This document shows, in pieces, positions 1 through 64,000 of a stretch of DNA of 64,000 nt (its first letter is position 1; the number at the start of each line of letters is the position of its first letter). A program made the translations under genes and the position numbers. This DNA comes from Salinibacter grassmerensis (GTDB lineage Bacteria > Bacteroidota > Rhodothermia > Rhodothermales > Salinibacteraceae), in assembly GCF_947077765.1 (NCBI RefSeq), contig NZ_CAMTTF010000002.1, forward strand, positions 310,001 to 374,000, given 5' to 3'. The notes beneath the pieces were generated by a model, which made no database searches, had not been told where the DNA came from, and worked only from the letters and a program-made list of their open reading frames with translations.

Positions 1-1
1 C

Positions 2-61
2 CGCAAGGTCGGCCCAGGCGCGAATCGTGCCGATTCGTTCTTAGCCGGTAAGGCGTATTGA
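2..61 (+). CDS. C-terminal tail of an unidentified protein (partial)
   Basis: The first bases of the window are open in frame 2 and end at a TGA at 59-61, giving a 19-residue tail ending AGKAY. It has the composition of a real C-terminus but is too short to assign. After the stop the same frame stays open to another TGA at 209-211. The only ATG in that stretch is at 122, encoding 29 residues. I cannot tell whether that piece is a small gene, a remnant or chance. Nothing else is recognisable before the VOC gene at 267. Confidence 0.25.
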   Translation, partial: RKVGPGANRADSFLAGKAY

Positions 62-266
62 CGCGCGGAGTGGGCAGGGACTGCTTTGGAGAAGTCCCTC
101 GGCCTGTCAGAACTGGAGAGCATGCGTCGTTCCGAAGAACAGATACCCGGTCCCGGTGCGGTCACGGTGGAGATTCCCGAGATTGGACTTAACTACTTTT
201 TGAGGCACTGAGGCGACGGAAGTCCGTGCGAAGCGGGCGTGTTTTTCCTCAGTACTTCTCTTCACG

Positions 267-659
267 ATGGCACAGATCGAACACGCTGCCCTCTGGACCT
301 CCGATCTCGACCGAGCCCGCGAATTTTACGAGACCTATTTCGACGCCGAGGCCGGGGCGAGGTACCGGAACGAGCAGAAGGACTTCACCTCGTATTTCCT
401 CTCGTTCGACTCGGGGGCTCGCCTTGAACTCATGCACACCTCAGACCTGGAGGAGGCCTCCGCGTCCGAAGGGGCTGAGCTGGAGGGATACGACCACATC
501 GCCCTGTCCGTCGGCTCGGAGGCCGAGGTAGACCGGCGGACGAGTACATTGCGGCGCGCCGGATACGAGGTGGTGGGGGAACCCCGGCGAACCGGGGACG
601 GCTATTACGAGAGCGTCGTACTCGACCCAGATGGGAACCGAGTCGAGATCACGGTCTAG
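267..659 (+). CDS. VOC-family (glyoxalase/dioxygenase fold) protein
   Basis: A 130-residue protein covering one complete glyoxalase I/bleomycin-resistance/extradiol-dioxygenase module of two beta-alpha-beta-beta-beta units. The N-terminal strand carries a metal-type His (IEHAALWTSDL). The second unit opens with YDHIALSVGS and closes with VLDPDGNRVEI, the usual position of the last metal-ligand Glu. Such single-domain VOC proteins are cytosolic metalloenzymes or resistance proteins, and the substrate cannot be read from sequence. The ATG at 267 is chosen because it starts directly at the first strand. It stands alone, with 348 bases before the next gene. Lactoylglutathione lyase is one possibility but is not specifically supported. 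Confidence 0.85.
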   Translation: MAQIEHAALWTSDLDRAREFYETYFDAEAGARYRNEQKDFTSYFLSFDSGARLELMHTSDLEEASASEGAELEGYDHIALSVGSEAEVDRRTSTLRRAGYEVVGEPRRTGDGYYESVVLDPDGNRVEITV

Positions 660-1008
660 CGTTCTGGGAGTGTGCCCCTTCACACCGACGTGTCCTCGTG
701 CGCGCCATCATCTCTTTGCGGGCGGCCTACTGGGCCCCACCGTTCTACCGACAAGGTCCGGTGCCCCCACGATGCAGTGCGTTTTGAGGCCAGTTGGCCC
801 AAAATCCAGCAGGAGGCGATCACCGGGCCTGCGTAGAATCCTGTCCCGGGGCTGAGCCGCTTGCTTTCGTCCAGGTGGTGTGAAAGAGCACGTCGGGGCG
901 TTACGTCTTTTGTGTCTACGTGTCTACAAAAGAGACGAACTGGGAGAATGCCGGCACTTGTGCCCGCCCAGGGGCCGCCCGTTCTCTGGCCAAGGCACCG
1001 CGCCCGGC
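660..1008. other. Intergenic stretch with no recognised gene
   Basis: About 350 bases between the VOC gene and the SleB-like hydrolase. It is GC-rich, and the forward frames that cross it (631-855, 861-1421) do not resemble any family I recognise. They read as shadows or upstream extensions. No terminator-like hairpin or obvious promoter was found. It probably carries the promoter of the following gene. Confidence 0.4.
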
Positions 1009-1704
1009 ATGAATGCGCGCAGGATGCTCCTCAGCGCTTCCATCGGCGTTCTTTTGCTCGCCCCCGCGCCTGCTCCGGAGCCAGGGGGAGCCAACGCCGG
1101 GGAGGCACCGCCGAGCCGAGGAGCGTCTGCGTCCGCCCCTTGTGCCGTACAGCGAGACCTTTCCCGCACGGCGCCGGCCCCCGCCGCCCGCCTGAGTGCC
1201 GCGTACGCACCGAGAGCGATGGGGACGACCGACACCGCCCGGGTCGCTCCCCCGACCGACCTGGAGGAGCCGACCGTGTGGCTGGCCCGGGCCATCTACT
1301 CCGAAACGAAATTGCCCCACGAGCAGGAACTGGTCGCCTGGGTCGTGCGCAACCGCGTGGAAACTGCCTACCGCGGCCGCCGGTCCTACCGGGAGGTGGT
1401 GCTGGACCCCTACCAGTTTAGCGCCTTCAACCCCGGGACCGAAAAGCGTTCGTTTTACCGCCGGCTGCGCCCGGAGGCCCCGCTGCCGCGCTGGCGGCAG
1501 GCCCTGTGGGTGGCACGCTACGTGCGGCACGCAGCGCCGGCCTACCGCCCGTTTTCGATCGAGACGCGACACTTCTACAGCGAGCGCTCGATGCGGGACC
1601 GGACGGTGCCCTACTGGGCGGACGGCGCCGGGTTTGTGGCCCCGGACCGCAGTCGCTACGTCGTCGACGAACGGCGCTTCCAGTTCTTTAAGCGGGCGTC
1701 GTAG
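1009..1704 (+). CDS. SleB-like cell-wall hydrolase, secreted
   Basis: A 231-residue protein. The ATG at 1009 is preferred over an in-frame start at 880 because it begins an excellent signal peptide (basic MNARR, then a Leu/Ala-rich core), followed by a Pro/Ala/Gly-rich linker to about residue 85. Residues ~86-230 match the Hydrolase_2/SleB fold. WLARAIYSE (catalytic-type Glu99) is followed by AWVVRNRV and a YQFSAFN segment, the order seen in spore-cortex lytic and related peptidoglycan hydrolases. In a non-sporulating Gram-negative this would be a periplasmic lytic transglycosylase-like enzyme acting in wall turnover. The convergent neighbour on the minus strand is a Mur ligase, so two wall genes lie end to end. 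Fold assignment is firm; bond specificity is inferred. Confidence 0.8.
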   Translation: MNARRMLLSASIGVLLLAPAPAPEPGGANAGEAPPSRGASASAPCAVQRDLSRTAPAPAARLSAAYAPRAMGTTDTARVAPPTDLEEPTVWLARAIYSETKLPHEQELVAWVVRNRVETAYRGRRSYREVVLDPYQFSAFNPGTEKRSFYRRLRPEAPLPRWRQALWVARYVRHAAPAYRPFSIETRHFYSERSMRDRTVPYWADGAGFVAPDRSRYVVDERRFQFFKRAS

Positions 1705-1718
1705 CCGACGGGCGACCG

Positions 1719-3350
1719 TCACACTTCGTACTGGTCGGGGAGGTCGTTCTCGTAGAGCACCACGTCGCCCGGCTTCAGCTGTCGCTTGAGAAACGCCTGC
1801 GCCTCGCTGAGCGACGGGACGACGTGGACGCGCTCCTGCGGAAAGTCGGCCTCCGAGAGCCCTTCCTGAATGGGGGCCGTCTGGTCGGCCCCAACGAGCA
1901 CCACAAGGTCGAGGTCGTGCCCGGCGAGAACGGTGCCGAACTCCTTGTTCTCGCGCCACTGCCGGTCGCCGAGCTCCACCATTCCCGGCGTCACGATTGC
2001 ACGCTGCCCGTCGCCCATCTTGCTCAGAATCTCGACGGCGTTTCGCGCCCCGACGGGGTTGGAATTGAAGGCGTCGTCGATGATCGTGACGTCGCCCCGG
2101 GTGCGGAGCTGAAGCCGGTGCTCGACGGGCTCCACCCGCCGGGCCGCGTGGGCCATTTGGCGGAGCCGCAGTCCCATTGAGCGGCCCACCGCCACGGCCA
2201 GGAGCACGTTGAGCACATTGTGCCGGCCCAGCAGCTGGGTCTCGAATGCTACGGTGGTGCCCGTGTCGTCCGTCACCTCGAAGGCGGTGCCGGTGGTGTC
2301 GTACTGAATGCTGCCGGCGGTAATATCGGCGTCGGGGTGCCCCTCGGTCGAGATCCGCCAGACCGGTCCGGAGGCCCGCTCGGCCATGGCGGCCACGCGC
2401 TCGTCATCTACATTAAGGACCACGGGGCCGTCCGGCGCCGTCTGCTCCACGAGCACGCTTTTCTCCGCCGCGATATTGTCCTGGGTGCCCATCGTTTCGA
2501 GATGAGCCACCCCTATGGTGGTCACGACCGACGCGTCCGGCTCGGCAATGTCGCAGAGCTCGTCCATATCGCCGGGGTAGCGAATGCCGTACTCCAGCAC
2601 CAGCACCTGATGCTGAGGCTTCAGGTGCTCGTTGACGGCGAGACAGAGCCCCATGGGGGTGTTGTAGGAGCTCGGCGTGGCGTACACGCTGTACTTCTGT
2701 CGAAGGAGCTCGGCGACGATAAATTTCGTGCTCGTCTTGCCGTACGAGCCCGTAATGCCGACCACGGAGAGGTCTGAGCGCGCCTGGAGCCGGCGTCGGG
2801 CCTGCCGTTTGAAGCCCTTCTGGATGGCCGTTTCGACGGGGTGCATCAGGGCAGCCCCCAGGGCCACCCACAAGGGCGCCCCCAGGTCGGCCACGAGGAG
2901 ACCGCCCAGGTACCACAGCACGCCCGGCGGAGAACCGAGCGTCCATCCGTACAGCCCGCCGCAGGCGACGGGGAGGAGGGCCAAGAGGGCCGTGGGGGTG
3001 ATGAGGCGCACCATGCGGTCCGTGAACGCAAGGGGCTTCTTCTCCCGGTCGCTCCGGTAGCGGCGTGACGAAATGAACGCCATCGGCCACACCAGGAGGA
3101 CGACGAGCACGCCCCAACCCGCATCGATGATGGGCGGGGCGAGCCCGCCTCCCGCGAGTGCGGCGGCCCCCACGCCATGGGAAGGACGGACAACCAGCGA
3201 CGACACGCGGTCGGCCAACCAGCGCCCGTACCGGCTAAACTTATACGTCTCCAGCTGGAAGATGTGGAGGAAAAACCGGACGCGGCGCCCAGCCCGCCAC
3301 CCGGCGAACAGGGTGGCGACGACGCCGAAAAAAATGAGCGCGCTCGTCAT
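1719..3350 (-). CDS. Membrane-anchored Mur ligase (MurF-like)
   Basis: A 543-residue protein. Residues ~1-180 contain an N-terminal hydrophobic segment (about 3-17) and further membrane-type segments around 61-95, 118-137 and 143-170. The Mur-ligase ATPase core follows, with P-loop GITGSYGKTS at 198-207. Later come the central-domain signature DDAFNSNP and a C-terminal ligase domain with TPGMVELG, both MurF-type. Normal MurF has a soluble UDP-substrate-binding domain where this protein has membrane segments, so the acceptor may differ. CapB/PgsB-like amide ligases also combine membrane helices with a Mur core and are the main alternative. The start was set at the ATG whose product begins with the first membrane segment, because the open frame upstream to 4289 is the shadow of the hydrolase gene. 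Transcribed convergently with the SleB-like gene. Confidence 0.75.
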   Translation of the reverse strand: MTSALIFFGVVATLFAGWRAGRRVRFFLHIFQLETYKFSRYGRWLADRVSSLVVRPSHGVGAAALAGGGLAPPIIDAGWGVLVVLLVWPMAFISSRRYRSDREKKPLAFTDRMVRLITPTALLALLPVACGGLYGWTLGSPPGVLWYLGGLLVADLGAPLWVALGAALMHPVETAIQKGFKRQARRRLQARSDLSVVGITGSYGKTSTKFIVAELLRQKYSVYATPSSYNTPMGLCLAVNEHLKPQHQVLVLEYGIRYPGDMDELCDIAEPDASVVTTIGVAHLETMGTQDNIAAEKSVLVEQTAPDGPVVLNVDDERVAAMAERASGPVWRISTEGHPDADITAGSIQYDTTGTAFEVTDDTGTTVAFETQLLGRHNVLNVLLAVAVGRSMGLRLRQMAHAARRVEPVEHRLQLRTRGDVTIIDDAFNSNPVGARNAVEILSKMGDGQRAIVTPGMVELGDRQWRENKEFGTVLAGHDLDLVVLVGADQTAPIQEGLSEADFPQERVHVVPSLSEAQAFLKRQLKPGDVVLYENDLPDQYEV

Positions 3351-3457
3351 GCTGCCGAGAACGAGTGGGAAGAACGGTTGGCCCCGCGGAAGCGTCGGGG
3401 ACTTGAGTGCAACATGAGGTGCATGGTGCGTCCGTGCAAGGCGCTCTGGCGACGGGC

Positions 3458-4234
3458 CTACGAGTTTTCCAGGAAATGACGGAGCCCGGCCCGGACCGTT
3501 TCCGGCTGGTCGAGGTGTCCAAAGTGGCCGGCGCCGTCGAGCTCCACGAGCCCGCAGTCGTCGATCTTCGTCGTCATCACCCCCATCTGCCGCCGTGAGA
3601 CCGCGTCGTCCTCGGTCCCCCAGAACAAAAGCGTCGGGACCTGAATGCGCTGCAGCTCGTCGTCGAGGTGGTCGTTCACGGTCTTGACGAACGTCTCGCG
3701 CATGACCCCTTCCTGGGCATTGTAGTCGGCGGAGCCGAGCAGGCGCCAGACGAGCGAATGGCGAAGCCAATCCTCGGCGGGGGCCTGGAGGGGCGATGGA
3801 AGGGCCTGTACGGGGGCCTTCAGGGCCGTGGCCAGTCCCGACCGCATGTGGTAAGCCCACGACCGCTCGGGCGCAACCCCGGAGGGACTGATGAGCGCGA
3901 GCCGATTGGTAGCGGACGCGTGTGCCGACGTGCCGGCCATGTACAGCGCGATGCGTCCTCCATTCGAGTGCCCCACCACCGTGACGCTTGATTGAATCTC
4001 CGTTCGGATGTAGTCGTGGAGCAGACGTGCGTGTTCGGGGACTCCCCAAGGCTCCGGGGGCGGGGGCGAGGCGCCGTGCCCGGGCAGGTCCACGGCGTGC
4101 GTCCAATAGGCGTCGGAGAGGTCTCGAGTCAGGGGACGTAGGTCCTCCAGGCTGCGGCCCCAGCCGTGCAACAGAAGAACAGAGGGATTTTCGGGGTGCC
4201 CCCGAACCTCGACGTTCAAATTGGAATCCGTCAC
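3458..4234 (-). CDS. Alpha/beta-hydrolase
   Basis: About 258 residues from a GTG at 4234 (VTDSNLNVEVRG). The catalytic triad is visible: nucleophile Ser90 in GHSNGG, an acid in the TEDDAVS loop, and His in GAGHFGHL near the C-terminus. The oxyanion-type LLLHGWG motif is at about 20-26. A cap region lies between the nucleophile strand and the acid. Soluble esterase, lipase or C-C hydrolase activity is expected; the substrate is unknown. The frame stays open to 4441, but the extra 69 residues look like translated non-coding sequence, so the shorter start is used with moderate certainty. It lies just upstream of, and in the same direction as, the Mur ligase (107 bases apart). Confidence 0.8.
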   Translation of the reverse strand: MTDSNLNVEVRGHPENPSVLLLHGWGRSLEDLRPLTRDLSDAYWTHAVDLPGHGASPPPPEPWGVPEHARLLHDYIRTEIQSSVTVVGHSNGGRIALYMAGTSAHASATNRLALISPSGVAPERSWAYHMRSGLATALKAPVQALPSPLQAPAEDWLRHSLVWRLLGSADYNAQEGVMRETFVKTVNDHLDDELQRIQVPTLLFWGTEDDAVSRRQMGVMTTKIDDCGLVELDGAGHFGHLDQPETVRAGLRHFLENS

Positions 4235-4915
4235 AAAAACGCCGAACGTCGCATGAAGAGAACCGCGAGGCAGTCCTCCGGGAAACCATCTGTATATGGC
4301 GGCGTTCCGGCTTCTGAATGCCACCTTGTCTTCCTGGCTTCCCGCCAAGTCTCCTCCCGTGCCTGGTCCACTCACGGACCGAAGGCAGCGGGAATGGTTC
4401 TCACCAGCGTGGAGATGCGCTACGTCCTCACGTCGATTCACAAACGCCGACGGCCGTTGGCCCCTGTGTGCATCGTATCAGTCTGAGAAGAGCACCGAGG
4501 AGCAGAAGACGGTTCGCCCCCAATTCTGCAGGCTGACGACGCGTTATCGACCGTACGGGCTCCGCGGGAAAACTGTCGTGGACAGGGAGCATCCGTTTCG
4601 ATGTTGGTCCCACTGCTGACTTCTAACCTTGCAACTCAGCGGGACGGCTTCGAGCATCCTCCTCCCTGGAGGTTCTCACCCAGTCCGTTTGCGAGGCGCG
4701 TGCCCGTGTGCTGAACTAGCGTTTGGCCCCGTGGCAGAGTAGGGCGTTCCGAGGTTGAACTGCTGCCTCGTACGCCCCGAGTAGAGAAGGCCTACCGAGT
4801 TTGTAGGGTGCCTGGTGTTCAGGGGCGGCATACTGCCGCCTCCGCATTGCGTATTGGCAGGCACGCTCCGTCGGAGCGGGGCTTGTCGGCTTCATCACTC
4901 ATCGAAGAATCGACT
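4235..4915. other. Long non-coding leader before rho
   Basis: About 680 bases between two divergent genes without a convincing gene. It must hold the promoters of the hydrolase and of rho. A perfect 7-bp inverted repeat (GGCGGCA at 4824-4830, TGCCGCC at 4834-4840, three-base loop) lies about 75 bases before the rho ATG and has no T-run after it. rho is often autoregulated through its leader in other bacteria, so the length is notable, but no specific control element could be identified. Confidence 0.45.
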
Positions 4916-6037
4916 ATGTCAGAAAACGATAACGAATCATTTCGGAGACTCCTTGAGCTTATCGGCGAAAAGAAGTACGGCTTCATGCGCGAGCTGCGGC
5001 CGGACCTGCCGAAAGACGAGGATGATCCTTTCATGCCGCCACCGCTCATTGGCAAGTTCAATCTCCGCGACGGGGTCATCATCGAAGGCGACCTGAAGCC
5101 GGGCCGCAAAGGCGGGATGCAGGTGGGCTGGATCGACTCCGTGATGGGGCTTCCCCCCAAAGAGTGGGCGCAGCTCAAGGACTTTGACCAGGGGGCAAGT
5201 GTGTACCCGGACGAGAAGCTGGACCTGATTACCGGGACCGACGACGAGTCGATGCGGGTGCTTGACCTCGTTGCGCCACTGGGGAAGGGACAGCGTGCCC
5301 TGATCGTGTCCCCGCCCCGAGCCGGCAAGACGGTTCTGCTGAAGGACATCGCCGCGGGCGTCACGGAAAACCACCCGGAGGTTGAGCTCGTCTCGTTGCT
5401 CGTCGACGAACGTCCCGAAGAGGTGACCGACTTCCGTCGGACGACCGAGGCGCAGGTGTTTGCCTCCTCCAACGACCGCGGTGAGGACAACCACGTCCGG
5501 GTCTCAACCCTGGCGATGGAGCACGCCAAGCGGCTCGTGGAGACGGGAAAGGACGTTGTGGTTCTGCTCGACTCCCTTACCCGTCTCGGACGGACCTTCA
5601 ACCTGTGGGTCGACGGCAGCGGCCGGACGCTGTCCGGCGGCCTGGACGCGGAGGCGCTGAAGGTGCCGCGCCAGATCTTCGGGTCGGCGCGCAACATCGA
5701 GGGCGGCGGCTCGCTGACGATCATCGCCACTGCGCTGGTCGACACCGGAAGCCGGATGGACGAGGTCATCTTCGAGGAGTTCAAGGGCACAGGAAACTCC
5801 GAGATCGTGCTCGACCGTGAGATGGCCGACAAGCGCATCTTCCCGGCCGTCAACCTCCGCGAGAGTGGAACCCGGAATGAGGAGCGCCTCCTCGGCGAGG
5901 TGCGGCGCAAGAAGCACAACCAGCTGTTCCGGGCGCTCAACTCGCGGGCCCCAATCGAGGCGATGCAGGCCCTGCTTCGGCACCTGCGCAACAGCCCGTC
6001 CAACGCGCACCTGCTGAACGAGCTCGTTCCCGAGTAG
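4916..6037 (+). CDS. rho: Transcription termination factor Rho (short N-terminus)
   Basis: A 373-residue hexameric RNA helicase that ends untranslated transcripts. The cold-shock-type RNA-binding domain starts almost at once (KKYGFMRELRPD, then FNLRDGVIIEGDLKP). The RecA-type core follows: VSPPRAGKT (Walker A), LLVDERPEEVT, VVLLDSLTRLGR (Walker B region), LSGGLDAEAL, GSLTIIATAL and EEFKGTGN. E. coli Rho begins with a helical domain of about 45 residues that is absent here. The frame upstream of the ATG at 4916 (open from 4808) does not resemble that domain. So this is either a naturally short Rho or one of two paralogues. The gene stands alone, followed 130 bases later by radC. Confidence 0.95.
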   Translation: MSENDNESFRRLLELIGEKKYGFMRELRPDLPKDEDDPFMPPPLIGKFNLRDGVIIEGDLKPGRKGGMQVGWIDSVMGLPPKEWAQLKDFDQGASVYPDEKLDLITGTDDESMRVLDLVAPLGKGQRALIVSPPRAGKTVLLKDIAAGVTENHPEVELVSLLVDERPEEVTDFRRTTEAQVFASSNDRGEDNHVRVSTLAMEHAKRLVETGKDVVVLLDSLTRLGRTFNLWVDGSGRTLSGGLDAEALKVPRQIFGSARNIEGGGSLTIIATALVDTGSRMDEVIFEEFKGTGNSEIVLDREMADKRIFPAVNLRESGTRNEERLLGEVRRKKHNQLFRALNSRAPIEAMQALLRHLRNSPSNAHLLNELVPE

Positions 6038-6167
6038 GCGGGAGGACTGCGGGCGGGCCAAGAACAGGGCCGGTCCGCCGGCGGGGGCAAAACATGTTAT
6101 GTTATAAGTGCCGGGGAAAACGTGTCTGGGGAGTGTACGGACTCTCTCCCTGCTCTCCCTCTCCGTA

Positions 6168-6944
6168 ATGCCTCCTGATTCTGCGCCCGACGCCTCCGCC
6201 GAAGACCCGTCGTCACCCGAGGGATCGGAAGAGCCTGCCCTGCTGTATCGCGTTCCGATCCACGAGTGGGACGAATCTGATCAGCCGCGCGAGAAGCTGC
6301 TGGCGCACGGCCCCACCGTTCTCTCCGACGCGGAAGTGCTGGCGCTCCTGCTCGGGTCCGGCACCCGCACCAGCGACGGCCCCGTCTCCGCCGTCGAGCT
6401 CGGCCGCTCCCTGCTTCAGTCGTACGGCTCGTTGCACGAGGTCTCGCAGCGCAAACCCAAGGAGCTGACGCGTATGCGGGGCGTAGGGCCGGCGAAGGCC
6501 ACCAAGCTCGCCGCCGCGTTTGAGGCCGGTCGTCGCGTCGAGTCGCAGCGGCAGCAGGACGAGCGTGTGCAGGTCACGTGCCCCGCCGACGTGGCGGACG
6601 TCTACGGCCCGCTCCTGCGCGACCTCGACAAAGAGGTGTTCAAGGTCGTGCACCTCAACACGGCCAACGTCATCATTGGTGACTACACCGTGAGTGAGGG
6701 CGGCCTCTCATCGAGCGTCGTGGAGCCGCGCGCTGTCTTCGAGCAGGCCATTCTCGACGACGCAGCCGCGGTCCTCTGTCTCCACAACCATCCCTCCGGC
6801 AACCCCGAGCCCAGCCGCGAGGACGTTCGGATCACCCGGCAGCTCGTCGACGCCGGTGGCACGATGGGCATCCCGGTGCACGACCACCTTATCATTGCCG
6901 GTACCGAGCACACGTCCCTGGCCGAGCGCGGCGTGATTGACTGA
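6168..6944 (+). CDS. radC: RadC-family JAB-domain protein
   Basis: A 258-residue protein. After a low-complexity acidic N-terminus (about 1-30) come a helix-hairpin-helix-like region (RGVGPAKATKLAAA, about 104-117) and the MPN/JAMM metal-binding domain with HNHPSG at 206-211 and the following Asp219. RadC proteins were once linked to recombination repair; their biochemical role is unresolved. The ATG at 6168 is chosen because the upstream in-frame ATG at 6108 adds residues unlike the family. It is followed by an AT-rich region with inverted repeats. Confidence 0.92.
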   Translation: MPPDSAPDASAEDPSSPEGSEEPALLYRVPIHEWDESDQPREKLLAHGPTVLSDAEVLALLLGSGTRTSDGPVSAVELGRSLLQSYGSLHEVSQRKPKELTRMRGVGPAKATKLAAAFEAGRRVESQRQQDERVQVTCPADVADVYGPLLRDLDKEVFKVVHLNTANVIIGDYTVSEGGLSSSVVEPRAVFEQAILDDAAAVLCLHNHPSGNPEPSREDVRITRQLVDAGGTMGIPVHDHLIIAGTEHTSLAERGVID

Positions 6945-6952
6945 CTTCGGTC

Positions 6953-7000
6953 TCTCATTTTGGCATTTTTTATTTCGGCACCTTGAGTGCCAAAGTGAGA
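6953..7000. repeat. Inverted repeat after radC
   Basis: A 13-base arm (TCTCATTTTGGCA, 6953-6965) faces TGCCAAAGTGAGA (6988-7000), with one G-T pair. Inside it a second stem, GGCAC/GTGCC (6977-6981 and 6987-6991), shares bases with the right arm, so the two hairpins exclude each other. The long stem is interrupted by a T-rich stretch (TTTTTATTT). It could act as a radC terminator, or mark the border of the decayed four-helix-bundle gene that follows. Confidence 0.5.
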
Positions 7001-7017
7001 AAATGAACCAGTGAAAA

Positions 7018-7405
7018 ATGTCTCTGGAAGAACGGGAGGATCGCCTGATTGACTTTGCGATGCGGGTCGGAGGCGTCGTGGATGCGCCGCCGGAGGACCC
7101 CTTGGGACAGCACATTGCCAATCAGATCCTGTGCAGCGGTCCGTCGCCGGCGCTGAACTACCTGGAGACCTGTGCCGCGGAGAGCCAACGCGACGTTGCT
7201 CACTGAGTTGAGCATCAGTCTGAAAGAGCTGCGCGAAACCAAGACGTGGCTCCGCATCACTCGCAGGGACGACCCGCACTCCGCCGAGCGGCTCCACGAG
7301 CTCACTGACGAGACGGGCCAGCTTTGCGCGGTTCTCTCCCAGTCCGCTCATATGGCGGAGGGGGAAGGTGGAGGCCGGTGGAAGAAGCTTGCCAATGCTC
7401 AATGA
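7018..7405 (+). pseudogene. Four-helix-bundle (S23/IVP-type) protein, frameshifted
   Basis: Two overlapping reading frames together encode one recognisable four-helix-bundle protein. Frame one gives MSLEEREDRLIDFAMRVGG through LNYLETCAAESQRDV, then stops at a TGA (7204-7206). The continuation, LSISLKELRETKTWLR through LTDETGQLCAVLSQS, lies one base further on (frame of 7172). Dropping one base near 7190-7200 joins them exactly where family members read AAES-RD-xx-LSISLKELRE. Members occur as intervening-sequence proteins in 23S rRNA genes and as stand-alone genes of unknown function. The gene is probably broken, although a +1 programmed shift or a sequence error would look the same. No other lesion is seen. 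Confidence 0.8.
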
Positions 7406-7497
7406 ACAATAGGGACTTCCCGTTGCATCCAGCACACGCGCTTGATACACTCTAGTATTGCGTCCGCAATCCTTCTTCACTACGGTTCCCAGCGTCC

Positions 7498-8937
7498 ATG
7501 AGCGACGACCTGTTCGACACCATTGTCTCCCTGTCCAAGCAGCGCGGCTTCATCGTCCAGTCGTCCGAGATCTACGGCGGCCTGAGCGCCACCTACGACT
7601 ACGGCCCGATGGGGGTGGAGCTGAAGCGCAACGTGAAGGAGAAGTGGTGGCAGTCGATGGTGTACCAGAACGACGACATCGTGGGGCTGGACGCCTCCAT
7701 CATGATGCACCCGAAGACGTGGGACGCGTCGGGGCACACGGAGGCGTTCAACGACCCCCTCATCGACGACAAGGCCTCCGGGAATCGTTACCGGGCCGAC
7801 GAACTGATCGAGGACTACATCCGCGACCTCCAAGAGGACGGAGCGGAGGAGCACGCCGAGGAGGTCCACGAACGGCTGGTGGAGGCGCTGAACGCGGGCG
7901 ACGACATGAACGATGCGCTCCACGCGATCATCATGGACGAGGAGATTCCGGCGCCGGAGTCCGGCGCGTTCGACTGGACGGACGTGCGCCAGTTCAATCT
8001 CATGTTCGAGACGCAGATGGGGCCGGTGGATGGGCAAAAGGTGTTTCTGCGGCCCGAGACGGCCCAGGGCATCTTCGTCAATTTCCACAACGCCCGGGAG
8101 CCGGCCCGTCTGCACGTGCCATTCGGCGTGGCACAGATTGGCAAGGCGTTCCGCAATGAGATCGTGGCCCGGCAGTTCGTCTTCCGCACGCGGGAGTTTG
8201 AGCAGATGGAGATGCAGTACTTCGTGAAGCCGGGCACCGAGCTCGACTGGTACGAGCAATGGAAGGAGCGCCGAATGGCGTGGCACGAGAGCCTCGGCAT
8301 CGACCCGTCGAACCTCCGCTTCCACGAGCACGACCAGCTTTCGCACTACGCCAACGCGGCGGTCGACATCCAGTACAACTTCCCAATCGGCTGGAAGGAG
8401 CTGGAGGGCATCCACTCCCGGACCGACTATGACCTGAGCCGGCACGAAGAGTACTCCGGCAAGAAGATGTCGTACTACGACCCGTGGGAGGAGGAGCGCT
8501 ACACGCCGTACGTCGTGGAGACCTCCACGGGCCTCGACCGGACGCTCTTCATGGTGCTCTGCGACGCGTACTACGAGGAAGAGGTGAAGGGGGACACACG
8601 CTCGGTGCTTCGGTTTGACCCCGAGGTGGCACCCGTCCGCGCCGGCATCTTCCCGCTCACGGACAAAGAGGGCCTGCCGGACATTGCCCGCGAGATTGAG
8701 GACGACCTGAATCAGCACTTCAACGTCCGCTACGACGACCGCGGCTCGATGGGCAAGCGCTACCGCCGGCAGGACGAGGCAGGCACGCCCTTCTGCATCA
8801 CCGTCGACTTCGATACGCTCGACGACCAGACGGTGACGGTCCGCGACCGCGACACGATGGAGCAGGACCGCGTCGCCATCGACCAGCTGGCCACCTACAT
8901 CTTCGATCAGACGGCCAACTGGGAGGCGTCGGCGTAG
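7498..8937 (+). CDS. glyS: Glycine--tRNA ligase (dimeric, class II)
   Basis: A 479-residue alpha2-type glycyl-tRNA synthetase charging tRNA-Gly. The N-terminus has the family opening GFIVQSSEIYGG and YDYGPMGVELKRN. Class II motif 2 is FRNEIVARQFVFRTREFEQME, and motif 3 ends ETSTGLDRTLF. The C-terminal anticodon-binding domain contains PLTDKEGLPDIA and the GSMGKRYRRQDEAGTPFCITVD segment. Full length for the eukaryote/archaea-like single-chain form, so no separate glyQ is needed. The insertion at about residues 100-150 is very acidic, in keeping with a salt-in halophile. Monocistronic as far as can be seen. Confidence 0.97.
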   Translation: MSDDLFDTIVSLSKQRGFIVQSSEIYGGLSATYDYGPMGVELKRNVKEKWWQSMVYQNDDIVGLDASIMMHPKTWDASGHTEAFNDPLIDDKASGNRYRADELIEDYIRDLQEDGAEEHAEEVHERLVEALNAGDDMNDALHAIIMDEEIPAPESGAFDWTDVRQFNLMFETQMGPVDGQKVFLRPETAQGIFVNFHNAREPARLHVPFGVAQIGKAFRNEIVARQFVFRTREFEQMEMQYFVKPGTELDWYEQWKERRMAWHESLGIDPSNLRFHEHDQLSHYANAAVDIQYNFPIGWKELEGIHSRTDYDLSRHEEYSGKKMSYYDPWEEERYTPYVVETSTGLDRTLFMVLCDAYYEEEVKGDTRSVLRFDPEVAPVRAGIFPLTDKEGLPDIAREIEDDLNQHFNVRYDDRGSMGKRYRRQDEAGTPFCITVDFDTLDDQTVTVRDRDTMEQDRVAIDQLATYIFDQTANWEASA

Positions 8938-8962
8938 GACGGGAAGGGGAAGCCCGCAGAGG

Positions 8963-10150
8963 CTACCGGATAATCACGTCGTCCTGCGCCAGCACATCCA
9001 CCCGGTCGGGCGAGCACCCGAGGCGTTCGTGCAGAATCGCGGCCGTGTGCTCGGCGTATCGCGGCGGGGGGCGGAGCGCCCGGGCAGCCTCTTCCGGGTG
9101 CGGGAAGGCCGTCTGCCGGATCCCTGCCGGCGCGTCTGCCCAATCCAGAATCGTCTTCTCCACCGCGGGCTGTTCGAAGACGGTGGGGACGTCGCGCACG
9201 GTCCCGACTGGCACACCGTGTTCGTGGAGGTCCGCCAGCAGGGCATCGTGGTCGAACTGTCGAATCCGGTCCGCCAGAACGGCGTGTAGCACGTCGCGGT
9301 GGGCCACGCGCTCGGCGTTCGTGGCGAACCGTGGATCGTCGGCCAGGCCGGGCCGCCCCAGCACGTCACAGAGGGCCGCGAACTGGGGGTCGGTGCCCAC
9401 AGCAAGGACGATCGACTGGTCGTCGGCCGTGGAGTAGGGGGTGCCGTACGGGGCGATGTTGGGATGGGCCGAGCCCATGCGCTGCGGGCTGTGACCGGCC
9501 ACGAGCCAGTTGGTCGCCTGGTTGGCGAGGCCGCTCACGGCCGACTGGAGCAGGGAGACGGGGACGTACGCTCCGCCGCTGCCCTGCCCCCGTCGCAGCA
9601 GGGCCACGAGAAGTCCCTCTTTCAGCTGGTGCGCCGCCAGCACGTCCATCAGGGCCACCGGTAATTTCGTCGGCGGGCCGTCCGCGGGGCCGTTCATGTG
9701 CATGAAGCCGCTCTCTGCCTGGATGACGGCGTCATAGCCCGCCCGCTCGCGGTCGGGGCCGTAGCCGGTGACGTGTCCGTAGATCAGGTCGGGGTTGACG
9801 GCGGACAGCGTCTCGTAGTCGGCGCCCAGTGCCTCCGCCGTGCCGGGACGGTAGCTGGCGAGCACCACGTCGGCGTCCTCCGCCAGCTCGTGCAGGAGCG
9901 CCTGTCCCGCCTCCGTGGACAGGTTGAGGGCGATTGACTGCTTCCCATGGTTGCAGCAGCAAAAGTAGGCCGACCGGTCCTCGTGCCCGTCGCCGTCGAC
10001 ATCCGGCGCGTGCCACTGGCGGGTCACGTCGCCGTTCGTCCGGGGATTTTCGACCTTGAGCACCGTCGCCCCGAGCTCGGCGAAAAACTGGCCGACGCTG
10101 GGGCCGGCGAGGACGGAGGCAAGTTCCAGGACGACCAGATCATCGAGCAC
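8963..10150 (-). CDS. CaiB/BaiF-type CoA-transferase
   Basis: A 395-residue family III CoA-transferase. The N-terminal Rossmann part carries VLELASVLAGPSVGQFFAELGA and VLKVENP. Mid-protein GHVTGYGPD and the ALMDVLAA segment contain the catalytic-type Asp that forms a glutamyl/aspartyl-CoA intermediate in characterised members. The C-terminal HGVPVGTVRDVP and PPPRYAEHT motifs are also typical. These enzymes move CoA between carboxylic acids (carnitine, formyl/oxalyl, succinyl/malate and others), so the substrate is open. It converges on glyS (25 bases between stops) and diverges from the methyltransferase at 10266. No accessory acyl-CoA genes lie alongside. Confidence 0.9.
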   Translation of the reverse strand: MLDDLVVLELASVLAGPSVGQFFAELGATVLKVENPRTNGDVTRQWHAPDVDGDGHEDRSAYFCCCNHGKQSIALNLSTEAGQALLHELAEDADVVLASYRPGTAEALGADYETLSAVNPDLIYGHVTGYGPDRERAGYDAVIQAESGFMHMNGPADGPPTKLPVALMDVLAAHQLKEGLLVALLRRGQGSGGAYVPVSLLQSAVSGLANQATNWLVAGHSPQRMGSAHPNIAPYGTPYSTADDQSIVLAVGTDPQFAALCDVLGRPGLADDPRFATNAERVAHRDVLHAVLADRIRQFDHDALLADLHEHGVPVGTVRDVPTVFEQPAVEKTILDWADAPAGIRQTAFPHPEEAARALRPPPRYAEHTAAILHERLGCSPDRVDVLAQDDVIIR

Positions 10151-10265
10151 GAGGGAAATGCGTCTTGGAAGAAGTGTGGTCGGACGATACGGTGAACAAT
10201 CGATTCACCTTGAATTGAAAGTGCCCGGATGAGTTCGACCAAGCTAGCACGACGCGCTCCGCAAC

Positions 10266-10922
10266 ATGCCCACTGACCCCACGGCCTCTCCCCCGCCGCC
10301 CCAAACGTGGGCACGCTGGTGGAATCGGACCCGGTATCGGCTCTATGCGCCGGTCTACGACACGCTTGCGTGGCCGATGGAGCGTGGGCGGCAGCGCACT
10401 CTCCGGTGGCTCGACCCGGCCCCGGACGCCCGAATTTTGCTTTCGGGGTGCGGCACTGGGCTGGACCTGAAGTATCTCCCCTCCGAGACGCAGATCACGG
10501 CCCTCGACGCGGTGCCGGCGATGGTGCGCCGTGCGAAGGCACGGGCACGGACGCTCGGACTGGCGATCGACGCCCACGTCGGGGACGCCCATGCGCTCCC
10601 CTTCGAGGACGATTCGTTCGACGTTGTTCTGCTCCATCTGCTTCTGTCGGTGCTCCCGGATCCGGAGATGCTCCTGGCCGAGGCGGCGCGCGTACTAGCC
10701 CCAGGCGGACGCATCTCGATCTACGACAAATTTCTACCGCCGGACACGTCGCCCTCGCTGCCCCGTCGAGTCCTCAATCCGGTAGCCCGAGTGCTTGTCT
10801 CGGACTTCAACCGGCGGCTGTGGCCAATGCTTGCGGGAACGCGGCTCCGCATCACGGCACACCGCGACGCTGGGCTCTGGGGGCTGTACACCGCCTCCGT
10901 CGCGCGCCAGAGCGCTGGGTGA
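10266..10922 (+). CDS. Class I SAM-dependent methyltransferase
   Basis: A 218-residue Methyltransf_11-type enzyme. The N-terminal RYRLYAPVYDTLAWPMERGR segment is typical of UbiE/PmtA-like methyltransferases. The SAM-binding motif I is ILLSGCGTGLDLKYL, motif II VGDAHALPFEDDSFDVVLLHLLLSV, and motif III VLAPGGRISIYDKFL. Small size and lack of other domains fit a small-molecule or lipid methyltransferase. Phosphatidylethanolamine or quinone substrates are possible but unproven. Divergent from the CoA-transferase with 115 bases between starts. Confidence 0.85.
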   Translation: MPTDPTASPPPPQTWARWWNRTRYRLYAPVYDTLAWPMERGRQRTLRWLDPAPDARILLSGCGTGLDLKYLPSETQITALDAVPAMVRRAKARARTLGLAIDAHVGDAHALPFEDDSFDVVLLHLLLSVLPDPEMLLAEAARVLAPGGRISIYDKFLPPDTSPSLPRRVLNPVARVLVSDFNRRLWPMLAGTRLRITAHRDAGLWGLYTASVARQSAG

Positions 10923-11000
10923 CCTGGGGGACGAGAGGCCCGAGAACGCGGACGGACGGTCCACGAGAGGCCGAGGGAGGTGTCAGGGAGGAATTTCGCC

Positions 11001-11043
11001 AAATAGAAAGCCCCCGGCCGGACTAAGAGAGTCCGACCGGGGG
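11001..11043 (-). terminator. Intrinsic terminator downstream of hsp20
   Basis: A 14-bp stem (11011-11024 with 11030-11043, one G-T pair) and a five-base loop. Read on the minus strand it is followed by CTTTCTATTT. It lies about 90 bases beyond the Hsp20 stop. On the plus strand there is no T-run after it, so it is assigned to the minus-strand gene. Confidence 0.75.
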
Positions 11044-11133
11044 ACGGAGCCGCACCCGATCACAACTCGCCGCTGATGCGGGCCCCAAGCGCTCCGAGAA
11101 GCCCGCAGGGATCGGACGCGTGGTGCCACTTGG

Positions 11134-11577
11134 CTACTGGATCTCAATCTGGCGACGCGTGCTCTCTTTCGTCTTCGGAACATGGATCGTCAGCACGCCG
11201 CCGTCGTAGGTCGCCTCAATGTTATCGGCGTCCACGGCGTTCGGGAGCGTGAACGTGCGGTGGAAGGTGCCAAAAGCACGCTCCACGCGGACGGCGTCTT
11301 CCCCCTCTTCTGTCCGCTCGCTGGTGCGCTCGCCGCTCACCGTGAGCGTGCGATTTTGGAGGTTGATGCTGATGTCGTCTGCGCTCATGCCCGGCACGTC
11401 TAGGCGCAGGCGGTAGTCGTCGTCCGTCTCCGTCAGGTCGGTGCTCGGCGACCACACCGCGGACGTGTCGCGGTCCCCGCCGTCGGTGCGGCCGAAGAAC
11501 TGGTCGAAGAGGCCGTCCACCTCGCGCTGCAGGGTGCGAAGGGTACGGTTCGGCGTTTGGCGCGTCAACCGTGTCAT
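11134..11577 (-). CDS. Hsp20/alpha-crystallin small heat-shock protein
   Basis: A 147-residue ATP-independent holdase chaperone. A short N-terminal arm (MTRLTRQ, LQREVDGLFDQFF) leads into the alpha-crystallin domain, which starts at PSTDLTETDDDYRLRLDVPGM and ends with the conserved GVLTIHVPK motif and a short C-terminal tail. The ATG at 11577 is preferred over one six codons upstream because the arm then matches the family length. It stands alone on the minus strand with an intrinsic terminator behind it. No CIRCE element was found upstream; a 6-bp inverted repeat lies about 40 bases before the start. Confidence 0.93.
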   Translation of the reverse strand: MTRLTRQTPNRTLRTLQREVDGLFDQFFGRTDGGDRDTSAVWSPSTDLTETDDDYRLRLDVPGMSADDISINLQNRTLTVSGERTSERTEEGEDAVRVERAFGTFHRTFTLPNAVDADNIEATYDGGVLTIHVPKTKESTRRQIEIQ

Positions 11578-11951
11578 AAGTATCACCTTGTGCAACCGTC
11601 TTGTTCAACAGTTTGGCGAACAGGTTCGCAGCGGTATGAACAAGTCTCAGGGGCGGGCACTGGCCGTGCCCGCGTCGTCAACAAATCCACCCAAGTGCAC
11701 AATCAACGTGCGTGCCATCCCGCCGAGCGCCCGGGACAGTCCGAAAACCCGACAGGCGGCTCTGTCGCCCCGACAGAGCATGGCTGTAGATCTGACACGC
11801 ACCTCTGCCGTCCTGAGTAGGAATCCGTTCTCCGCATGATGTTCTCGGGAGACCGCCGGCAGATCTTGCAGAATGGAAAGAGTTTCGGGGAATCGGAGGG
11901 GGGCGAGAGCAGTACATTAATTGCGTTCAGCCCAGTCTTTTCGCCCTGTCC
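11578..11951. other. Divergent promoter region between hsp20 and photolyase genes
   Basis: 374 bases with no gene, carrying both divergent promoters. An inverted repeat GCGAAC-AG-GTTCGC (11616-11629) lies 40 bases upstream of the Hsp20 start and could be an operator; this is only a guess. No CIRCE-type repeat is present. The frames crossing it resemble nothing known. Confidence 0.4.
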
Positions 11952-13433
11952 ATGCCGTCACGCACGCAGATCGTCTGGTACAAGCGGGACCTGCGGGTCG
12001 GCGATCATCGCCCTCTCGCCGAGGCCGCCGACCGAGGGCCGGTGCTGCCCCTCTACGTGGCGGAGCCGTCCATTGCGGCGGGGGCAGACTATCATCCGCG
12101 CCACTGGACGCTGATTCGGGAGGCGCTCATTGAACTGCGGGCCCGCCTCGCAAAGCGGGGACAGCCTCTGGTCGTGCGCTGCGGCGAAATGCGGGGGATC
12201 CTCGACTCGTTGCGGGCAACCGCCGGTCCGCTCCGTCTTTGGGCCCACGAACAAACCGGCAACCAGCGCATGCTCGAGCGGGACCAGCGCGTCCGCGACT
12301 GGGCCCGCGCCCACGAGATCCCGTTTACGGAGGTGCCGAGCCGAGGGGTCGTGCGCGGGCCGCACGACCGCGATGAATGGGCGGACCAGTGGGAGGCGTT
12401 CATGGACCGGCCGCTCGTGCATCCCCCCGACGCGCTCCAACCGGTCGAAGCCGTAGAACCCGGGCCGATGCCATCCCACGCCGACCTGGGCCTCCGGCCG
12501 TCGACCGCCGCCCTTCAGCAAATTGGAGAGGCGGAGGCCCACCGGACCCTCGACTCGTTCTTCCGCGAACGGGGGCGCACCTACCGCCGGGCCATGTCGC
12601 GACCCGCCCCTGCGCAGACGGAATGCTCGCGGATATCGGTGCACCTAGCCTACGGCACGATCAGTCTGCGGCGGGTGGTCTACGAGCTGCGACGGCGACA
12701 GGAAGAGCTTCGGGGGAAGAGCGGCCCGGACGCCGCGGCCCGCCGCAAGGCGCTGAGCAGCTTCGACAGCCGCCTGCACTGGCACAGCCACTTTACGCAG
12801 AAGCTGGAGGACGCGCCCCGCATTGAAACAGAGAGCTACATCCCCGCCTTCGATGATCTCCGTGCCGACGATTGGGACCCGTCTCTCTACGACGCATGGC
12901 TCTACGGCCGGACCGGCTTTCCCATGGTCGACGCGTGCATGCGGCACCTACGAGCCACCGGCTGGCTCAACTTTCGGATGCGGGCGATGCTCTGCTCGTT
13001 TGCGGCCTACGACTGCTGGCTCGACTGGCGCCGGTTCGCGCCCACCTACGGCGGCCTCATGGCCGACTACGTGCCCGGCATCCATTACCCGCAGGTGCAG
13101 ATGCAGTCCGGCACGACCGGCATCAACCGCGTTCGCATCTACAATCCGATAAAGCAGGGCAAGGAGCAGGATCCCGACGGCACGTACATCCGGCGGTGGG
13201 TCCCCGAACTGTCGCACCTCGACACGACCGCGTACGTCCACGAGCCCTGGCGCATGTCCCCCATCGAGCAGCGCGCCGCCGGCTGCGTGATTGGAGAGGA
13301 CTACCCCGAGCGCGTGGTGGACCACAACGACGCGTACCACCACGCCCAGGACACCATTCACGAGTGTCGGCAACGCCCCGAGGTCCAGGCACAGGCCGAC
13401 ACCGTGCTGGAGCAGCACGGCAGCCGGGCCTGA
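11952..13433 (+). CDS. Photolyase/cryptochrome-family flavoprotein
   Basis: A 493-residue protein. The N-terminal antenna domain begins IVWYKRDLRVGDHRPLAEA. The C-terminal FAD domain has SRLHWHSHFTQKLED, YGRTGFPMVDACMRHL, TGWLNFRMRAMLCSF and RIYNPIKQG. It is expected to repair UV-induced pyrimidine dimers with blue light, or to act as a light sensor. E. coli PhrB has a WQWA segment carrying electron-transfer tryptophans, whereas this protein reads YPQVQMQSGTTGIN, so the classical tryptophan chain is not preserved there. The combination matches a separate bacterial photolyase-like group rather than class I CPD enzymes. Substrate (CPD, 6-4 or ssDNA) cannot be fixed. Confidence 0.88.
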   Translation: MPSRTQIVWYKRDLRVGDHRPLAEAADRGPVLPLYVAEPSIAAGADYHPRHWTLIREALIELRARLAKRGQPLVVRCGEMRGILDSLRATAGPLRLWAHEQTGNQRMLERDQRVRDWARAHEIPFTEVPSRGVVRGPHDRDEWADQWEAFMDRPLVHPPDALQPVEAVEPGPMPSHADLGLRPSTAALQQIGEAEAHRTLDSFFRERGRTYRRAMSRPAPAQTECSRISVHLAYGTISLRRVVYELRRRQEELRGKSGPDAAARRKALSSFDSRLHWHSHFTQKLEDAPRIETESYIPAFDDLRADDWDPSLYDAWLYGRTGFPMVDACMRHLRATGWLNFRMRAMLCSFAAYDCWLDWRRFAPTYGGLMADYVPGIHYPQVQMQSGTTGINRVRIYNPIKQGKEQDPDGTYIRRWVPELSHLDTTAYVHEPWRMSPIEQRAAGCVIGEDYPERVVDHNDAYHHAQDTIHECRQRPEVQAQADTVLEQHGSRA

Positions 13434-13720
13434 GCCATGGTTGAGAAAGACGGCTCCGCTGAAAACCGGCGCCTCGCCGGGGGGCGAGAAGCTGAAGTCC
13501 GTGTAACAGGAGGAACCCAAACGGACCCGAAAGATACCGGAAACAGCTTATGAATGATGAAGTCCTCACGATGACTGCTCCCTCGCACACATACTGTTGT
13601 TGCTGTCCGTGCACTCGTGCATGAACCGCGTGGTGAACGGCCGGCCCTACTGCCTCCGCCCACCGGTTCCGCCGGGGGCTTTTTTAGTTTCCCTCCCTTC
13701 GACGAGCCATCGCCCACGTC

Positions 13721-14668
13721 ATGAATGCCTACATCATCTACGAGAATGAAGACTGGATGCCGCCCCTCCGGTCGGCGCTCGACGCGGCGGACGTGCCCTA
13801 CGAAGAGTGGTTCGTGAACGATGGGCACTTCGACGTCACGGGCACGCCGCCCGAGGGCGTCTTCCTGAACCGCATGAGCGCGTCCTCCCACACGCGTGGC
13901 CATGGCCCGGCCGTCGAGCACACGCGCCAGCTGATCGCCTGGCTGGAGCGACACGGGCGGCGCGTCGTCAATGGCTCCCGCGCCTTCGAACTGGAAATCA
14001 GCAAGGTGCAGCAGCACGCCGCCCTGGAGCAGTCCGGGCTGCGGACCCCGGCCACGCGGGCCGTTGCGGGCGGGCCGGAGGCGCTGTTGGAGGCCGCGCA
14101 GGACGTGCCCACCCCGTTTGTGACGAAGCACAACCGCGGCGGGAAAGGGCTCGGGGTGCAGCTCTTCCGCACCCACGAAGCGTTCGAGGAAGCGGTGCAC
14201 GCCGGCGACATTCCCACGCCGCCGGCCCACATCACCCTCCTGCAGCAGTTCGTGGAGGCGGCGGAGCCGTTCATCACGCGCTGCGAGTTCGTGGACGGCG
14301 AGTTCCTGTACGCCATCACGTCCGATACCAGCGACGGCTTCGAGCTCTGCCCGGCCGACGCCTGCCGCACCGACGAGGACCGCTGTGCCGTAGACGGGGA
14401 CGACTCGCTCTTTGCCCTCCGCGAGGACGTGCCCGCGGCCCTCATCGACCGCTACAAGGCCTTTCTCGACCGTGAGCAGATCGACGTTGCGGGCATCGAG
14501 TTTATTGAAGACACCGATGGGCAAATCTGGACCTACGACATCAACGGCACCACCAACTACTCGCCCGAGGTCGAAGACGAGCACGACCTGAGCGGCATGG
14601 CCGCCGTTGCCGACCTCCTGAAGCGGGAACTCGAGGCAGCGGCCACTGGCGAGGGCATTCCCTCCTGA
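13721..14668 (+). CDS. ATP-grasp ligase (RimK-like)
   Basis: A 315-residue single-chain ATP-grasp enzyme. The N-terminal part (to about 90) is a pre-ATP-grasp fold. The ATP-binding strand-loop is FVTKHNRGGKGLGVQLF at about 133-149, and the metal-binding C-terminal end is IEFIEDTDGQIWTYDING followed by TTNYS. Such enzymes form amide bonds by activating a carboxylate as acyl phosphate, as in RimK glutamylation, peptide or cofactor synthesis. No RimK substrate or lysine-carrier gene is nearby. It lies 50 bases upstream of a flavin-dependent monooxygenase in the same direction, probably one operon, which suggests a small-molecule pathway. Substrate unknown. Confidence 0.8.
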   Translation: MNAYIIYENEDWMPPLRSALDAADVPYEEWFVNDGHFDVTGTPPEGVFLNRMSASSHTRGHGPAVEHTRQLIAWLERHGRRVVNGSRAFELEISKVQQHAALEQSGLRTPATRAVAGGPEALLEAAQDVPTPFVTKHNRGGKGLGVQLFRTHEAFEEAVHAGDIPTPPAHITLLQQFVEAAEPFITRCEFVDGEFLYAITSDTSDGFELCPADACRTDEDRCAVDGDDSLFALREDVPAALIDRYKAFLDREQIDVAGIEFIEDTDGQIWTYDINGTTNYSPEVEDEHDLSGMAAVADLLKRELEAAATGEGIPS

Positions 14669-14718
14669 CTCTGCTTTCCATCCCTCACCCTTCTTCTCCC
14701 CGACGCCCAACATCTCTG

Positions 14719-15771
14719 ATGATCGACCTTGGCATCTGGCTTCCCATCTTTGGCGGCTGGCTCCGCAACGTGGACGACGAGGGCATGCCGCCCACGTTCG
14801 AGTACAACCGGAAGGTGGCACAGGCCGCCGACGACGCCGGCTTCTCGACGATGCTCATCGCCGAGCTCAACCTGAACGACATCAACGGCCCGTCGCACCC
14901 GGCCCTGGAATGCTGGACCACGGCCTCGGCCCTCGCCCCGGTGACGGACGACATCCGCATCATGGCCGCCATCCGCCCCGGCTTCCGCGAGCCGGCCGTG
15001 ACCGCCAAGATGGCCTCCAACATCGATCACATCTCCGACGGGCGGTTCGAGATCAACCTCGTATCGGCCTGGTGGGAGGAGGAGATGAAAATGTACGTCG
15101 GTGACTGGCTCGACCACAGCGATCGCTACGACCGCTCCACCGAGTTTGTGCAGATCCTGAAGGGGCTCTGGTCGCAGGAGCGCTTCTCATTCGACGGCGA
15201 TTTCTATACCATCGAGGACACGATCCTGCAGCCCAAGCCCGTCCAGCCCGGCGGTGTGCCCGTCTACGCGGGCGGCGGCTCCGAGGAGGGACGCAACATG
15301 ATTGCCACCCACTGCGACCACTACCTCATGCACGGCGGCACGGTCGACAAGATTGCCGGCGACATTGAGGACCTACGCGAGCGCCGCGCCGAGAAGGGCC
15401 ACGACCCCGACGCGATGAAGTTCGGTATGGCGGCGTACATGATCTGCCGCGACAGTGAGCAGGAGGCCCGCGAGGAGCTCGACCGCATCACCTCGGTCGA
15501 CTACGAGGCCGAGGGCTTCGACAGCTACGACGACTTCGTGGAGCACTCCGAGCTCGACTCGGAGGTCGACCTCAAAGACTATTCGGTCTCGAACCGTGGC
15601 CTGCGGCCCGACCTGGTGGGGACACCGGATCAGATCGTGGAAAAGCTGAATGCGTACGCCGACGTGGGGCTCGACCTCGTGCTGCTTCAGTGCAGCCCAA
15701 TGCTGGAGGAGGTGCAGCGGATTGGGCGCGAGGTCATTCCGCGACTGAAGTCGGCCCCGGTACAGGGGTAG
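14719..15771 (+). CDS. Luciferase-like (LLM) flavin-dependent monooxygenase
   Basis: A 350-residue TIM-barrel oxidoreductase of the LLM/SsuD class. It opens with LGIWLPIFGGWLRNV and shows AAIRPGFREPAVTAKMASNID, the SDGRFEINLVSAWWEEE strand and PVYAGGGSEEGRNM. These are hallmark segments of FMN- or F420-dependent alkanesulfonate-monooxygenase relatives. It would use reduced flavin and O2 (or F420) on a small substrate, possibly sulfonated or amine-containing. Partner flavin reductase and transporter genes are absent here. It follows the ATP-grasp gene by 50 bases, and the pairing hints at a joint pathway. Length is normal. Confidence 0.87.
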   Translation: MIDLGIWLPIFGGWLRNVDDEGMPPTFEYNRKVAQAADDAGFSTMLIAELNLNDINGPSHPALECWTTASALAPVTDDIRIMAAIRPGFREPAVTAKMASNIDHISDGRFEINLVSAWWEEEMKMYVGDWLDHSDRYDRSTEFVQILKGLWSQERFSFDGDFYTIEDTILQPKPVQPGGVPVYAGGGSEEGRNMIATHCDHYLMHGGTVDKIAGDIEDLRERRAEKGHDPDAMKFGMAAYMICRDSEQEAREELDRITSVDYEAEGFDSYDDFVEHSELDSEVDLKDYSVSNRGLRPDLVGTPDQIVEKLNAYADVGLDLVLLQCSPMLEEVQRIGREVIPRLKSAPVQG

Positions 15772-15936
15772 TGCCGCAGCGGGCCGTCGTCGAGTCGAGA
15801 GGTTTGCGGGTGCCGGCGGGCCGGGGCTTGGAGAGCGACAGCGGCGGGGCCCTTCGGCCCGCGGGCCCCACGCCAAGCATTGGACGAGACCAGAGGACAG
15901 TGGCCCGGTGACGGAGAAGACGGCCGGGGTCGTGTG

Positions 15937-16773
15937 CTACGAACCGTCCGTGTCGTCGCGCTGAAGCACGTCTACGCCGAGGCGGTCCTGCAACTCGTCG
16001 ACCCGGCTGCGACTCACGCTGACCCGCGTGCCGTTTTTGAGGCGCACGGCGTAGTTGCCACCGCCCCCACGCAGGACCAGTTCAATCTCGTCAAGCCGGA
16101 CAATGGCCGACCGGTGCACCCGGACGAATGTATCGGGGTCGAGGCGGGACGCGAGGGTCTTCATGCGCTCGCGGATGACATAGGTGTCCTCGTCCGTGTG
16201 CAGCTCCGCGTAGGAGCCGTCGGCGGTGATGTGGGTCAGATCGTCGACGGGCACGATGCGGGCCTTGCCGCGCCCCTGCACGGCGATTCGTTCCAGGTAT
16301 GGCTCGTTGCGGGGACTCTCCTCCTCCAGAAGGGACGGGTCTCGTTCCTGCAGAAGCCGCAGGAGCCGATCGGAAACGGCCTCGCCCTCCCGGTTGGCAA
16401 TCTGCTCGCGGGCGCGCCGCAGGGCCTCCTCGAACCGCTCGTCGTCGAACGGCTTCAGCAAATAGTCCACCGCGGCGAGGTCGAACGCCTTGATGGCGTA
16501 CTGGTCGTAGGCGGTCACGAACACGGTGACGGGCATGTCCCCCGTTCCAATCTCCTCAATCACGTCGATGCCGTTCATCCCGGGCATCTGCACGTCCAGG
16601 AAGACAAGGTCGGGGGCCTGTTCGTGGATGGCATCGACGGCCTCGAAACCGTCTTCGGCCGTATCGGCCACGGTGACCGCCGAGGCATCCGTCAGAAGTT
16701 CGTGCAGGCGCTCGCGGGCCAGCGGCTCGTCGTCCACGATGAGGGCGCGAATGGGGGCGGCGTCAGGAGCCAT
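15937..16773 (-). CDS. LytTR-family response regulator
   Basis: A 278-residue regulator. The receiver domain (about 8-125) has acidic pocket residues D14 and D15, phospho-acceptor Asp60 in LVFLDVQMPGMNG, Thr87 and Lys107 (LLKPF). The LytTR DNA-binding domain (about 160-270) contains HITADGSYAELHTDEDTYVIR and FVRVHRSAIVRLDEIE. It is expected to bind paired short direct repeats and to be phosphorylated by the kinase encoded 15 bases upstream. LytTR systems govern cell-surface and autolysis functions in other bacteria. The target here is unknown, but a TonB-dependent receptor gene precedes the pair. Confidence 0.93.
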   Translation of the reverse strand: MAPDAAPIRALIVDDEPLARERLHELLTDASAVTVADTAEDGFEAVDAIHEQAPDLVFLDVQMPGMNGIDVIEEIGTGDMPVTVFVTAYDQYAIKAFDLAAVDYLLKPFDDERFEEALRRAREQIANREGEAVSDRLLRLLQERDPSLLEEESPRNEPYLERIAVQGRGKARIVPVDDLTHITADGSYAELHTDEDTYVIRERMKTLASRLDPDTFVRVHRSAIVRLDEIELVLRGGGGNYAVRLKNGTRVSVSRSRVDELQDRLGVDVLQRDDTDGS

Positions 16774-16788
16774 GGCGGGGGCGAGCAG

Positions 16789-17949
16789 TCAGTCGAGATC
16801 CATTTCGTTCGCGGTGAGGGCAGAGGTCCCCGACGCAGTGTACAACGACGCGCTCGTGTGGTGGGGCAGTTCGAGCACGGCCCGCGTGCCCGCGTCCGGC
16901 ACCGTTTCCATGTGGAGGGCCTGGTCATCGCCGTAGAGCCCTTCGAGCCGGGCCCGGACGTTGCGGAGGCCCAGCCCGTCCTTTTGGGACTCGGGCAGGC
17001 CCGGCCCATTGTCCACCACCGTTAGCACGAGCCTGTCCGCTTCGCGGCGGCCGCGCACCTCGATGCGCCCGACGCCGCGCACCTGGCTGGCCCCGTGCTT
17101 GATGGCATTCTCAACAATGGGTTGCAGGATGAGGTTGGGCACCTGCGCGTCATACAAGTCGGACGGGATGTCAACGTCCGTGTCCAGACGACCCTGAAAG
17201 CGGATCGACTGAATCTCGAAGTAGTCGTCGAGGAACTCGAGCTCCTGAGAGAGAGGGACCTCCTGGGGGGCCTCCTCGTCCAGCACATGCCGCAGCAGCT
17301 CGCTAAGGCGCGCAATCATGCGGCGCACGCCGGCAGGGTCCCGGTCGACGAGCGTGCTCACCGCGTGCAAGGTGTTAAACAAGAAATGCGGGTTGAGTTG
17401 CATGCGGAGGGCCTCCAGCCGCGCCTCCGTCAGCTGAGCCTCAAGGGCCTCGGCGCGCTCCTCCAGACGCTCGGCCTCTTCCTGTTGCGCTTTCTTCTGA
17501 AAATAGTAGCTCCGCGCGAAGCCGGCCATCAGGATGACGAGGTAGAAGATCAACTCGTCGGTGAACCAGAATTGACTCAGCGACTGAACGAAAGCGAGGG
17601 GGCGCTCCCCCAATCCCGCCTCGACGGCATCTTCGCTCAAGTCGACCGCGATGGACGTGGCGAGGACGACGGCCACATGCAGCCCCACATTCCGGACCAC
17701 CGTTGCCTGCTTCGTGTCGGTCGGTTCCACGACCGGAAGGGTCTTCGCGAGCCAAAAGATGATCGGGGTGAGGAGGCCCCAGAGGGTATATTCGACCAGT
17801 CCCGCCACCGTGCGTCCCCAGTGCACCTCGCTGGAGGCGTCTCCGAGAAGGGTTTGGCCGACCGAGAGGAAGGCCACGGTCGCCCAGAACGCGGCGATGA
17901 GGCCCCACTCGACCCGGCTCGGAGAATGGAAGACCGACCGGTCACTCAT
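16789..17949 (-). CDS. LytS-like membrane sensor histidine kinase
   Basis: A 386-residue kinase. Four hydrophobic segments (about 15-35, 50-70, 88-104, 130-148) form a compact membrane sensor. A coiled-coil linker (QKKAQQEEAERLEERAEALE) leads to the HisKA-type phospho-acceptor His188 in QLNPHFLFNTL, followed by the ATPase domain (NLILQPIVENAIKHG, NGPGLPES, GLGLRNVRARLE). No large extracytoplasmic domain is present, so it probably senses a membrane signal. The regulator starts 15 bases after the stop. The TonB receptor gene upstream ends 159 bases before this start, in the same direction, so the three may be co-transcribed. Confidence 0.92.
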   Translation of the reverse strand: MSDRSVFHSPSRVEWGLIAAFWATVAFLSVGQTLLGDASSEVHWGRTVAGLVEYTLWGLLTPIIFWLAKTLPVVEPTDTKQATVVRNVGLHVAVVLATSIAVDLSEDAVEAGLGERPLAFVQSLSQFWFTDELIFYLVILMAGFARSYYFQKKAQQEEAERLEERAEALEAQLTEARLEALRMQLNPHFLFNTLHAVSTLVDRDPAGVRRMIARLSELLRHVLDEEAPQEVPLSQELEFLDDYFEIQSIRFQGRLDTDVDIPSDLYDAQVPNLILQPIVENAIKHGASQVRGVGRIEVRGRREADRLVLTVVDNGPGLPESQKDGLGLRNVRARLEGLYGDDQALHMETVPDAGTRAVLELPHHTSASLYTASGTSALTANEMDLD

Positions 17950-18108
17950 GGAAGAAGAGGATTCGTGGGGGAGGGACGATCAAAAGAGTGCTACGAAGTT
18001 ACCCGATAGACGGTGGGCGGGCACTGTTTCCGGCAGGGCAAAATGGAGAGACGGGAACGGCATCTCCGCGCCTCCGGTGTCCGTTGTGTAATGGGGGATG
18101 GAGGGGGA

Positions 18109-20580
18109 TCATCGGTAGTCCCGATCGCGCCGCCCGCGGTCGTCGTTGGAACCAGACCCGAAGTTGTACTGGAACGAGAGCGATACCTCGCGGGCGCCCC
18201 ACTGGGACGTCGATTCCTGATAAAGGTCTTGGTCCCGATACCACGTGTTCACATCCGTGTCGTTGAGAAGGTCGTCGACCCGGAGGGTCAGATTGCCGTC
18301 GCCCCCGAGCAGCTTCTGCTGGAGGGCCAGCTCGGTGCTGGTAAACCGATCGATGCGTCCCTGCGGGGGAATGTCGCGGGCCGGCCGGTAGAACTGGCTG
18401 AGCTCCAGCTGCAGGCCGTCCCGCAGTCTTGCCTGGACGCTGCCCCGGCCCGAGAACAGGATCGCGTCCTGGCTGAGGTCGGTGGTCACGTTGGAGCCGT
18501 CCGTGACCGAGCGGTAGAGGTTGCCGCTGAGGGTGCCCTCCAGACGATCGCCAACGTTGAACGTCGTCACCAGCTCTGTGCCATAGGACGTGCTGGTGGA
18601 CAGGTTCTGGGCCTGACGGACGATAACCGAACGCCCGTTGATGTTTTCCTCAAACCGCACTTCCTCAATCTCATTGACGGTGTGCCGAAGATACGGGGTC
18701 ACGGAGACGGACCCGATGCCCCACCGCTGGGTTAGGCTCAGCTCGAAGGAGTGAATGTATTCAGGATCGAGTCCAGGGTTGCCCCGCTCCTGGAAGGTCG
18801 GGTTCTCATTGTCCTCAATCGGGTTGATGTCCCAGAGGCCGGGCCGGTCCACGCGCTTGCTGTAGGAGAGGCGGGCCTGCCGCTTCGGGCTCGGCTTATA
18901 GGTGAGGAAGGCGCTGGGGTAGAGGCTCACGTAGGAGCTGTTCGTCACTTCGTTCTCGCTGGAAAGGTCGAAGGTCGTATTCACCGTCTCGGCGCGGAGC
19001 CCGGCCTCCAGCTGAAAGTCCCCGATCCCTCGGCTTAGCGTGCCGTACGCCGCATGGATGAACTCGTCGAACGTGAAGACGGTCGTTCGGTCCTCGTAGG
19101 TCTGGTCGCTGTCGAGCCGGCGCAGGGTGCCCTTGTAGCCAGTCTCCAATGCGAAGGCGCCGAGCGGCCGTGAGTAGTCGATCTCCAGGGAGCCGTCCTG
19201 CTCGTCCTCGTTGACCACGTCGAGCTCGCGGTTCCGGCGTGCGTCCCGGCGCGCTCCGTCCACGATGCCGTACACGTCGTACGTGCCGTCTTCGCCCTCC
19301 AGGTCGCGGTCGTATCGCACCTGCGCGCTCAGGCTGTGGTCCTGGGAGAAGTCGTGGCTGAAGTCGAGGCGCCCGTCGACGCTCTCATCGGAGGAACTGT
19401 TGTCCAGGAGACGGACGTACCGGTCCGTCGCGTTGGCCCTGGTGGGGGTGTCCCCGGCGTACTCCCAATACTCCGAGCGCCCGCTCTCGTCGTCGCGGCG
19501 AAGGCTGACGCTCGTTTCCAAGCCGAGGGACGTGCTTTCGGCAAGGTTGTAGTCAACCTCGGTCCGGAAGGAGTGCGAGCGGTCCTGCTCCTCTTCGCGC
19601 CCGGTCTGGTCCACCCATGTGTTGGAACTACCCTCGTTGAACTGTTCAACGAGGCGGGCATCGGTATCCTCTTCGTTGTCGCGACGGTGAGAGTAGGTGC
19701 CCACGACGCGCCAGCCGCCGGCCTGAAAGCCCACGTTCGCCGAGCCGTTGCCACCGTACCGGTCGTTGGCGTCGCGCTCGCCCCCGAGCGTGATTCCTCC
19801 GTTCCACTTCGCCTCCAAATCGCGGCTCAGTACGATGTTGATGATGCCCGACATGCCCTCTGGCTCGTACTTGGCCGAAGGATTCGGGATGACCTCCACG
19901 CGCTCCACGGCGTCTGCCGATAGGCTTTCGAGGTAGCCGACGAGGCTCTGGCCCTGTAGCGAGGCCGGCTCGCCGTTAATCTGGAGCGAGACGCTCTCGT
20001 TGCCGCGGTAGCTGATGCTCCCGTCTATGTCGATCCGGATGGACGGCAGGTCCTCGAGTACCGTCCGGGCCGAGCCCCCAGCGCTCAGGGCGCGCTCGGA
20101 GGTGTTGTAGACGTTCCGGTCCGTCTCAATCCGGGCCGCAGGGCGGTCGGCCGTGACCTCCACCTCCTGCTGTTGGGTGGTCTTGCGGGCCAACGAGACC
20201 GTGCCGAGGTCGGCCGCGTCGGGGGACGGGGCCGGCTGCGTGCTGGGGAAGCGTTGCGTGGTGTACCCGACGAAGCTGATGCGGAGGGTGTACGAATCAA
20301 GGGGCACGTCCTTGATCGTGAACCGGCCCTCTGACCCTGTGACGGTCCCCCGAACGAGCGTCGAGTCGCCCTCGGTGTTCGTCCAGAGCGCGACGGTTGC
20401 GTCCTGCAAGGGGGCGTCCGACTCCGCGTCCACCACCTGACCAGTGAGAACGCCGGTCGGGCCATCTTGGGCGAGAACCGGAGACGGCGAAAGACTCCCC
20501 AAGAAGAGTGCGAGGAGTGCTGCCCCAATCGTTCCGACGGGCCGGGGCCCGAAAAAAGCCCCGAAGTGAGTCGTGTGCAT
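18109..20580 (-). CDS. TonB-dependent outer-membrane receptor (OMP_b-brl_3 type)
   Basis: An 823-residue receptor. The start at 20580 gives a clean signal peptide (about 30 residues, cut after PVLAQ). The frame upstream to 20844 looks non-coding. A carboxypeptidase-regulatory-like beta-sandwich follows (GVLTGQVVDAESDAPLQDA to ISFVGYTTQRFPS), then a plug domain (VLEDLPSIRIDIDGSISYRG, VERVEVIPNPSAKYEPEGM, GIINIVLS) and a long acidic barrel. The barrel ends VSLSFQYNF, then a charged, Asp/Arg-rich tail, so the last aromatic residue is not the C-terminus. Substrate is unknown; the SusC signature is absent. The upstream lipoprotein gene is divergent. A LytS/LytTR pair follows. Confidence 0.9.
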   Translation of the reverse strand: MHTTHFGAFFGPRPVGTIGAALLALFLGSLSPSPVLAQDGPTGVLTGQVVDAESDAPLQDATVALWTNTEGDSTLVRGTVTGSEGRFTIKDVPLDSYTLRISFVGYTTQRFPSTQPAPSPDAADLGTVSLARKTTQQQEVEVTADRPAARIETDRNVYNTSERALSAGGSARTVLEDLPSIRIDIDGSISYRGNESVSLQINGEPASLQGQSLVGYLESLSADAVERVEVIPNPSAKYEPEGMSGIINIVLSRDLEAKWNGGITLGGERDANDRYGGNGSANVGFQAGGWRVVGTYSHRRDNEEDTDARLVEQFNEGSSNTWVDQTGREEEQDRSHSFRTEVDYNLAESTSLGLETSVSLRRDDESGRSEYWEYAGDTPTRANATDRYVRLLDNSSSDESVDGRLDFSHDFSQDHSLSAQVRYDRDLEGEDGTYDVYGIVDGARRDARRNRELDVVNEDEQDGSLEIDYSRPLGAFALETGYKGTLRRLDSDQTYEDRTTVFTFDEFIHAAYGTLSRGIGDFQLEAGLRAETVNTTFDLSSENEVTNSSYVSLYPSAFLTYKPSPKRQARLSYSKRVDRPGLWDINPIEDNENPTFQERGNPGLDPEYIHSFELSLTQRWGIGSVSVTPYLRHTVNEIEEVRFEENINGRSVIVRQAQNLSTSTSYGTELVTTFNVGDRLEGTLSGNLYRSVTDGSNVTTDLSQDAILFSGRGSVQARLRDGLQLELSQFYRPARDIPPQGRIDRFTSTELALQQKLLGGDGNLTLRVDDLLNDTDVNTWYRDQDLYQESTSQWGAREVSLSFQYNFGSGSNDDRGRRDRDYR

Positions 20581-20921
20581 GGTGGGCGACAGGGTGGGTC
20601 CGTGGGCAGTTTGGGCAAGCGATGCAGTATGTGCGATGAGGAGCCGGGACTGCAGGGTTCGGCTCGTTCTACGAAGTGCACCTGTGCGCCGCGGTTCGCA
20701 CGGTATGGGCCGCCCTGCAGACGAATCGCACGCCACCCGCACGAGTCGCATGGCCGGCCGGGCCCCGATCGCATGCGCAAGAGTGGACTGAACCCTCTGT
20801 GCGGCGTACATGTCGGCGAAACGTACGTCGGCGCGTCCGTTCAACGGGGACCGGATTGTGCGGCCCCACCCGTCCCATCCGCGAGCGTCTGCGTTGACTG
20901 CCCACAGCCCCGGATCCCTTC
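20581..20921. other. Divergent promoter region
   Basis: 341 bases between the receptor gene (minus strand) and a lipoprotein gene (plus strand), so it holds both promoters. No gene or clear operator is recognised. Confidence 0.4.
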
Positions 20922-21968
20922 ATGGACACCTCGGCCCTCGGCCGGAGACTCGTAGTGTTTCTTTGCGTCGGCCTCTGGTTGCCCGGCTGTCTGCCGTACA
21001 GCTGTCAGCCGCAGCCCAATGAGGCCCTCTATCCGAGCGACTCCCTCTCCCGCCAGGTGGCGGAGGACACCCCCACGGACACCCTCCGCCGGCGCTGGCA
21101 GACGACGGGGCCGGAGGCCCGTGCCCTCATTCATCCGCGGACAGTTCGATTCGTGGAGGGGGGCGGGCTGGCTGTGAGCGACGTGGAGCGCAATAGCGTA
21201 TTTCGCTTCGAGGCCGACGGGCGACTGGTGCGCGAGGTGGGGGACGCCGGCTTCCGCACGCCGTACCTAATCGGGACGCGTGGGGACACGCTGATGGTCT
21301 TCAACGCCGAATCCAACCGAATCGACCGGCTGGTCGACGGCCGGCGGGTTGGCCCCGCCGTTTCGTACGAGCGCCCCGCCCCGGAGACGCTCGTCTACAT
21401 GCTGGCGACCGACACGACAATGTACGCGAAGGTCGTCGGGCAGAATACGGACTCGTTCGTGGCCCGGCTTGAGGCCGACGCCCAGCCCCGGAGCCGGGCG
21501 CCGCTACAGGGGCCGCACTGGCGCTACGCCGGATTTCTCCGAGCCTGGGGCGACACGCTGGTGAGCCTGTCGGGCTTCCGACCCGTGGTGGATGTGCTCC
21601 CGCGCGACTTCCGAGATGAAACGCCGCCCGACAGCCTCGCGCTGGTGGGCTTCGACTCGCCGATGCTGGAGCGCCGCTACGCCTTCGGGCAGGGCGACGT
21701 GACGGAGGCCCCACTCCTGAGTCCCGCCGCGGCACCGGTTGGCGACACGCTCTTCGTGCTCAACCTGCGCCCCGGCTGGATCCAGATCGACGCCTACGAC
21801 CGGCGTGGGCGCCTGCAGCGTCGCCTCGTGGGACGGAACGACGAGACCAACCCCAACTTCTACCCGCTCGACCTCGACGCGCGCCGCACCGAGGACGGCT
21901 ACGTCTTCGCCGTCACGATGCGGTCGCCGGAGCCCCGCCTGAAGGTCCTGGAGTGGCGTCCGCGCTAG
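20922..21968 (+). CDS. Predicted beta-propeller lipoprotein
   Basis: A 348-residue protein with a lipoprotein signal (basic start, LWLPGC lipobox, lipidated Cys23). The rest is a series of short strand-turn units with Gly-Asp turns (GRLVREVGDAGFRTPYLIG, RRLVGRNDETNPNFYPLDL), a layout like six-bladed NHL/6-bladed-propeller lipoproteins of Bacteroidota. No catalytic motif is visible, and a binding or scaffolding role is guessed from fold only. It diverges from the TonB receptor, which could use it as a surface partner, though the family link is not established. Confidence 0.6.
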   Translation: MDTSALGRRLVVFLCVGLWLPGCLPYSCQPQPNEALYPSDSLSRQVAEDTPTDTLRRRWQTTGPEARALIHPRTVRFVEGGGLAVSDVERNSVFRFEADGRLVREVGDAGFRTPYLIGTRGDTLMVFNAESNRIDRLVDGRRVGPAVSYERPAPETLVYMLATDTTMYAKVVGQNTDSFVARLEADAQPRSRAPLQGPHWRYAGFLRAWGDTLVSLSGFRPVVDVLPRDFRDETPPDSLALVGFDSPMLERRYAFGQGDVTEAPLLSPAAAPVGDTLFVLNLRPGWIQIDAYDRRGRLQRRLVGRNDETNPNFYPLDLDARRTEDGYVFAVTMRSPEPRLKVLEWRPR

Positions 21969-22037
21969 GCAGGACCAATGGGGCGAGAACGGCGGGGCCG
22001 GGCACGTCCGTGTGGCGACTCGTCCGTTCGACCTGTC

Positions 22038-22511
22038 TCAGAAGTAGTAGCGGAGCCCGAGTCCGCCGCCGATATTGGGTTCCGTCTCGCGGACGAGCTC
22101 GAAGCGGGGAGTGGCTTGGATGTAGAGCTCAAACCGCTCGTCTATGAGAATGTCGAGGCCGATCGTGCCGCTGACGCCCAGGCCCGCCTCTGACTGAGCA
22201 TTGTCGTAAATGCCCACGTAGGCGCCCGGGCCAATGAACCAGTGGACCGGTTGCTCGACGTTCTGGGTCGAGAGGCGGTGCTCGAAGAGAGCGTGGGCGT
22301 TCAGGAAAAGAAAGTCGTCGAAGCTCCAGGCGGCGAGAAAGTCGTAGGAGGGGGCGTCGGCGTTGTACACCTTGAGTGTAACGCCCGACGGCTCGCCAGC
22401 CTGCACCCCAAGCCCGGCGGCCCCGGAGGTCCGCTGGGCCTGGGCCGGCAGTGCGCCCATGCACAGTCCAACGAGCAGGGCGGTGAGAATCGTACGGGGG
22501 AGCGAGCGCAT
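22038..22511 (-). CDS. Small outer-membrane beta-barrel protein
   Basis: A 157-residue protein with a signal peptide cut after PAQAQ. It then has alternating hydrophobic/polar strands and Gly-rich turns (AAGLGVQAGEPSGVTLKVY, GLGVSGTIGLDILIDERFEL) and a C-terminal aromatic ending LGLRYYF, the usual outer-membrane insertion signal. Size fits an 8-strand barrel like the OmpA/OmpX fold. Function unknown. The ATG at 22511 starts the signal peptide and is preferred over an in-frame ATG six codons upstream. It is transcribed towards the beta-propeller lipoprotein gene (convergent). Confidence 0.7.
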   Translation of the reverse strand: MRSLPRTILTALLVGLCMGALPAQAQRTSGAAGLGVQAGEPSGVTLKVYNADAPSYDFLAAWSFDDFLFLNAHALFEHRLSTQNVEQPVHWFIGPGAYVGIYDNAQSEAGLGVSGTIGLDILIDERFELYIQATPRFELVRETEPNIGGGLGLRYYF

Positions 22512-23079
22512 GCGAGGATGTGTGGTCAATGAGACGAGCGTAAAGCAGAGGCGAGGGCGTTGACTCCTTTTCGTCGTTCGCGCCCGAGGGGGTAAAAATG
22601 ACTACTGGAAAGCACGCCGGTTTCGGCGAAAAGGATCCGCGGGGTGGGCCGTCTCGTCCGAAGGTTCATTCGCCAGAGGGTACGCAAGTCCTTCGCGGCC
22701 AGCCGGGGGCGGGAGGAAGCTCTGCCGGGCCATCCGTGAGGATGAGGATCTGCGTCACCTGCCGATCCTTCTGCTGACGGCCGGGCCGGATGGGGAACGC
22801 CCCGGCAACTCCCTGGAGGTGGGGCGTGACGCGTGCGCGTCGAAGCCGTTCGCCCCGTCCGAACTGCGGGCTCGTGTGGAAAACCTGATCGGCATCCGGC
22901 AGATCGTACAGGGTCGTGTTCGGCTGCCCGACTGGATGGCCGGTTTTGGGGCACAGGACGGCGTCTGTGTGGACCCGTCGCTGCGTGATTGTGACGACAG
23001 TGCGATTGGTCGCGGCCAAAAAGTTGGTCGCGCCCAAATAAACGCAGTACCACACCGCCGTTTTCCCACGACATCATAC
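22512..23079. other. Intergenic region containing a regulator remnant
   Basis: 568 bases between the barrel gene and the interrupted envelope gene. Its middle part translates as half of a receiver domain (listed separately). The rest shows nothing recognisable. Confidence 0.5.
22714..22938 (+). pseudogene. Remnant of a response-regulator receiver domain
   Basis: In one open frame the sequence reads KLCRAIREDEDLRHLPILLL-TA, then DACASKPFAPSELRARVENLIGIR. These are the alpha3-beta4 and beta5-alpha5 parts of a receiver domain, including the conserved Thr-Ala and Lys-Pro-Phe. The phospho-acceptor half is missing, and no start codon exists before a late GTG. After about 22938 the frame degenerates and runs on into the next gene. 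It is probably the relic of a hybrid kinase or regulator. It is not a functional gene. Confidence 0.65.
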
Positions 23080-24036
23080 ATGAACGCCATGCCTCGATCT
23101 CTCTTCCCAGACACGACGCAATCCGACGCTTGCTTCTGGCCCGGTCGGTCCGCCCGGCGGGCGGGCATTGTCCTGCTCCTAATACTCGGGGGTGTGTCGC
23201 TCGGCCTGCCCGGAGTCCTCCACGCACAGGAGACAGAGCCTCAAGAACCGAAGCATCGCGTGGAGACGACCGGTGGGGAGGTCGTAATTGGCACGCTCGT
23301 ATCCGAACGTGAGCAGGAAGTGGTCCTTGATACGCGGGAGTTGGGGGAGGTGACCATCCAGCGCCAAAACATCGAACGCATGGAGGAAATTCCGCCGGAG
23401 CGCTTCCGGAATGGGGAATACTGGTTCCAGAATCCACAGTCCACGCGGTACTTCTTTGCCCCAAATGCCATTGGGATTCCGCAGGGACAGGGCTACTACT
23501 AAAACACCTGGGTTTTCCTCAACAGCGTGAACTACGGGGCCACCGAGAATTTCTCCATCGGGGCCGGGACGGTGCCGGTCTTCTTGTTTGGGGCGGAGGC
23601 GCTCCCGATCTGGGTGCTGCCCAAGGTGTCCATCTCAACGCCCCAGGACAATCTGCACCTTGCCGGTGGGGCTGTATTCGGGGGTGTTCTGGGGGCGGGT
23701 GACAGTGAGGGAGCCGGTCTCCTTTACGGATCCGCTACGGTGGGCAACCGGAACCACAATGTTACGGTGGGGCTTGGATACGGATACGCGGACGGTGGAC
23801 TTGCGAGTCGGCCCGCGATCAATGTCAGTGGCATGACGCGCCTGGGACAGAAGACCTACCTCATCTCCGAAAACTACTTCTTCCCGGGGATCGATGACGC
23901 GAATCTCATCTCGCTGGGAATCCGATGGGCCCCCCAAAATTTTGCGGTTGACTTTGGTCTGGTGCGTCCCCTGACGGGTGCGGATGGCTTCGTCGGATTT
24001 CCCTGGTTAGGGGTCACACTTCCCTTCGGGACGTAG
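23080..24036 (+). pseudogene. Conserved envelope protein interrupted by an in-frame TAA
   Basis: One continuous frame of 319 codons with a single TAA at 23500-23502. The first part (140 residues) has a signal peptide (AGIVLLLILGG to VLHAQ), a short beta domain (EVVIGTLVSEREQEVVLD, LGEVTIQRQNIERMEE) and ends GIPQGQGYY-stop. The downstream part reads on, without frame change, as NTWVFLNSVNYGATENFSIGAG to WLGVTLPFGT, a barrel-like Gly-rich segment. A CAA or CAG codon for Gln fits at the stop, so one C-to-T change explains it. It may be a fresh nonsense mutation, readthrough or a sequencing error. Upstream lies the regulator relic. Confidence 0.75.
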
Positions 24037-24290
24037 TCAGAGGCGAAAGGGACGCGTCATCGGCAATCCCGACGGACTGACGTCAGGCCGTGGCGATTGG
24101 CTCTCTCGCTCGTATTGACCATCGCGTCCGGGCGTGTGTGATCGGGCCACAGGCCGCCGTCCACTCGTTACAGGATCGGGGAGGAATTCGCGTGTTGCCC
24201 GGCCCGTGAGAGGAACAGCGGAGGGGCTGTTGCGGTGCCATTCTCGCCTTAACTCGGTCGCTGCTCCTCCCTACAAACCGCCGTCTCTCC

Positions 24291-25847
24291 ATGGCCCTCA
24301 CCGACCTTACGACGCTTGGCGAACTCAAAGAGGCCGACTACCAGGTCCGCTCCGTGAAGGACGAACTGCGGGCCAATCTGACGCAGAAGCTCCGCGCCGG
24401 CGAGGAGGTCTTTCCTGGCATCCTCGGGTACGACGAGACCGTCATCCCGCGGATTCAAAACGCGATCCTCGCCAAGCACGACCTCATCCTGCTCGGGCTG
24501 CGCGGACAGGCCAAGAGCCGTCTCATCCGGATGCTGCCGCGGCTCCTGGACGACTGCATTCCCGTGATTGAGGACACGCCTCTCAATGAGGATCCCTTCA
24601 ACCCGATCACCAAGCAGGGGCGCGAACTCGTGGAGGAGCGGGGCGACGACACGCCGATCGAATGGCTCCCCCGAGAGGCGCGCTACGGCGAGAAGCTGGC
24701 GACTCCGGACACCACGATCGCCGACCTCATCGGCGACATCGACCCCATCAAGGCGGCCAACGAGCGTCTCACGTACGCCGACGAAGAGGTCATCCACTTC
24801 GGCATCGTCCCGCGTACCAACCGCGGCATCTTCGCCATCAACGAGCTGCCGGACCTCCAGCCGCGCATCCAGGTGGGCCTCTTCAACATCATGGAGGAGC
24901 AGGACATCCAGATCCGTGGCTTCAACGTGCGGTTTCCGCTCGACGTGATGATGGTCTTCTCCGCCAACCCGGAGGATTACACGAGTCGCGGCAACCTCGT
25001 AACGCCGCTCAAGGACCGCATCGACAGCCAGATCACGACCCACTACCCGAAGACGATCGAGACGGGCATGAGCATCACCGAGCAGGAGGCGTGGCAGGAC
25101 CGCGCCGACGGGGAGGCGGCGGTGGACGTGCACATCCCGCGCTTCTTCCGCGAAATTGTCGAGCAGGTGGCGTTCGAGGCTCGTGAGAGCGAATACATCG
25201 ACCAGACCTCCGGCGTCTCGGTCCGCGTGACGCGGGCGGCGCTAGAGGCGCTCATCTCCGCGGCCGAGCGGCGGGCGCTCCTGAACGGCGAGGACGAGAC
25301 GACCGTCCGCGTCAGCGACCTGATGCACGTGGCCCCGGCCATCACCGGCAAGGTGGAGCTCGTCTACGAGGGCGAGCAGGAGGGGGCTGAAGAGGTGGCC
25401 CTCACGCTCATCGGTCGGGCCGTCCGGGCGCTCTTCGAACAGCACTTCCCGGACCCGAGCGACAAGGAAGACGGGCGCCCCAAGTACAAGGACGTGCTGA
25501 ACTGGTTCTCCCAGGGCAACACCGTCGACCTCGACCAGGACATGAGCGACGACGCCTACGCGAAGACGCTCGGAGAGGTCGACGGCCTGCAGGCGCTCAC
25601 GGAGGAGTACCTCTCGCCGGACACGACCGGTGAGACCCACGCGGGCATGGAGTTCGTCGTCGAGTCGCTCCACCAGCACTCGCTCGTGGGCAAGGAGATC
25701 AGCGACGGCGGGCAGACCTACGACGACATCATGGGCTCGATGCTCTCTTCCATCGGCGACGGTGGGATGCCGGACGACGACTTCGACGAGAGCGACTTCG
25801 ACGACGATGACGACGACAGCGACGACCCGCTGAGCCGGTACCGGTAG
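24291..25847 (+). CDS. MoxR/magnesium-chelatase-like AAA ATPase
   Basis: A 518-residue AAA+ protein related to ChlI/MoxR. The P-loop region reads LLGLRGQAKSRL (Ala74 where Gly is usual, Lys75-Ser76 kept). The Walker B segment is RGIFAINELPDL (Asn184-Glu185 where Asp-Glu is usual), followed by sensor-type VFSANPEDYTSRGN and PLKDRIDSQI. A helical lid domain follows, then a very acidic tail (about 488-512). Relatives are generally encoded beside a von Willebrand-type partner; none is seen here. It heads a same-direction set with the acetyltransferase (50 bases), glycosyltransferase and ilvE. ATP use is uncertain with these changes, which may be normal for the subfamily. Confidence 0.82.
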   Translation: MALTDLTTLGELKEADYQVRSVKDELRANLTQKLRAGEEVFPGILGYDETVIPRIQNAILAKHDLILLGLRGQAKSRLIRMLPRLLDDCIPVIEDTPLNEDPFNPITKQGRELVEERGDDTPIEWLPREARYGEKLATPDTTIADLIGDIDPIKAANERLTYADEEVIHFGIVPRTNRGIFAINELPDLQPRIQVGLFNIMEEQDIQIRGFNVRFPLDVMMVFSANPEDYTSRGNLVTPLKDRIDSQITTHYPKTIETGMSITEQEAWQDRADGEAAVDVHIPRFFREIVEQVAFEARESEYIDQTSGVSVRVTRAALEALISAAERRALLNGEDETTVRVSDLMHVAPAITGKVELVYEGEQEGAEEVALTLIGRAVRALFEQHFPDPSDKEDGRPKYKDVLNWFSQGNTVDLDQDMSDDAYAKTLGEVDGLQALTEEYLSPDTTGETHAGMEFVVESLHQHSLVGKEISDGGQTYDDIMGSMLSSIGDGGMPDDDFDESDFDDDDDDSDDPLSRYR

Positions 25848-25897
25848 CGTCGAGGCAAAATCGCCTGTCGATTCCCCACCCCACTCCGCCGCCCCCG

Positions 25898-26407
25898 ATG
25901 GAAAGCTCACCGCACGTGTCAATTCGTAAGGCCACGCCCGACGACGCGAAAACGCTCGTGGACCTTATTCTGGAGCTGGCCACCTACGAGAACCTGCTCG
26001 ATGAGGCCGAGCCGAGCGTCGAACTCCTGGAGGAGCACCTGTCGGCGGAGGCGCTCACGGGCTGCGAGGCGCTCCTCGCCGAAACCGAGCGCGATACGGC
26101 AGTGGGCTTTGCGCTCTTTTTCCACAACTACTCGACCTTCCAGACCAACGCGGGCCTCTACATCGAGGACCTATTCGTGCGGTCTACGTACCGGGAGGAA
26201 GGCATTGGGCTCGCGCTGTTTCGACGCCTGGCACAGATTGCGGAACAGCGCGGGTGCCGCCGCATCGATTGGGCTGTGCTGGACTGGAATACGGAGGCGA
26301 TCGAGTTCTACGATGAGTTGGGCGCCGAGCCGCTCGATGACTGGACGACCATGCGCCTGGACGAGGAGGCCATCGAGGAAATTGCGACGGCGGACGCGGC
26401 GGTGTAA
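25898..26407 (+). CDS. GNAT N-acetyltransferase (SSAT-like)
   Basis: A 169-residue GNAT enzyme. It has the N-terminal IRKATPDDAKTLVDLILELATYE helix pair, then FFHNYSTFQTNAGLYIEDLFV (strand beta4) and the acetyl-CoA pyrophosphate loop RSTYREEGIGLALFRRLA, and later DWNTEAIEFYDELGAEPLDDW. The order closely resembles spermidine/diamine acetyltransferases, so polyamines or a related amine are plausible substrates. No polyamine genes are adjacent. 50 bases after the AAA gene and 69 before the glycosyltransferase, probably co-transcribed. Confidence 0.85.
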   Translation: MESSPHVSIRKATPDDAKTLVDLILELATYENLLDEAEPSVELLEEHLSAEALTGCEALLAETERDTAVGFALFFHNYSTFQTNAGLYIEDLFVRSTYREEGIGLALFRRLAQIAEQRGCRRIDWAVLDWNTEAIEFYDELGAEPLDDWTTMRLDEEAIEEIATADAAV

Positions 26408-26476
26408 CGCCTGGGGGGCGGCCCCGCTCTGAACTGTGACTCATTTCGCTACCCCCGCCTGCCTACGTCCTGCTCC

Positions 26477-27238
26477 GTGACGACGATCGTCATCATCCCC
26501 GCGTTCAACGAAGCACAGGCCATCGGCCCGGTTCTCGGTGACATTCCCGATGGGCTGGTCGACGAAGTGGTGGTTGTCAACAACGCCTCGACCGACGCAA
26601 CGAAGGCCAACGCTCGTGCCGCCGGGGCCACCGTCGTCGACGAACCGCGACAGGGCTACGGGGCCGCCTGCCTGCGCGGCATCGCGTACGCGGAGACGAA
26701 GCAGCCGGATGTCGTCGTTTTTCTGGATGGCGACTACAGCGATCACCCGGACGAGATGCCCCGCCTCGTCGAACCCATTGCCGCCGACGAGGCCGACTTC
26801 GTGGTGGGCTCGCGCATTCGGGGAGACGCCGAGCCGGGTGCCCTGCTCCCGCAGGCACAGGTGGGCAACCGGTTCGCCTGTTCGCTCATGGCGCGCTTCT
26901 GGGGGGCGGACTACACCGACCTCGGTCCTTTTCGGGCCATTCGGTTCCGTGCCCTGCAGGCCCTCGACATGCAAGACGAGACCTTCGGCTGGACGATCGA
27001 GATGCAGATCAGGGCCCTCGAGGCCGGGCTCCGCGTCGAGGAGGTTCCGGTTTCGTACCGGCGTGGCATCGGCCCCTCCAAAATCACGGGCACGCTCTCG
27101 GGCACCGTGAAGGCCTCCGCCAAGATTCTCTGGACCATCGGTCGCATGGCCGCGACGAGACACCGCCGCGCGCCCCGGCTTCGAGAACAGGTCGACCAGG
27201 TTCGGACCGCCGCCCCGACGCCCGAACCCGAAGACTGA
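26477..27238 (+). CDS. Family 2 glycosyltransferase (DPM1/DPG synthase-like)
   Basis: A 253-residue GT-A enzyme starting at a GTG. It has IVIIPAFNEAQAIGPVL, the acceptor/nucleotide VVVNNASTDAT, the metal-binding FLDGDYSDHPDEM and GSRIRGDAEPGALLPQAQVGN, typical of polyprenyl-phosphate sugar synthases. It has no membrane helices, so the product would be made on the cytoplasmic face. The donor is unknown (GDP-mannose or UDP-glucose types). GTG is chosen as the start because the first strand follows at once and no ATG lies upstream in frame. ilvE starts 73 bases later. Confidence 0.85.
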   Translation: MTTIVIIPAFNEAQAIGPVLGDIPDGLVDEVVVVNNASTDATKANARAAGATVVDEPRQGYGAACLRGIAYAETKQPDVVVFLDGDYSDHPDEMPRLVEPIAADEADFVVGSRIRGDAEPGALLPQAQVGNRFACSLMARFWGADYTDLGPFRAIRFRALQALDMQDETFGWTIEMQIRALEAGLRVEEVPVSYRRGIGPSKITGTLSGTVKASAKILWTIGRMAATRHRRAPRLREQVDQVRTAAPTPEPED

Positions 27239-27311
27239 ACCTTTCCCCCAGGGCGTCGTTTTTTTTCTCGGTTCGTCTTGTTATCCACCGACCACCTGCC
27301 CCGTAGCCGCC

Positions 27312-28253
27312 ATGGAGCCCGACATCTGGTACAACGGAGAATTTATTGACCACGAGGACGCCGAGATCCACGTCCTTTCCCACGTCATCCACTACGGGTC
27401 CTCTGTTTTCGAGGGGATCCGCTGCTACGACACCGACCAGGGATCGGCCGTCTTCCGGTTGGAAGAGCATATGCAGCGCCTGATCGACTCGGCCAAGGTG
27501 TACCGGATGGACATTTCCTACGACCTCGACGAGCTCGTCGAGGCCGTCGTGGACACCATCGAACGGAGCGGCCTGCGCGGGTGCTACATCCGGCCCGTCG
27601 TGCTCCGGGGCGAGGGCCCGATGGGCGTGAACCCGCTCGACAATCCGGTAGAGACCTTCATCGCCGTCTGGGAGTGGGGCGAGTACCTCGGCGAAGAGGC
27701 CCTCGAAAAGGGCGTGGATGTGGAGGTGGCCAGCTGGAACCGCATGGCGCCCAACACCTTCCCGGCGATGGCGAAGGCGGGCGGGAATTATCTGAACGCC
27801 TCCCTCGTGAAGATGAACGCCATCAAGAACGACAAGATGGAGGGCATTATGCTGAGCACGGACGGCTACGTGGCCGAGGGGAGCGGCGAGAACCTCTTCG
27901 TGGTCAAGGACGGCACGCTTTACACCGCGCCGACGGGACTGTCCATCCTGCCCGGCATCACGCGGGCCTCCATCATTGCCCTGGCCGAGGAGCGTGGCTA
28001 CGAGGTGGAAGAGAAGAAAATTCCCCGGGAGGCGCTTTACACGGCCGACGAGCTCTTCTTCACCGGCACGGCCGCCGAGGTGACGCCCATCCGCACGGTT
28101 GACGACTACACGATTGGCTCTGGCTCGCGTGGGCCCATCACGAAGGAGATTCAGGACGCGTTCTTCGACGTGGTGCAAAAGGGGCACGACCCGCACGGCT
28201 GGCTCACGCCCGTGGATGTGCCGGCGGCGGACGAACCGGAGATGACGGCCTAG
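27312..28253 (+). CDS. ilvE: Branched-chain amino-acid aminotransferase
   Basis: A 313-residue fold-type IV PLP enzyme that transfers amino groups between branched-chain 2-oxo acids and glutamate. It shows DIWYNGEFIDHEDAEIHVLSH, HYGSSVFEGIRCY, the catalytic-Lys region FPAMAKAGGNYLNA, and the PLP-binding STDGYVAEGSGENLFVVKDG with the GLSILPGITRASII helix. Length and motifs match IlvE. D-amino-acid aminotransferase and aminodeoxychorismate lyase share the fold but not this motif set. No ilv or leu genes are adjacent. Confidence 0.95.
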   Translation: MEPDIWYNGEFIDHEDAEIHVLSHVIHYGSSVFEGIRCYDTDQGSAVFRLEEHMQRLIDSAKVYRMDISYDLDELVEAVVDTIERSGLRGCYIRPVVLRGEGPMGVNPLDNPVETFIAVWEWGEYLGEEALEKGVDVEVASWNRMAPNTFPAMAKAGGNYLNASLVKMNAIKNDKMEGIMLSTDGYVAEGSGENLFVVKDGTLYTAPTGLSILPGITRASIIALAEERGYEVEEKKIPREALYTADELFFTGTAAEVTPIRTVDDYTIGSGSRGPITKEIQDAFFDVVQKGHDPHGWLTPVDVPAADEPEMTA

Positions 28254-28329
28254 AGCCCCCAACGGATTAGACGATTGAACGCTCGCGGGCCCATCCTCTC
28301 CAGGACGGGCCTGTTTCGTTTGGGGCGTG

Positions 28330-29154
28330 CTAGTCCATCACGCCGTCCGTCTCCATCACCCGCGGGTCGGCCTGGATCCAGTTCGTGAGGTAGTGGGTGG
28401 CGACGTAAAAGAGAGGCGTATCGAGGGCCGCGATGCCGAGTTTAAACACGTACTGGCCGAAGACGATGCCCTGCCACGTCTCGAACGCGAGGGGCGTCGT
28501 GGCCGCATTGCCGTCCACCTCCGGCCAGATCACGAGTGCAATGGTGACCACCATGATCGTGTCGACGAGCTGGCTGAAGAAGGTGGACCCGTTGTTGCGG
28601 AGCCACATGTACTTTCCGTCTGTGAGCCGGCGCCAGAATTCGAAGAGCTGCACGTCGATGAACTGGGAGGCGAGGTAAGCGACCATCGATCCCAGTACGA
28701 TGCCGGGCAGGAGGCCGAACACCGAGTTGAACGCCTCGGCGGTGACGGGCGACTGCTCGTAGGTGGGGGCCACGTTCGCGATCCATACCACGATCGTGAT
28801 GAAGACGCTCACCACGAACCCGGCCCCGACGACCGTGTTGGCGCGCTTCCGCCCGTAAATTTCGGAGATGAGGTCCGTCGCCAAGAACGTCACCGGGTAC
28901 GCGATAATGCCGCACGAGAGCTCCTGCCCGAAGAGGACGAAGAACTTGCTCGCGACGGCGTTCGTGATGACGAGCGCCCCGATGAAGATGCCGGCCAGGA
29001 TGGTGAAGGCACGCTCGGCCCGCGACGGGTCGGCGTTCCGCAGGTGGTCGAGGTCCTGGCCGGGGAGGGTCGCCTCGCGTCGTGTGGTGGGGGGAGAATC
29101 GGAGGGAGGCACGCGGCGGAAGGGGGCTGTGAAAAAGTATGTTTTTGTCTGCAA
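28330..29154 (-). CDS. yhhQ: Queuosine-precursor transporter (YhhQ/VUT family)
   Basis: A 274-residue integral membrane protein with about six hydrophobic segments. The family signatures are VTFLATDLISEIYGRKRA in the first half and DTIMVVTIALVIWPEV plus GQYVFKLGIAALDTPLFY in the second. YhhQ imports preQ0/preQ1 for queuosine modification of tRNA. The first 40 residues are polar and may be too long: a GTG at 29112 is an alternative start. No queuosine synthesis genes are adjacent. It converges on ilvE and lies just downstream of the UvrD-exonuclease gene on the same strand. Confidence 0.88.
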   Translation of the reverse strand: MQTKTYFFTAPFRRVPPSDSPPTTRREATLPGQDLDHLRNADPSRAERAFTILAGIFIGALVITNAVASKFFVLFGQELSCGIIAYPVTFLATDLISEIYGRKRANTVVGAGFVVSVFITIVVWIANVAPTYEQSPVTAEAFNSVFGLLPGIVLGSMVAYLASQFIDVQLFEFWRRLTDGKYMWLRNNGSTFFSQLVDTIMVVTIALVIWPEVDGNAATTPLAFETWQGIVFGQYVFKLGIAALDTPLFYVATHYLTNWIQADPRVMETDGVMD

Positions 29155-29215
29155 ACCCGAGCGTGCGCGTTCGTTTCCCGGTTGAGTAATCGTAACGAAC
29201 GCCGGAGACCCGGCG

Positions 29216-32200
29216 TCAGTCCGAGTCGGCGTCTGCGGCCCGCAGAAGTGCGTCCGGGGCGGCGTCGAGGAAGGAGGTGGGCCGCCGGTCGTAGCCGCGC
29301 TCCCGCTTCGGATAGGTGAGCACGAGGTGGCGCTCGGCCCGCGTCATGCCCACGTACAGAAGGCGGCGACTCTCGCGGCGCTCCTCCGGGTCGCGTGCAA
29401 AGTATGGCGGGAAAGCGTTGTCGTGCACGTCCATGCAGACGACGCGCTCGAACTCGAGCCCCTTGGCGCTGTGGTAGGTAGAGAGGGTAATCACATCCTC
29501 GCCCTGCGGGGTCGTGTCTTCGCCCCAGAGGGCGAGGTGTGTGAGAAGGTCCGCCAGCGCCTCGCTCCGGAGCGGCCGATCGGCGTAGGGGGCGAAGAGG
29601 GCCGCTAGGCGGCGGGCAAGGCCGGGTTGGAGGCCGGCAGAGACCGTGAGCAGTGCCTCCTCGTCGATCAGCGTGTAGAGGGCGTGCTGGCGCAGGCGAT
29701 CCGGCAGGGCGCGGGGCAAGAGCGAGCGCAGGTCGTCGCCGGCGGGGGAGGCGTCGCGCAGGGCCCACGTGTGCCCCACCTGCAGAAAGACCTGGGCGTC
29801 GTTCGATAAGGCCTCGGGGGCGGGGGATTCGTAGGTGAGGGCGGCCACGAGGAGTGGCAGGAGCGGCTCGTGGGCCAGAAGGCGGTGCTGTCGCGCGCGC
29901 TCCTCCTGCATCCGCTCCAGAATGCACTGCTGATCCTCGCAGTCGGCCAGGGCGCGATGAGCGGTGTCCGCGTCGTCGTTCAGGAGGGTCTCGCGGAGGT
30001 GCGCGGCGTCGTAGCGACGGAGGTCGGGAAACAACTCGTGCGCCGCGGGCAGCAGGTCGTACGTCGCGGCCCAGTGGGCATCGGCCGCGTGGGTGTTGGC
30101 GAGGCGGCGCAGGACGCGGAAGTCGTAGCGCTGGCCGTTGTGGGCGACAAGGGGAACCCCGTCCACAAAGTCACAGAAGTCGGCCCAGACCGCCGCCTCG
30201 GGCCGGGCCTCGCCGAAGTCAGACGCCGGGTCCAGCCCGCAGACCGTGCGGAGCGTCTCGTGCTCGTCGGGCGTCAGGTCCTCGGGCAACTGCACGAGTT
30301 CGGAGAAGCGGTCCACTACAGCCCCGTCTCGGACCTTGAGGGCCCCGATCTCGGCGACGCGGCAGTGGCGCGGGTCGGTGCTGGTGGCCTCGAGGTCGAC
30401 CATCACGTACTCCGGAAAGAGCGGCTCGGGGGCGGACGGGCCGCTGGTCATCTGCAGGAGCTTGACCAGCCGGACGGAGGGACTGTGGAAGGCGGATTCG
30501 GGGTCCACGACGTGCACGTCGTCCGGGTCGACGCCGAGCAGCATCTTCTGGTCGGACGGCAGGGAGCCGTCGGGGGAGAGTAATAGAATCTGGGGCGTAT
30601 CGGTCGATCCCGAAAAGGCCCCGGTCCGCTCGGCCCAGCGGAGGAGCGCCTCCAGGTCGTTCGTGAGGACCACGTCGTCGGCCCCGAGCGGCGGAACGCC
30701 CTCGTCGGCGGGGCGGGCAAACAAGGCCTCCTGCATCTCGGGCAGCGGCGCAGGGGGATCCGTTTCGAGGTCGAGGGCCCGCCGCACCAGCTGGCGCCAG
30801 AGCCGCGTGATCTGGGGCGTGCGGTGGTGCAGGAGGAGGCGGGGCGGGTCTATTGCGCGCGCGTCGCGGGCCTGCGCCCGACGCCACCGCCCGAGGACCG
30901 TGCCGGCCTGACGGACGGAGGGGAGGGAGGCCGGATCGGTCAAGGTGTTGGTGTCGCCGCGGAGCAGTTGGAGCGGATCCCCGAGCTGCCGAAGGGCGGT
31001 GCGGGTGAAGGCCCCAATGGTGAGGTCGTCCTCCTGCGTGTTCTGTAAGAGATTGGTGACCGTGGCGTAGGCCTGGTCGAGGCGGTCTGTGGCCGAGTCG
31101 AGGCCGGCACTCCGGCGGGCCTGCTCGTTGGAGACGACGGTCTGGAAGACGGCCCAGAGGCCCGAGTCCGGCATGCTCCGCTCGCCGAAGTCGCGCAGCC
31201 GCGCCATCGTGTCGTCCGGTAGCAAATGGGACAGCAGCTCCGCCATGGGGGCGTCGAGCGGCCGCCCGCGACGGCGAGCATCGACGACACGGAGCAGGGC
31301 GTGCAGCTTCTGTGCCGGGGGGGTGTCCAAGAGCGCCTCGCTCTGGCTCGTCTCACAGGCAAGGCCGGCCCGGAGGCACGCCCGTTCCAGGGCCGCGAGG
31401 CGGCGGTTCCAGCGGGTAAGAACGGCGAGGTCGCTCCGGGCGGCCCCGTCGTCGATCCAGTCCTGCAGTTGCCGGAGCACGTGGGTCCGCTCGGCCTCGG
31501 GATCGTCGCACGCGACAAGCTGCACCGGCTGTGTGCCGGCGTCCGACGTGCGAATGTCGCCGCGCTGTTTGAGCCGCCCCTTCCCGTCCAGTACCGCCTC
31601 GGCCACCGCGTAGATGGAGCGATTTGAGCGGTAGTTGGTGGTGAGGACGTGTCGCGTGCCCCGGTCTGCACTGCAGTCGAAGCGGTCGATGTAGCGGCGG
31701 AGGTTTTCGGGCCGGGCCCCGCGGAAGCGGTAGACGGACTGGTCGTCGTCGGCCACGCAGTAGAGGTGGGCGCCCGCCTCGCCGAGGCGACGGATGATGT
31801 CGAACTGCACCGGGTCGGTGTCCTGAAACTCATCGACGAGCACCGCCCGCGTCTCGTCCACGAGGTCGGCCCGCACGTCCGGATGGTTGCGCAGCAGGTC
31901 GCGCGTCTTTACGAGCAGGTCGTCGAAGTCGAGCGCGCCCCGGTCCGCGAGCATCTTGCCGTAGGCCCGCAGGCCCTCGGTGAGCCGCCCCGATACCGTG
32001 TCGATCCCGAGCTTAATGCGGCTGACGTGGGTCTTGACCTGGCGGTAGCTGTGGAGGTCGTTCGCCTCGCACCAGCGCTCGTGTGCCTCGTACCAGCGCT
32101 GCCAGAAGGCGTCCGTCACCGTGTCGTCGACCACGATAAAGTCGTCGGGCACGTCCGCCGGGGCCGGATAGGCGCGGAGGGTTCTGTAGCAGAAGTGGTG

Positions 32201-32473
32201 AATGGTGCCCGCCCGGACGTGCTGCGCCTCGGGGCCCACGAGGGTAGCGAGGCGGCTCGTGAGCTGCTGGGCGGCGCGCCGCGTGAACGTGACAAGGACG
32301 AGGTGGGACGGCGTCACGGCCTCGCGCTCGATGAGGTAGGCGGCCCGGCACACGAGGACGCGCGTCTTGCCGGTCCCTGGGCCCGCCACCACGAGCTGCG
32401 GGTCCATCGACGCCGTCACGGCGGCCCGCTGGTCGGGGTTGAGGTCAGGCCAGTCGGTGGGCGAGGCGGGCAC
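29216..32473 (-). CDS. UvrD-type helicase with an internal DEDDh exonuclease
   Basis: A 1085-residue superfamily 1A helicase with an inserted nuclease. Helicase: Q-motif Gln15, Walker A GPGTGKT (31-37), TFTRRAAQQL, motif II VDEFQDTDPVQF (213-224), ADDDQSVYRFRGA (241-253) and TTNYRSN. Next comes a nuclease of DnaQ type with all five acidic/His residues in place: D693 and E695 (VDLEAT), D784 (YDFRVL), H839 and D844 (AHRALADCED). Helicase motifs V (STYHSAKGLEFE, 998-1009) and VI (VGMTRAERHL) come after it. So the exonuclease sits inside the helicase core between the two halves of domain 2. It probably processes DNA ends in repair. Transcribed towards yhhQ. Confidence 0.9.
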   Translation of the reverse strand: MPASPTDWPDLNPDQRAAVTASMDPQLVVAGPGTGKTRVLVCRAAYLIEREAVTPSHLVLVTFTRRAAQQLTSRLATLVGPEAQHVRAGTIHHFCYRTLRAYPAPADVPDDFIVVDDTVTDAFWQRWYEAHERWCEANDLHSYRQVKTHVSRIKLGIDTVSGRLTEGLRAYGKMLADRGALDFDDLLVKTRDLLRNHPDVRADLVDETRAVLVDEFQDTDPVQFDIIRRLGEAGAHLYCVADDDQSVYRFRGARPENLRRYIDRFDCSADRGTRHVLTTNYRSNRSIYAVAEAVLDGKGRLKQRGDIRTSDAGTQPVQLVACDDPEAERTHVLRQLQDWIDDGAARSDLAVLTRWNRRLAALERACLRAGLACETSQSEALLDTPPAQKLHALLRVVDARRRGRPLDAPMAELLSHLLPDDTMARLRDFGERSMPDSGLWAVFQTVVSNEQARRSAGLDSATDRLDQAYATVTNLLQNTQEDDLTIGAFTRTALRQLGDPLQLLRGDTNTLTDPASLPSVRQAGTVLGRWRRAQARDARAIDPPRLLLHHRTPQITRLWRQLVRRALDLETDPPAPLPEMQEALFARPADEGVPPLGADDVVLTNDLEALLRWAERTGAFSGSTDTPQILLLSPDGSLPSDQKMLLGVDPDDVHVVDPESAFHSPSVRLVKLLQMTSGPSAPEPLFPEYVMVDLEATSTDPRHCRVAEIGALKVRDGAVVDRFSELVQLPEDLTPDEHETLRTVCGLDPASDFGEARPEAAVWADFCDFVDGVPLVAHNGQRYDFRVLRRLANTHAADAHWAATYDLLPAAHELFPDLRRYDAAHLRETLLNDDADTAHRALADCEDQQCILERMQEERARQHRLLAHEPLLPLLVAALTYESPAPEALSNDAQVFLQVGHTWALRDASPAGDDLRSLLPRALPDRLRQHALYTLIDEEALLTVSAGLQPGLARRLAALFAPYADRPLRSEALADLLTHLALWGEDTTPQGEDVITLSTYHSAKGLEFERVVCMDVHDNAFPPYFARDPEERRESRRLLYVGMTRAERHLVLTYPKRERGYDRRPTSFLDAAPDALLRAADADSD

Positions 32474-32536
32474 GGAGGCGACGGGGAACGAGGGAGGGAG
32501 TGTCTACGGGGGGAGTAGGCGGCTGCGACGCCCCGA

Positions 32537-35377
32537 CTACTCTGACGTGCCCGTTACGGGCTCTAGGCCGAGCGAGCGCCCCTGGTCGACGGCCGGAACG
32601 CCCTCCTTCAGCCATACCGGCGCAGGGGCCCCCTTCAGGTAGTGATCGAAGAACTGCTGCATGCGGGTCGTCCAGTCGCGCATTTCCGCGAGATCGGTGG
32701 GCCAGTGCACCTCACCGGTGTAGTTGAGAAGCCACGCCGGTTTGTTGAGGCGCCGGAGCGCGACGAACAGCTCGATGCCCTGCTCCCAGGGCACGGCCGA
32801 GTCCTCGTCGTTGTGCATCATCATCAGCGGGGTGTCGATGCGGTCGGCCTGGAAGATGGGCGAGTTGTTGATGTAGCGCATCGGCATGTCCCACAGGCTG
32901 CCGCCGATGCGGCTCTGGGTCTCCTCGTACTGGAACATCCGGCTCATGCCCGTGCCCCACCGAATGCCGCCGTACGCGCTGATCATGTTGGAGACGGGTG
33001 CCCCGGCCTCGGCCGCCGCGAACAGGTCCGTCTTCGTCACCATGTGGGCGATCTGGTAGCCGCCCCAGCTGTGTCCCTGCACGCCGATGCGGTCGTCGTC
33101 CACGTAGTCCCGATTGGCGAGCATCGTGACGCCCGGCATCACGGACTGCATCGCGCTCTCGCCCGGGTAGCCCTCCTCGTAGTGAATGTCGGGGACAAAC
33201 ACGAGGTACTCGCGGCTGGCGTAGAAGGTGAAGTTGATGATCGACCGGTGCGCCTCCGGCGCGTAGTGCTCGTGCAGGTCGTCGCTGTACTGCTCGTAGA
33301 AGTACGTCATCATCGGGTACTCCTTGTCTGGATCGAAGTCCTCCGGCTTGTAGAGGAGGCCCTCCAGCTGCTCGCCGTTGGCCGAGGTCCACTCCATGAG
33401 CTCGACGGTGGCCCAGCGGTATTCGTCCTGCTGCGGGTTGACGTCGCTGAGCTTTTGTGGATCGCTGAACGAGCGGTCTGTCACCCGCAGGTCGGGGAAT
33501 TCCCGGACGCTCTCGCGGGTGTAGAGCAGCCGGTCGGCGTCGTCGGCCGTCTCGGGCGAGGAGAACGACCGGTCCATCATGCGGAGCTCCGTCGGGCGCT
33601 CCCCACTGCCGATTCGGTCGTGGTAGAAGCCGTTGGCCTTCGTCTCGACATTGAAGGCCGAGAGAAGCAGCGTGTCCGACACCACGGTGGGTGGGCTGAC
33701 GGGGTTCGGCCAGTCGCCCCACGCGGCGGGAGTGCGGTCGTCGTCGAGCGAGACGTGACGGAGACGCAGGTTGTTGTCACGGCCCACCTCGTCGGTCACG
33801 GCCTGTGCGTCGCCGGGCCGATCGGGGTCAACGGCCCACACGTCGTGGCGGTCGTAGAGAAGCACTTGCGCGTCGTCCTCGGTCCAGCCCGCGAGGCCGT
33901 ACGGCCCCGCCGGATAGGGCACGTCGTGTCGGTGGTCGTGGACGGCGTGCGGGATCGACGCAGAGAGTGTCATCCGTTCCCCCGTGCCCGTATTGAGGCC
34001 CTTCCAGTCGCGCGCCTCGCGGTCCCACCAGGTCAGGTAGGCACCCGTTGGGGAGAGTTGGGGGACAGCCTGCAGGTCCCGAAGGACGCGCTCCCGCTCC
34101 CCGTTCCGCAGGTCGATGAGGTAGGCGTCGTACGCCGGGGGCCAGTCCCACGAGAGTGCCCGCCGGTACGGCCGGTTGGTGACCCCGAGCGCCACGTCGG
34201 CGGTGCCCTCGTCCGCGACGGTGACGGCGGGCACCGCCTCGGTGGCGAGCTGCAGGGTCCGCTCCTCCTTCAAGAAGTGAACGGCCCGGTACGCCTGCTC
34301 CGTCTTGCCCTCGGCCCGTTCCTTCTGCATCGGCTTCAGGTATGGATCCTGCCAGTGCCAGACATCGACCTCGACCTGCTCTTTGTCCAGCAGGCTGTCC
34401 GTCTCGACAGGAGCGGGCGGTGGGGGGGCGGTGCCAAAGAACACGCGGGATCCGTCCGCCGAAAACGAAAGGTCGGCCTGCTCGCTGATGAGCCACTCGT
34501 TCGGGAGGGCTGCCGCGCCCGGCTGCACGACGGGCGTGGGGGCCGCGTCACCCGTCGTCCAGTGGTACAGGGTGTTGTCGTGGTGGGGGACGTCGGTGCT
34601 GTCGGGGCCGTTCAGGAACGCGACCTGCGTGCCCGCACCGTCTACTGCCATTTGGGGATATGTCTGCGTGCCGGAATGGAGCGTCGTCGCCTGGGGGGCC
34701 TCTTCGTCGAGCCGAAGGGCGTGGAGGCTGCCGCCAGTCGTATCGGCGGCCGTGTAGGTGAGCAGGGGGCCTTCCTCGGCGACGGCGTAATCGGTCACGT
34801 GCTCGTAGCGCCACGTCTCGCCGCTGTCCAGGCGCCGGAGCGTGAGCGGCGCGCCGTCCGGCTCGTCGCCGTTTTTCTCGTCCGCATCGCTGCTGTCGGG
34901 ACGCGGCGGCTCGTGGTGGTAGACAATCCAGGTGCGTCCCTCGTTGGGCAACTTATAGGACTGCACACGGTCGACGCGGGTCGTGTCGCCGGAGGCCAGG
35001 TCGAGCAGGCCGAGGTCGGTCGTCGGGCGCCTTGGCGGGGGCACGTCGTCGAGCTGGGCTTGTCGAGTGGAGTCGTGCGGCGGCGCGATCATGAAGGGCA
35101 CGAATTGCGCGTCCGCCGTGAACCGGGCCCGCTCGCCGCGGGGAATCGTGTGGGTGCGCCGGGGCTCCACGCGCTTCACCTGCAGGGTGTCGTCGCCCTT
35201 TGGCGGGCTCGTCCGGTATAGCACCCATTTGCCGTCGTCTGAAATCGACTGGGCCTCAATTTCTTCCCACCGGTCGTAGTCGTCGTGGGTGAGCGGCCGG
35301 TTCTGGGCATGGGCCGTAGGGCTTGCGGGTAGCCCCAGAGCGATGACAAGGAGCGCGGCGGTAAGGAAGCGACGCAT
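32537..35377 (-). CDS. Secreted S9-family peptidase (prolyl oligopeptidase type)
   Basis: A 946-residue peptidase. The ATG at 35377 starts a clear signal peptide (RFLTAALLVIALGLPAS to AHAQ). The open frame upstream to 35518 looks non-coding. A long beta-propeller (about 30-650) gates a C-terminal alpha/beta-hydrolase. The nucleophile lies in GHSWGGYQ, the acid in HNDEDSAVPW and the histidine in GEVHWPTD. Enzymes of this kind cut short peptides in the periplasm. Close homologues in Bacteroidota are often called acylaminoacyl- or dipeptidyl-peptidases; specificity is not visible. Stops 64 bases short of the UvrD start. Divergent from the TonB receptor, so peptide uptake is a plausible shared theme. 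Confidence 0.9.
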   Translation of the reverse strand: MRRFLTAALLVIALGLPASPTAHAQNRPLTHDDYDRWEEIEAQSISDDGKWVLYRTSPPKGDDTLQVKRVEPRRTHTIPRGERARFTADAQFVPFMIAPPHDSTRQAQLDDVPPPRRPTTDLGLLDLASGDTTRVDRVQSYKLPNEGRTWIVYHHEPPRPDSSDADEKNGDEPDGAPLTLRRLDSGETWRYEHVTDYAVAEEGPLLTYTAADTTGGSLHALRLDEEAPQATTLHSGTQTYPQMAVDGAGTQVAFLNGPDSTDVPHHDNTLYHWTTGDAAPTPVVQPGAAALPNEWLISEQADLSFSADGSRVFFGTAPPPPAPVETDSLLDKEQVEVDVWHWQDPYLKPMQKERAEGKTEQAYRAVHFLKEERTLQLATEAVPAVTVADEGTADVALGVTNRPYRRALSWDWPPAYDAYLIDLRNGERERVLRDLQAVPQLSPTGAYLTWWDREARDWKGLNTGTGERMTLSASIPHAVHDHRHDVPYPAGPYGLAGWTEDDAQVLLYDRHDVWAVDPDRPGDAQAVTDEVGRDNNLRLRHVSLDDDRTPAAWGDWPNPVSPPTVVSDTLLLSAFNVETKANGFYHDRIGSGERPTELRMMDRSFSSPETADDADRLLYTRESVREFPDLRVTDRSFSDPQKLSDVNPQQDEYRWATVELMEWTSANGEQLEGLLYKPEDFDPDKEYPMMTYFYEQYSDDLHEHYAPEAHRSIINFTFYASREYLVFVPDIHYEEGYPGESAMQSVMPGVTMLANRDYVDDDRIGVQGHSWGGYQIAHMVTKTDLFAAAEAGAPVSNMISAYGGIRWGTGMSRMFQYEETQSRIGGSLWDMPMRYINNSPIFQADRIDTPLMMMHNDEDSAVPWEQGIELFVALRRLNKPAWLLNYTGEVHWPTDLAEMRDWTTRMQQFFDHYLKGAPAPVWLKEGVPAVDQGRSLGLEPVTGTSE

Positions 35378-35726
35378 GCAGAGGCGATAGGAATCTGTAG
35401 CATGAGGAAGCAGGCCCAAGATATGTGACGCGGGTCCCAACAAAAAGTGAGGAGGACGTGCGGGAGAAAGGGGAGAAACGGCCCGCACGGTGAGGGGCGA
35501 CCGAGACCCGATCCGCATCGGTCTTCAAGATGGAGGGGGCACGAACCGGTGGCACGGCACGGAGCACGTGGCGCCGAGCCCCGTCGCCAAGTACGAGGGA
35601 AGCGCTTCCGCCGTGAAGTTTTCTTCGAGGCGGGCACTCTCTACAAGATTCCCACATCATCTCTCGGGTACGCTGCTTACTTAAGCTGCGTCTCGAATTC
35701 CAATTATCGACAGTCCACTTCCCTCC
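35378..35726. other. Divergent promoter region
   Basis: 349 bases between the S9 peptidase (minus strand) and TonB receptor (plus strand). It should carry both promoters. The end near 35690-35726 is more AT-rich than its surroundings. No gene or operator is recognised. Confidence 0.45.
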
Positions 35727-38558
35727 ATGCGCTCTTTCGCATCGCTGGTTCTCGCCTCTCCTCTACAAAAACTCCTCGTCGGATTGGCCGCCGTGTGTGG
35801 GGCCTGCGTGATGCTGGGGCCCACCCCTAGTGCAGCGCAGTCCACGGCCACTGTTCAAGGCCAGGTGATCGACGCTGAGACGGGCAATCCGCTTGTTGGG
35901 GCCAATGTGCAGGTCTTGGGCACGCAACGCGGCACCAGTGCCGACACCGACGGGCAGTACAGCGTCCGAGTTGCGCCGGGAGACCTCCGCCTGCGGGCCA
36001 GCTTCGTCGGCTACTCGGCGGGAACCGAGCAGTTGCGTGTGGAGGCAGGTGAGACGTACACGCTCAACTTTGAGCTGGCGCCCGGGTCGACGCTCGACGA
36101 CGTGGTGGTCGTCGGCAGCCGGGGCGAGAGCCGGTCGGCCCTCCAGTCGGCCGTCCCGGTCGATGCGCTCCCGGTGGATGAACTGACGGCCCAGTCGCCG
36201 CAGACGAATCTCAACCGGCTGCTTACCTACTCGGCGCCCTCCTTTCAGGCCAATCGACAGTCGGCGGCCGACGCCACCGAGTTTATTGACCCGGCCTCGT
36301 TGCGTGGCCTTCCGCCCGATCAGGTGCTCGTGCTCGTCAATGGCAAGCGACGCCACAAAAGCTCGCTCATCAACACCCTGCAGACCGCGGGCAACGGTGC
36401 GGCGGGCACTGACCTGAACGCTATCCCCACGGCTGCCGTCGAGCAGATTGAGGTGCTCCGCAACGGGGCTGCCGCCCAGTACGGCTCTGACGCGATCGCC
36501 GGCGTCCTTAACGTGCAGCTGAAAGAGGACACCGACCGGCTGACGGCAAACGTAACGAGTGGAATTCACCAGGAGGGCGACGGAGAACTCTTGAAGGTAG
36601 AGGCCAACTACGGCTTTGGCCTGGGCGAGGACGGCTTCGTGAACGTCACAGGCACGTACCGAAACCGAGCCCGAACCAACCGGTCTGACGGGAATCAACT
36701 CGTGCTCTTTGACCAGTCGCGCTACCTGAGCGGCGGCTACGAGGCCGGCGTTTTTGCCTACCCGCTCACCGGGAACCCCGAGCAGGCGCGCCAGAACGAC
36801 CAGGCTATCCTGGATCAGCTCGGAATGGAGCGCAAGGACTTCAACTTCCGGGTGGGCCAGTCGGCCATTGAGCAGGGAGCCGTCTTCCTGAACTCGGAGG
36901 TCGGGCTCAACGACGACGCCACGTTCTATGCGTTCGGCGGCCTCTCTTACAAGAACGGGGTGGGGGCGCCCTTTCGTCGTCTGCCCTACGAAACGGCCAA
37001 TATGCCGTACCGCCCCGATGCGGCTAACCCCGCATTTGAGTTTGGCTTCCAGCCGGAAATGAACTCCGACGTGATCGACCAGTCGCTCACCTTAGGCGTG
37101 AAGGGCACGATTGCGGGATGGACCTGGGACCTGGCCAACAGCTTTGGCCGCAACAGCCTGGACTACCAGATGGACAATACGGCCAACGCGTCGTTGCTTC
37201 AGGCCACCCCCAGCAGCATCTACGCGGGCAAGCACGCCTTTAGCCAGAACACGTCCACGCTCGACGTGTCGCGCTTCTTCGACGACGCGCTGGCAGGCGT
37301 CAACGTGGCCTTTGGTGGGGCCTACCGCGTCGACCACTACCAAATCTTTGCGGGGGAGGAGGCGTCCTACCGCAACTACGGTCGGACACAGATGATCGAC
37401 AACAGTGGCCCGGAGCCGCAGTTGGTGACGCGTGACACGCTCGGGAAGGCAGGGGGCGCGCAGGGTTTCGTTGGGTTTCGGCCCGAGAATGAGGTCGACC
37501 GCACCCGTAGCAATGTCGCCGCCTACCTAGACACAGAGGTGAACCTGACGGACGAGCTTCTCGTGACGGCCGCCGGGCGCTTCGAAGAGTACAGCGACTT
37601 CGGCAACACCCTTACCGGCAAGCTGGCGGCCCGCTGGAGCCTGTTTGAGGAGCAGCTTAACCTGCGCGGCTCGGTAAGCAACGGTTTCCGTGCGCCCTCG
37701 CTCCACCAGCTCTACTTCAACCAAGTGCGCACCGACTTCAACGACGCGGGGCGCCTCGTAAACGTCGGCACCTTTAGCAACGACAGTGAGGTGGCGCGCG
37801 TCCTCGGCGTGCCGCGGCTTGATGAAGAGCGCTCCCGCAGCGCGAGTGTCGGGTTCACGGCCAGCCCTACCGAGAACTTCGATCTCACGGTGGATGGCTA
37901 CCGCATCCGTGTGGACGACCGGATCGTACTGACGGGAGAGTTTTCCAGTGGCGTAGAGGGCCTGCTGGACGAGGCGGGAGCGTCGAGTGCACAGTTTTTC
38001 GCCAACGCGGTGGACACCGAGACGATCGGCCTTGACGTGGTGGCGACCTACCGGCTGCAAACGGCCTACGGCACGGTCGACCTCTCGGCAGCGGGGAACT
38101 ACAACCGCACGGAGGCCGACGACGAGCTCAACATCCCGTCGACACTCCGCAACACCTTTGACGGCACGGCGGAAGAGCTCCGCAACACCTTCTTCAGCCC
38201 CAAAGAACGGGCACTCTTGGAAACGAGCAGCCCGCGGACGAAGCTGAATCTGTCGGCGGACTACAGCGTCGGGCCGGTGTCGCTCTTCCTGCGGACTGTG
38301 CGCTTCGGCGAAGTGACGCGCAACGAGTTCCCGTTCGGGAGCGAGCAGGTGCACAGCCCGCAGTGGGTGACGGACGCGACGGTGTCCTACCAGATGATGG
38401 ACGCCGCGACGGTCAGCGTCGGTGCCAACAACCTGTTCGATAACTACCCCGACGAGCAAGTCCCCGAAAACTCGTACTACGGAGTCTTTGACTACGCGCC
38501 GGTGCAACAAGGTTTCAATGGGGCCTTCTACTTCGCTCGCCTCAACGTCCAGCTGTAA
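35727..38558 (+). CDS. TonB-dependent outer-membrane receptor
   Basis: A 943-residue receptor with a signal peptide ending PSAAQ. A carboxypeptidase-regulatory-like domain follows (TVQGQVIDAETGNPLVGAN, TDGQYSVRVAPG, FVGYSAG), then a plug domain (LRGLPPDQVLVLVNGKRRH, GTDLNAIPTAAVEQIEVLRN, GSDAIAGVLNVQ) and a 22-strand-type barrel ending FYFARLNVQL. Plug features match the iron-complex/vitamin-type TonB receptors. The substrate is unassigned. The gene diverges from the S9 peptidase and is followed by an amino-acid permease, which together suggest uptake of peptides or amino acids, though this is inferred from neighbours only. Confidence 0.92.
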   Translation: MRSFASLVLASPLQKLLVGLAAVCGACVMLGPTPSAAQSTATVQGQVIDAETGNPLVGANVQVLGTQRGTSADTDGQYSVRVAPGDLRLRASFVGYSAGTEQLRVEAGETYTLNFELAPGSTLDDVVVVGSRGESRSALQSAVPVDALPVDELTAQSPQTNLNRLLTYSAPSFQANRQSAADATEFIDPASLRGLPPDQVLVLVNGKRRHKSSLINTLQTAGNGAAGTDLNAIPTAAVEQIEVLRNGAAAQYGSDAIAGVLNVQLKEDTDRLTANVTSGIHQEGDGELLKVEANYGFGLGEDGFVNVTGTYRNRARTNRSDGNQLVLFDQSRYLSGGYEAGVFAYPLTGNPEQARQNDQAILDQLGMERKDFNFRVGQSAIEQGAVFLNSEVGLNDDATFYAFGGLSYKNGVGAPFRRLPYETANMPYRPDAANPAFEFGFQPEMNSDVIDQSLTLGVKGTIAGWTWDLANSFGRNSLDYQMDNTANASLLQATPSSIYAGKHAFSQNTSTLDVSRFFDDALAGVNVAFGGAYRVDHYQIFAGEEASYRNYGRTQMIDNSGPEPQLVTRDTLGKAGGAQGFVGFRPENEVDRTRSNVAAYLDTEVNLTDELLVTAAGRFEEYSDFGNTLTGKLAARWSLFEEQLNLRGSVSNGFRAPSLHQLYFNQVRTDFNDAGRLVNVGTFSNDSEVARVLGVPRLDEERSRSASVGFTASPTENFDLTVDGYRIRVDDRIVLTGEFSSGVEGLLDEAGASSAQFFANAVDTETIGLDVVATYRLQTAYGTVDLSAAGNYNRTEADDELNIPSTLRNTFDGTAEELRNTFFSPKERALLETSSPRTKLNLSADYSVGPVSLFLRTVRFGEVTRNEFPFGSEQVHSPQWVTDATVSYQMMDAATVSVGANNLFDNYPDEQVPENSYYGVFDYAPVQQGFNGAFYFARLNVQL

Positions 38559-38588
38559 CGGTTCCCTGTTGAGACGTGGGGCGGAACG

Positions 38589-39926
38589 CTACGGGCGAGG
38601 TTCGGAGGCTGGGGCCTCGTCCGGGGCGCCCCACTGACTGGCGAAATAGAGGGCCGCTCCTACGGCCACGATGCTGAGTCCGATCAGCGACTCGGTGGGG
38701 CGGTCGAGAAACACGTACACGAGGATCCAGGCGTTCGCCGCCAGGAAGAGGAGCGGCGTCACCGGGTAGCCCCACGTCTTGTACGGGCGATCAATCTCGG
38801 GCCGGCGCCAGCGGAGGACGAACACCCCGGCAACCGTCACCATCGTCGACAGGATGAGCGTAAAGCCGGCGTACACGAGCACCTGGTCGAAGGTGGACGT
38901 GTAGATGAAGAGGAGGGCGAGGCCCAGCTGGAACAGAATGGAATTGACGGGAATCCCCCGGTCGTTGGTGACCGCGAGCCAGCGGAGCGCGGGGGCGTCC
39001 TCGCCCATGGCCTGGGTGACGCGCGGCCCCAGGTAGACGAGGGCGCTCACGGTGGAGACCAGAAGCAGGGCGATAAACAGCGACATCACCTCCCCCCCTG
39101 CAGTCCCGAAGATGACGGAGCCGGCGAGAAAGCCCACCTCCACCTCCCCGGCCATCTCCTGCGCGGGCACCGTGTAGAGGAAGACAAAATTGAGCAGCAC
39201 GTACAGAACGGTTACCAGCGCGGTGCCCAGCACCAGCGAGAGCGGCAGGTTGCGCTGGGGATCCCGGATTTCCCCGACGATGTAGATGGCAGCGTTCCAC
39301 CCGGCGTAGGCGTACGACACGAACACCAGCGACACGGCGAAGCCGGAGCTCACGAGTTCGTTCAGGCCGTTTCCGTCGGGGGCAACCGTGATGCTGTGCG
39401 TGGGGTCGGCCTGGACGGCGGCGCCCACGAAGACGAGGATGAGCAGCACTTTCAGGGCCGTAAACACATTCTGGAACCAGCTGCCCCATGTAATGCTGGT
39501 GGCGTGGATGGCCGAGCAGAGGAGCACGATGCCCGCCGCCAGGTGGGTGGACGACAGGCTCGGGAAGACGGCGGTGGTGTAGTCCCCGAAGGCAATGGCG
39601 GCGAGCGCGGTGGGCCCCGCAAACCCGAGGGTGGACGATATCCATCCCGCGATGAAACCGAGCGAGGGATGGTACAACTCCGAGATGAGATGGTACTCGC
39701 CCCCGGAGCGGGGGAGGGCGGCGCCCAATTCTCCGTAGGTGAGTGCACCACAGAGCGAGATGATGCCGCCTACCGCCCAGAGCATGAGGAGCGCAAAGGG
39801 GGAGTCCAGGTACTCCACCTGAAACCCAACGCTGGTGAAAATGCCGGTGCCTACCATGTTGGCCACCACGAGCGAGGCGGCGGTCAGTAGGCCCACTTTG
39901 ACGGGCGAACGGTCGGGAGTGGTCAT
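38589..39926 (-). CDS. APC-family amino-acid permease
   Basis: A 445-residue inner-membrane carrier with about 12 hydrophobic segments. The N-terminal signature is VGLLTAASLVVANMVGTGIFT, followed by GALTYGELGAALPRSGGEY, the classical APC substrate-binding helices. The middle carries SYAYAGWNAAIYIVGEIRDP and the C-terminal half RPYKTWGYPVTPLLFL, as in LAT-type exchangers. It moves amino acids, probably by cation or substrate exchange. The ATG at 39926 is preferred, as the open frame upstream lies over the tRNA-Leu gene. It converges on the TonB receptor gene. Confidence 0.92.
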   Translation of the reverse strand: MTTPDRSPVKVGLLTAASLVVANMVGTGIFTSVGFQVEYLDSPFALLMLWAVGGIISLCGALTYGELGAALPRSGGEYHLISELYHPSLGFIAGWISSTLGFAGPTALAAIAFGDYTTAVFPSLSSTHLAAGIVLLCSAIHATSITWGSWFQNVFTALKVLLILVFVGAAVQADPTHSITVAPDGNGLNELVSSGFAVSLVFVSYAYAGWNAAIYIVGEIRDPQRNLPLSLVLGTALVTVLYVLLNFVFLYTVPAQEMAGEVEVGFLAGSVIFGTAGGEVMSLFIALLLVSTVSALVYLGPRVTQAMGEDAPALRWLAVTNDRGIPVNSILFQLGLALLFIYTSTFDQVLVYAGFTLILSTMVTVAGVFVLRWRRPEIDRPYKTWGYPVTPLLFLAANAWILVYVFLDRPTESLIGLSIVAVGAALYFASQWGAPDEAPASEPRP

Positions 39927-40026
39927 TCGCAAGGGTAGGGTGGGGGAACGAGACGCGGGGCCGCGAGCCGTGGACTGTAAGTACGCGTCACGGACGTTGG
40001 AGCCCGGGAAAACTCCCTTCCAAACG

Positions 40027-40060
40027 AAAACCCCCTGGCTGCGGACTGCAACCAGGGGGG
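40027..40060 (-). terminator. Intrinsic terminator behind the tRNA pair
   Basis: On the minus strand a GC-rich stem (CCCCCTGG...CCAGGGGG, with a second short GCA/TGC block) and small loop is followed by TTTTCGTTT. It starts only a few bases after the 3' end of tRNA-Leu. Confidence 0.8.
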
Positions 40061-40063
40061 CAG

Positions 40064-40149
40064 TGCCCGAGAGAGGACTCGAACCTCCACGGCCTATAAC
40101 GGCCACATGGCCCTCAACCATGCGCGTCTACCAATTCCGCCACTCGGGC
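40064..40149 (-). tRNA. tRNA-Leu (anticodon GAG)
   Basis: Read on the minus strand the 86-nt cloverleaf starts GCCCGAGTGGCGGAATTGG and ends with the matching CTCGGGC acceptor strand and discriminator A. The anticodon stem CATGG/CCATG holds the loop TTGAGGG, giving anticodon GAG, which reads CUC and CUU. A long variable arm, as expected for leucine, is present. No CCA is encoded. It lies 91 bases downstream of tRNA-Lys in the same direction. Confidence 0.95.
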
Positions 40150-40240
40150 AGGCCGACTTCAAATTGCAAATCTGGAATAGCGAGCGTGAGGTGCTTGTTT
40201 CAGCATTTCTTCTCCACCGCTCGACGCTTGCTGTATGCGG

Positions 40241-40314
40241 TGACCCCGGCAGGATTTGAACCTGCGACTCACGGATTAAAAGTCCGTTGCTCTGCCAAGC
40301 TGAGCTACGAGGTC
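40241..40314 (-). tRNA. tRNA-Lys (anticodon TTT)
   Basis: On the minus strand a 74-nt cloverleaf starts GACCTCGTAGCTCAGCTTGG and ends CGGGGTC plus discriminator A. The anticodon stem ACGGA/TCCGT encloses CTTTTAA, so the anticodon is TTT (Lys). The T-arm GCAGG-TTCAAAT-CCTGC is standard. No CCA is encoded. It is probably transcribed together with tRNA-Leu. Confidence 0.96.
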
Positions 40315-40546
40315 AAAATGTCAAAGATACACCCCTGTATATGCTGGTCCGTCCCATCTGTTCGTCGTTCAGGGCGTGAAGCGTTCGTGAGGCCTGGCCG
40401 GAGGGGCCTCCGGGTCGGCCCTCCGATCGTCGAGGGCGTCGCGTCTTAGTCCAGCTCGCAGGATGGCTTCTCATTTTCCATCCGCTTTTGTGTGATGGTC
40501 GGACCGCCACACGCATGCGTCTAGGCACACTTTCCATGTCGCTGTG

Positions 40547-41498
40547 ATGCATTCTCGTCTCCGCACTCACCCCCCAGAATCTCATCCGGTCCGTCGTGCG
40601 AAACGAACGGGGGACTGATCCTCGTGCTCGTTTTTGGTCTTCTGGGCGGCATGGGCGCCGGGGCATCGACGCAGGCCTAGCCCTCCCCCGTGCCCGATGG
40701 CGCGGCGGCCGAAGAGATTGTCAGCGGCCTTGCGTTCACCGAGGGGCCGCTCTGGTACGAGGGTCGGCTGGTCTTCACCGACATCCCGGCCAACACGGTT
40801 TATGAGTGGACCCCGGACGAGGGGCGCAGTGTCCTTCTGAAGCCGTCCGGACACGCCAATGGGCTCGCGGTAGACGCGGAGGGGCGACTGCTGCTGGCCC
40901 AGCACGACGGGCACGTGGGGCGCCGCACGGCGGACGGGACGGTGGCGTCGCTGGTACAGGCGTATCAGGGTCGGCGGCTCAACAGCCCGAACGATCTGAC
41001 CGTGGCCGACGACGGGTCGCTCTACTTCACCGACCCGCCCTACGGCGTGGACGAGGAGGACCGCGAACTCGACTTTTCGGGCGTCTACCATTTGGCGCTG
41101 GACGGTGGTCTGACGCTCCTGACGGATCGCTTTTCGCGCCCCAACGGCATCGTTCTCTCGCCCGACGAGTCGACCCTGTACGTCAATGACTCTGAGGACA
41201 CAGTCATCTGGGCCTACGATGTGGCCGGGGACGGGGGGATCGAAAACGGCCGGCGGTTCGCGGCGCTCGAGGCCGAGGCTAGCGGATCTACGGACGGCAT
41301 GACGGTGGACGCGGACGGCAACCTGTACAACCGGGCGGTGTGTGGGTGCACGCCCCCAGTGGCGAGTTGCTCGGCCGCATCGACGTGCCGGTGCCTTCCA
41401 CCAACCTTGCCTTCGGCGGGCCGGAGCACCAGACGCTTTACGTGACGGCCCGGGCCACTGTGTACCGTCTCCCCGTCTTGATGCCCGGGGCGGAGTAA
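40547..41498 (+). pseudogene. SMP-30/gluconolactonase-family protein, decayed
   Basis: A six-bladed lactonase in pieces. Blades read GLAFTEGPLWYEGRLVFTD, NSPNDLTVADDGSLYFTDP, PNGIVLSPDESTLYVND and WVHAPSGELLGRIDVP. Three lesions are visible. First, from the ATG at 40547 the frame stops at 40616, but one extra G in the G-run at about 40609-40613 would join it to a hydrophobic signal sequence (LILVLVFGLLGG). Second, an in-frame TAG (40678-40680) lies just after the AxA-type signal end, where CAG would fit. Third, one G is missing at about 41333-41335, shifting RAVCG out of GGVWVHAP; the true C-terminus ends at a TAA at 41496. The middle frame alone (GTG 40690 to 41445) could give a soluble shortened protein. 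Confidence 0.75.
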
Positions 41499-41562
41499 GG
41501 CGAAAATGCGGTGGGCCCAACGTTTCACGTCCCTCCTTCCCACGAAATCTCTTCGATGCACC

Positions 41563-42168
41563 ATGGATGTTCTTGTTGTCGGCGGGACCGGAATGATCGG
41601 CAGCGCCGTCGTTGACACGCTCTTGCCCCGACATGACGTGACGGTGGTGGGACACACGAGCGGCGAGCTGCAGGTGGATCTGGCCGATCCCGAGTCGATT
41701 GATCGGCTCTACGACGCTGTGGGCCCGCAGGACGCCGTCCTGTCGTGTGCGGGCGAGGCGGTCTTCGGCGAGCTCACCGAGCTGACGAACGACGACTTCT
41801 CCCTCAGCCTGTCGAACAAGCTCATGGGGCAGGTAAACCTCGTCCGGCACGGGCTCGATGCAGTTCGGGATGGGGGCGTGTTCACGCTCACGAGCGGCGT
41901 ACTCAGCCAGGAGCCGATGCCAGGCAGTGCGGCCATCAGCCTCGTCAACGCCGGCGTCGAGGGTTTTGTGCGGGCGGCCGCCCTGGAGGTGCCGCGCGAC
42001 ATTCGGGTCAACGTGGTGAGTCCGCCCTGGGTGTCGGAGACGCTGGACGAGATGGGCGAAGATCCCAGCGACGGCCTGCCGGCGGCGACCGTGGCGGAGG
42101 CGTACCGGACGAGTCTGGAGGGGGACATGACGGGCGAGACCCTCGATGCCCGTGACAGGGCGTGGTGA
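41563..42168 (+). CDS. Atypical short-chain dehydrogenase/reductase
   Basis: A 201-residue Rossmann-fold protein. The nucleotide-binding motif is VLVVGGTGMIGSAVV at the very N-terminus, followed by VDLADPESIDRLY and a catalytic-type Ser in FTLTSGVLS. The usual YxxxK is not there: the helix reads AAISLVNAGVEGFVRAAALE, then INVVSPPWV-like RVNVVSPPWVSE. The Tyr-less form is recognised in a small SDR subgroup, so it may bind NAD(P) without classic catalysis or use other residues. The ATG at 41563 is chosen as it leads directly into the first strand. Confidence 0.8.
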   Translation: MDVLVVGGTGMIGSAVVDTLLPRHDVTVVGHTSGELQVDLADPESIDRLYDAVGPQDAVLSCAGEAVFGELTELTNDDFSLSLSNKLMGQVNLVRHGLDAVRDGGVFTLTSGVLSQEPMPGSAAISLVNAGVEGFVRAAALEVPRDIRVNVVSPPWVSETLDEMGEDPSDGLPAATVAEAYRTSLEGDMTGETLDARDRAW

Positions 42169-42430
42169 CCTCCCAAGCACCGGTGGGGCAGACGTACGGG
42201 CGGCGGGGGCTGCCCGTTATGCATTCTCACCATCGTCTGTGCTGGCGGCTGGGGGGCGCGTGTGGCAGGAGTCCCTCTGTCGGGTGTCCCCGGCACACCA
42301 GGCGACGGCTGGAGGGGGCGGCATGACTTGGGGACGTTCGGCCTATTTCCTATACTGTATCTCCGTCGCCGCGCGGTGTCCCCGTGGAGCGACGGGCACA
42401 GTCGTTTCTTGTCCAGCCGTCGCCCTCGCC

Positions 42431-43822
42431 ATGCTCCGTCGTCTCGTTCTGCTTGTGCTCGCGTCCGCACTCACGATCGGTTTCTTCGGGTGTGGGGGCC
42501 CGTCCGACGAGTCCGCGCCCAGCTCCATTGACGGGGTGGGCGAGCCGGCCTGGGTGCAGGACGCCACCGTCTACGAGGTGTTTGTCCCCGACGCCTCCAC
42601 GGAGGGCACCTTCCAGGGGCTTACCGAACGGCTCGACGAGATTCAAGAGATGGGCGTCAATACGCTCTGGCTCATGCCCATTCATCCGATTGGTAAAGAG
42701 CGGCGCAAGAGCGACATCGGGGCGCTCGGGTCCCCGTACTCGATTCGCGACTACTACGACGTGAATCCGGACTACGGGACGAAAGCAGACTTCCGGGCGC
42801 TCGTAGATTCGGCACACGCCCGAGACATGCACATCATCATCGACCTCGTAGCCAACCACACCGCCTGGGACCATCCGTGGGTGGAAGAACACCCGGACAT
42901 GTACAGCGACGGGCCCATTGACGGTTTTACGGTGCCGGTCCTGAACGGCGACACCACAGACTGGACGGACGTGGTGGAACTCAACTTTGAAAATCCGCGG
43001 ACGCGACAGGAGATGATCGATGTCATGCAGTACTGGGTCCGCGAGTTCGGTGTTGACGGCTACCGGGCCGACGTGGCCCACGCGGTGCCGCTCGACTTCT
43101 GGGAGAACGCGATTGACTCGGTGGAGGCCCACAAGGAGGTGCTGATGCTGGCCGAGGCGGCGGAGCCGGAGATGCATGAGGTAGGCTTCGACCAGACGTA
43201 CGCCTGGCCGTTCTACGGCGCGCTGAAGCGGGTGTGGGAGGAGGGCGCCCCCGTCCGCACCCTTGCCACGCAGGTCGACACGACACGCGCCAGCCTGCCA
43301 GGGGCGGCCCGGCGGCTGCGCTTCACCACGAACCACGACGAGACGATGTGGGATGCTCCCCCGCCCGCCCTCTTTGACGGACTGGAAGGCTCGAAGGCCG
43401 CGTTCGTGCTGACGGCGAGCATGCCCGGGGCGCCGCTGGTCTACAACGGCCAGGAACTGGGCGTGACTGATTCGGTCTCGTTCTTTGCCCGCACGCCGTA
43501 CGACTGGTCGCAGTCCCCCGACGTCCGACGCTTTTACCAAGAGTACCTTGCGCTGTACGGCGACAGCCCGGCCCTACGAACCGGGACGCTGACGATGCAC
43601 ACCCCAGACGCCGAGGACGTGCTGGTGTACGAGCGGGCCACAGACGCGGACAGCCTGCTCTTTGCGGTGAACGTCCGCGACGCTTCACACGAAGTGTCTC
43701 TGCCGGACGGCTACGCCGACGCCTCCCTCACCGATGCCCTGACGGGGGCGTCCGTCGAAGGCGCGACGATGACCCTAGGGGCCTACGACTACCGCGTTCT
43801 CCGGCGGGCGACTGCGGAATGA
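42431..43822 (+). CDS. GH13 alpha-amylase-like lipoprotein
   Basis: A 463-residue glycoside hydrolase with a lipoprotein signal (GFFGC, Cys21). The (beta/alpha)8 barrel has region I DLVANHTAWDHP, region II GYRADVAHAV (nucleophile Asp214), region III MLAEAAEP (acid Glu242) and region IV TTNHDET (Asp303). YEVFVPDASTEGTF and DYYDVNPDYGT precede them. A C-terminal beta domain follows. It would hydrolyse alpha-glucans or short malto-oligosaccharides while tethered to a membrane. The start at 42431 gives the lipobox; the longer upstream frame lacks similarity. Confidence 0.9.
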   Translation: MLRRLVLLVLASALTIGFFGCGGPSDESAPSSIDGVGEPAWVQDATVYEVFVPDASTEGTFQGLTERLDEIQEMGVNTLWLMPIHPIGKERRKSDIGALGSPYSIRDYYDVNPDYGTKADFRALVDSAHARDMHIIIDLVANHTAWDHPWVEEHPDMYSDGPIDGFTVPVLNGDTTDWTDVVELNFENPRTRQEMIDVMQYWVREFGVDGYRADVAHAVPLDFWENAIDSVEAHKEVLMLAEAAEPEMHEVGFDQTYAWPFYGALKRVWEEGAPVRTLATQVDTTRASLPGAARRLRFTTNHDETMWDAPPPALFDGLEGSKAAFVLTASMPGAPLVYNGQELGVTDSVSFFARTPYDWSQSPDVRRFYQEYLALYGDSPALRTGTLTMHTPDAEDVLVYERATDADSLLFAVNVRDASHEVSLPDGYADASLTDALTGASVEGATMTLGAYDYRVLRRATAE

Positions 43823-43903
43823 CCGAAAAACGAGGACCTCAACAACGCAGGGCGCCTGTGCTCGGACTCGCGAAGTCTTGCTCACGTCTCATTCGTATCG
43901 TTT

Positions 43904-45127
43904 ATGGCACCCGACGATGACGCCGAGGGCTCCTCTCGTTTCCCGAGTGCGTCGTCGGACTCTTCGCCCCTCGCCGACCTCGACATCTGGCTGCTCTTTG
44001 CCGTCACGCTAGTCGGTGTCGGCAACGTGTCCGGGGTGTCTCCTGCCTTCCCCCAGGTGGTCGAAGTGCTCGACATTTCTCGCGTCCAGGTGGGCTGGGT
44101 CGTGACGGCCTATTCGCTTCCGGGCCTTCTGAGTGCGCCCCTTGCGGGCATCGGCGCTGATCGCCTGGGGCGAAAGCGGGTGCTGGTGCCCACGCTGTTT
44201 GTGTTCGGAATTGCCGGCGGGGCATGCGCCCTGGCCCGTTCGTTTCCCGTGCTTCTCGGCCTGCGGGCCGTGCAGGGGTTCGCCGCGGCCCCGTTGGTCG
44301 GGCTTGCCATTACCATCATCGGCGACCGGTACGAAGGCGCGACGCGGGCCGCGGTGGTCGGCTACAACGCCACGGCCCTCAACGTGGGGACGGCGGCCTT
44401 TCCGGCCGTGGGGGGAATGCTGGCGGCCATTGCGTGGTACGTGCCGTTCGCCCTTCCGCTTCTCGCCCTTCCCGTGGGAACGGCGGTGGCGTGGAAGCTG
44501 GAGGCCCCGGCGGTCGACGGGCGGTCGAGTGCGGAGGGCTTTCGGGGCTACCTGCGGACGGTGGGGGAGCGCCTGCGGGATCGCCGCGTCTTCGGCCTGC
44601 TTGCCGTGAACCTCGGCATCTTCGTCCTCATCTTCGGCGCCTTCCTCACCTACGTGCCGGAGCTTGTTGAGACCCGCTTCGGCGCCTCGTCCGTCGTGTC
44701 GGGGGTCGTGCTGGCCGCGGCGTCGGTGTCGAGTGCTCTGGTGGCGACCCAGATCGGGCGTCTGGCAACCTGGATCGCGCCCCGACGCCTCATCCAGGGA
44801 TCGATCGTAATCGATGGGGTGGCGCTCGTCCTGATGCCCCTCGTGCCGGGCGTGTGGGGGGTCGGGATGGCCTCGCTGTTTTACGGCGTGGCGCAGGGCC
44901 TGAACCAGCCGGCCCTGCAGACGCGCCTCACCGAGCTGTCGTCGGAGGCGTCCCGCGGCGTGATTCTGTCCCTCAATGGCACAATCCTGCGCCTCGGGCA
45001 GGCCGGGGGACCGCTTCTGATGGGCCTCGCGCTCGCCCTTGGTGGCATCGAGGCGGTCTTCTACGCGGCCGGGGGCGTGGCCTTCGTGGTGGGAATCGCG
45101 GCGCTGTGGCTCCTAGGCGCGGAGTGA
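43904..45127 (+). CDS. MFS transporter (DHA1 drug-exporter type)
   Basis: A 407-residue major-facilitator protein with about 12 hydrophobic segments. Loop 2-3 carries the motif A variant GIGADRLGRKRVLV, and helix 5 the motif C-like region GYNATALNVGTAAFPAVGGML. The N-terminus is a polar acidic 25-residue tail. Family members export drugs or small metabolites by proton exchange. The gene lies 81 bases after the amylase and is convergent with the alcohol dehydrogenase. Substrate unknown. Confidence 0.88.
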   Translation: MAPDDDAEGSSRFPSASSDSSPLADLDIWLLFAVTLVGVGNVSGVSPAFPQVVEVLDISRVQVGWVVTAYSLPGLLSAPLAGIGADRLGRKRVLVPTLFVFGIAGGACALARSFPVLLGLRAVQGFAAAPLVGLAITIIGDRYEGATRAAVVGYNATALNVGTAAFPAVGGMLAAIAWYVPFALPLLALPVGTAVAWKLEAPAVDGRSSAEGFRGYLRTVGERLRDRRVFGLLAVNLGIFVLIFGAFLTYVPELVETRFGASSVVSGVVLAAASVSSALVATQIGRLATWIAPRRLIQGSIVIDGVALVLMPLVPGVWGVGMASLFYGVAQGLNQPALQTRLTELSSEASRGVILSLNGTILRLGQAGGPLLMGLALALGGIEAVFYAAGGVAFVVGIAALWLLGAE

Positions 45128-45196
45128 GGAGAGCTGGCTGAGAGGTATTCCCTCTCGTATCGGTTGCGGTGGCGGCATCCCCTCTCCGTGCCGTCC

Positions 45197-46216
45197 CTAG
45201 TGGTCCATCGTGAGGACCGCGCGGAAGCGGGCCTCATTGTTGATCATGCGGTCGTAGGCAGCGCCGGCCTCCCCCAGGGAGAAGGTCTCGATCTCGGGCA
45301 GCGCCCCGGCCTGCGCGCTGAACGCGAGTGTCTGCTCCGAGTCCTGTGCGTCGCCGCTGGGCCAGCCGGAGATCGACTTGCGGCCCTGAATGAGCGCCAT
45401 CGGCGCTACCTCCACCGCTTCTCCCGTCGCGGCCACGATCACGAGGTCCCCGTCGCGGCCGAGCCCGCCGACAACCGACGTGATGGCGTCCACGTTCGGC
45501 GCGGTGGCCAGGATGAGATCGGCCCCGCCCCGACCCTGGAGTGCCTCGGCCGGATCGGTGCTCGACACGTCCACAAAGTGGGAGGCCCCGAGGTCGTGGG
45601 CCAGCTCCTCCTTGTCGGCACTCGTGGAGAGGGCGACCACCTCTAGCCCCATCGCCGCGGCGTACTGCACGCCTAGGTGGCCCAGTCCACCGATGCCCTG
45701 TACGGCGACAAGATCGCCCGGCTGGAGGTCGTGGTTGCGGAGTGCGTTGAAGGTGGTGATGCCGGCGCAGAGCAGGGGCGCGGCGTCCTCGGCGGCCAGG
45801 TCCCCTGGCATCTTCGCCACGGCCTCGGCGGGAGCAGTCATGTACTCGGCGTAGCCGCCGTCGTAATGGATGCCGGTGACGAGGCCATTTTCGCAGTTGA
45901 CGAAGTCGCCCTCACGGCAGGCGTCACAGGTGAAGCAGTGGCCGCCGTGCCAGCCGACCCCCACGCGGTCGCCCTCCGACCACTGGGTGACGTCCGCCCC
46001 CACGGCGTCGACCACCCCGGCGACCTCGTGGCCGGGCACGCGAGGGTACTCAAGGCCGGGAAACGTGCCTTCCTTCACGAACGCGTCGCTGTGACAGATG
46101 CCACACGCCTCCACCCGAATACGCACCTCGTGGTCGTCAGGATCGGGCACAGGGAGGTCAACGATTTCGAAATCGGCGCCCGCACTGGGAACCCGGGCGG
46201 CTTGCATGGTCGACAT
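45197..46216 (-). CDS. Zinc-dependent alcohol dehydrogenase
   Basis: A 339-residue medium-chain dehydrogenase. The catalytic-zinc ligands are Cys38 (ACGICHSD), His63 (GHE) and Cys150 (LLCAG). Structural zinc: Cys94, 97, 100 and 108 (HCFTCDACREGDFVNC). The NAD(P) loop is GIGGLGHLGVQYAA. The set matches AdhA/AdhP-type enzymes that interconvert primary alcohols and aldehydes. It stands between the convergent MFS gene and the divergent DUF2207 gene. Two starts (MST and MQA) are three codons apart; the first is used. Confidence 0.93.
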   Translation of the reverse strand: MSTMQAARVPSAGADFEIVDLPVPDPDDHEVRIRVEACGICHSDAFVKEGTFPGLEYPRVPGHEVAGVVDAVGADVTQWSEGDRVGVGWHGGHCFTCDACREGDFVNCENGLVTGIHYDGGYAEYMTAPAEAVAKMPGDLAAEDAAPLLCAGITTFNALRNHDLQPGDLVAVQGIGGLGHLGVQYAAAMGLEVVALSTSADKEELAHDLGASHFVDVSSTDPAEALQGRGGADLILATAPNVDAITSVVGGLGRDGDLVIVAATGEAVEVAPMALIQGRKSISGWPSGDAQDSEQTLAFSAQAGALPEIETFSLGEAGAAYDRMINNEARFRAVLTMDH

Positions 46217-46441
46217 GAGAGCAGAAGGGGTTGGTACGTAGGCGATGCGGAAGGATATCTCAGACGAGATACTGCCCTAGGAGACACCCAAAAGTCCAAC
46301 TGACGGTACCGATCGAACCTCGCTGCGTTTCCAAATGAGAAATGCACAGCGCGAAGCCTCATCGGATTGTCAAGGGGGGCGCAGTGCTGTAACGTCTGGG
46401 AAGAGAGGTTCGTAGAGAGATAAGAGTTCGCTCACAGATCC

Positions 46442-48085
46442 ATGGCCCTCATGTCCGACTCCGTTCTTCGCATTTTGGTTTTCGCATTGCTTCTTGCCGC
46501 CGGTCCCGCCGCGGCTCAAGAACAGCAGTACGCATTGTCGAAGACGGACATCACTGTCCATGTGCGGCCCGATGGCGGCTACGAGGTTGAGGAGTCGATC
46601 ACGTACGACTTTCAAAAGGGATCTTTTTCGCGGGCGTACCGATCGGTGGTGCGGGAAGATGCGGGTGCCCTGCGGGCCGTGGAGGTGACCAGTCCGGAGA
46701 CGTCCGTCGACTCGATCCGGGTGAGGGAGACAGAGGGTGTGCGTCAGGTCTGGTGGTCGTTCCCGGACCGCTCTGCGCCGGCCCGGTTCGATGTTCAGTA
46801 CGTCCTGGAGAAGGCGCTCTACGAACGCGGTGACCGCAACGTAGTCCAGCTTGACGTGATGGCCGACGGGGCCGTCGTGCCCACCCGAAACGTAGAGGTA
46901 GAGGTGATTCTGCCGACGGCCTTCGACCTGCAGCGAGACGACGTCACGTTCAGCCCGGACGCAGGAACGGTGCGACGAGAGGCCGGCCGGATTGTGGCGT
47001 CGGTCCACCGAGACCTTGTAGGGGAAGGAGAAGACTTATCGGTCGAGATGTCGTTTCCCGAGCAGGTGGCCGGCGAGTATCTGCCGACGGCCACAGATCT
47101 GCTCTTCGGGCTGTTTCTCGTGGTCGTGGGCGGTGCCGCAGGAGGCGTAGCTTCGTGGCGCTGGCGCGGCCCGCGTCCGGAGGCAACGGCCCGCCGCCCG
47201 CCCGCTGACCTCGACCGGCCGACGGCCGTGGCGCTACTCGGGAATCGGGACGGACAGGCATTCCTCGCAACGCTGTTCGATCTTGCTCGGCGCGGTCACG
47301 TCACCCTCCGCCACGACCAGGAGGATAAGCTCGTCGGGGCCACTGACGTGGTCCGTCTGGAGACGCACCCCACCCCGGACGACCTCTCGGACTTCGAGCG
47401 TCGCTTCGTGGACGAGCTCGGGGAATACGAGACCCTCGACGACTTCTGGTCGGACACCAGATCATTCCGCCGCGACGTCCTGCGTGACGTTCGGGACGCG
47501 CTGTTCGAGCGTGGATGGATGGAGAATCATACCACGCGTTCCGGGCTGCTTTTGGGTGGGGCCCTCGTGGCGCTTCTCGGCGGGTTCGCCGCCGTCATTA
47601 CGGGTGGCAGCGCCCTCCGCCTCTACCTCCTCTCCGCAGGAATGGGCGTAGGACTAGGGGGGGTCATCGCTGCGGTGCGCCGTTACACCTGGACCGAAGA
47701 CGGCGCGCGCCGGGCCGCGGCCCTCCGCGGATACCTCGACTACGAGAAGTCCAACATTGAGCGGCTTCGGGATACAAGCCCGGCGCAAGCCGCCGAACGG
47801 CTCGTGGACGTGCTCCCGTGGCTACTCCTTCACGACGAGGTATCGAGGGCCTGGATTGAGAAGACAAAAGAGGCGCTCGATGCGGCGGATGAGGTGCCGG
47901 AACTCCCGGATGGGTTCGTCAGCCTCGTGGGTCCGGAGGAGACGGCGAGCGCTCCTGCCACGGCCTTCTTGCCGGTCGTGACGGTGATGGGGGCGGTCGA
48001 GTCGTCGTCGGCCGGGGCGGCTGGGGCCGCCGGGGCCGGGGGAGCAGCGGGGGGCGGTGGGGCCGGTGCCGCGGGCGCTGCGTGA
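46442..48085 (+). CDS. DUF2207 membrane protein
   Basis: A 547-residue protein with a signal peptide ending AAAQ. An extracytoplasmic beta-sandwich follows (ITVHVRPDGGYEVEESITYDF, RSVVREDAG), then a first membrane span (DLLFGLFLVVVGGAAGGVA), a winged-type cytosolic part with FLATLFDLARRGHVTLR, two further spans (GLLLGGALVALLGGFAAV, LYLLSAGMGVGLGGVIAAV) and a C-terminal Gly/Ala run. The order is that of DUF2207 proteins, found widely and without known function. The low-complexity Gly/Ala tail is a common family end. Confidence 0.85.
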   Translation: MALMSDSVLRILVFALLLAAGPAAAQEQQYALSKTDITVHVRPDGGYEVEESITYDFQKGSFSRAYRSVVREDAGALRAVEVTSPETSVDSIRVRETEGVRQVWWSFPDRSAPARFDVQYVLEKALYERGDRNVVQLDVMADGAVVPTRNVEVEVILPTAFDLQRDDVTFSPDAGTVRREAGRIVASVHRDLVGEGEDLSVEMSFPEQVAGEYLPTATDLLFGLFLVVVGGAAGGVASWRWRGPRPEATARRPPADLDRPTAVALLGNRDGQAFLATLFDLARRGHVTLRHDQEDKLVGATDVVRLETHPTPDDLSDFERRFVDELGEYETLDDFWSDTRSFRRDVLRDVRDALFERGWMENHTTRSGLLLGGALVALLGGFAAVITGGSALRLYLLSAGMGVGLGGVIAAVRRYTWTEDGARRAAALRGYLDYEKSNIERLRDTSPAQAAERLVDVLPWLLLHDEVSRAWIEKTKEALDAADEVPELPDGFVSLVGPEETASAPATAFLPVVTVMGAVESSSAGAAGAAGAGGAAGGGGAGAAGAA

Positions 48086-48181
48086 CGAGGCACGGGGGAC
48101 TTCCGGGCGCGTCGTCCCCAATCGGGTCCTGTCGTCCCTTTCCGACGCCCTCTTTCCCACAGTCTTTCCGGAACGCGTATA

Positions 48182-48197
48182 CTTACATGTATGTAAG
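48182..48197. promoter_or_regulatory. Inverted repeat, likely TetR operator
   Basis: CTTACAT-GT-ATGTAAG, two perfect 7-base arms with a two-base spacer, 82 bases before the TetR-family start. TACAT/ATGTA half-sites are typical of AcrR-like TetR operators, so autoregulation is a good guess. Not verified by a second site. Confidence 0.6.
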
Positions 48198-48279
48198 CAC
48201 TGCGCGTTACGATAAAACAAGCGATGCCTCGCGGTGTCCCCGTGCAGTGCTTCTCCACACGAGTAATGATGCCTCATCA

Positions 48280-48903
48280 ATGAGTGAAACACGACACCAA
48301 ATTTTGAAGGAGGCTGAGAAACAGCTAATCGAGGGAGGGTACTCGAGGCTCAATTTCGGCGACATCGCCGAGACGCTCAACGTGACACGCCAGACGGTCT
48401 ACCACCACTTTGGAGATAAACACGATCTGGCAGAGGCTGCACTCAACCACTACCGGCGTGAGGACATGCGCTTTCTACATGAGCACGCCCGGCGGCACGC
48501 CAAAAATTTCCCGGCGCTATTCCGCACGGTCCTGCGAGGACTCCGGAGTGACCTCTCCGACCACAACTTCCGCGGGTTCTGTGCCTGCGTCGAGGTTGGC
48601 ACGCAAGCCGAGGTGTCCCCAAGCGACCTCCGCGAGGACGCGGATGCTCACCAGCGGGAGACGCTGAGTCTGTACGCCGAACTGATTCGCAATTCCCAGG
48701 AGGCCGGAACCATTCGCTCCGATTTGGAGGCCGAGCGTCTGGCCCGTGAGGCGCTGGCCCTTCAGATGGGAATTGGGCAAATGATGCGCATCATTGAGAC
48801 CGAACGCCCGGTAGATTCTTCCGCCCGCGGCCTGGCCGAGCAATGGTTGGCCCGGATTGAAGGCCCTGACGCTTCGTCCGAATCCTCGGAAACCGATGCG
48901 TAG
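48280..48903 (+). CDS. TetR-family transcriptional regulator
   Basis: A 207-residue regulator. The N-terminal helix-turn-helix is ILKEAEKQLIEGGYSRLNFGDIAETLNVTRQTVYHHFGDK. The C-terminal helical ligand domain holds FRGFCACVEVGTQAEVSP, a variant of the YesF-type family. The ATG at 48280 gives the normal short N-terminus; the frame upstream to 48082 is unlike the family. An inverted repeat lies 82 bases upstream. Targets are unknown; the downstream lipoprotein gene is the nearest candidate. Confidence 0.9.
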   Translation: MSETRHQILKEAEKQLIEGGYSRLNFGDIAETLNVTRQTVYHHFGDKHDLAEAALNHYRREDMRFLHEHARRHAKNFPALFRTVLRGLRSDLSDHNFRGFCACVEVGTQAEVSPSDLREDADAHQRETLSLYAELIRNSQEAGTIRSDLEAERLAREALALQMGIGQMMRIIETERPVDSSARGLAEQWLARIEGPDASSESSETDA

Positions 48904-48979
48904 CGCCTCTCTCGCCGTCCCCCCCTGATCCAGAACGCACCGCCCCTACTCGTCTCTCCCCCAAAGATCGACGCCGCCG

Positions 48980-50119
48980 ATGACTTCTCGTCCCTCCCGA
49001 CTCGTCTCGTACTTCAGCGTGCTTCTTGTACTCGCCGTCCTGATGGGCTGCGTGGATGAGGGCGCGCAGGACGCATCGCCATCTTCATCGGCCCCCGAGC
49101 AGCCGGAGCTGCAGACTGTTGCGGCCAGTGACGGGGTACAGCTCACGGGTCTCACCGTCACGGAGGACGAACGGACCTTCGTGAGTTTTCCGCGCTGGCG
49201 CGACATTCCCTACTCGGTGGCGGAGGTCACGAGCGACGGCCGGTTCGTGCCATACCCCGGCGACGCGTGGAACGGCTGGACGGCCGGAGCAGGAGACACG
49301 ACGTTCGTGGCCGTCCAAAGCGTGGTGGCGGCCGATGGGGCCCTGTGGGTGCTCGATCCAGCCTCGCCCCAAATGGCGGGGGTCGTAGACAGCGGCGCCA
49401 AACTGGTCAAGATTGACCTGGAGACCGACCGGGTCGAGCGCATCTACCGGCTGGATTCCGACGTGGCGCCGGAGGGAAGCTACATGAACGACGTTCGCAT
49501 TGACAGCGAACACCAGTACGCCTACGTGACCGACTCCGGCCTCGGCGCGCTGGTGGCGATTGACCTGGACACCGGGGCGCATCACCGGGTCCTCGACGAG
49601 CACGCGTCGACGAAGGCCGAGGACCTAGTGCTGGAGATCGGGGGCGAGCCGCTTCGGTTCACCGACGGCAGCGCACCGGCGATTCACGCCGACGGCATTG
49701 CCCTGGACGCGGAGGCCGACTCGCTCTACTACCACGCCCTGACGGGCTACCACCTATACCGGATGCCCACGGAGGTGCTACGCGACCCGAGCCTGGAGCC
49801 GAGCGACCATCGTGCAGCCGTGACGGACCTTGGGGCCACTCCGGCGCCGGACGGCATGCTGTTCGGCCCGGACGAACGCCTGTACATGGCGGACCTCGAA
49901 CACAACGCGGTGGTGTATCGCCGGCCGGGCGGGGCGGTCGACACGCTTATTCGGGACCCGGACATTCGGTGGGCGGATACCTTCAGCTTTGGGCCCGACG
50001 GGGCGCTGTACTTCACGGATTCCCGCCTTCAGGAGACGGAGTGGTTCGCAGAGGGCGCGGACGTGAGCGAGATGCAGTTTCCGATTTACCGAGTTGCGGC
50101 CTCCCGGCAGGCTGAGTGA
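48980..50119 (+). CDS. Yellow/MRJP-like lipoprotein
   Basis: A 379-residue protein with a lipoprotein signal (VLAVLMGC, Cys24). The rest is a six-bladed beta-propeller of the major-royal-jelly/yellow family: TVTEDERTFVSFPRWRDIPYSV, VAADGALWVLDPASPQM, YAYVTDSGLGALVAIDLDTG, and IHADGIALDAEADSLYYHALTGYHLYR. Bacterial members are secreted or tethered and have unknown substrates; some relate to lactonase folds. Only 76 bases follow the TetR stop, so it may be under that regulator. Confidence 0.85.
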   Translation: MTSRPSRLVSYFSVLLVLAVLMGCVDEGAQDASPSSSAPEQPELQTVAASDGVQLTGLTVTEDERTFVSFPRWRDIPYSVAEVTSDGRFVPYPGDAWNGWTAGAGDTTFVAVQSVVAADGALWVLDPASPQMAGVVDSGAKLVKIDLETDRVERIYRLDSDVAPEGSYMNDVRIDSEHQYAYVTDSGLGALVAIDLDTGAHHRVLDEHASTKAEDLVLEIGGEPLRFTDGSAPAIHADGIALDAEADSLYYHALTGYHLYRMPTEVLRDPSLEPSDHRAAVTDLGATPAPDGMLFGPDERLYMADLEHNAVVYRRPGGAVDTLIRDPDIRWADTFSFGPDGALYFTDSRLQETEWFAEGADVSEMQFPIYRVAASRQAE

Positions 50120-50196
50120 AGAATGACGGGTCGTGAAGGAGGCTACGGGTCTACTGTGGCCGGGGCGCCGCGAGAGCGGAATGGTGCGCTGCGGGG

Positions 50197-50415
50197 TCAA
50201 TCTCGTCCCAGCACAGCCCGGGCCGCGTCCGCCTTATCGGCGGGCACCTTTACCTGAACGCCCCCCTCGGTAGCGTCGAACATGGTGGAGAGGCCGGACT
50301 GATCCGCGTTCGCGAGCATGCAGGGAATGTCGGCGTCCTCCAACCTGGTTTTGGCGAGATGGGCGCCGCCCTGCATGTCGTAGCGGGCGACGGTGACGAG
50401 GGACGTGTCCGACAC
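50197..50415 (-). CDS. DUF2007 small protein
   Basis: A 72-residue protein matching the DUF2007 signature: LVTVARYDMQGGAHLAKTRL, then an IPCMLAN helix-strand and GVQVKVPADKADAARAVL. It is predicted to be a PII-like alpha-beta fold that may act as an accessory signalling protein. 42 bases downstream of ribE on the same strand, perhaps in its transcription unit. Function unknown. Confidence 0.8.
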   Translation of the reverse strand: MSDTSLVTVARYDMQGGAHLAKTRLEDADIPCMLANADQSGLSTMFDATEGGVQVKVPADKADAARAVLGRD

Positions 50416-50457
50416 GGCACACAGAAGGAGGTGTAGGAGGAGGGAAATGCGTGGAGG

Positions 50458-51111
50458 CTAGTCTTCCATCCACGTCTTTGCCAGTGCCTCCGGGTCGGGC
50501 GTCTCACCGCTCGCGGTAAAGCTACGGGCCACGTACTTTCCGATCAGATCGAACTCTAGGTTGACCGCCGCCCCTTCCGTCCACGTCTCCGCCACGTTCG
50601 TGACCTCGTGGGTGTGCGGAATGATCGCGACGGTCAGCGTGTCCTCGTCGAGGCGGGCCACCGTGAGGCTGATGCCGTCTACGGAGACGGAGCCGACCGG
50701 GATCAAGTACGCGGCGTACTGCGGGTCAAACTGAATCGTGTAGAGCCAGTCGGTCTCCTCCCGCTCCACGTTCGTGATGGTGCCGGTGGCGTCGACGTGG
50801 CCCTGCACGAAGTGGCCGTCGAGCCGATCGCCGGCCTGCAGGGCCCGCTCCAGATTGACCGGGGCGCCCGCCTCCAAGTCGCTGAAGGTCGTCTTGCGCA
50901 GGGTCTCCTCAATGCTGTCGACGGCGAAGGTGGAGGCGTCCGGGTCAACGTCGACGACGGTCTGGCACGCGCCGTCGATCGACACGCTCTGATCCACGTG
51001 CAGCTCGGGGGCGATGTCGGTTTCGATCGTAAGCCGCTTGCCCGCGCGGTCGCTGCCGAGGGACTCGACTGCCGCGAGGGTGCCCACGTCTTCGATAATG
51101 CCGGTAAACAT
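50458..51111 (-). CDS. ribE: Riboflavin synthase (alpha chain)
   Basis: A 217-residue trimeric enzyme that dismutates two 6,7-dimethyl-8-ribityllumazines into riboflavin. It shows the start signature MFTGIIEDVG, and two similar lumazine-binding halves: DGACQTVVDVD and TFAVDSIEETLRKTTF in the first, and GSVSVDGISLTV and AIIPHTHEVTN in the second, with GHFVQGHVDATG between. The ATG at 51111 is fixed by the MFTGII opening. Follows ribD by 61 bases. Confidence 0.95.
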   Translation of the reverse strand: MFTGIIEDVGTLAAVESLGSDRAGKRLTIETDIAPELHVDQSVSIDGACQTVVDVDPDASTFAVDSIEETLRKTTFSDLEAGAPVNLERALQAGDRLDGHFVQGHVDATGTITNVEREETDWLYTIQFDPQYAAYLIPVGSVSVDGISLTVARLDEDTLTVAIIPHTHEVTNVAETWTEGAAVNLEFDLIGKYVARSFTASGETPDPEALAKTWMED

Positions 51112-51172
51112 TTCGTTGAGAGGGGTTGGGAAAAATAACCTCTGAGCCAGAGGATGTGAGCAAGTGAGGGAC

Positions 51173-52366
51173 CTACACGGCCCGCCGGTAGCCGCGCAGA
51201 AGCATGTCCCTCCCCACGGTTTGCCACTCCTGCTCGGCGAACGTGAGGGCCTCGTCCATCTCCGTGATGCCAAGGTCGCGGAGCACGGGCCGTCCGTCGC
51301 CCAGAACCTTCGGGGCCACGAAGCAGAAGAAGCGGTCCACGAGGTCCTGTTGGAAGAGGGCGGTGGCGAGGCCGGGCCCGGCTTCCACGAGGAGCGACTG
51401 GAGGGGCTCCGCGTCGCGACCGGCGTCGGTGCCAAGGCGCTGGAGGAGGGCGTGGAGGTTGAGGTGGCCGCCGTCCGTCTCGGGAGTGTGCAAGAGCGTC
51501 CCCCCACGGTCGGTCAGTGCGTCGGCGTAATCGGGGCGGGGGCGGTCGTCGCCCATGACGGCGACCGTGTCGCTGGCGTGGGCGTCGGTGAAGAGGGTCC
51601 GGTCGGGAGAGAGCGTGCCCGTTCGGTCGAGGACGATCCGGAGCGGCTGGGGCCCGTCCACGTGACGCACCGTGAGGCGGGGGTCGTCGCTCGCAGCGGT
51701 GCCGCGGCCCACGAAAACCCCGTCCAGTTCAGCCCTCCACTCGTGCACGAGAGTGCGCGCATCCTCGCTCGTGATCCACTGGCTGTCGCCCGTGCGGGTG
51801 GCAATGCGCCCGTCCAGCGTCTGGGCCGTCTTGAGCGTGACGAGCGGCCGTCCGGTCTCGACGTGGTGAAAGAAGGCCTCGTTGAGGCGACGGCAGGCGT
51901 GCTCGTGGACCCCTACCTCTACCTCCACCCCCTGCCCCCGCAACTGCCGAATGCCACGGCCCTGGGCCTGCGGAAACGGGTCCACCGTTCCCACCACGAC
52001 GCGCGGGACTCCCTTTTCAACGACTAGGTCAGTGCAGGGCGGCGTCTTCCCGTGGTGGCGACAGGGCTCGAGGTTGACGTAGAGGGTGGCGTTCCGAAGA
52101 GCGGCGGGGCTGTGTTGCTGCTCGGCCGCCTGCAGGGCGCGGGCCTCGGCGTGGGGCCCGCCGTAGGTCCGGTGTGCGCCTTCGCCCAGTACGGTCCCGT
52201 CCGGGGCCACCAGGACGGCGCCGACCATGGGGTTTGGGCTCACCGCGCCCGCTCCCTTGCGGGCCAGGTCCAGGCATCGTTCCATCCAGGGCACGTGTCC
52301 AGTGTCGTCCACAGGCGGAACGCTTCCTTGGTGTAAATCGGGGGCGGCGAGTCCGTCGGTTGCCAT
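51173..52366 (-). CDS. ribD: Bifunctional riboflavin deaminase/reductase RibD
   Basis: A 397-residue two-domain enzyme of riboflavin synthesis. The N-terminal deaminase has zinc ligands His72-Glu74 (GGPHAEARAL), Cys102 (EPCRHHGKTPPC) and Cys111. The C-terminal reductase carries TLKTAQTLDGRIATRTGDSQWI, GRGTAASDDPRLTVR, VEAGPGLATALF and FFCFVAPKVLGDG. No FMN riboswitch pattern was seen in the 5' region on this strand. ribE follows after 61 bases; other rib genes must be elsewhere. Confidence 0.95.
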   Translation of the reverse strand: MATDGLAAPDLHQGSVPPVDDTGHVPWMERCLDLARKGAGAVSPNPMVGAVLVAPDGTVLGEGAHRTYGGPHAEARALQAAEQQHSPAALRNATLYVNLEPCRHHGKTPPCTDLVVEKGVPRVVVGTVDPFPQAQGRGIRQLRGQGVEVEVGVHEHACRRLNEAFFHHVETGRPLVTLKTAQTLDGRIATRTGDSQWITSEDARTLVHEWRAELDGVFVGRGTAASDDPRLTVRHVDGPQPLRIVLDRTGTLSPDRTLFTDAHASDTVAVMGDDRPRPDYADALTDRGGTLLHTPETDGGHLNLHALLQRLGTDAGRDAEPLQSLLVEAGPGLATALFQQDLVDRFFCFVAPKVLGDGRPVLRDLGITEMDEALTFAEQEWQTVGRDMLLRGYRRAV

Positions 52367-53012
52367 TTGTCGAAATAGAACTTGGATTCAGAACGGGCCT
52401 CCTGCTGAGGAAGGACGAATCGGCGGAGCTCCTCATCAGGGGCCCCAAACCGCCGCCACGAGCCGATCCACATCGTGAAGGGGGAAAGAAGCCCGAGCCG
52501 TGTCTGTTGCAGGTCGATCCTGGGACACAGACAGCACGGGGACTTCCGAGTACCCACTACAGGACCCCGGCGGCACGGCGCGGTGCCCTACCTGCCACGG
52601 CGGTGGTCCGTTCCGCTACGACCAGGGCATCGGCCGACACGCCTTTCCCCCCACGACCGACCGGCAACATCGAACAGCGGCGCTACGCCGCTAGGATTCC
52701 CACCGGGCGGGACGGTTTTTCAGAAATACGGACACCTCGTAGAAATATTTGAGGATGTTGATAAGGTCGGCCCAGAGGAGAACGATGGTTATCTTGTTGG
52801 CATCGCTTGGTTTTAGTCTTTATGCACAACAGAGTGGCACGATGCCGGTCGAAACAGATTCACGAGATTCTACCCCTGTATGCATTCAGATCGCACGCGG
52901 AATGTCGTCCGTGTTGTGTCCATGTGCTCGCAGGATCTGCTTTGAACCAAACGCCCTCGGCCCGGCATAGGCTCCCTCTCGTTGCTTACGTTTTATCAAT
53001 CTCGCCTGTACG
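52367..53012. other. Intergenic stretch with a possible gene fragment
   Basis: About 650 bases between ribD and the acyltransferase. Its far part (52720-53000) is clearly AT-richer than the surroundings. A forward frame reads TVFQKYGHLVEIFEDVDKVG to VGIAWF at 52710-52816, which looks protein-like but has no sound start and no family I recognise. A nearby CPTCHGGG string (about 52586) is isolated and not supported as a zinc ribbon. Presumed remnants or chance. Confidence 0.35.
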
Positions 53013-53903
53013 ATGCGTTCGGTGCTCACGTCCATTTGGGTGTGGTTTGCCATCGGGACCCTGATTGTCCTCTGGGTGCCCGTCATGCTTGTGGCGCGCG
53101 TTGTGGATCGTGACCCGGCGCACTACTACACAGGATATACTCTCCGCATCGTAGGGCGCCTGTTTACCTACGTAAATCCCTTTTGGGACGTCACCCTCGA
53201 AGGGCCGTTCCCGGAAAATCCGCGGCGTCCCTACGTTGTGGTGTGCAATCACTTCTCGCAGGCCGACCCCCCCATCATTTCCCGTGTGCCCTGGGAGATG
53301 AAGTGGGTGGCGAAGAAACAGCTCTTTGACCTGCCGGTGGCCGGGTGGCTGCTGCACCTAAGCGGCGACATCTCGGTCGACCGGCGGCGCAAGAAGAGTC
53401 GGGCACAGGTGCTCACGACGGCCCGTGACTACATTGCGAAGCAGTGCAGCGTCATGTTCTTCCCGGAGGGCACACGCTCCCGCGACGGTCGTGTGCACCG
53501 GTTCTCCGACGGGGCCTTCCGGCTCGCCATCGAGGAAGGGGTGCCGATTCTGCCCCTTGCCATCGATGGCACCCACGAGGCGTTGCCCAAGAATTCGATC
53601 TGGTTTGAGCCCGATCCGGAGCCGATCCGCGTGCGGGTACTAGAGCCGGTGGAGACCGACGGGTATTCGCCGGATCAGGCCCGGGCCCTGCAGCGGCACG
53701 TGCGGGCCCGCATCGTGCGACAGGTCGCGGACTGGCGCGGAGCCGATCTCGACACGGTCGACGGACGTAACGGGACGGACGCCGCCGCCGTCCGGTGGAT
53801 CGACGATGGCCCAGACCCCTCGGCCGAACCCGTGGAGAAGTCCTCTGGTGAAGCGTCCGTCAAACCCTCCAGTCCATCCGGCGCGTCGGAACCGGGCCGC
53901 TAG
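53013..53903 (+). CDS. 1-acyl-sn-glycerol-3-phosphate acyltransferase (PlsC family)
   Basis: A 296-residue membrane enzyme that esterifies lysophosphatidate or a related lipid. One N-terminal membrane segment (VWFAIGTLIVLWVPVML) leads to the acyltransferase core with NHFSQAD (block I HxxxxD), VDRRRKKS, FFPEGTRSRDG (block III) and VPILPLAID (block IV). The C-terminus (about 240-296) is a low-complexity acidic tail. The start gives the membrane segment directly. tRNA-Gln lies just after it. Confidence 0.9.
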   Translation: MRSVLTSIWVWFAIGTLIVLWVPVMLVARVVDRDPAHYYTGYTLRIVGRLFTYVNPFWDVTLEGPFPENPRRPYVVVCNHFSQADPPIISRVPWEMKWVAKKQLFDLPVAGWLLHLSGDISVDRRRKKSRAQVLTTARDYIAKQCSVMFFPEGTRSRDGRVHRFSDGAFRLAIEEGVPILPLAIDGTHEALPKNSIWFEPDPEPIRVRVLEPVETDGYSPDQARALQRHVRARIVRQVADWRGADLDTVDGRNGTDAAAVRWIDDGPDPSAEPVEKSSGEASVKPSSPSGASEPGR

Positions 53904-53948
53904 AGGACTCATTCTGTGTACTGCTTTATGTAAAGCTTAGAACCCGTC

Positions 53949-54021
53949 TGCCCAGTAGCTCAATCGGCAGAGCGTCCGGCTCTGGACCGGGAGGCTGGTG
54001 GTTCGAATCCACCCTGGGCAA
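53949..54021 (+). tRNA. tRNA-Gln (anticodon CTG)
   Basis: A 73-nt cloverleaf starting TGCCCAGTAGCTCAATCGG. The anticodon stem TCCGG/CCGGG encloses CTCTGGA, giving anticodon CTG, which reads CAG. T-arm GGTGG-TTCGAAT-CCACC; acceptor strand CTGGGCA then discriminator A. No CCA is encoded. Followed directly by a strong terminator. Confidence 0.93.
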
Positions 54022-54037
54022 CTGATTGCATTTCCTT

Positions 54038-54070
54038 CCCCTGCGGTGCCGCCGGCGCCGCAGGGGTTTT
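54038..54070 (+). terminator. Intrinsic terminator after tRNA-Gln
   Basis: A perfect nine-base stem CCCCTGCGG (54038-54046) / CCGCAGGGG (54058-54066) followed by TTTT. It lies 16 bases past the tRNA end. Confidence 0.92.
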
Positions 54071-54834
54071 CTGTTGTGGGGTGTGTGTTGTAGAGCTTGT
54101 CCGGAAAGGCCCGACGCGGTGCCCTGGTGGAAATGGTTTGCGTGTAGGGCTACTTCAAGAAGAGCTCTTCGTGGAGAGCCGTCCCGATCACAAGAACCTG
54201 GAGAAGAAGGAGTAGGACGGCATGCCCCACCCAGTTCTGGAGGCAAAACCTGAGACGTTTCCTTAACCCGACACGAGGATGGACGAGAATCGCGTCGCTC
54301 GCCAACGAAGTGGGGACAGTAAAAATTATCGGAAGGAATAAAGCTCTCCTACACGAGTGACCAGAAGATTAAAACCGGCACCATTTTTTCCTGACTTGGC
54401 CCAGAGCTGTATTTTCGCTTAACATGAATATGTATTTAAGACAGCTGAGAGGGGCGGGGCGATAAGAGGAAAGGTCGGGCCGACGCAGGAGAAAAGCGGG
54501 CCTGAAATCAGAGCAAGTGAGGCTGAGGCGCAAATTCTACACTTCTCTTCAGACCAGGATAACTGTGCTTTTGGATGATCGTTGCTGTCATGTCGACTGG
54601 CCGAAAATGCACAACTTCATTCGTCTTGACAATAAAATTTTCTATAGGTACAATTCGTGTGCCACGAAAAAAAGACAATGAAAGTCGCCTCACGAAGGTT
54701 GGTGCGAGAAAGGCATACTTCTTCGCACGCCTTTGAGTACCACATTTTGCCAAAACACACTGAAGCCCCGCGCCGGGCTGGTCTTTGGAAGGGACGGCCG
54801 ACGCGGGGCGCCCACAGCTACCGCTGCAAGCCCA
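54071..54834. other. AT-rich spacer before the giant protease
   Basis: 764 bases with no gene, markedly AT-richer from about 54300 to 54760 than the genome around it. At 54278-54296 it carries a 19-base exact copy of a stretch within the 3' end of the downstream protease gene (61911-61929), in the region encoding the last part of the sorting domain. It may be the worn end of a lost related gene. A G/C-rich inverted pair (CCCCGCG near 54765 and CGCGGGG near 54801) precedes the protease start. Confidence 0.5.
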
Positions 54835-57800
54835 ATGGATACAACGGTACAAAGGAAAGGTTCTGCGGCGCGCTCATGGACATCGATCCTGGGCGCTGCC
54901 CTCATGCTTTTTGTCGCTGCGTCGTTCTTTGCTGGGGCGGCGCTCGGTCAGGGAGCCGACCCCCCGGATACGTCTCTCGAGCAGGAGGGGGAAGGCACCT
55001 GGCACGATGATGTGCTTCGCATTAAGGTGGCCCCGGATGTCGCCAACCAGGCGACGCCCATGAAGCAGAATGGGGTTGCGATGCTTGGGGTCGAATCGAT
55101 TGACGCGCTCAATCAAGAGTTCGACGCCGTCTCGGTTGAGCCCCTGTTTGACGTTGGGGGCGAGTACGAAGAGCGCCACCGCGAATACGGGCTTCATCGG
55201 TGGTACGAAATTCGCCTCGCCGACGGAAAGGCGTCGGCGGACACGGAGGTGGAGGCGGCCACGAGTGCCTACTCGAACGCATCGGCTGTCTCTGTCGCCG
55301 AAGGGAAGGCCCGAACCCAGCAGCACGTCGTCGAGGACCCGCGGGCGTCGATTGCGCCGCTGCTCGACCCCCTGCCCGGCACGCCCGACGATCCGCTATA
55401 CGGAGACCAGTATGGGTTCCAAAACATCGAGGCGGAAGGGGGGTGGTCGACCCGAACTGGGGACACCACCGTTGTCGTGAGCATCCACGACTCCGGAATC
55501 AGCGGGAGCTTCGATGGGACCGAGACAACTGTCAACCATCCAGACCTTGAGCCAAATGTCTGGTACGGTGGAGATCCGAGCGACGGGAGCGTTCACGGGA
55601 AGAATTTCGGGGGTGGAGACCCGGCGGACCTTACTGACAACAACGGCCACGGGACGCACGTCACCGGAACAGTTGCTGCCCTCACCAACAATTCCTTCGG
55701 CGTGGCGGGCACCGCGGGGGGGAACGGAGAGTTTGCGAACGGTCGCGGTACCGGTGTTCGATACATGGTGACCACGCCAATCGGGGAAGAAGACTCCTAC
55801 GTGTATGCTGCCGATAACGGGGCGGTCATCTCACAGAACAGTTGGGGTTACACGAGTCCGGGGGTCTTCCCGCAGGCTCTGCAGGATGCCATTGACTACT
55901 TCATCGACAACGGAGGGGGCGATCATCTCGATGGGGGCATTGTCGTGTTCTCCGCCGGAAACGACGCCGACAATGGGGACTGGTTCCCGGCGGCGTACGA
56001 CCCAATCGTTTCGGTGGCCTCCACCGATCAAGGCGACAACGTGTCCACGTTCTCAAACTACGGGGAATGGGTCGACATTGCCGCGCCCGGCACTGGGATC
56101 CTGAGCACCTGGATCGCGGGGCAGGGAAACGTCGAGGATAACTTCCAATTTCTGAGTGGGACCTCGATGGCCTCTCCGCACGTCTCGGGTGCTGCCGCAC
56201 TAGTGGTGTCCGAGTTCTCGGATGTCAGTAGCCCCGATCAGGTGGAGTCGATCCTGGAGGAGTCCGCCGACGACGTTGGGGCGACACTCGACATTGGGGC
56301 CGGTCGCCTGAACCTGGCCCAGGCGCTGCAAGAGGACGACGGTAACGCGCCGGCGGCGATTACTGATCTGTCGGTGAACGACGTAGCGTCGGCGCATGTC
56401 GATCTGCAGTGGACCGTTCCGGATGGAGAGCCGACAGTCTACGACATTCGCTACTCCACCGACCCAATCGAGAACGATCAGGACTTCCAGAGTGCCACGC
56501 AGGTGGCCGATCCTCCGTCTCCGTCTGCCCCGGGTGAAACCGACGCCGCAACAGTCGAAGGCCTAACGCCGGGTACGGAGTACTTCTTCGCAATCAAGTC
56601 GTCGGACACGTTCGGCAACACGTCCGACCTGTCCAACGTGACGTCCGCGACCACCGAGAATGCGCCGGCGATTGCTGTGAATCCGGAGTCGGTGTCCCAG
56701 ACGCTCAGCACAGGCGAGTCCGGCTCTGACAACTTTGCGATTTCAAACGTCGGAGAGGACACACTTTCGTTCGCCCTACAGGCCGGCACGGGTGGATCTG
56801 ACATCGCCGATCCGATCGGCGAGCCAACGCAGCTTCGCAGCTTGACCGGTGCGCTTCCAGAGCGCCTCGAGCAGATGGAGGCGAACCAGCCACAAGACCG
56901 CTTCTCGTCGAGTGAGACCACCTACAAGGCCGAGCAAGGAGCTGTGCAACAGCAATCCGTTGAGGTCGAAGGGCGGCCTCTTGCCAAGCTTCTCGATGAG
57001 GTGGGAACGACCGGATTCGGAAATGACATCTTCAACTCGGAGTTCGAAATCTACTCCTTTGATCTCGGCGTTCCCTCTGACCTCACACTGGTGGACGATG
57101 GCGTGGACTCGTACGCCGGAAACTTCATTCAAGGGAATAACGAGGAACTCTACTGGATCGACAACGCGGACAATAACCTGAAGACGTATGCCCTCGACGA
57201 CGGCACCGTCGAGACGATTGGGGAACTGAACCCGCAGTCCAGCGATCCGGGATGGACCGATCTAGAGACAGATTACTCTACCGGAACGACGTACGTCACG
57301 ACCACCGATGCGCTTTACGAGCTCGATCCCCAGAACGCAGAGCTGACGCTCGTCGGTGAATTTTCCGGAGGCCTATTGCCTGTTGCCTTCGCGGTTGACG
57401 ATGAGGGGCAAGGATACCTCCATGACATCAGTGGTGACAACATCCTGACGGTTGATCTGCAGACGGCAGAGACGGAGGTGCTCGGGTCCACGGGCATCGA
57501 CGCCAACTATGCCCAGAGCATGACCTACGACCACGCGACCGACCAGTTGCTCATGGCGGCCTACAAGGGCTCCACGGCGTCCGTCCCGGCCGAACTCCGA
57601 GAGGTGAATATGGAGACCGGCAACACGGAGCTTATTGCTCCGATCGGGCCGGAAGGCGAGGCCAACGAGCTTGGATGGTTCGCCACGCCGGGGCCGAGCT
57701 TTCAGTGGTTGACGGCCGCGCCGACCGAAGGCGAGGTCGCCGCCGGGGAGCCCGGAGAGGACATTACGCTCACCTTCGAGACGGTCGCGGACGATGAAGA

Positions 57801-60800
57801 CGCGAACGATCTCATCGGGGGGCTTGCGTATTCCGGAAGTGTCCAGATCGAGAGCAACGATCCGGGCACGCCGGTGGAGGAGGTCCCGGTCACGCTAACC
57901 GTGGAGGGGAATCCGGCGATCTCCGTGGACGAGAGCCTCGGCTTCGGTGAGGTCTTTGCCGGCACGACGGGACGGGACACGCTGACCGTCACGAACACAA
58001 GTGACGACGCCATCCTACAGGTGGCCTCCATCGATCTCGCCGGGGACGATACCCCGTTCTCGGTGGCGGACGCTTCCCCATTCGTCCTCAACCCCGGACA
58101 GAGCGGAAGCATTCCCCTCACGTTCGAGCCGACGGAGAACGGCTCGTTCGAGACGACCCTTTCATTCGAGAACTCGGCGACCGGCACGCAGGAGGTCACG
58201 ATCACTGGTCAAGGGTCGCCGTTCGTCTCGATTGAGCCGAGCTCACTGGAGCAGGAGATCGACCTGACGTCCGGCGACTCCACGGCGACGCAGACGTTTA
58301 CGATCACCAACGAGTTCAGTGAGAGCCTTCCGTTCTCGGTGGTCGTTGAAGCCCTCGAGGGCGGAGGGGCCATGGACCTCACGCCGAAGTTGGCGGACAA
58401 GGAGCTCCGGCGCTGGCGCCAGCTGCAGCAGACACCCGCGCAGTTGAACTCGGACGCGGAGCCCGCAGAGCCGTCGCTGGGGCCGTCGCCCGACGATGGA
58501 GCGACGACGAGCTCCGCCGCAGCGCGCCTTCTGGATGGCACCCAGGTGCTGGACGAAACCGGCGTGACGGCCTACGGCGCGGAGGTGATTGCCCCCGAAC
58601 TCGTGGCCTTCGATACGGGGCTGCCGGGCGAGTTCACGGTCGTCGATGAGGGCGTGGACTCGTACGCCGGGAACTTTACATTCGGCAACAATGAGGAGGT
58701 GTACTGGATCGACAACACGGATAACACCCTCAAGACGTACGCCCTTGAGGATGGGTCTGTCGAAACGATCGGTGAGCTCAATCCGGAGGGATCGGATGTA
58801 ACCTGGTCGGACATGGAGACCGATCCGACGGACGGCACGACATACGTGACCGCAGGCGAAGGCAACACCAACCGGCTCTATGAGCTAGACGTGGAGAACG
58901 CCGAGCTCGACCTGGTCGGAGAGTACGCGAGCGGAAACCTCGTTGTGGCCCTTGCGATCGACGGCGAAGGAAACGCCTACGCCCACGAGATCTCCAACGA
59001 CGAGATTCTGAGTATCGATCTCGAGACGGCCGAGACGGAGGTTGTTGGTCCCACGGGCATCGATGCCAACTTTGCCCAGAGCATGACTTACGATGCGGAG
59101 ACGGGCCAGGTCCTCATGGCGGCCCTTCACAACTGTAGCTTCATTGGCTGTAGTGATGGGACGCTCCGCCAGGTGGACCGCGAGACCGGCAACACGACGC
59201 TGATCGGATCCTTCCCGGAAGGCGGGAACGATGAACTTGGCTGGATGGCTACGCCGGGCCAGGGCATCCCGTGGCTCGCGACGAACCTGGAGCAGGGCAC
59301 GGTCCCGGCCGGCGCCACGCTGCAGCTAGAGGCGCAGTACGATGCTACGCAGGTCGAAGAGGGCGACTACGAGGGCCAAATCAGCATCGTCGGCGACGAG
59401 TTGCAGGGTGAGCCCAGTGAGTCGGTTCCTGTAAACCTCTCGGTGGAGGCGGCACCGGTGGCGTTCGTCTCAAAGGACTCGCTTGGATACGGTCAGCTCT
59501 TCGAGCAGGATACGTCGAGTACGCAAATGGTTACGCTCCGAAACGATGGGGCAGCCGATATGACGATTACCGACGTGTCCATTGATTCAGAGAACTTCTT
59601 CTTCGATGGAGAGAGCGAGTTCACGCTCAAGCCGGGCGACGCGAGGATCTTCGACGTCGCCTTCACCCCGCAGAGTGTCGGGGAATTCTCGGCCACCATG
59701 TCCATCACTGGAGAAGAGGTGTCGGGAGAGGTCACTTTGACCGGAGAGGGCACCCCGGCGCCCGAATTGGCGCTTGCGCCCACAAGCTTCGAGAAGCAGG
59801 CCTACGTCGGCCAGACGCAGGACGAGGCCGTGGAGGTGACCAACACGGGTGGAAACCCGCTGGAATACGACCTCTCGGTCCTGCCGTCGAGTCCGCCGAT
59901 TCAGCAGCTGCTCGTCGAAGAAGGGTTTGGCGGTGAGGAATTCCCGCCGGGAGACTGGTTCCGCGCCGGTGCCAACGGCGGCCAGAACTGGACGACGGTC
60001 GGTGAAGGGTGCTCCTTCTACTTCGATGATCCGCAGCAGGCGTGCTTCTACTGGTCCCCCTCTACCGAGGGCACACAGCGCCTGATCACGCCTCAGATCA
60101 ACACGGAGGACGTTGCACAGGTGTTCGTCCAGTTCTCCCACATCATTGATGCCTTCAGCGCGGGCGAGTTCACAGTCCGTCTGGAGACGACCGGGGACGG
60201 TGGTGAGAGCTGGACCACGGTGGCCGAATTCCCAGCCCAGGATGTCGGCCCGATCGACGAATCGTTCGCAATCACCAATGAGGACGTGGGCTCCGACGAG
60301 TTCCACGTGGCCTGGACGTTCGAGGGGGACTCCTTCAACATCAATGGTTGGGCCGTCGATGATGTGCAGGTGTTCGCTGGAGGCGAGTGGTTGGCTGTCG
60401 ATCAGACGTCCGGGACCATTGCGCCGAGCGAGTCGGACACCCTCAACCTGACCGTCGACACGAACGTGCCCGGCATCCAAGAGGAGACGTATCAGTCCGG
60501 CCTCGGCTTCGTGACCAATGCGCCGCTCGCGGAGACCGCGGAGCTGCCGTTTACGCTGAGTGTCATCGAGGCCCTCTCCGTCACCGCCGAGCACTCTGAG
60601 GGCGACGGGGAGGTGTACCCGAACGAAGAGTTCACGCTGGACATGAACGCCGAGAGCCTCGACGACTTGGAGGTCTTCTCCTACCAGATGGAAATGGGCT
60701 TCAACACCGACCGCATGCAGGTCCAAGAGGTGACGACTGAGGGCACGCTCAGCGAAGGCCTTACCCTCACTTCGAACATCGACAACGAGGCGGGCGTCGT

Positions 60801-61962
60801 GACCATCGCCGCGGCCGACGACGGGCTGAATAGCAGCAGCACCGGGAGCGGTGAGTCCGACGGCGACGATGGAGCCGCTCTCTTCGACATCGAAGGCGAG
60901 GGCGTCCTCGTCTCGATCGAGGCGACTGGCCAGCCCGACCACGGAGAAATGGTCATGGACATGCAGAACATGGTGTTCAATGAAGGACAGCCGCCGGCCA
61001 CCGCGGTAAACGACACCATGGAGGTCATCCCACTCTACGGCGACACTGACCTCAACCTTGGAATCGGCGCCGGAGACGCAGGAGATGCTCTCGACTTCGT
61101 GGTTGGATCTACCGACCTCATCGAGGCGCAGCAGACGCACGCCGACGTTTCGGGGGACGATGAAGTCAGTGCCTTCGACGCGTCCCTGATCCTGCAGCGC
61201 ACGGTGGGAGGCATCTCTTGCTTCCCGGTCGAATCCGGCTGTGAGGAAGCGACAGAGGCGCTGGCTGCGACCTCGAAGGCGTCCGGCGACGCAAACACGT
61301 CCTTTGCCTGGGGCGAAGTGACCGAGCCGAAACAGGCCACCAGCGCTGAGAGCAAGAAGATGCAGCTGCCGCTGGTTCTCAACCAGTCCAGTCAGTCGGT
61401 GCAGGCCATCGACGTAACCACGAAGATTGATCCGGACAAGGTTGCCGTGAACGACATGACGGCCCAGCTTCCGGATGACTGGCGGGCGGTCCACCACGTG
61501 TCCGACGACGGGACCCTGAAGATCTCGATGGCGGGCACCACGCCGATCTCCAACGCTGGAAAGGTTGCGACCCTTACGCTGAAGCGGGAGGATTCCGACG
61601 CAACCCTGGAGATGGGTGGCAACGTGACCGTCAACGAAGGTGGCGTCCAGAAGCTCGAGACCAAGTCCATCGTGTCTATTCCGGACGAGTTTGCTCTGGA
61701 GGGGGCCTACCCGAACCCCTTCCGGCAGACCGCGACGCTGGAGATGGACCTACCCCAGAAGGCGAATGTGACCGTCGAGGTCTACGACCTGCTGGGCCGC
61801 AAGGTGCAGACTGCGCACCGTGGCGAGATGTCGGCTGGATCGGGCCGTACGGTCCGAATCAGCGGCTCTGATCTCTCTTCGGGCACGTACTTCTATCGCG
61901 CCCGGGTGGAGATGGACGAGAATCGCGTCACCGAGACCGGGAAAATGACGGTTGTCCGGTAG
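54835..61962 (+). CDS. Giant secreted subtilisin with cohesin- and dockerin-like parts
   Basis: A 2375-residue protein. The ATG at 54835 gives a signal peptide. An inhibitor-like propeptide leads to an S8 domain with Asp219 (SIHDSG), His272 (GHGTHVTG) and Ser444 (SGTSMASPH). A fibronectin-III-like domain (about 505-600) is followed by two copies of a module (about 740-960 and 1257-1480). Each has a propeller-like DSYAGNF...EELYWIDN part, which is followed by a beta-sandwich of choice-of-anchor type (SLGFGEVFAGTTGRDTLTV). A lectin-like domain, a cohesin-like domain (about 1913-2065) and a dockerin-like pair of Asp-rich loops (GDTDLNLG, ADVSGDDEVSAFDA; about 2069-2126) come next. The end (about 2286-2375) is a type-IX-like sorting domain: GAYPNPFRQTATLEMDL, VEVYDLLGRKVQ, SSGTYFYRARV. 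It is probably surface-bound or released. Confidence 0.88.
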   Translation: MDTTVQRKGSAARSWTSILGAALMLFVAASFFAGAALGQGADPPDTSLEQEGEGTWHDDVLRIKVAPDVANQATPMKQNGVAMLGVESIDALNQEFDAVSVEPLFDVGGEYEERHREYGLHRWYEIRLADGKASADTEVEAATSAYSNASAVSVAEGKARTQQHVVEDPRASIAPLLDPLPGTPDDPLYGDQYGFQNIEAEGGWSTRTGDTTVVVSIHDSGISGSFDGTETTVNHPDLEPNVWYGGDPSDGSVHGKNFGGGDPADLTDNNGHGTHVTGTVAALTNNSFGVAGTAGGNGEFANGRGTGVRYMVTTPIGEEDSYVYAADNGAVISQNSWGYTSPGVFPQALQDAIDYFIDNGGGDHLDGGIVVFSAGNDADNGDWFPAAYDPIVSVASTDQGDNVSTFSNYGEWVDIAAPGTGILSTWIAGQGNVEDNFQFLSGTSMASPHVSGAAALVVSEFSDVSSPDQVESILEESADDVGATLDIGAGRLNLAQALQEDDGNAPAAITDLSVNDVASAHVDLQWTVPDGEPTVYDIRYSTDPIENDQDFQSATQVADPPSPSAPGETDAATVEGLTPGTEYFFAIKSSDTFGNTSDLSNVTSATTENAPAIAVNPESVSQTLSTGESGSDNFAISNVGEDTLSFALQAGTGGSDIADPIGEPTQLRSLTGALPERLEQMEANQPQDRFSSSETTYKAEQGAVQQQSVEVEGRPLAKLLDEVGTTGFGNDIFNSEFEIYSFDLGVPSDLTLVDDGVDSYAGNFIQGNNEELYWIDNADNNLKTYALDDGTVETIGELNPQSSDPGWTDLETDYSTGTTYVTTTDALYELDPQNAELTLVGEFSGGLLPVAFAVDDEGQGYLHDISGDNILTVDLQTAETEVLGSTGIDANYAQSMTYDHATDQLLMAAYKGSTASVPAELREVNMETGNTELIAPIGPEGEANELGWFATPGPSFQWLTAAPTEGEVAAGEPGEDITLTFETVADDEDANDLIGGLAYSGSVQIESNDPGTPVEEVPVTLTVEGNPAISVDESLGFGEVFAGTTGRDTLTVTNTSDDAILQVASIDLAGDDTPFSVADASPFVLNPGQSGSIPLTFEPTENGSFETTLSFENSATGTQEVTITGQGSPFVSIEPSSLEQEIDLTSGDSTATQTFTITNEFSESLPFSVVVEALEGGGAMDLTPKLADKELRRWRQLQQTPAQLNSDAEPAEPSLGPSPDDGATTSSAAARLLDGTQVLDETGVTAYGAEVIAPELVAFDTGLPGEFTVVDEGVDSYAGNFTFGNNEEVYWIDNTDNTLKTYALEDGSVETIGELNPEGSDVTWSDMETDPTDGTTYVTAGEGNTNRLYELDVENAELDLVGEYASGNLVVALAIDGEGNAYAHEISNDEILSIDLETAETEVVGPTGIDANFAQSMTYDAETGQVLMAALHNCSFIGCSDGTLRQVDRETGNTTLIGSFPEGGNDELGWMATPGQGIPWLATNLEQGTVPAGATLQLEAQYDATQVEEGDYEGQISIVGDELQGEPSESVPVNLSVEAAPVAFVSKDSLGYGQLFEQDTSSTQMVTLRNDGAADMTITDVSIDSENFFFDGESEFTLKPGDARIFDVAFTPQSVGEFSATMSITGEEVSGEVTLTGEGTPAPELALAPTSFEKQAYVGQTQDEAVEVTNTGGNPLEYDLSVLPSSPPIQQLLVEEGFGGEEFPPGDWFRAGANGGQNWTTVGEGCSFYFDDPQQACFYWSPSTEGTQRLITPQINTEDVAQVFVQFSHIIDAFSAGEFTVRLETTGDGGESWTTVAEFPAQDVGPIDESFAITNEDVGSDEFHVAWTFEGDSFNINGWAVDDVQVFAGGEWLAVDQTSGTIAPSESDTLNLTVDTNVPGIQEETYQSGLGFVTNAPLAETAELPFTLSVIEALSVTAEHSEGDGEVYPNEEFTLDMNAESLDDLEVFSYQMEMGFNTDRMQVQEVTTEGTLSEGLTLTSNIDNEAGVVTIAAADDGLNSSSTGSGESDGDDGAALFDIEGEGVLVSIEATGQPDHGEMVMDMQNMVFNEGQPPATAVNDTMEVIPLYGDTDLNLGIGAGDAGDALDFVVGSTDLIEAQQTHADVSGDDEVSAFDASLILQRTVGGISCFPVESGCEEATEALAATSKASGDANTSFAWGEVTEPKQATSAESKKMQLPLVLNQSSQSVQAIDVTTKIDPDKVAVNDMTAQLPDDWRAVHHVSDDGTLKISMAGTTPISNAGKVATLTLKREDSDATLEMGGNVTVNEGGVQKLETKSIVSIPDEFALEGAYPNPFRQTATLEMDLPQKANVTVEVYDLLGRKVQTAHRGEMSAGSGRTVRISGSDLSSGTYFYRARVEMDENRVTETGKMTVVR
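57055..59270 (+). repeat. Two diverged copies of one module inside the protease gene
   Basis: Copy one is around 57055-57690 and copy two around 58605-59255, offset 1551 bases (517 codons, in frame). An exact 20-base match sits in both at 57100-57119 and 58651-58670. The remaining sequence is diverged at DNA level but clear in protein, so the duplication is old. Confidence 0.85.
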
Positions 61963-61974
61963 TCGCGGCGCGCT

Positions 61975-62052
61975 CCCCTAAGACGGGATCTCCTTAAGAT
62001 GATCAAGGGGTTCGAGGAGTTCATCTCCTCGAACCCCTTTGGTCCTTAGGGG
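61975..62052 (+). terminator. Large nested hairpin after the protease gene
   Basis: A perfect 15-base stem (62005-62019 with 62025-62039, five-base loop) is enclosed by an outer pair CCCCTAAG (61975-61982) and CTTAGGGG (62045-62052). Only short T-runs follow, so it may be a terminator or a processing structure. Confidence 0.65.
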
Positions 62053-62088
62053 CAAGATCGCTGTAATTGTACTCAGCCTTCATCCTTC

Positions 62089-63777
62089 ATGATCACGATG
62101 AGCGACCGATTCCTGATCGCGCCACTGGGTTTGATCCTCGTCTTCCTCGCCGGGATCGCGCCTTTACAGTCATGGGCACAGTCAGGCATTTCTGTGACCG
62201 TTCCTGAGGTGAATCCAGCTCCGGGGCAGGTTACCACTCTCAGCATTGAGGCGGATCTTGACGGAAAGAGTGTGGAAGAATACTCGAACATGAAGTTTGC
62301 ATTTGATGATGATGTACTCGAAATAGAAGAGGTTGAAGATGGTCGTGAACTTAGTTTTGGGTCAAGTAATCTTACAGCCAACAATTCTAAGGAGGATACT
62401 CTACGGGTCTCAAACGTATCAAGCGGATCAGTGTCGGGAAGTGGAGAATTTCTTCAGGTAGACGTAAAGCTAAAAACTGGTTCTCAAAGTCCAGGAACTT
62501 TTTTCAGGCTTACTCCGAGTGTGAAAGAGATAGGAGAGCCCTTTGTGGGCACATTCGGAGAGGCGGGTTCTGGGTCGGTGTTTGAAGTTGAGACCATCGA
62601 TCAGGGGAAAGTCGGCGATCTTACGGTTCAGAATGGTCGTCAGGAAGGATTCGGCAACACGGCGACGGTGACGGGCACCGTCACGCGAGCGTATGGCTCG
62701 TACGTGCGATTTCAGGACGACACCGGTCCTACGGGGGTAAGCGGTTTGACCGTCGGTCCCGTGAGCGGGGACATTCAACAGGACATTGCCGACGGCAACA
62801 TCGAGAAGGGGACTCGGCTTTACGTGCGAGGAACGCTCTCGGACACCGACGAGCTCCTTCGAATCGATAACACGGGCCTTGAAAACTACGTCATTCTGGA
62901 CCAGGGGATACTGCCGGCTCCTCAAGAGGTCTCCCTGAGCACACTGCAGTCCGGCGGTGAAGACTACGAAAGCGAACTCCTTCGTGTGGACGGACTCTCA
63001 TTCTCAAACACGAGCGGGACGTTCAATGCGAACACGACGTACACGGTTGGAGACGAGACCGCGAGCCTCAACTACCGCGTCGAGTCGAGCAATCAGACTG
63101 AGCTCATGGGCGAGCCCATCCCCATCGGGACGTTTACCTATGAGGGCGTGCTTGGAGAGTCGGGCACGGAATACCAGTTGGTTCCTATTCGCCCGGCGAC
63201 GGCCTTACCCGTCGACTTGACGCGCCTCACGGCGGTCCAGAGTGAGGAGGTTGTGGTGCTGACCTGGCGGACCGCCAGCGAAACCAACAATGCGGGTTTC
63301 CGCGTCCAGTACGAGCAGAACGCCGGCTGGCAAGAGCTCGGTTTCGTCTCGAGCAAGGTGGAGGACGGGACCACCGGTGAGGCCCAGTCCTATCGCTTTA
63401 CGGTCGACCGACGGCTCGGGCCGGGCACCCATCGCTTTCGGCTCGAGCAGGTCGACCTCGACCGGACGACAGCCCTCAGCGATACGGTGCAGGTGGAGGT
63501 TGGCATGGACGGGGCGCTGCACCTGAGCGCGCCGGCCCCGAACCCGGCGTCCACCCGGGCGACTCTTTCCTTTGCGGTGCAGGAGAGGACGAGGGCGGAA
63601 GTCGCGATGTACAACGTGCTGGGTCAACGGGTGCGGACCCTGTACGAGGGACGGCCGCCAGGAGAAGAGGGGCGACGGCTGACGGTGGAGACGGAGACGT
63701 TGTCCAGCGGAGTATACGTGGTGCGGCTCCGGGCCGGGGGGCGGACGAAGACCCGGCGTCTTACCGTCGTGCGGTAG
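62089..63777 (+). CDS. Secreted cohesin-like protein with type-IX-type sorting domain
   Basis: A 562-residue protein. The signal peptide ends QSWAQ. A cohesin-like beta-sandwich (about 33-165) has ISVTVPEVNPAPGQVTTLSI and later KFAFDDDVLEIEEVEDG. Two OB-like or DUF5689-like modules (about 190-375) and a fibronectin-like strand set (TAVQSEEVVVLTWRTASETN) follow. The end is the same type of sorting domain as the protease: SAPAPNPASTRATLSF, VAMYNVLGQRVRTLYEG, LSSGVYVVRLRAG. DNA of the cohesin-like part is AT-rich (21 of 60 bases GC at 62281-62340 against 40 of 60 at 62641-62700), suggesting a different origin. It lies 126 bases after the protease; binding to the latter's dockerin-like part is possible but untested. 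Confidence 0.8.
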   Translation: MITMSDRFLIAPLGLILVFLAGIAPLQSWAQSGISVTVPEVNPAPGQVTTLSIEADLDGKSVEEYSNMKFAFDDDVLEIEEVEDGRELSFGSSNLTANNSKEDTLRVSNVSSGSVSGSGEFLQVDVKLKTGSQSPGTFFRLTPSVKEIGEPFVGTFGEAGSGSVFEVETIDQGKVGDLTVQNGRQEGFGNTATVTGTVTRAYGSYVRFQDDTGPTGVSGLTVGPVSGDIQQDIADGNIEKGTRLYVRGTLSDTDELLRIDNTGLENYVILDQGILPAPQEVSLSTLQSGGEDYESELLRVDGLSFSNTSGTFNANTTYTVGDETASLNYRVESSNQTELMGEPIPIGTFTYEGVLGESGTEYQLVPIRPATALPVDLTRLTAVQSEEVVVLTWRTASETNNAGFRVQYEQNAGWQELGFVSSKVEDGTTGEAQSYRFTVDRRLGPGTHRFRLEQVDLDRTTALSDTVQVEVGMDGALHLSAPAPNPASTRATLSFAVQERTRAEVAMYNVLGQRVRTLYEGRPPGEEGRRLTVETETLSSGVYVVRLRAGGRTKTRRLTVVR

Positions 63778-63794
63778 GAAGACCGACCTGAGCG

Positions 63795-64000
63795 CTACAC
63801 CTCTTCGCTGAACGACTCGCCCGCCGCCGATTCGTCGAGGGGGGGGAGGTCCGGGGCATCGGGATCGTCTTGAAGGCCCCGATGCCGGAGATCCCGACCC
63901 TCCACCATAAAGACGATGCTCTGGGCGATGTTCTTTGCGTGGTCGGAGATGCGCTCCAGTGCTTTGCTCACCGTTAGCAGGTGGGCAATGATCTCGGACT
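63795..64000 (-). CDS. phoU: Phosphate-transport regulator PhoU (3' part)
   Basis: The last 67 residues, running off the window edge. The C-terminal PhoU helix signature EIIAHLLTVSKALERISDHAK is followed by NIAQSIVFMVEGRDLRH and then an acidic tail ending ESFSEEV. PhoU restrains the Pst phosphate transporter and the PhoR kinase. The start and the pst genes are expected beyond position 64000. Confidence 0.9.
   Translation of the reverse strand, partial: SEIIAHLLTVSKALERISDHAKNIAQSIVFMVEGRDLRHRGLQDDPDAPDLPPLDESAAGESFSEEV

Follow-up and report, generated by a model that had tools for sequence, protein, structure and literature searches.

A ligase–monooxygenase gene pair behind predicted cysteine- and SAM-sensing RNA signals: a candidate organosulfur-salvage module in Salinibacter and other Bacteroidota

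What would a bacterium do with an ATP-grasp ligase and a luciferase-like monooxygenase encoded side by side? The question arises from 64,000 nucleotides of Salinibacter grassmerensis DNA (the window; genome G000), in which an earlier note had described a RimK-like ligase gene and a flavin- or F420-type monooxygenase gene, 50 bases apart, as a two-gene unit. Both reading frames (here GRASP and LLM), the 50 bases from the GRASP stop to the LLM ATG and the two-gene reading are confirmed, with Pfam matches to PF08443 and PF00296 (Table 1). The stretch described there began just 3' of a cysteine leader and terminator (13571-13685), and the control region was overlooked.

Table 1. Positions of the genes and predicted control elements in the window
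Feature	Position	Strand	Remarks
Cysteine-rich leader ORF MTAPSHTYCCCCPCTRA*	13571..13624	+	alternative longer in-frame start at 13550
Predicted antiterminator: GAACCG(c)GTGG 13623-13633 pairs with CCACCGGTTC 13660-13669	13623..13669	+	
Predicted Rho-independent terminator, a stem followed by six T	13658..13685	+	-16.5 kcal/mol, z -2.46
GRASP: carboxylate-amine ligase of the RimK/LysX ATP-grasp fold, 315 aa	13721..14668	+	
LLM: FMN-type group C flavin monooxygenase, 3RAO/8VW6 subfamily, 350 aa	14719..15771	+	

What kind of ligase is GRASP? Its score against the RimK-like ATP-grasp family PF08443 (24.6 bits) barely exceeds the cut-off of 21, which marks it as a remote family member. It stays below the curated RimK and LysX cut-offs (TIGR00768, 57.3 vs 143.4; TIGR02144, 30.0 vs 275.6; PRK10446, 15.5 vs 331), and an assignment as RimK or LysX equivalog was rejected, as no subfamily or equivalog cut-off is reached. 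The folds closest to the predicted model (pLDDT 74) are those of LysX (Z 23.8), ArgX (Z 23.3) and RimK (Z 22.3), with only 15-17% identity in the structural alignments; glutathione synthetase is also among the matches. By modelled fold and ATP-grasp domain, GRASP is a member of the RimK/LysX-type ligases. Its relatives carry generic annotations ('alpha-L-glutamate ligase', 'hypothetical protein'). Neither tblastn of GRASP against phages nor a scan of viral contigs with GRASP and LLM alignments returned a relative, and a phage origin was discarded on these grounds.

The monooxygenase scores 223.8 bits against PF00296. The named families that score best are of the SfnG/SsuD type, and LLM is nearest to the C-S-cleaving group C enzymes, but it falls far under the equivalog cut-offs of SfnG (TIGR04021, 261.5 of 382.95 bits) and SsuD/MsuD (TIGR03565, 178.3 of 518.2 bits). 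Solved structures in its subfamily are 3RAO, from a Bacillus, and 8VW6, both with generic molecule names only; the predicted LLM structure had a mean pLDDT of 48 and was left out of the analysis. H133, R136 and Y137 (flavin phosphate) and N113 (O2 pocket) are invariant in 10 aligned LLMs and correspond to H123, R126, Y127 and N104 of MsuD; in these alignments LLM has kept both residue sets of the two-component FMNH2 monooxygenases. The sulfonate-binding motif of MsuD (W195, R225, R296, A/S299; PMC8234197) is where the two enzymes differ: mapped via an SsuD alignment with an inferred offset of one, and with the loop at R296 uncertain by one position, LLM has H205, A238, N292 (R293 adjacent) and L295, and the RGGA loop aligns with NRGL. 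Residues and scores rule out LLM as a strict alkanesulfonate monooxygenase; sulfonate substrates stay possible. Is the cofactor FMN or F420, the two choices offered earlier? G000, which is 99.7% complete, has no match to the CofD model TIGR01819, a search in which 6 of 14 control genomes match, 3 of them over the cut-off. Because no CofD was found and the nearest named families depend on FMNH2, the choice narrows to FMN and the F420 option falls away. Three flavin reductase genes (PF01613) occur in G000, none adjoining the pair.

Is the pairing peculiar to one genome, with the two genes separated elsewhere, as the earlier note had allowed? A neighbourhood survey of the kind it proposed found the genes linked well beyond Salinibacter. 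In f37, a distant Bacteroidota family sampled with 150 genomes from six genera, the GRASP and LLM sets are identical: the same 44 genomes hold both, linked on one strand in 45 of 45 pairs (G769 has a duplicated pair), with a junction of -4 to 3 nt in 23 of 41 loci. The two sets coincide in 10 of 394 genomes of a phylum sample. Separation occurs in 3 of the 14 Salinibacteraceae that keep both genes (G005, G006, G023) and is not general. In another phylum, that of G413, GRASP is present in 61 of 282 genomes and LLM in none (0/282, a search without a positive control in that set), which means that GRASP must be of use to a cell lacking this LLM; at 21 loci examined there, it has no conserved neighbour at a consistent position. 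The GRASP and LLM distance matrices correlate with r of 0.91 over 51 pairs, 0.93 over 10 Salinibacteraceae pairs and 0.55 in f37, values equalled by 0 of 2000 permutations in each set. The lower f37 figure is likely explained by 12 permease-bearing loci of genus g79, which carry a diverged LLM (~76-78% identical to that of locus L058) beside a closer GRASP (88-91%). These genome comparisons show GRASP and LLM to be a conserved unit.

What switches the unit on? The region upstream of GRASP has the parts of an amino-acid-responsive transcription attenuator, namely a Cys-rich ORF, a terminator and an antiterminator helix that excludes it, and is a predicted cysteine attenuator. The leader is the only one of 940 small ORFs in the window with at least four Cys in six codons; across 854 kb of G000, six of 12,371 small ORFs are equally Cys-rich, and the single one followed by a terminator is the GRASP leader. 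All three elements are found in five Salinibacter genomes (G000, G015, G011, G014, G021), where the terminator is almost identical and the antiterminator helix can form throughout, with one G-U pair in G011. The Cys codons of the G014 leader are interrupted. A sixth Salinibacter, G018, has a different sequence that would yield an analogous antiterminator helix and another hairpin with a T-run. Over the Salinibacteraceae, a strict Cys-run leader lies within 500 nt upstream of GRASP in 6 of 15 cases against 8 of 728 background windows; of the nine that miss it, a relaxed test picks up three, and nothing persuasive is seen in G005, G006 or G001. The SAM-I riboswitch (RF00162) has no hit in the window at gathering score.

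The relatives add a second signal. A SAM-I riboswitch lies ahead of 43 of 45 f37 pairs, and a SAM-I aptamer is also present at a Deinococcus peraridilitoris locus. In 40 of the 43 f37 loci the aptamer is followed, after 7-12 nt, by the start of a strict Cys-run ORF. Such leaders occur within 500 nt upstream of GRASP in 38 of 44 f37 cases (background 39 of 1888 windows) and in 12 of 62 in the phylum of G413 (background 2 of 449). Are these runs translated? A codon-position comparison was set aside as circular, the runs having been picked as Cys codons, and a frame test took its place: in the Cys frame, the run and a stop codon are 0-2 codons apart in 33 of 38 f37 leaders (0 of 38 in each other frame), and 27 of 38 have an in-frame upstream ATG (4 and 2 in the other frames). 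Terminators are inconsistent in the f37 leaders (12 of 44). No NCBIfam family matched ten leader peptides, a neutral result. The Spirosoma, Pediococcus and Deinococcus deserti loci have no SAM riboswitch and, in the 500 nt searched, no Cys leader; upstream of the Pediococcus homologue stands a sub-threshold T-box with a UGGU that, by the T-box discriminator rule, misfits tRNA-Cys. Short ORFs with Cys runs near the stop are known before sulfur genes in Mycobacterium cys operons (PMC1262725), and as poly-cysteine leader peptides (Canestrari 2020, as cited by PMC13236596). The passages concerned describe those leaders without conserved terminators, whereas Salinibacter has a terminator/antiterminator pair and f37 a SAM riboswitch directly 5' of the poly-Cys ORF. 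On these sequence features, GRASP-LLM is very probably under cysteine/SAM-responsive control.

The neighbours point the same way in part. In Salinibacteraceae G005 and G006 the unlinked LLM sits directly 3' of cysD-cysNC. In Deinococcus, an LLM of the Salinibacter type accompanies a different ATP-grasp: D. peraridilitoris has the order SAM riboswitch, ATP-grasp, LLM, and another locus has cuyA, cuyB (cysteate racemase and sulfo-lyase genes), ATP-grasp, LLM. A one-family amino-acid permease follows the pair in 12 of 41 f37 loci, all in g79; the earlier statement that no transporter or known partner is present thus holds for the adjoining genes searched here and fails there.

A pair standing behind RNA signals that seem to sense cysteine or SAM probably serves an uncharacterised sulfur pathway used when cysteine or methionine runs short. 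The earlier idea, a unit that might make or break down an amide-containing small molecule, overlooked the cysteine/SAM control elements, which direct attention to sulfur acquisition. We consider a role in sulfur acquisition likely, and an organosulfur-salvage module switched on by cysteine/SAM shortage somewhat favoured. Sequence evidence backs the control elements well; the substrate and chemistry are what we infer. With charged Cys-tRNA in short supply, the ribosome would stall at the leader Cys codons, the antiterminator would form and the operon would be transcribed; at aptamer-bearing loci low SAM would be a second permissive signal, perhaps by exposing the nearby leader start codon. GRASP would then activate a carboxylate and join it to an amine, like LysX, ArgX and RimK, the amine probably being that of a cysteate-like or S-substituted organosulfur compound, an amino acid or an amine, which would end up amide-blocked. 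LLM, with FMNH2 from a separate flavin reductase, would oxygenate next to sulfur and break the C-S bond, freeing sulfite or thiol for cysteine synthesis, and a peptidase or amidase encoded elsewhere would recycle the blocking group; no hydrolase for unblocking was recognised adjoining the pair.

The scheme borrows the N-acetylate, oxygenate, deacetylate logic of Bacillus subtilis and would put an ATP-grasp ligase in the acetyltransferase's place. In the YxeL-YxeK-YxeP route for S-(2-succino)cysteine and the CmoO/CmoJ route for S-alkylcysteine, as outlined in the sources, the amine is acylated, a flavin monooxygenase cuts the C-S bond and cysteine is recovered (PMC10863075, PMC9706529). Those routes, so outlined, block by N-acetylation, whereas the partner here is a ligase; LLM scores best with SfnG/SsuD-type families, and no deacylase was recognised adjoining the pair. 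A search of 10 window proteins turned up neither N-acyltransferase nor deacylase. Amide-blocked C-S cleavage is a tentative and rather doubtful step. The fuller picture is plausible but short of an even chance: an undescribed cysteine-acquisition pathway in which ATP-grasp conjugation replaces N-acetylation and a new LLM subfamily desulfurises, controlled by a two-input SAM and Cys-tRNA sensor in f37 and by the Cys attenuator alone in Salinibacter, and assembled again in Deinococcus with another ATP-grasp. Among the matches listed in open-access full text, judged by title and abstract start, with most subscription papers outside that scope, no description of the pair or of the riboswitch/poly-Cys tandem was recognised.

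Could the pair build something instead? It might make a sulfur metabolite or modified dipeptide, such as a low-molecular-weight thiol derivative, with the sensors only coordinating it with sulfur supply. Ligases of the GRASP fold do make peptides and thiols, glutathione synthetase included, and a bacillithiol-deacetylase-type gene (bshB1, scored in L058) occurs in 4 of 41 f37 loci, directly after LLM in 3; but it is limited to those four, and Cys-codon leaders and SAM aptamers normally activate at low cysteine or SAM, the wrong moment for spending cysteine. We regard this reading as unlikely. Less probable still is protection of the butirosin kind, in which the ligase adds an aminoacyl group and LLM hydroxylates carbon, with sulfur uninvolved. 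BtrJ, an ATP-grasp glutamyl ligase, and BtrO are a nameable known case combining a ligase with a flavin-superfamily monooxygenase; the antibiotic is made there on a chain attached to a carrier protein. No acyl carrier protein, decarboxylase or transferase was recognised adjoining the Salinibacter pair, however, and the cysteine/SAM sensors and cys neighbours would be left unexplained. The search of 10 window proteins gave no carrier protein. Is the poly-Cys ORF perhaps not, or not only, a leader? It could encode a ribosomal scaffold peptide, extended by the ATP-grasp and oxidised by LLM in a RiPP- or pearlin-like manner. The f37 ORFs are constant in start and length (32-46 residues), mostly ending in Cys runs at the stop, and LysX-type ligases work on a small carrier protein, to judge from the titles of the structural matches. 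The Salinibacteraceae ORFs, in contrast, are 11-17 residues long and share little apart from their Cys codons, and the Salinibacter ORF is followed by the terminator and its exclusive antiterminator, which leaves the scaffold as improbable as the butirosin scheme. Chance linkage or hitchhiking of unrelated genes, which the separated genes of three Salinibacteraceae and the GRASP-only phylum might suggest, is very improbable and already contradicted by the identical presence and absence in f37, the duplicated pair of G769, the overlapping or near-overlapping junctions and the second ATP-grasp/LLM pair in Deinococcus.

For the organosulfur-salvage reading, the control region supplies the physiological clue, cysteine/SAM shortage, that the generic names of a ligase and a monooxygenase lacked, and it turns two enzymes of unknown function into a directly testable sulfur-salvage hypothesis. 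The Bacteroidota gain a candidate cysteine attenuator that comprises both a terminator and an antiterminator; the tandem of SAM riboswitch and poly-Cys leader is a candidate for a compact natural two-input RNA sensor.

The earlier note had placed two open reading frames here, a RimK-like ligase and a luciferase-like monooxygenase, and its coordinates hold exactly. Domain searches agree with both identities: the ligase (GRASP) fits the RimK-like ATP-grasp family as a distant member, and the monooxygenase (LLM) is a clear luciferase-like match. The genome (G000) is 3.78 Mb and 99.7% complete, with the window on its contig 2, and GRASP has a 94% match in the congeneric Salinibacter altiplanensis (L018; G011). 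The predicted GRASP model (pLDDT 74, pTM 0.74) lies closest to LysX, ArgX and RimK, mutually within about 1.5 Z. Residues K136, E260, D273 and N275 never vary, and R187 hardly does, across 12 sequences (identity down to 31%); from the roles in RimK, we take them to be ATP-grasp residues.

Which cofactor does LLM use? Its nearest PDB structures are 3RAO and 8VW6, followed by dimethylsulfone monooxygenase 8T0U and alkanesulfonate monooxygenases 7JV3 and 1NQK. LLM retains the flavin-phosphate and O2-pocket residues of MsuD but not its sulfonate-binding set (residues as reported in PMC8234197). CofD was not found in the genome, which has three flavin reductases. Taken together, these features make LLM most likely FMNH2-dependent; of the 'flavin or F420-type' proposal, the flavin half stands and the F420 half is rejected, no CofD having been found. 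A second LLM, 34% identical, lies ~0.9 kb from a flavin-reductase gene (G000:C1:366197-368546; L043, L190), possibly a separate two-component monooxygenase.

Is the pair peculiar to this genome? The neighbourhood survey for conserved pairing that the earlier note had suggested was run, and confinement to one genome is contradicted by a distant Bacteroidota family (f37), where 45 of 45 pairs are linked on the same strand; separation is seen in three relatives (G005, G006, G023), which carry both genes but not together. Within Salinibacteraceae, GRASP occurs in 16 of 27 genomes and LLM, at an identity of at least 75%, in 14, all with GRASP (the bare search threshold gives 15/27, adding G024 at 36%). 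The genes are side by side in 10 of these 14, and in G012 each is close to a contig end. G025, an assembly 85% complete, has GRASP but no LLM match. Short LLM-like remnants directly 3' of GRASP, on a Spirosoma plasmid (L045:6994-7095) and in G002 (L069:6890-7096; LLM truncated, GRASP kept), are two apparent losses of LLM with the ligase retained.

Among 394 Bacteroidota genomes (completeness at least 80), GRASP (E 1e-30) and LLM (E 1e-90) occur in the identical 10, three of them f37 members. Among 150 f37 genomes, GRASP (E 1e-40) and LLM (E 1e-90) again share the identical 44, spread over four of six genera, each of which also includes pair-free genomes. We take these counts to be far from chance, and give them without a p-value because the genomes are related. 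Linkage was read full length in 41 f37 loci and from coordinates in four (G827, G705, G807 and G792, the last with a distance of about 170 nt). Measured between the stop codon of GRASP and the point where LLM begins in the alignment, the gap is -4 to 164 nt in all but one of the 41 fully read loci (-4 to 3 in 23 of these 40); the exception is G830 (1531 nt). G769 has two pairs, the LLM of the second copy (C44:39420-40433) bearing an in-frame TGA. Behind LLM, in 12/41 f37 loci, stands a same-strand gene for an amino-acid permease, always of one family; this permease also comes after GRASP and the LLM-like fragment on the Spirosoma plasmid (L045). In f37 genus g79 (e.g. L058, L059), similar GRASPs have either of two LLM types (about 76% identical) beside them, and only one type is accompanied by the permease, which suggests replacement in place.

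The pairing has a limit in a third phylum (that of G413; 282 genomes). GRASP (E 1e-40) is present in 61 genomes and LLM (E 1e-60) in 0/282, a set with no positive control, though the same query matched in both Bacteroidota sets; no neighbour of GRASP is consistently positioned among 21 loci. Thus GRASP is the more widespread component and LLM probably an addition to it. Where other bacteria have GRASP but not this LLM, either another oxygenase takes its place or GRASP works by itself.

Upstream of GRASP lies a cysteine-rich leader ORF followed by a predicted terminator.

Features of the Salinibacter locus upstream of the ligase gene (window coordinates)
Feature	Position	Strand	Context
Photolyase/cryptochrome-family gene	11952-13433		directly 5' of leader; adjoins the pair only in six same-genus loci
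Cys-rich leader ORF, ATG-ACT-GCT-CCC-TCG-CAC-ACA-TAC-TGT-TGT-TGC-TGT-CCG-TGC-ACT-CGT-GCA-TGA	13571-13624	+	between photolyase gene and GRASP
Predicted terminator	13658-13685	+	3' of leader ORF

Beyond the Cys codons, GAACCG(c)GTGG could pair with CCACCGGTTC as a predicted antiterminator, and CCACCGGTTC doubles as the 5' side of the terminator, so the two structures are mutually exclusive. The layout recurs in G015 (MTAPSPAHCCCCPYTRA), G011 (MLTRLHMYCCCCPSSRV), G014 (MTTPSPTCRCRCPCTRA) and G021 (MLAPARVYCCCMQSPCA). G003 (MMCCCRVPRSLV) and G004 (MMCCCRALRSFL), of a different genus and with different gene neighbourhoods, have the leader and then a GC-rich stretch and T-run, terminator-like by eye; G018 differs in sequence, yet an analogous antiterminator and terminator are possible. 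At least 4 Cys in 6 codons occur in 6 of 12,371 short ORFs in the 854 kb scanned (22.6% of the genome), and by pattern only the GRASP leader among those six has a terminator behind it.

A leader was scored as strict if CCC, or 4 Cys in 6 codons, lay no more than 500 nt upstream of GRASP; such leaders occur in 6/15 Salinibacteraceae loci (background 8/728 windows), 38/44 in f37 (39/1888) and 12/62 in the third phylum (2/449). Loosening the rule to 3 Cys in 5 codons gives 9/15 (50/3080, own genome), 41/44 (126/1766, f37 loci) and 13/62 (16/1034), the last two backgrounds with leaders kept in. These counts omit G792 (1/45), G025 (1/16, without upstream DNA) and two of 64 third-phylum matches (one unfetched, the other short of upstream DNA). 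Most f37 leader ORFs carry Cys at or near the C-terminal end (...TISTCCCCCCC*; near the end in MACCCCCCLA*). A stop falls within two codons of the Cys run in 33/38 for the Cys frame and 0/38 for each other frame, which argues that these runs are translated rather than a mere repeat.

The f37 leaders have a further element. A SAM-I riboswitch (RF00162; 64-83 bits, Rfam gathering score 44.4) lies 5' of 43/45 pairs; G839 and G705 lack both it and a Cys leader. In 40/43 loci an ORF of 32-46 residues with a strict Cys run begins 7-12 nt 3' of the aptamer (GTG start 26, ATG 14), and the remaining SAM-I loci, G841, G814 and G701, have Cys-rich ORFs that fall short of the strict rule. This constant spacing suggests that the aptamer would control leader translation. 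Start and length of the poly-Cys ORF after the aptamer are near-constant (e.g. L133-L162). No SAM match was found at gathering score in the window and Salinibacteraceae loci L060-L064, L066 and L069, at E 0.1 in L266, or in thirteen third-phylum loci.

Other links to sulfur come from the neighbours. The unlinked LLM of G005 and G006 lies directly 3' of cysD and cysNC (both pass their NCBIfam cut-offs in G005; in G006 cysNC does, and cysD was called from its translation). In G023, GRASP is ~2.5 kb from a cysteine-synthase/sulfur-carrier/MoeB-like cluster, with an opposite-strand gene intervening and scores partly under cut-offs. Deinococcus plasmids carry this LLM type behind another ATP-grasp protein, one without significant similarity to GRASP (BLASTP E 0.33). 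In D. peraridilitoris pDEIPE01 (L047:4369-7041) a SAM-I riboswitch (60.6 bits) precedes this gene and LLM; on D. deserti plasmid 3 (L046:2879-7026) two genes lie upstream in the same row: the one annotated 'D-cysteine desulfhydrase' scores as the D-cysteate sulfo-lyase CuyA (535 against 450), and the 'amino acid racemase' as the cysteate racemase CuyB (271 against 190). One locus speaks against a sulfur link: a Pediococcus acidilactici plasmid (L044:5795-8918) has, in series, a T-box-like leader, a thioredoxin-fold gene, a dicarboxylate/amino-acid symporter and a GRASP homologue of 41% identity. This leader scores 69.7 bits, short of the gathering score (93), and carries UGGU, which does not match tRNA-Cys, so the GRASP-type proteins there may be dedicated to a different amino acid.

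What would the ligase do? In the reported YxeK and CmoJ routes, N-acetylation comes before the monooxygenase step (PMC9706529, PMC10863075). By analogy, the best explanation for GRASP would be that it caps the amino group of a sulfur compound ahead of LLM; cysteate-like or S-substituted amino acids are candidate substrates. Poly-Cys leaders are reported to precede cys operons in Mycobacterium and Propionibacterium and cbs in Bifidobacterium, with other attenuator elements missing there (PMC1262725). Neither SAM riboswitches nor LLM salvage enzymes are new. For the ligase–LLM pair, the Salinibacter attenuator and the combination of these elements, the open-access literature, among the matches listed and as far as their text was accessible, gave no description. 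The predicted Cys and SAM sensors would place the operon with genes switched on at low cysteine or SAM. A role in scavenging organic sulfur agrees with the monooxygenase type (FMNH2-dependent, from the C–S-cleaving group), with the permease that some loci carry and with the neighbours of the cys/cuy kind.

Follow-up and report, generated by a model that had tools for sequence, protein, structure and literature searches.

Do a secreted protease of Salinibacter grassmerensis and the product of the next gene meet on the cell surface through a cohesin-dockerin contact? Cohesin-dockerin pairs are mostly viewed as parts of cellulosomes; here an extreme halophile has such domains in proteins with type IX sorting, coupled to a protease. 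The two genes were analyzed within a stretch of 64,000 nucleotides (hereafter the window; positions 310,001 to 374,000 of contig NZ_CAMTTF010000002.1), in which all coordinates below are counted, and every feature described lies on its forward strand. A first-pass annotation had proposed that the two proteins are partners in a surface-assembled protease complex.

Domain Architecture of the Two Proteins

Translation of the open reading frames revealed two adjacent genes, protease (54835..61962) and neighbor (62089..63777), both of which are open throughout. According to Pfam profiles, the first encodes a subtilase of 2375 amino acids with a cohesin-dockerin-cohesin tail and a type IX sorting domain. 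A probable Sec signal peptide, judged by eye from the sequence (residues 1-38, 54835..54948), is followed by a Peptidase_S8_N-like propeptide region (residues 60-197, 55012..55425; Pfam E = 8e-17) and the peptidase S8 catalytic domain (residues 211-481, 55465..56277; Pfam E = 1e-38). The subtilase catalytic motifs are all intact (HDSG with D219, NGHGTHV with H272 and GTSMASP with S444), and the profile match and the Asp-His-Ser motifs together bear out the earlier statement that the enzyme is a protease. Further downstream are a fibronectin type III domain (residues 508-602, 56356..56640; Pfam E = 2e-8) and, by profile match, an ASH/HYDIN (choice-of-anchor D) Ig-like domain (residues 1027-1126, 57913..58212) and a second, DUF1573/ASH-like Ig domain (residues 1547-1639, 59473..59751). 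The long middle region also contains two mutually similar propeller-like stretches, one of which is weakly matched by DUF4394.

The tail begins with a first cohesin (Coh1, residues 1905-2055, 60547..60999), continues with a type I-like dockerin (60991..61239) and a second cohesin (Coh2, residues 2140-2286, 61252..61692), and ends with a type A sorting domain of the type IX secretion system (T9SS), which runs up to the C terminus (61708..61959; TIGR04183 and PF18962, the Por_Secre_tail match having a Pfam E of 3e-8). The first-pass annotation had correctly placed a cohesin before the dockerin in this tail, but it overlooked Coh2, which follows the dockerin and precedes the sorting domain.

The neighbor is a secreted cohesin protein of 562 amino acids with a type IX sorting domain (Pfam profiles); its signal peptide, like that of the protease, is a judgement by eye. 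An N-terminal cohesin (62173..62604) is followed by a weak DUF5689-like region, a profile match below the cut-off (62842..63186), and by a type A sorting domain (63538..63768; TIGR04183 and Por_Secre_tail, Pfam E = 2e-9 for the latter). As had been claimed, the same type of sorting domain ends both proteins, with TIGR04183 scores of 37.1 and 37.6 bits against 23.

Cohesin and Dockerin Assignments

When each domain was scanned on its own, Coh1, Coh2 and the cohesin of the neighbor scored 24.7, 25.8 and 24.7 bits, all above the curated cut-off of 24.1 bits for PF00963. With whole proteins as queries, Pfam detected Cohesin in two stretches of the protease (E = 7e-8) and in the neighbor at E = 2e-4 (21.9 bits, cut-off 24.1). 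Profiles built from family members matched solved cohesins (E = 9e-10), while the whole neighbor protein, used as a single-sequence query against the PDB, gave no match. In AlphaFold models built on family alignments (mean pLDDT 80 for the neighbor and 75 for the protease tail), the cohesin of the neighbor superimposed on 5nrk_A (Z = 16.2, rmsd 2.1 over 130 residues), and all 50 of the 50 structure matches listed for it were cohesins; Foldseek also matched it, with E = 6e-7. The Coh1 model superimposed on 6kgc_A (Z = 16.1, rmsd 2.0 over 134). For Coh2, identity is based on the Pfam score and a Foldseek match spanning two cohesins, and the domain forms a beta-sandwich in the model. The structures nearest to the models are type I cohesins.

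The dockerin scored 18.5 bits when scanned alone, below the Pfam PF00404 cut-off of 22.9; the orthologous dockerins of the same genus are above it (25.0, 28.7 and 28.8 bits in genomes G014, G013 and G012, where G numbers denote genomes and C numbers contigs). Against the solved Acetivibrio ScaB dockerin (4uyq_B), the domain alone gave a phmmer match with E = 6e-5 that covers both loops, and profiles from family members matched solved dockerins with E = 3e-12. Both 12-residue calcium loops, DTDLNLGIGAGD (61042..61077) and DVSGDDEVSAFD (61144..61179), are intact, with Asp at positions 1 and 12, and each is followed by a helix (model residues 175-186 and 209-219). The loops are conserved in the protease family, in which the A-F-D-A motif of the second loop is nearly constant; this position forms the recognition side of known dockerins. 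Profiles, PDB matches and predicted folds thus agree on a cohesin-like domain followed by two dockerin-like calcium loops in the protease (residues 1913-2126) and, with the score and superposition given above, on another cohesin-like domain in the next gene (residues 33-170), and these assignments of the first-pass annotation were confirmed.

Genome Inventory and Conservation of the Gene Pair

A whole-genome profile scan (3.78 Mb) found cohesin matches only in Coh1, Coh2 and the neighbor; two of the three flank the protease dockerin, one is on the neighbor and none belongs to a scaffoldin. The protease carries the one credible dockerin of the genome. A second match (C1:404193) was rejected after reading of the protein as a probable calcium-loop look-alike in a TonB-dependent receptor. 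The type IX translocon protein SprA is present (1696 bits, cut-off 200), and 20 TIGR04183 matches, those of both genes included, are above the cut-off. A candidate for the PorU-like sortase matches model positions 8-768 and 965-1092, with 180.9 bits for the best piece (cut-off 420). The genus Salinibacter is halophilic, and named relatives of this genome are S. altiplanensis, Salinivenus lutea and S. iranica.

The comparison with other genomes revealed that the protease/cohesin gene pair recurs throughout the family Salinibacteraceae. The same tail, cohesin-dockerin-cohesin and C-terminal sorting domain, is present on protease relatives in G011-G015, G001, G004, G010, G024 and G026. In all of these except G026, a same-strand gene with an N-terminal cohesin follows the protease orthologue (on C92 in G001). 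Every protease relative whose downstream flank is sequenced has the cohesin gene next, except in G024, which has three proteases in tandem and the cohesin gene behind the third; this count leaves out C208 of G001 and G026, in which the contig stops after the protease. The contig ends inside the downstream gene in G012 and G013, before any sorting domain is reached, and in G024 the cohesin of this gene is weak (E = 9e-4) and the gene is read without its 3' end. The middle domain of the downstream gene varies, being DUF5689 in the closest species, DUF4397 in Salinivenus and a lamin-tail domain in other genera. Since middle domains are swapped and the N-terminal cohesin is constant, the cohesin is the part retained beside the dockerin.

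Downstream of other dockerin genes of the family lie genes for multi-cohesin proteins (C2 and C38 in G013, C123 and C192 in G020, C13 in G024), and no cohesin was found near the dockerin loci on C283 of G025 and in G023. Lone cohesin genes with no dockerin near are also present in the family, so the cohesin fold alone does not imply a dockerin partner.

At the scale of the phylum, 296 genomes were covered by match lists at E = 1e-6, in which dockerin matches occur in at least 49 genomes and cohesin matches in at least 62. Among the 98 dockerin matches listed, 24 have a cohesin within 10 kb in a neighboring frame and 24 have one in the same frame; one or the other is found for 40, a neighboring-frame cohesin alone for 16, and at this strict threshold 58 are without a cohesin inside 10 kb. 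Chance would place any cohesin within 10 kb of about 1.2 of them, so that the observed co-localisation is about 20 times above an expectation that assumes a 4-Mb genome and ignores relatedness among genomes. All 42 of the 42 neighboring cohesins among the matches listed share the strand of the dockerin; 37 of them lie downstream and 5 lie upstream, and the gap from the dockerin gene to the cohesin gene is frequently below 100 bases. The order dockerin to cohesin is thus repeated across the phylum. The dockerin carriers examined are mostly right-handed beta-helix proteins, many with sorting domains, rather than proteases, and others carry CotH, DMFA2_C or BACON domains. The protease version is therefore the variant, in Salinibacteraceae, of a gene pair with a wider distribution.

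Possible Partners of the Dockerin

Taken together, these data make it somewhat probable that the two genes specify a calcium-dependent cohesin-dockerin complex on the cell surface, built around the subtilase. Judging from the domains, the Sec and type IX systems would export both proteins, and the sorting domains would fix both on the outer surface. There the protease dockerin, folded round two calcium ions, would bind the cohesin of the neighbor, and the protease's own two cohesins would permit more contacts of the same kind. The protease would be held in a lateral complex or a small surface network, where it may serve extracellular protein digestion or the processing of surface proteins. Here we infer the cohesin that is bound, the calcium dependence and the stoichiometry, as well as the substrate, from observed domains, folds, secretion tags and gene-pair conservation. 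The partner idea of the first-pass annotation receives strong indirect support, because the family keeps the pair of dockerin protease and cohesin gene and co-localisation in the phylum far exceeds chance. The cohesin of the neighbor is the likeliest partner, as far as sequences can tell, because it was retained beside the dockerin while other domains were exchanged. On the other hand, each protein has its own sorting domain, so neither depends on the other for anchoring, which counts against a complex, as do the Pfam score of this dockerin under the cut-off and the 58 listed dockerin matches that lack a cohesin inside 10 kb.

The cohesins in cis are serious alternative partners. Coh1, dockerin and Coh2 share one chain in the orthologues of the family, and among the dockerin matches listed cohesins in the same frame are as frequent as those in a neighboring frame. 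The dockerin could then act in cis or homotypically, on Coh1 or Coh2, whether its own or those of a second protease molecule, which would give a rigid stalk or a head-to-tail polymer and leave the cohesin of the neighbor with a different role. We regard such an arrangement as unlikely, though well worth considering: 16 listed dockerin matches have a neighboring-frame cohesin alone, and the cohesin of the neighbor persists though its other domains change. The model of the protease tail has linkers, and hence a packing of the domains, of low confidence (pTM 0.57). If contacts in cis and in trans both occur, a network may result.

It is more doubtful still that cohesin and dockerin are mere beta-sandwich and calcium modules of a stalk, with no mutual recognition, in surface-protein genes that simply cluster. 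Cohesin-like domains are indeed known from further proteins, TMEM132 among them (PMC6030884), lone cohesin genes exist in the family, and Ig-like modules are abundant in both proteins. Against this, dockerins and cohesins co-localise far over chance and strictly on the same strand, the calcium loops are intact and conserved, and among about 20 sorting-domain genes of the genome just these two carry cohesins. A cellulosome-type complex, in which a scaffoldin recruits several enzymes, has in its favor the identical domain types and the multi-cohesin partners in relatives, but is scarcely credible here: the genome has a single credible dockerin, its three cohesins all lie outside any scaffoldin, and on these genome-wide counts the reading was rejected.

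Comparison With Known Systems

The literature search found no paper on cohesin-dockerin pairs of Rhodothermota, an absence that is weak evidence. The earlier statement that such a complex is not described in this group therefore agrees with the literature searched, but a similar type-IX system is on record: in Candidatus Stygibacter (Cloacimonadota), a cellulosome-like type-IX complex with dockerin-bearing S8 and C25 peptidases has been inferred from genomes (PMC8542988). Both systems have a secreted S8 peptidase that bears a C-terminal dockerin, and a cohesin protein with a C-terminal surface-attachment domain. In Candidatus Stygibacter, however, several enzymes are recruited by a scaffoldin of 3755 amino acids that has CBMs and cohesins in tandem (PMC8542988), whereas Salinibacter has one protease, a small neighbor with a single cohesin, and cohesins on the protease too.

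Subtilase-dockerin fusions were listed in 2008 from Halobacterium (NP_280653) and another genome (NP_691157), and the same list gives fn3 alone for a Salinibacter subtilase (PMC2605481). For those dockerin subtilases, unlike the Salinibacter protease, no cohesin or neighboring cohesin gene was reported (PMC2605481). Archaeal cohesin-dockerin pairs exist without cellulosomes, and their binding has been verified (PMC9012536). The Archaeoglobus fulgidus cohesin 2xdh superimposed on the models of the neighbor and Coh1 with Z = 14.1 and 13.8, respectively. Like Salinibacter, this archaeon has few cohesins and dockerins and no cellulosome; its AF2375 carries a cohesin and a dockerin and adjoins the cohesin gene AF2376. 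In contrast to the Salinibacter pair, its proteins are archaeal, without type IX sorting and without an attached protease.

The cohesin and dockerin folds are those of the clostridial cellulosome (type I), but here the genome has no scaffoldin, the enzyme is a protease, and sorting is to the outer membrane by T9SS instead of by SLH or sortase. The amylosome of Ruminococcus bromii (PMC9112005) and the mucinolysome of Limousia (PMC12997984) are likewise cohesin-dockerin complexes for polymers other than cellulose; they differ from Salinibacter in belonging to gut bacteria and in having many enzymes and glycan substrates. If binding between the Salinibacter proteins is true, the pair shows how type IX secretion assembles multi-protein surface complexes and would give protein engineers an orthogonal pair of binding modules that tolerates salt.

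Intergenic Stem-Loop

Between the two genes there is a stem-loop of 15 perfect pairs (62005..62039), the most stable 3' flank among the 33 genes of the window. It is conserved in five other species, in which all pairs are intact and three pairs are changed on both sides. The element received no U-tract terminator call and matched no Rfam family. In the clostridial cip-cel operon, stem-loops of such kind set subunit ratios (PMC4423207, PMC10311766). By analogy, the intergenic stem-loop may be a ratio-setting element, or it may be an ordinary terminator; a strong stem-loop at this site may end transcription, which counts against the two-gene complex. As strong 3' hairpins are also found after other genes of the window, we assign it no special role.

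A wider reading, which we offer tentatively, is that the locus belongs to a widespread and overlooked type-IX-exported assembly, in which each dockerin cargo gene has a cohesin gene of its own behind it, the two products are anchored on the outer membrane in lateral cohesin-dockerin lattices, and the stem-loop possibly sets their ratio as in cip-cel. The cargo in such an assembly would be a beta-helix protein in most lineages examined and a subtilase in Salinibacteraceae.

Intergenic stem-loop and flanking genes

Between the subtilase gene (P0001) and the cohesin gene that follows it (P0002), a perfect 15-bp stem-loop was detected at 62005-62039. This structure is kept across six species with compensatory changes, and strong hairpins are found at the equivalent position in two relatives' genomes, G001 (locus L072) and G004 (L073). 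The stem-loop may be a terminator or a ratio-setting element.

The interior of the protease P0001 contains two similar propeller-like stretches, one at 56749-57990 and a matching one later; the DUF4394-like match, to one of them, scores below the cut-off. At the window edge, a gene on the minus strand (63798-64000) is convergent with P0002, and its end reads as PhoU-like by motif. At L066, the adjacent gene reads as PstA-like.

Dockerin and cohesin genes in related genomes

In G024 (L075, C109 1434-19999), three subtilases, each with a cohesin-dockerin-cohesin tail, are arranged in tandem and followed by one cohesin gene. Further dockerin genes of the family were identified at L102 (G024 C13), L103/L137 (G013 C2) and L104 (G013 C38). 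Their products are beta-helix-like or FG-GAP-like, and the gene directly after each codes for a multi-cohesin protein, roughly 1200 to 2500 aa long, that is a scaffoldin-like candidate. Pairs of adjoining dockerin and cohesin genes were found phylum-wide (L118-L137); the dockerin member is often a beta-helix protein, and the two genes usually lie on the same strand with spacing usually below 100 bases.
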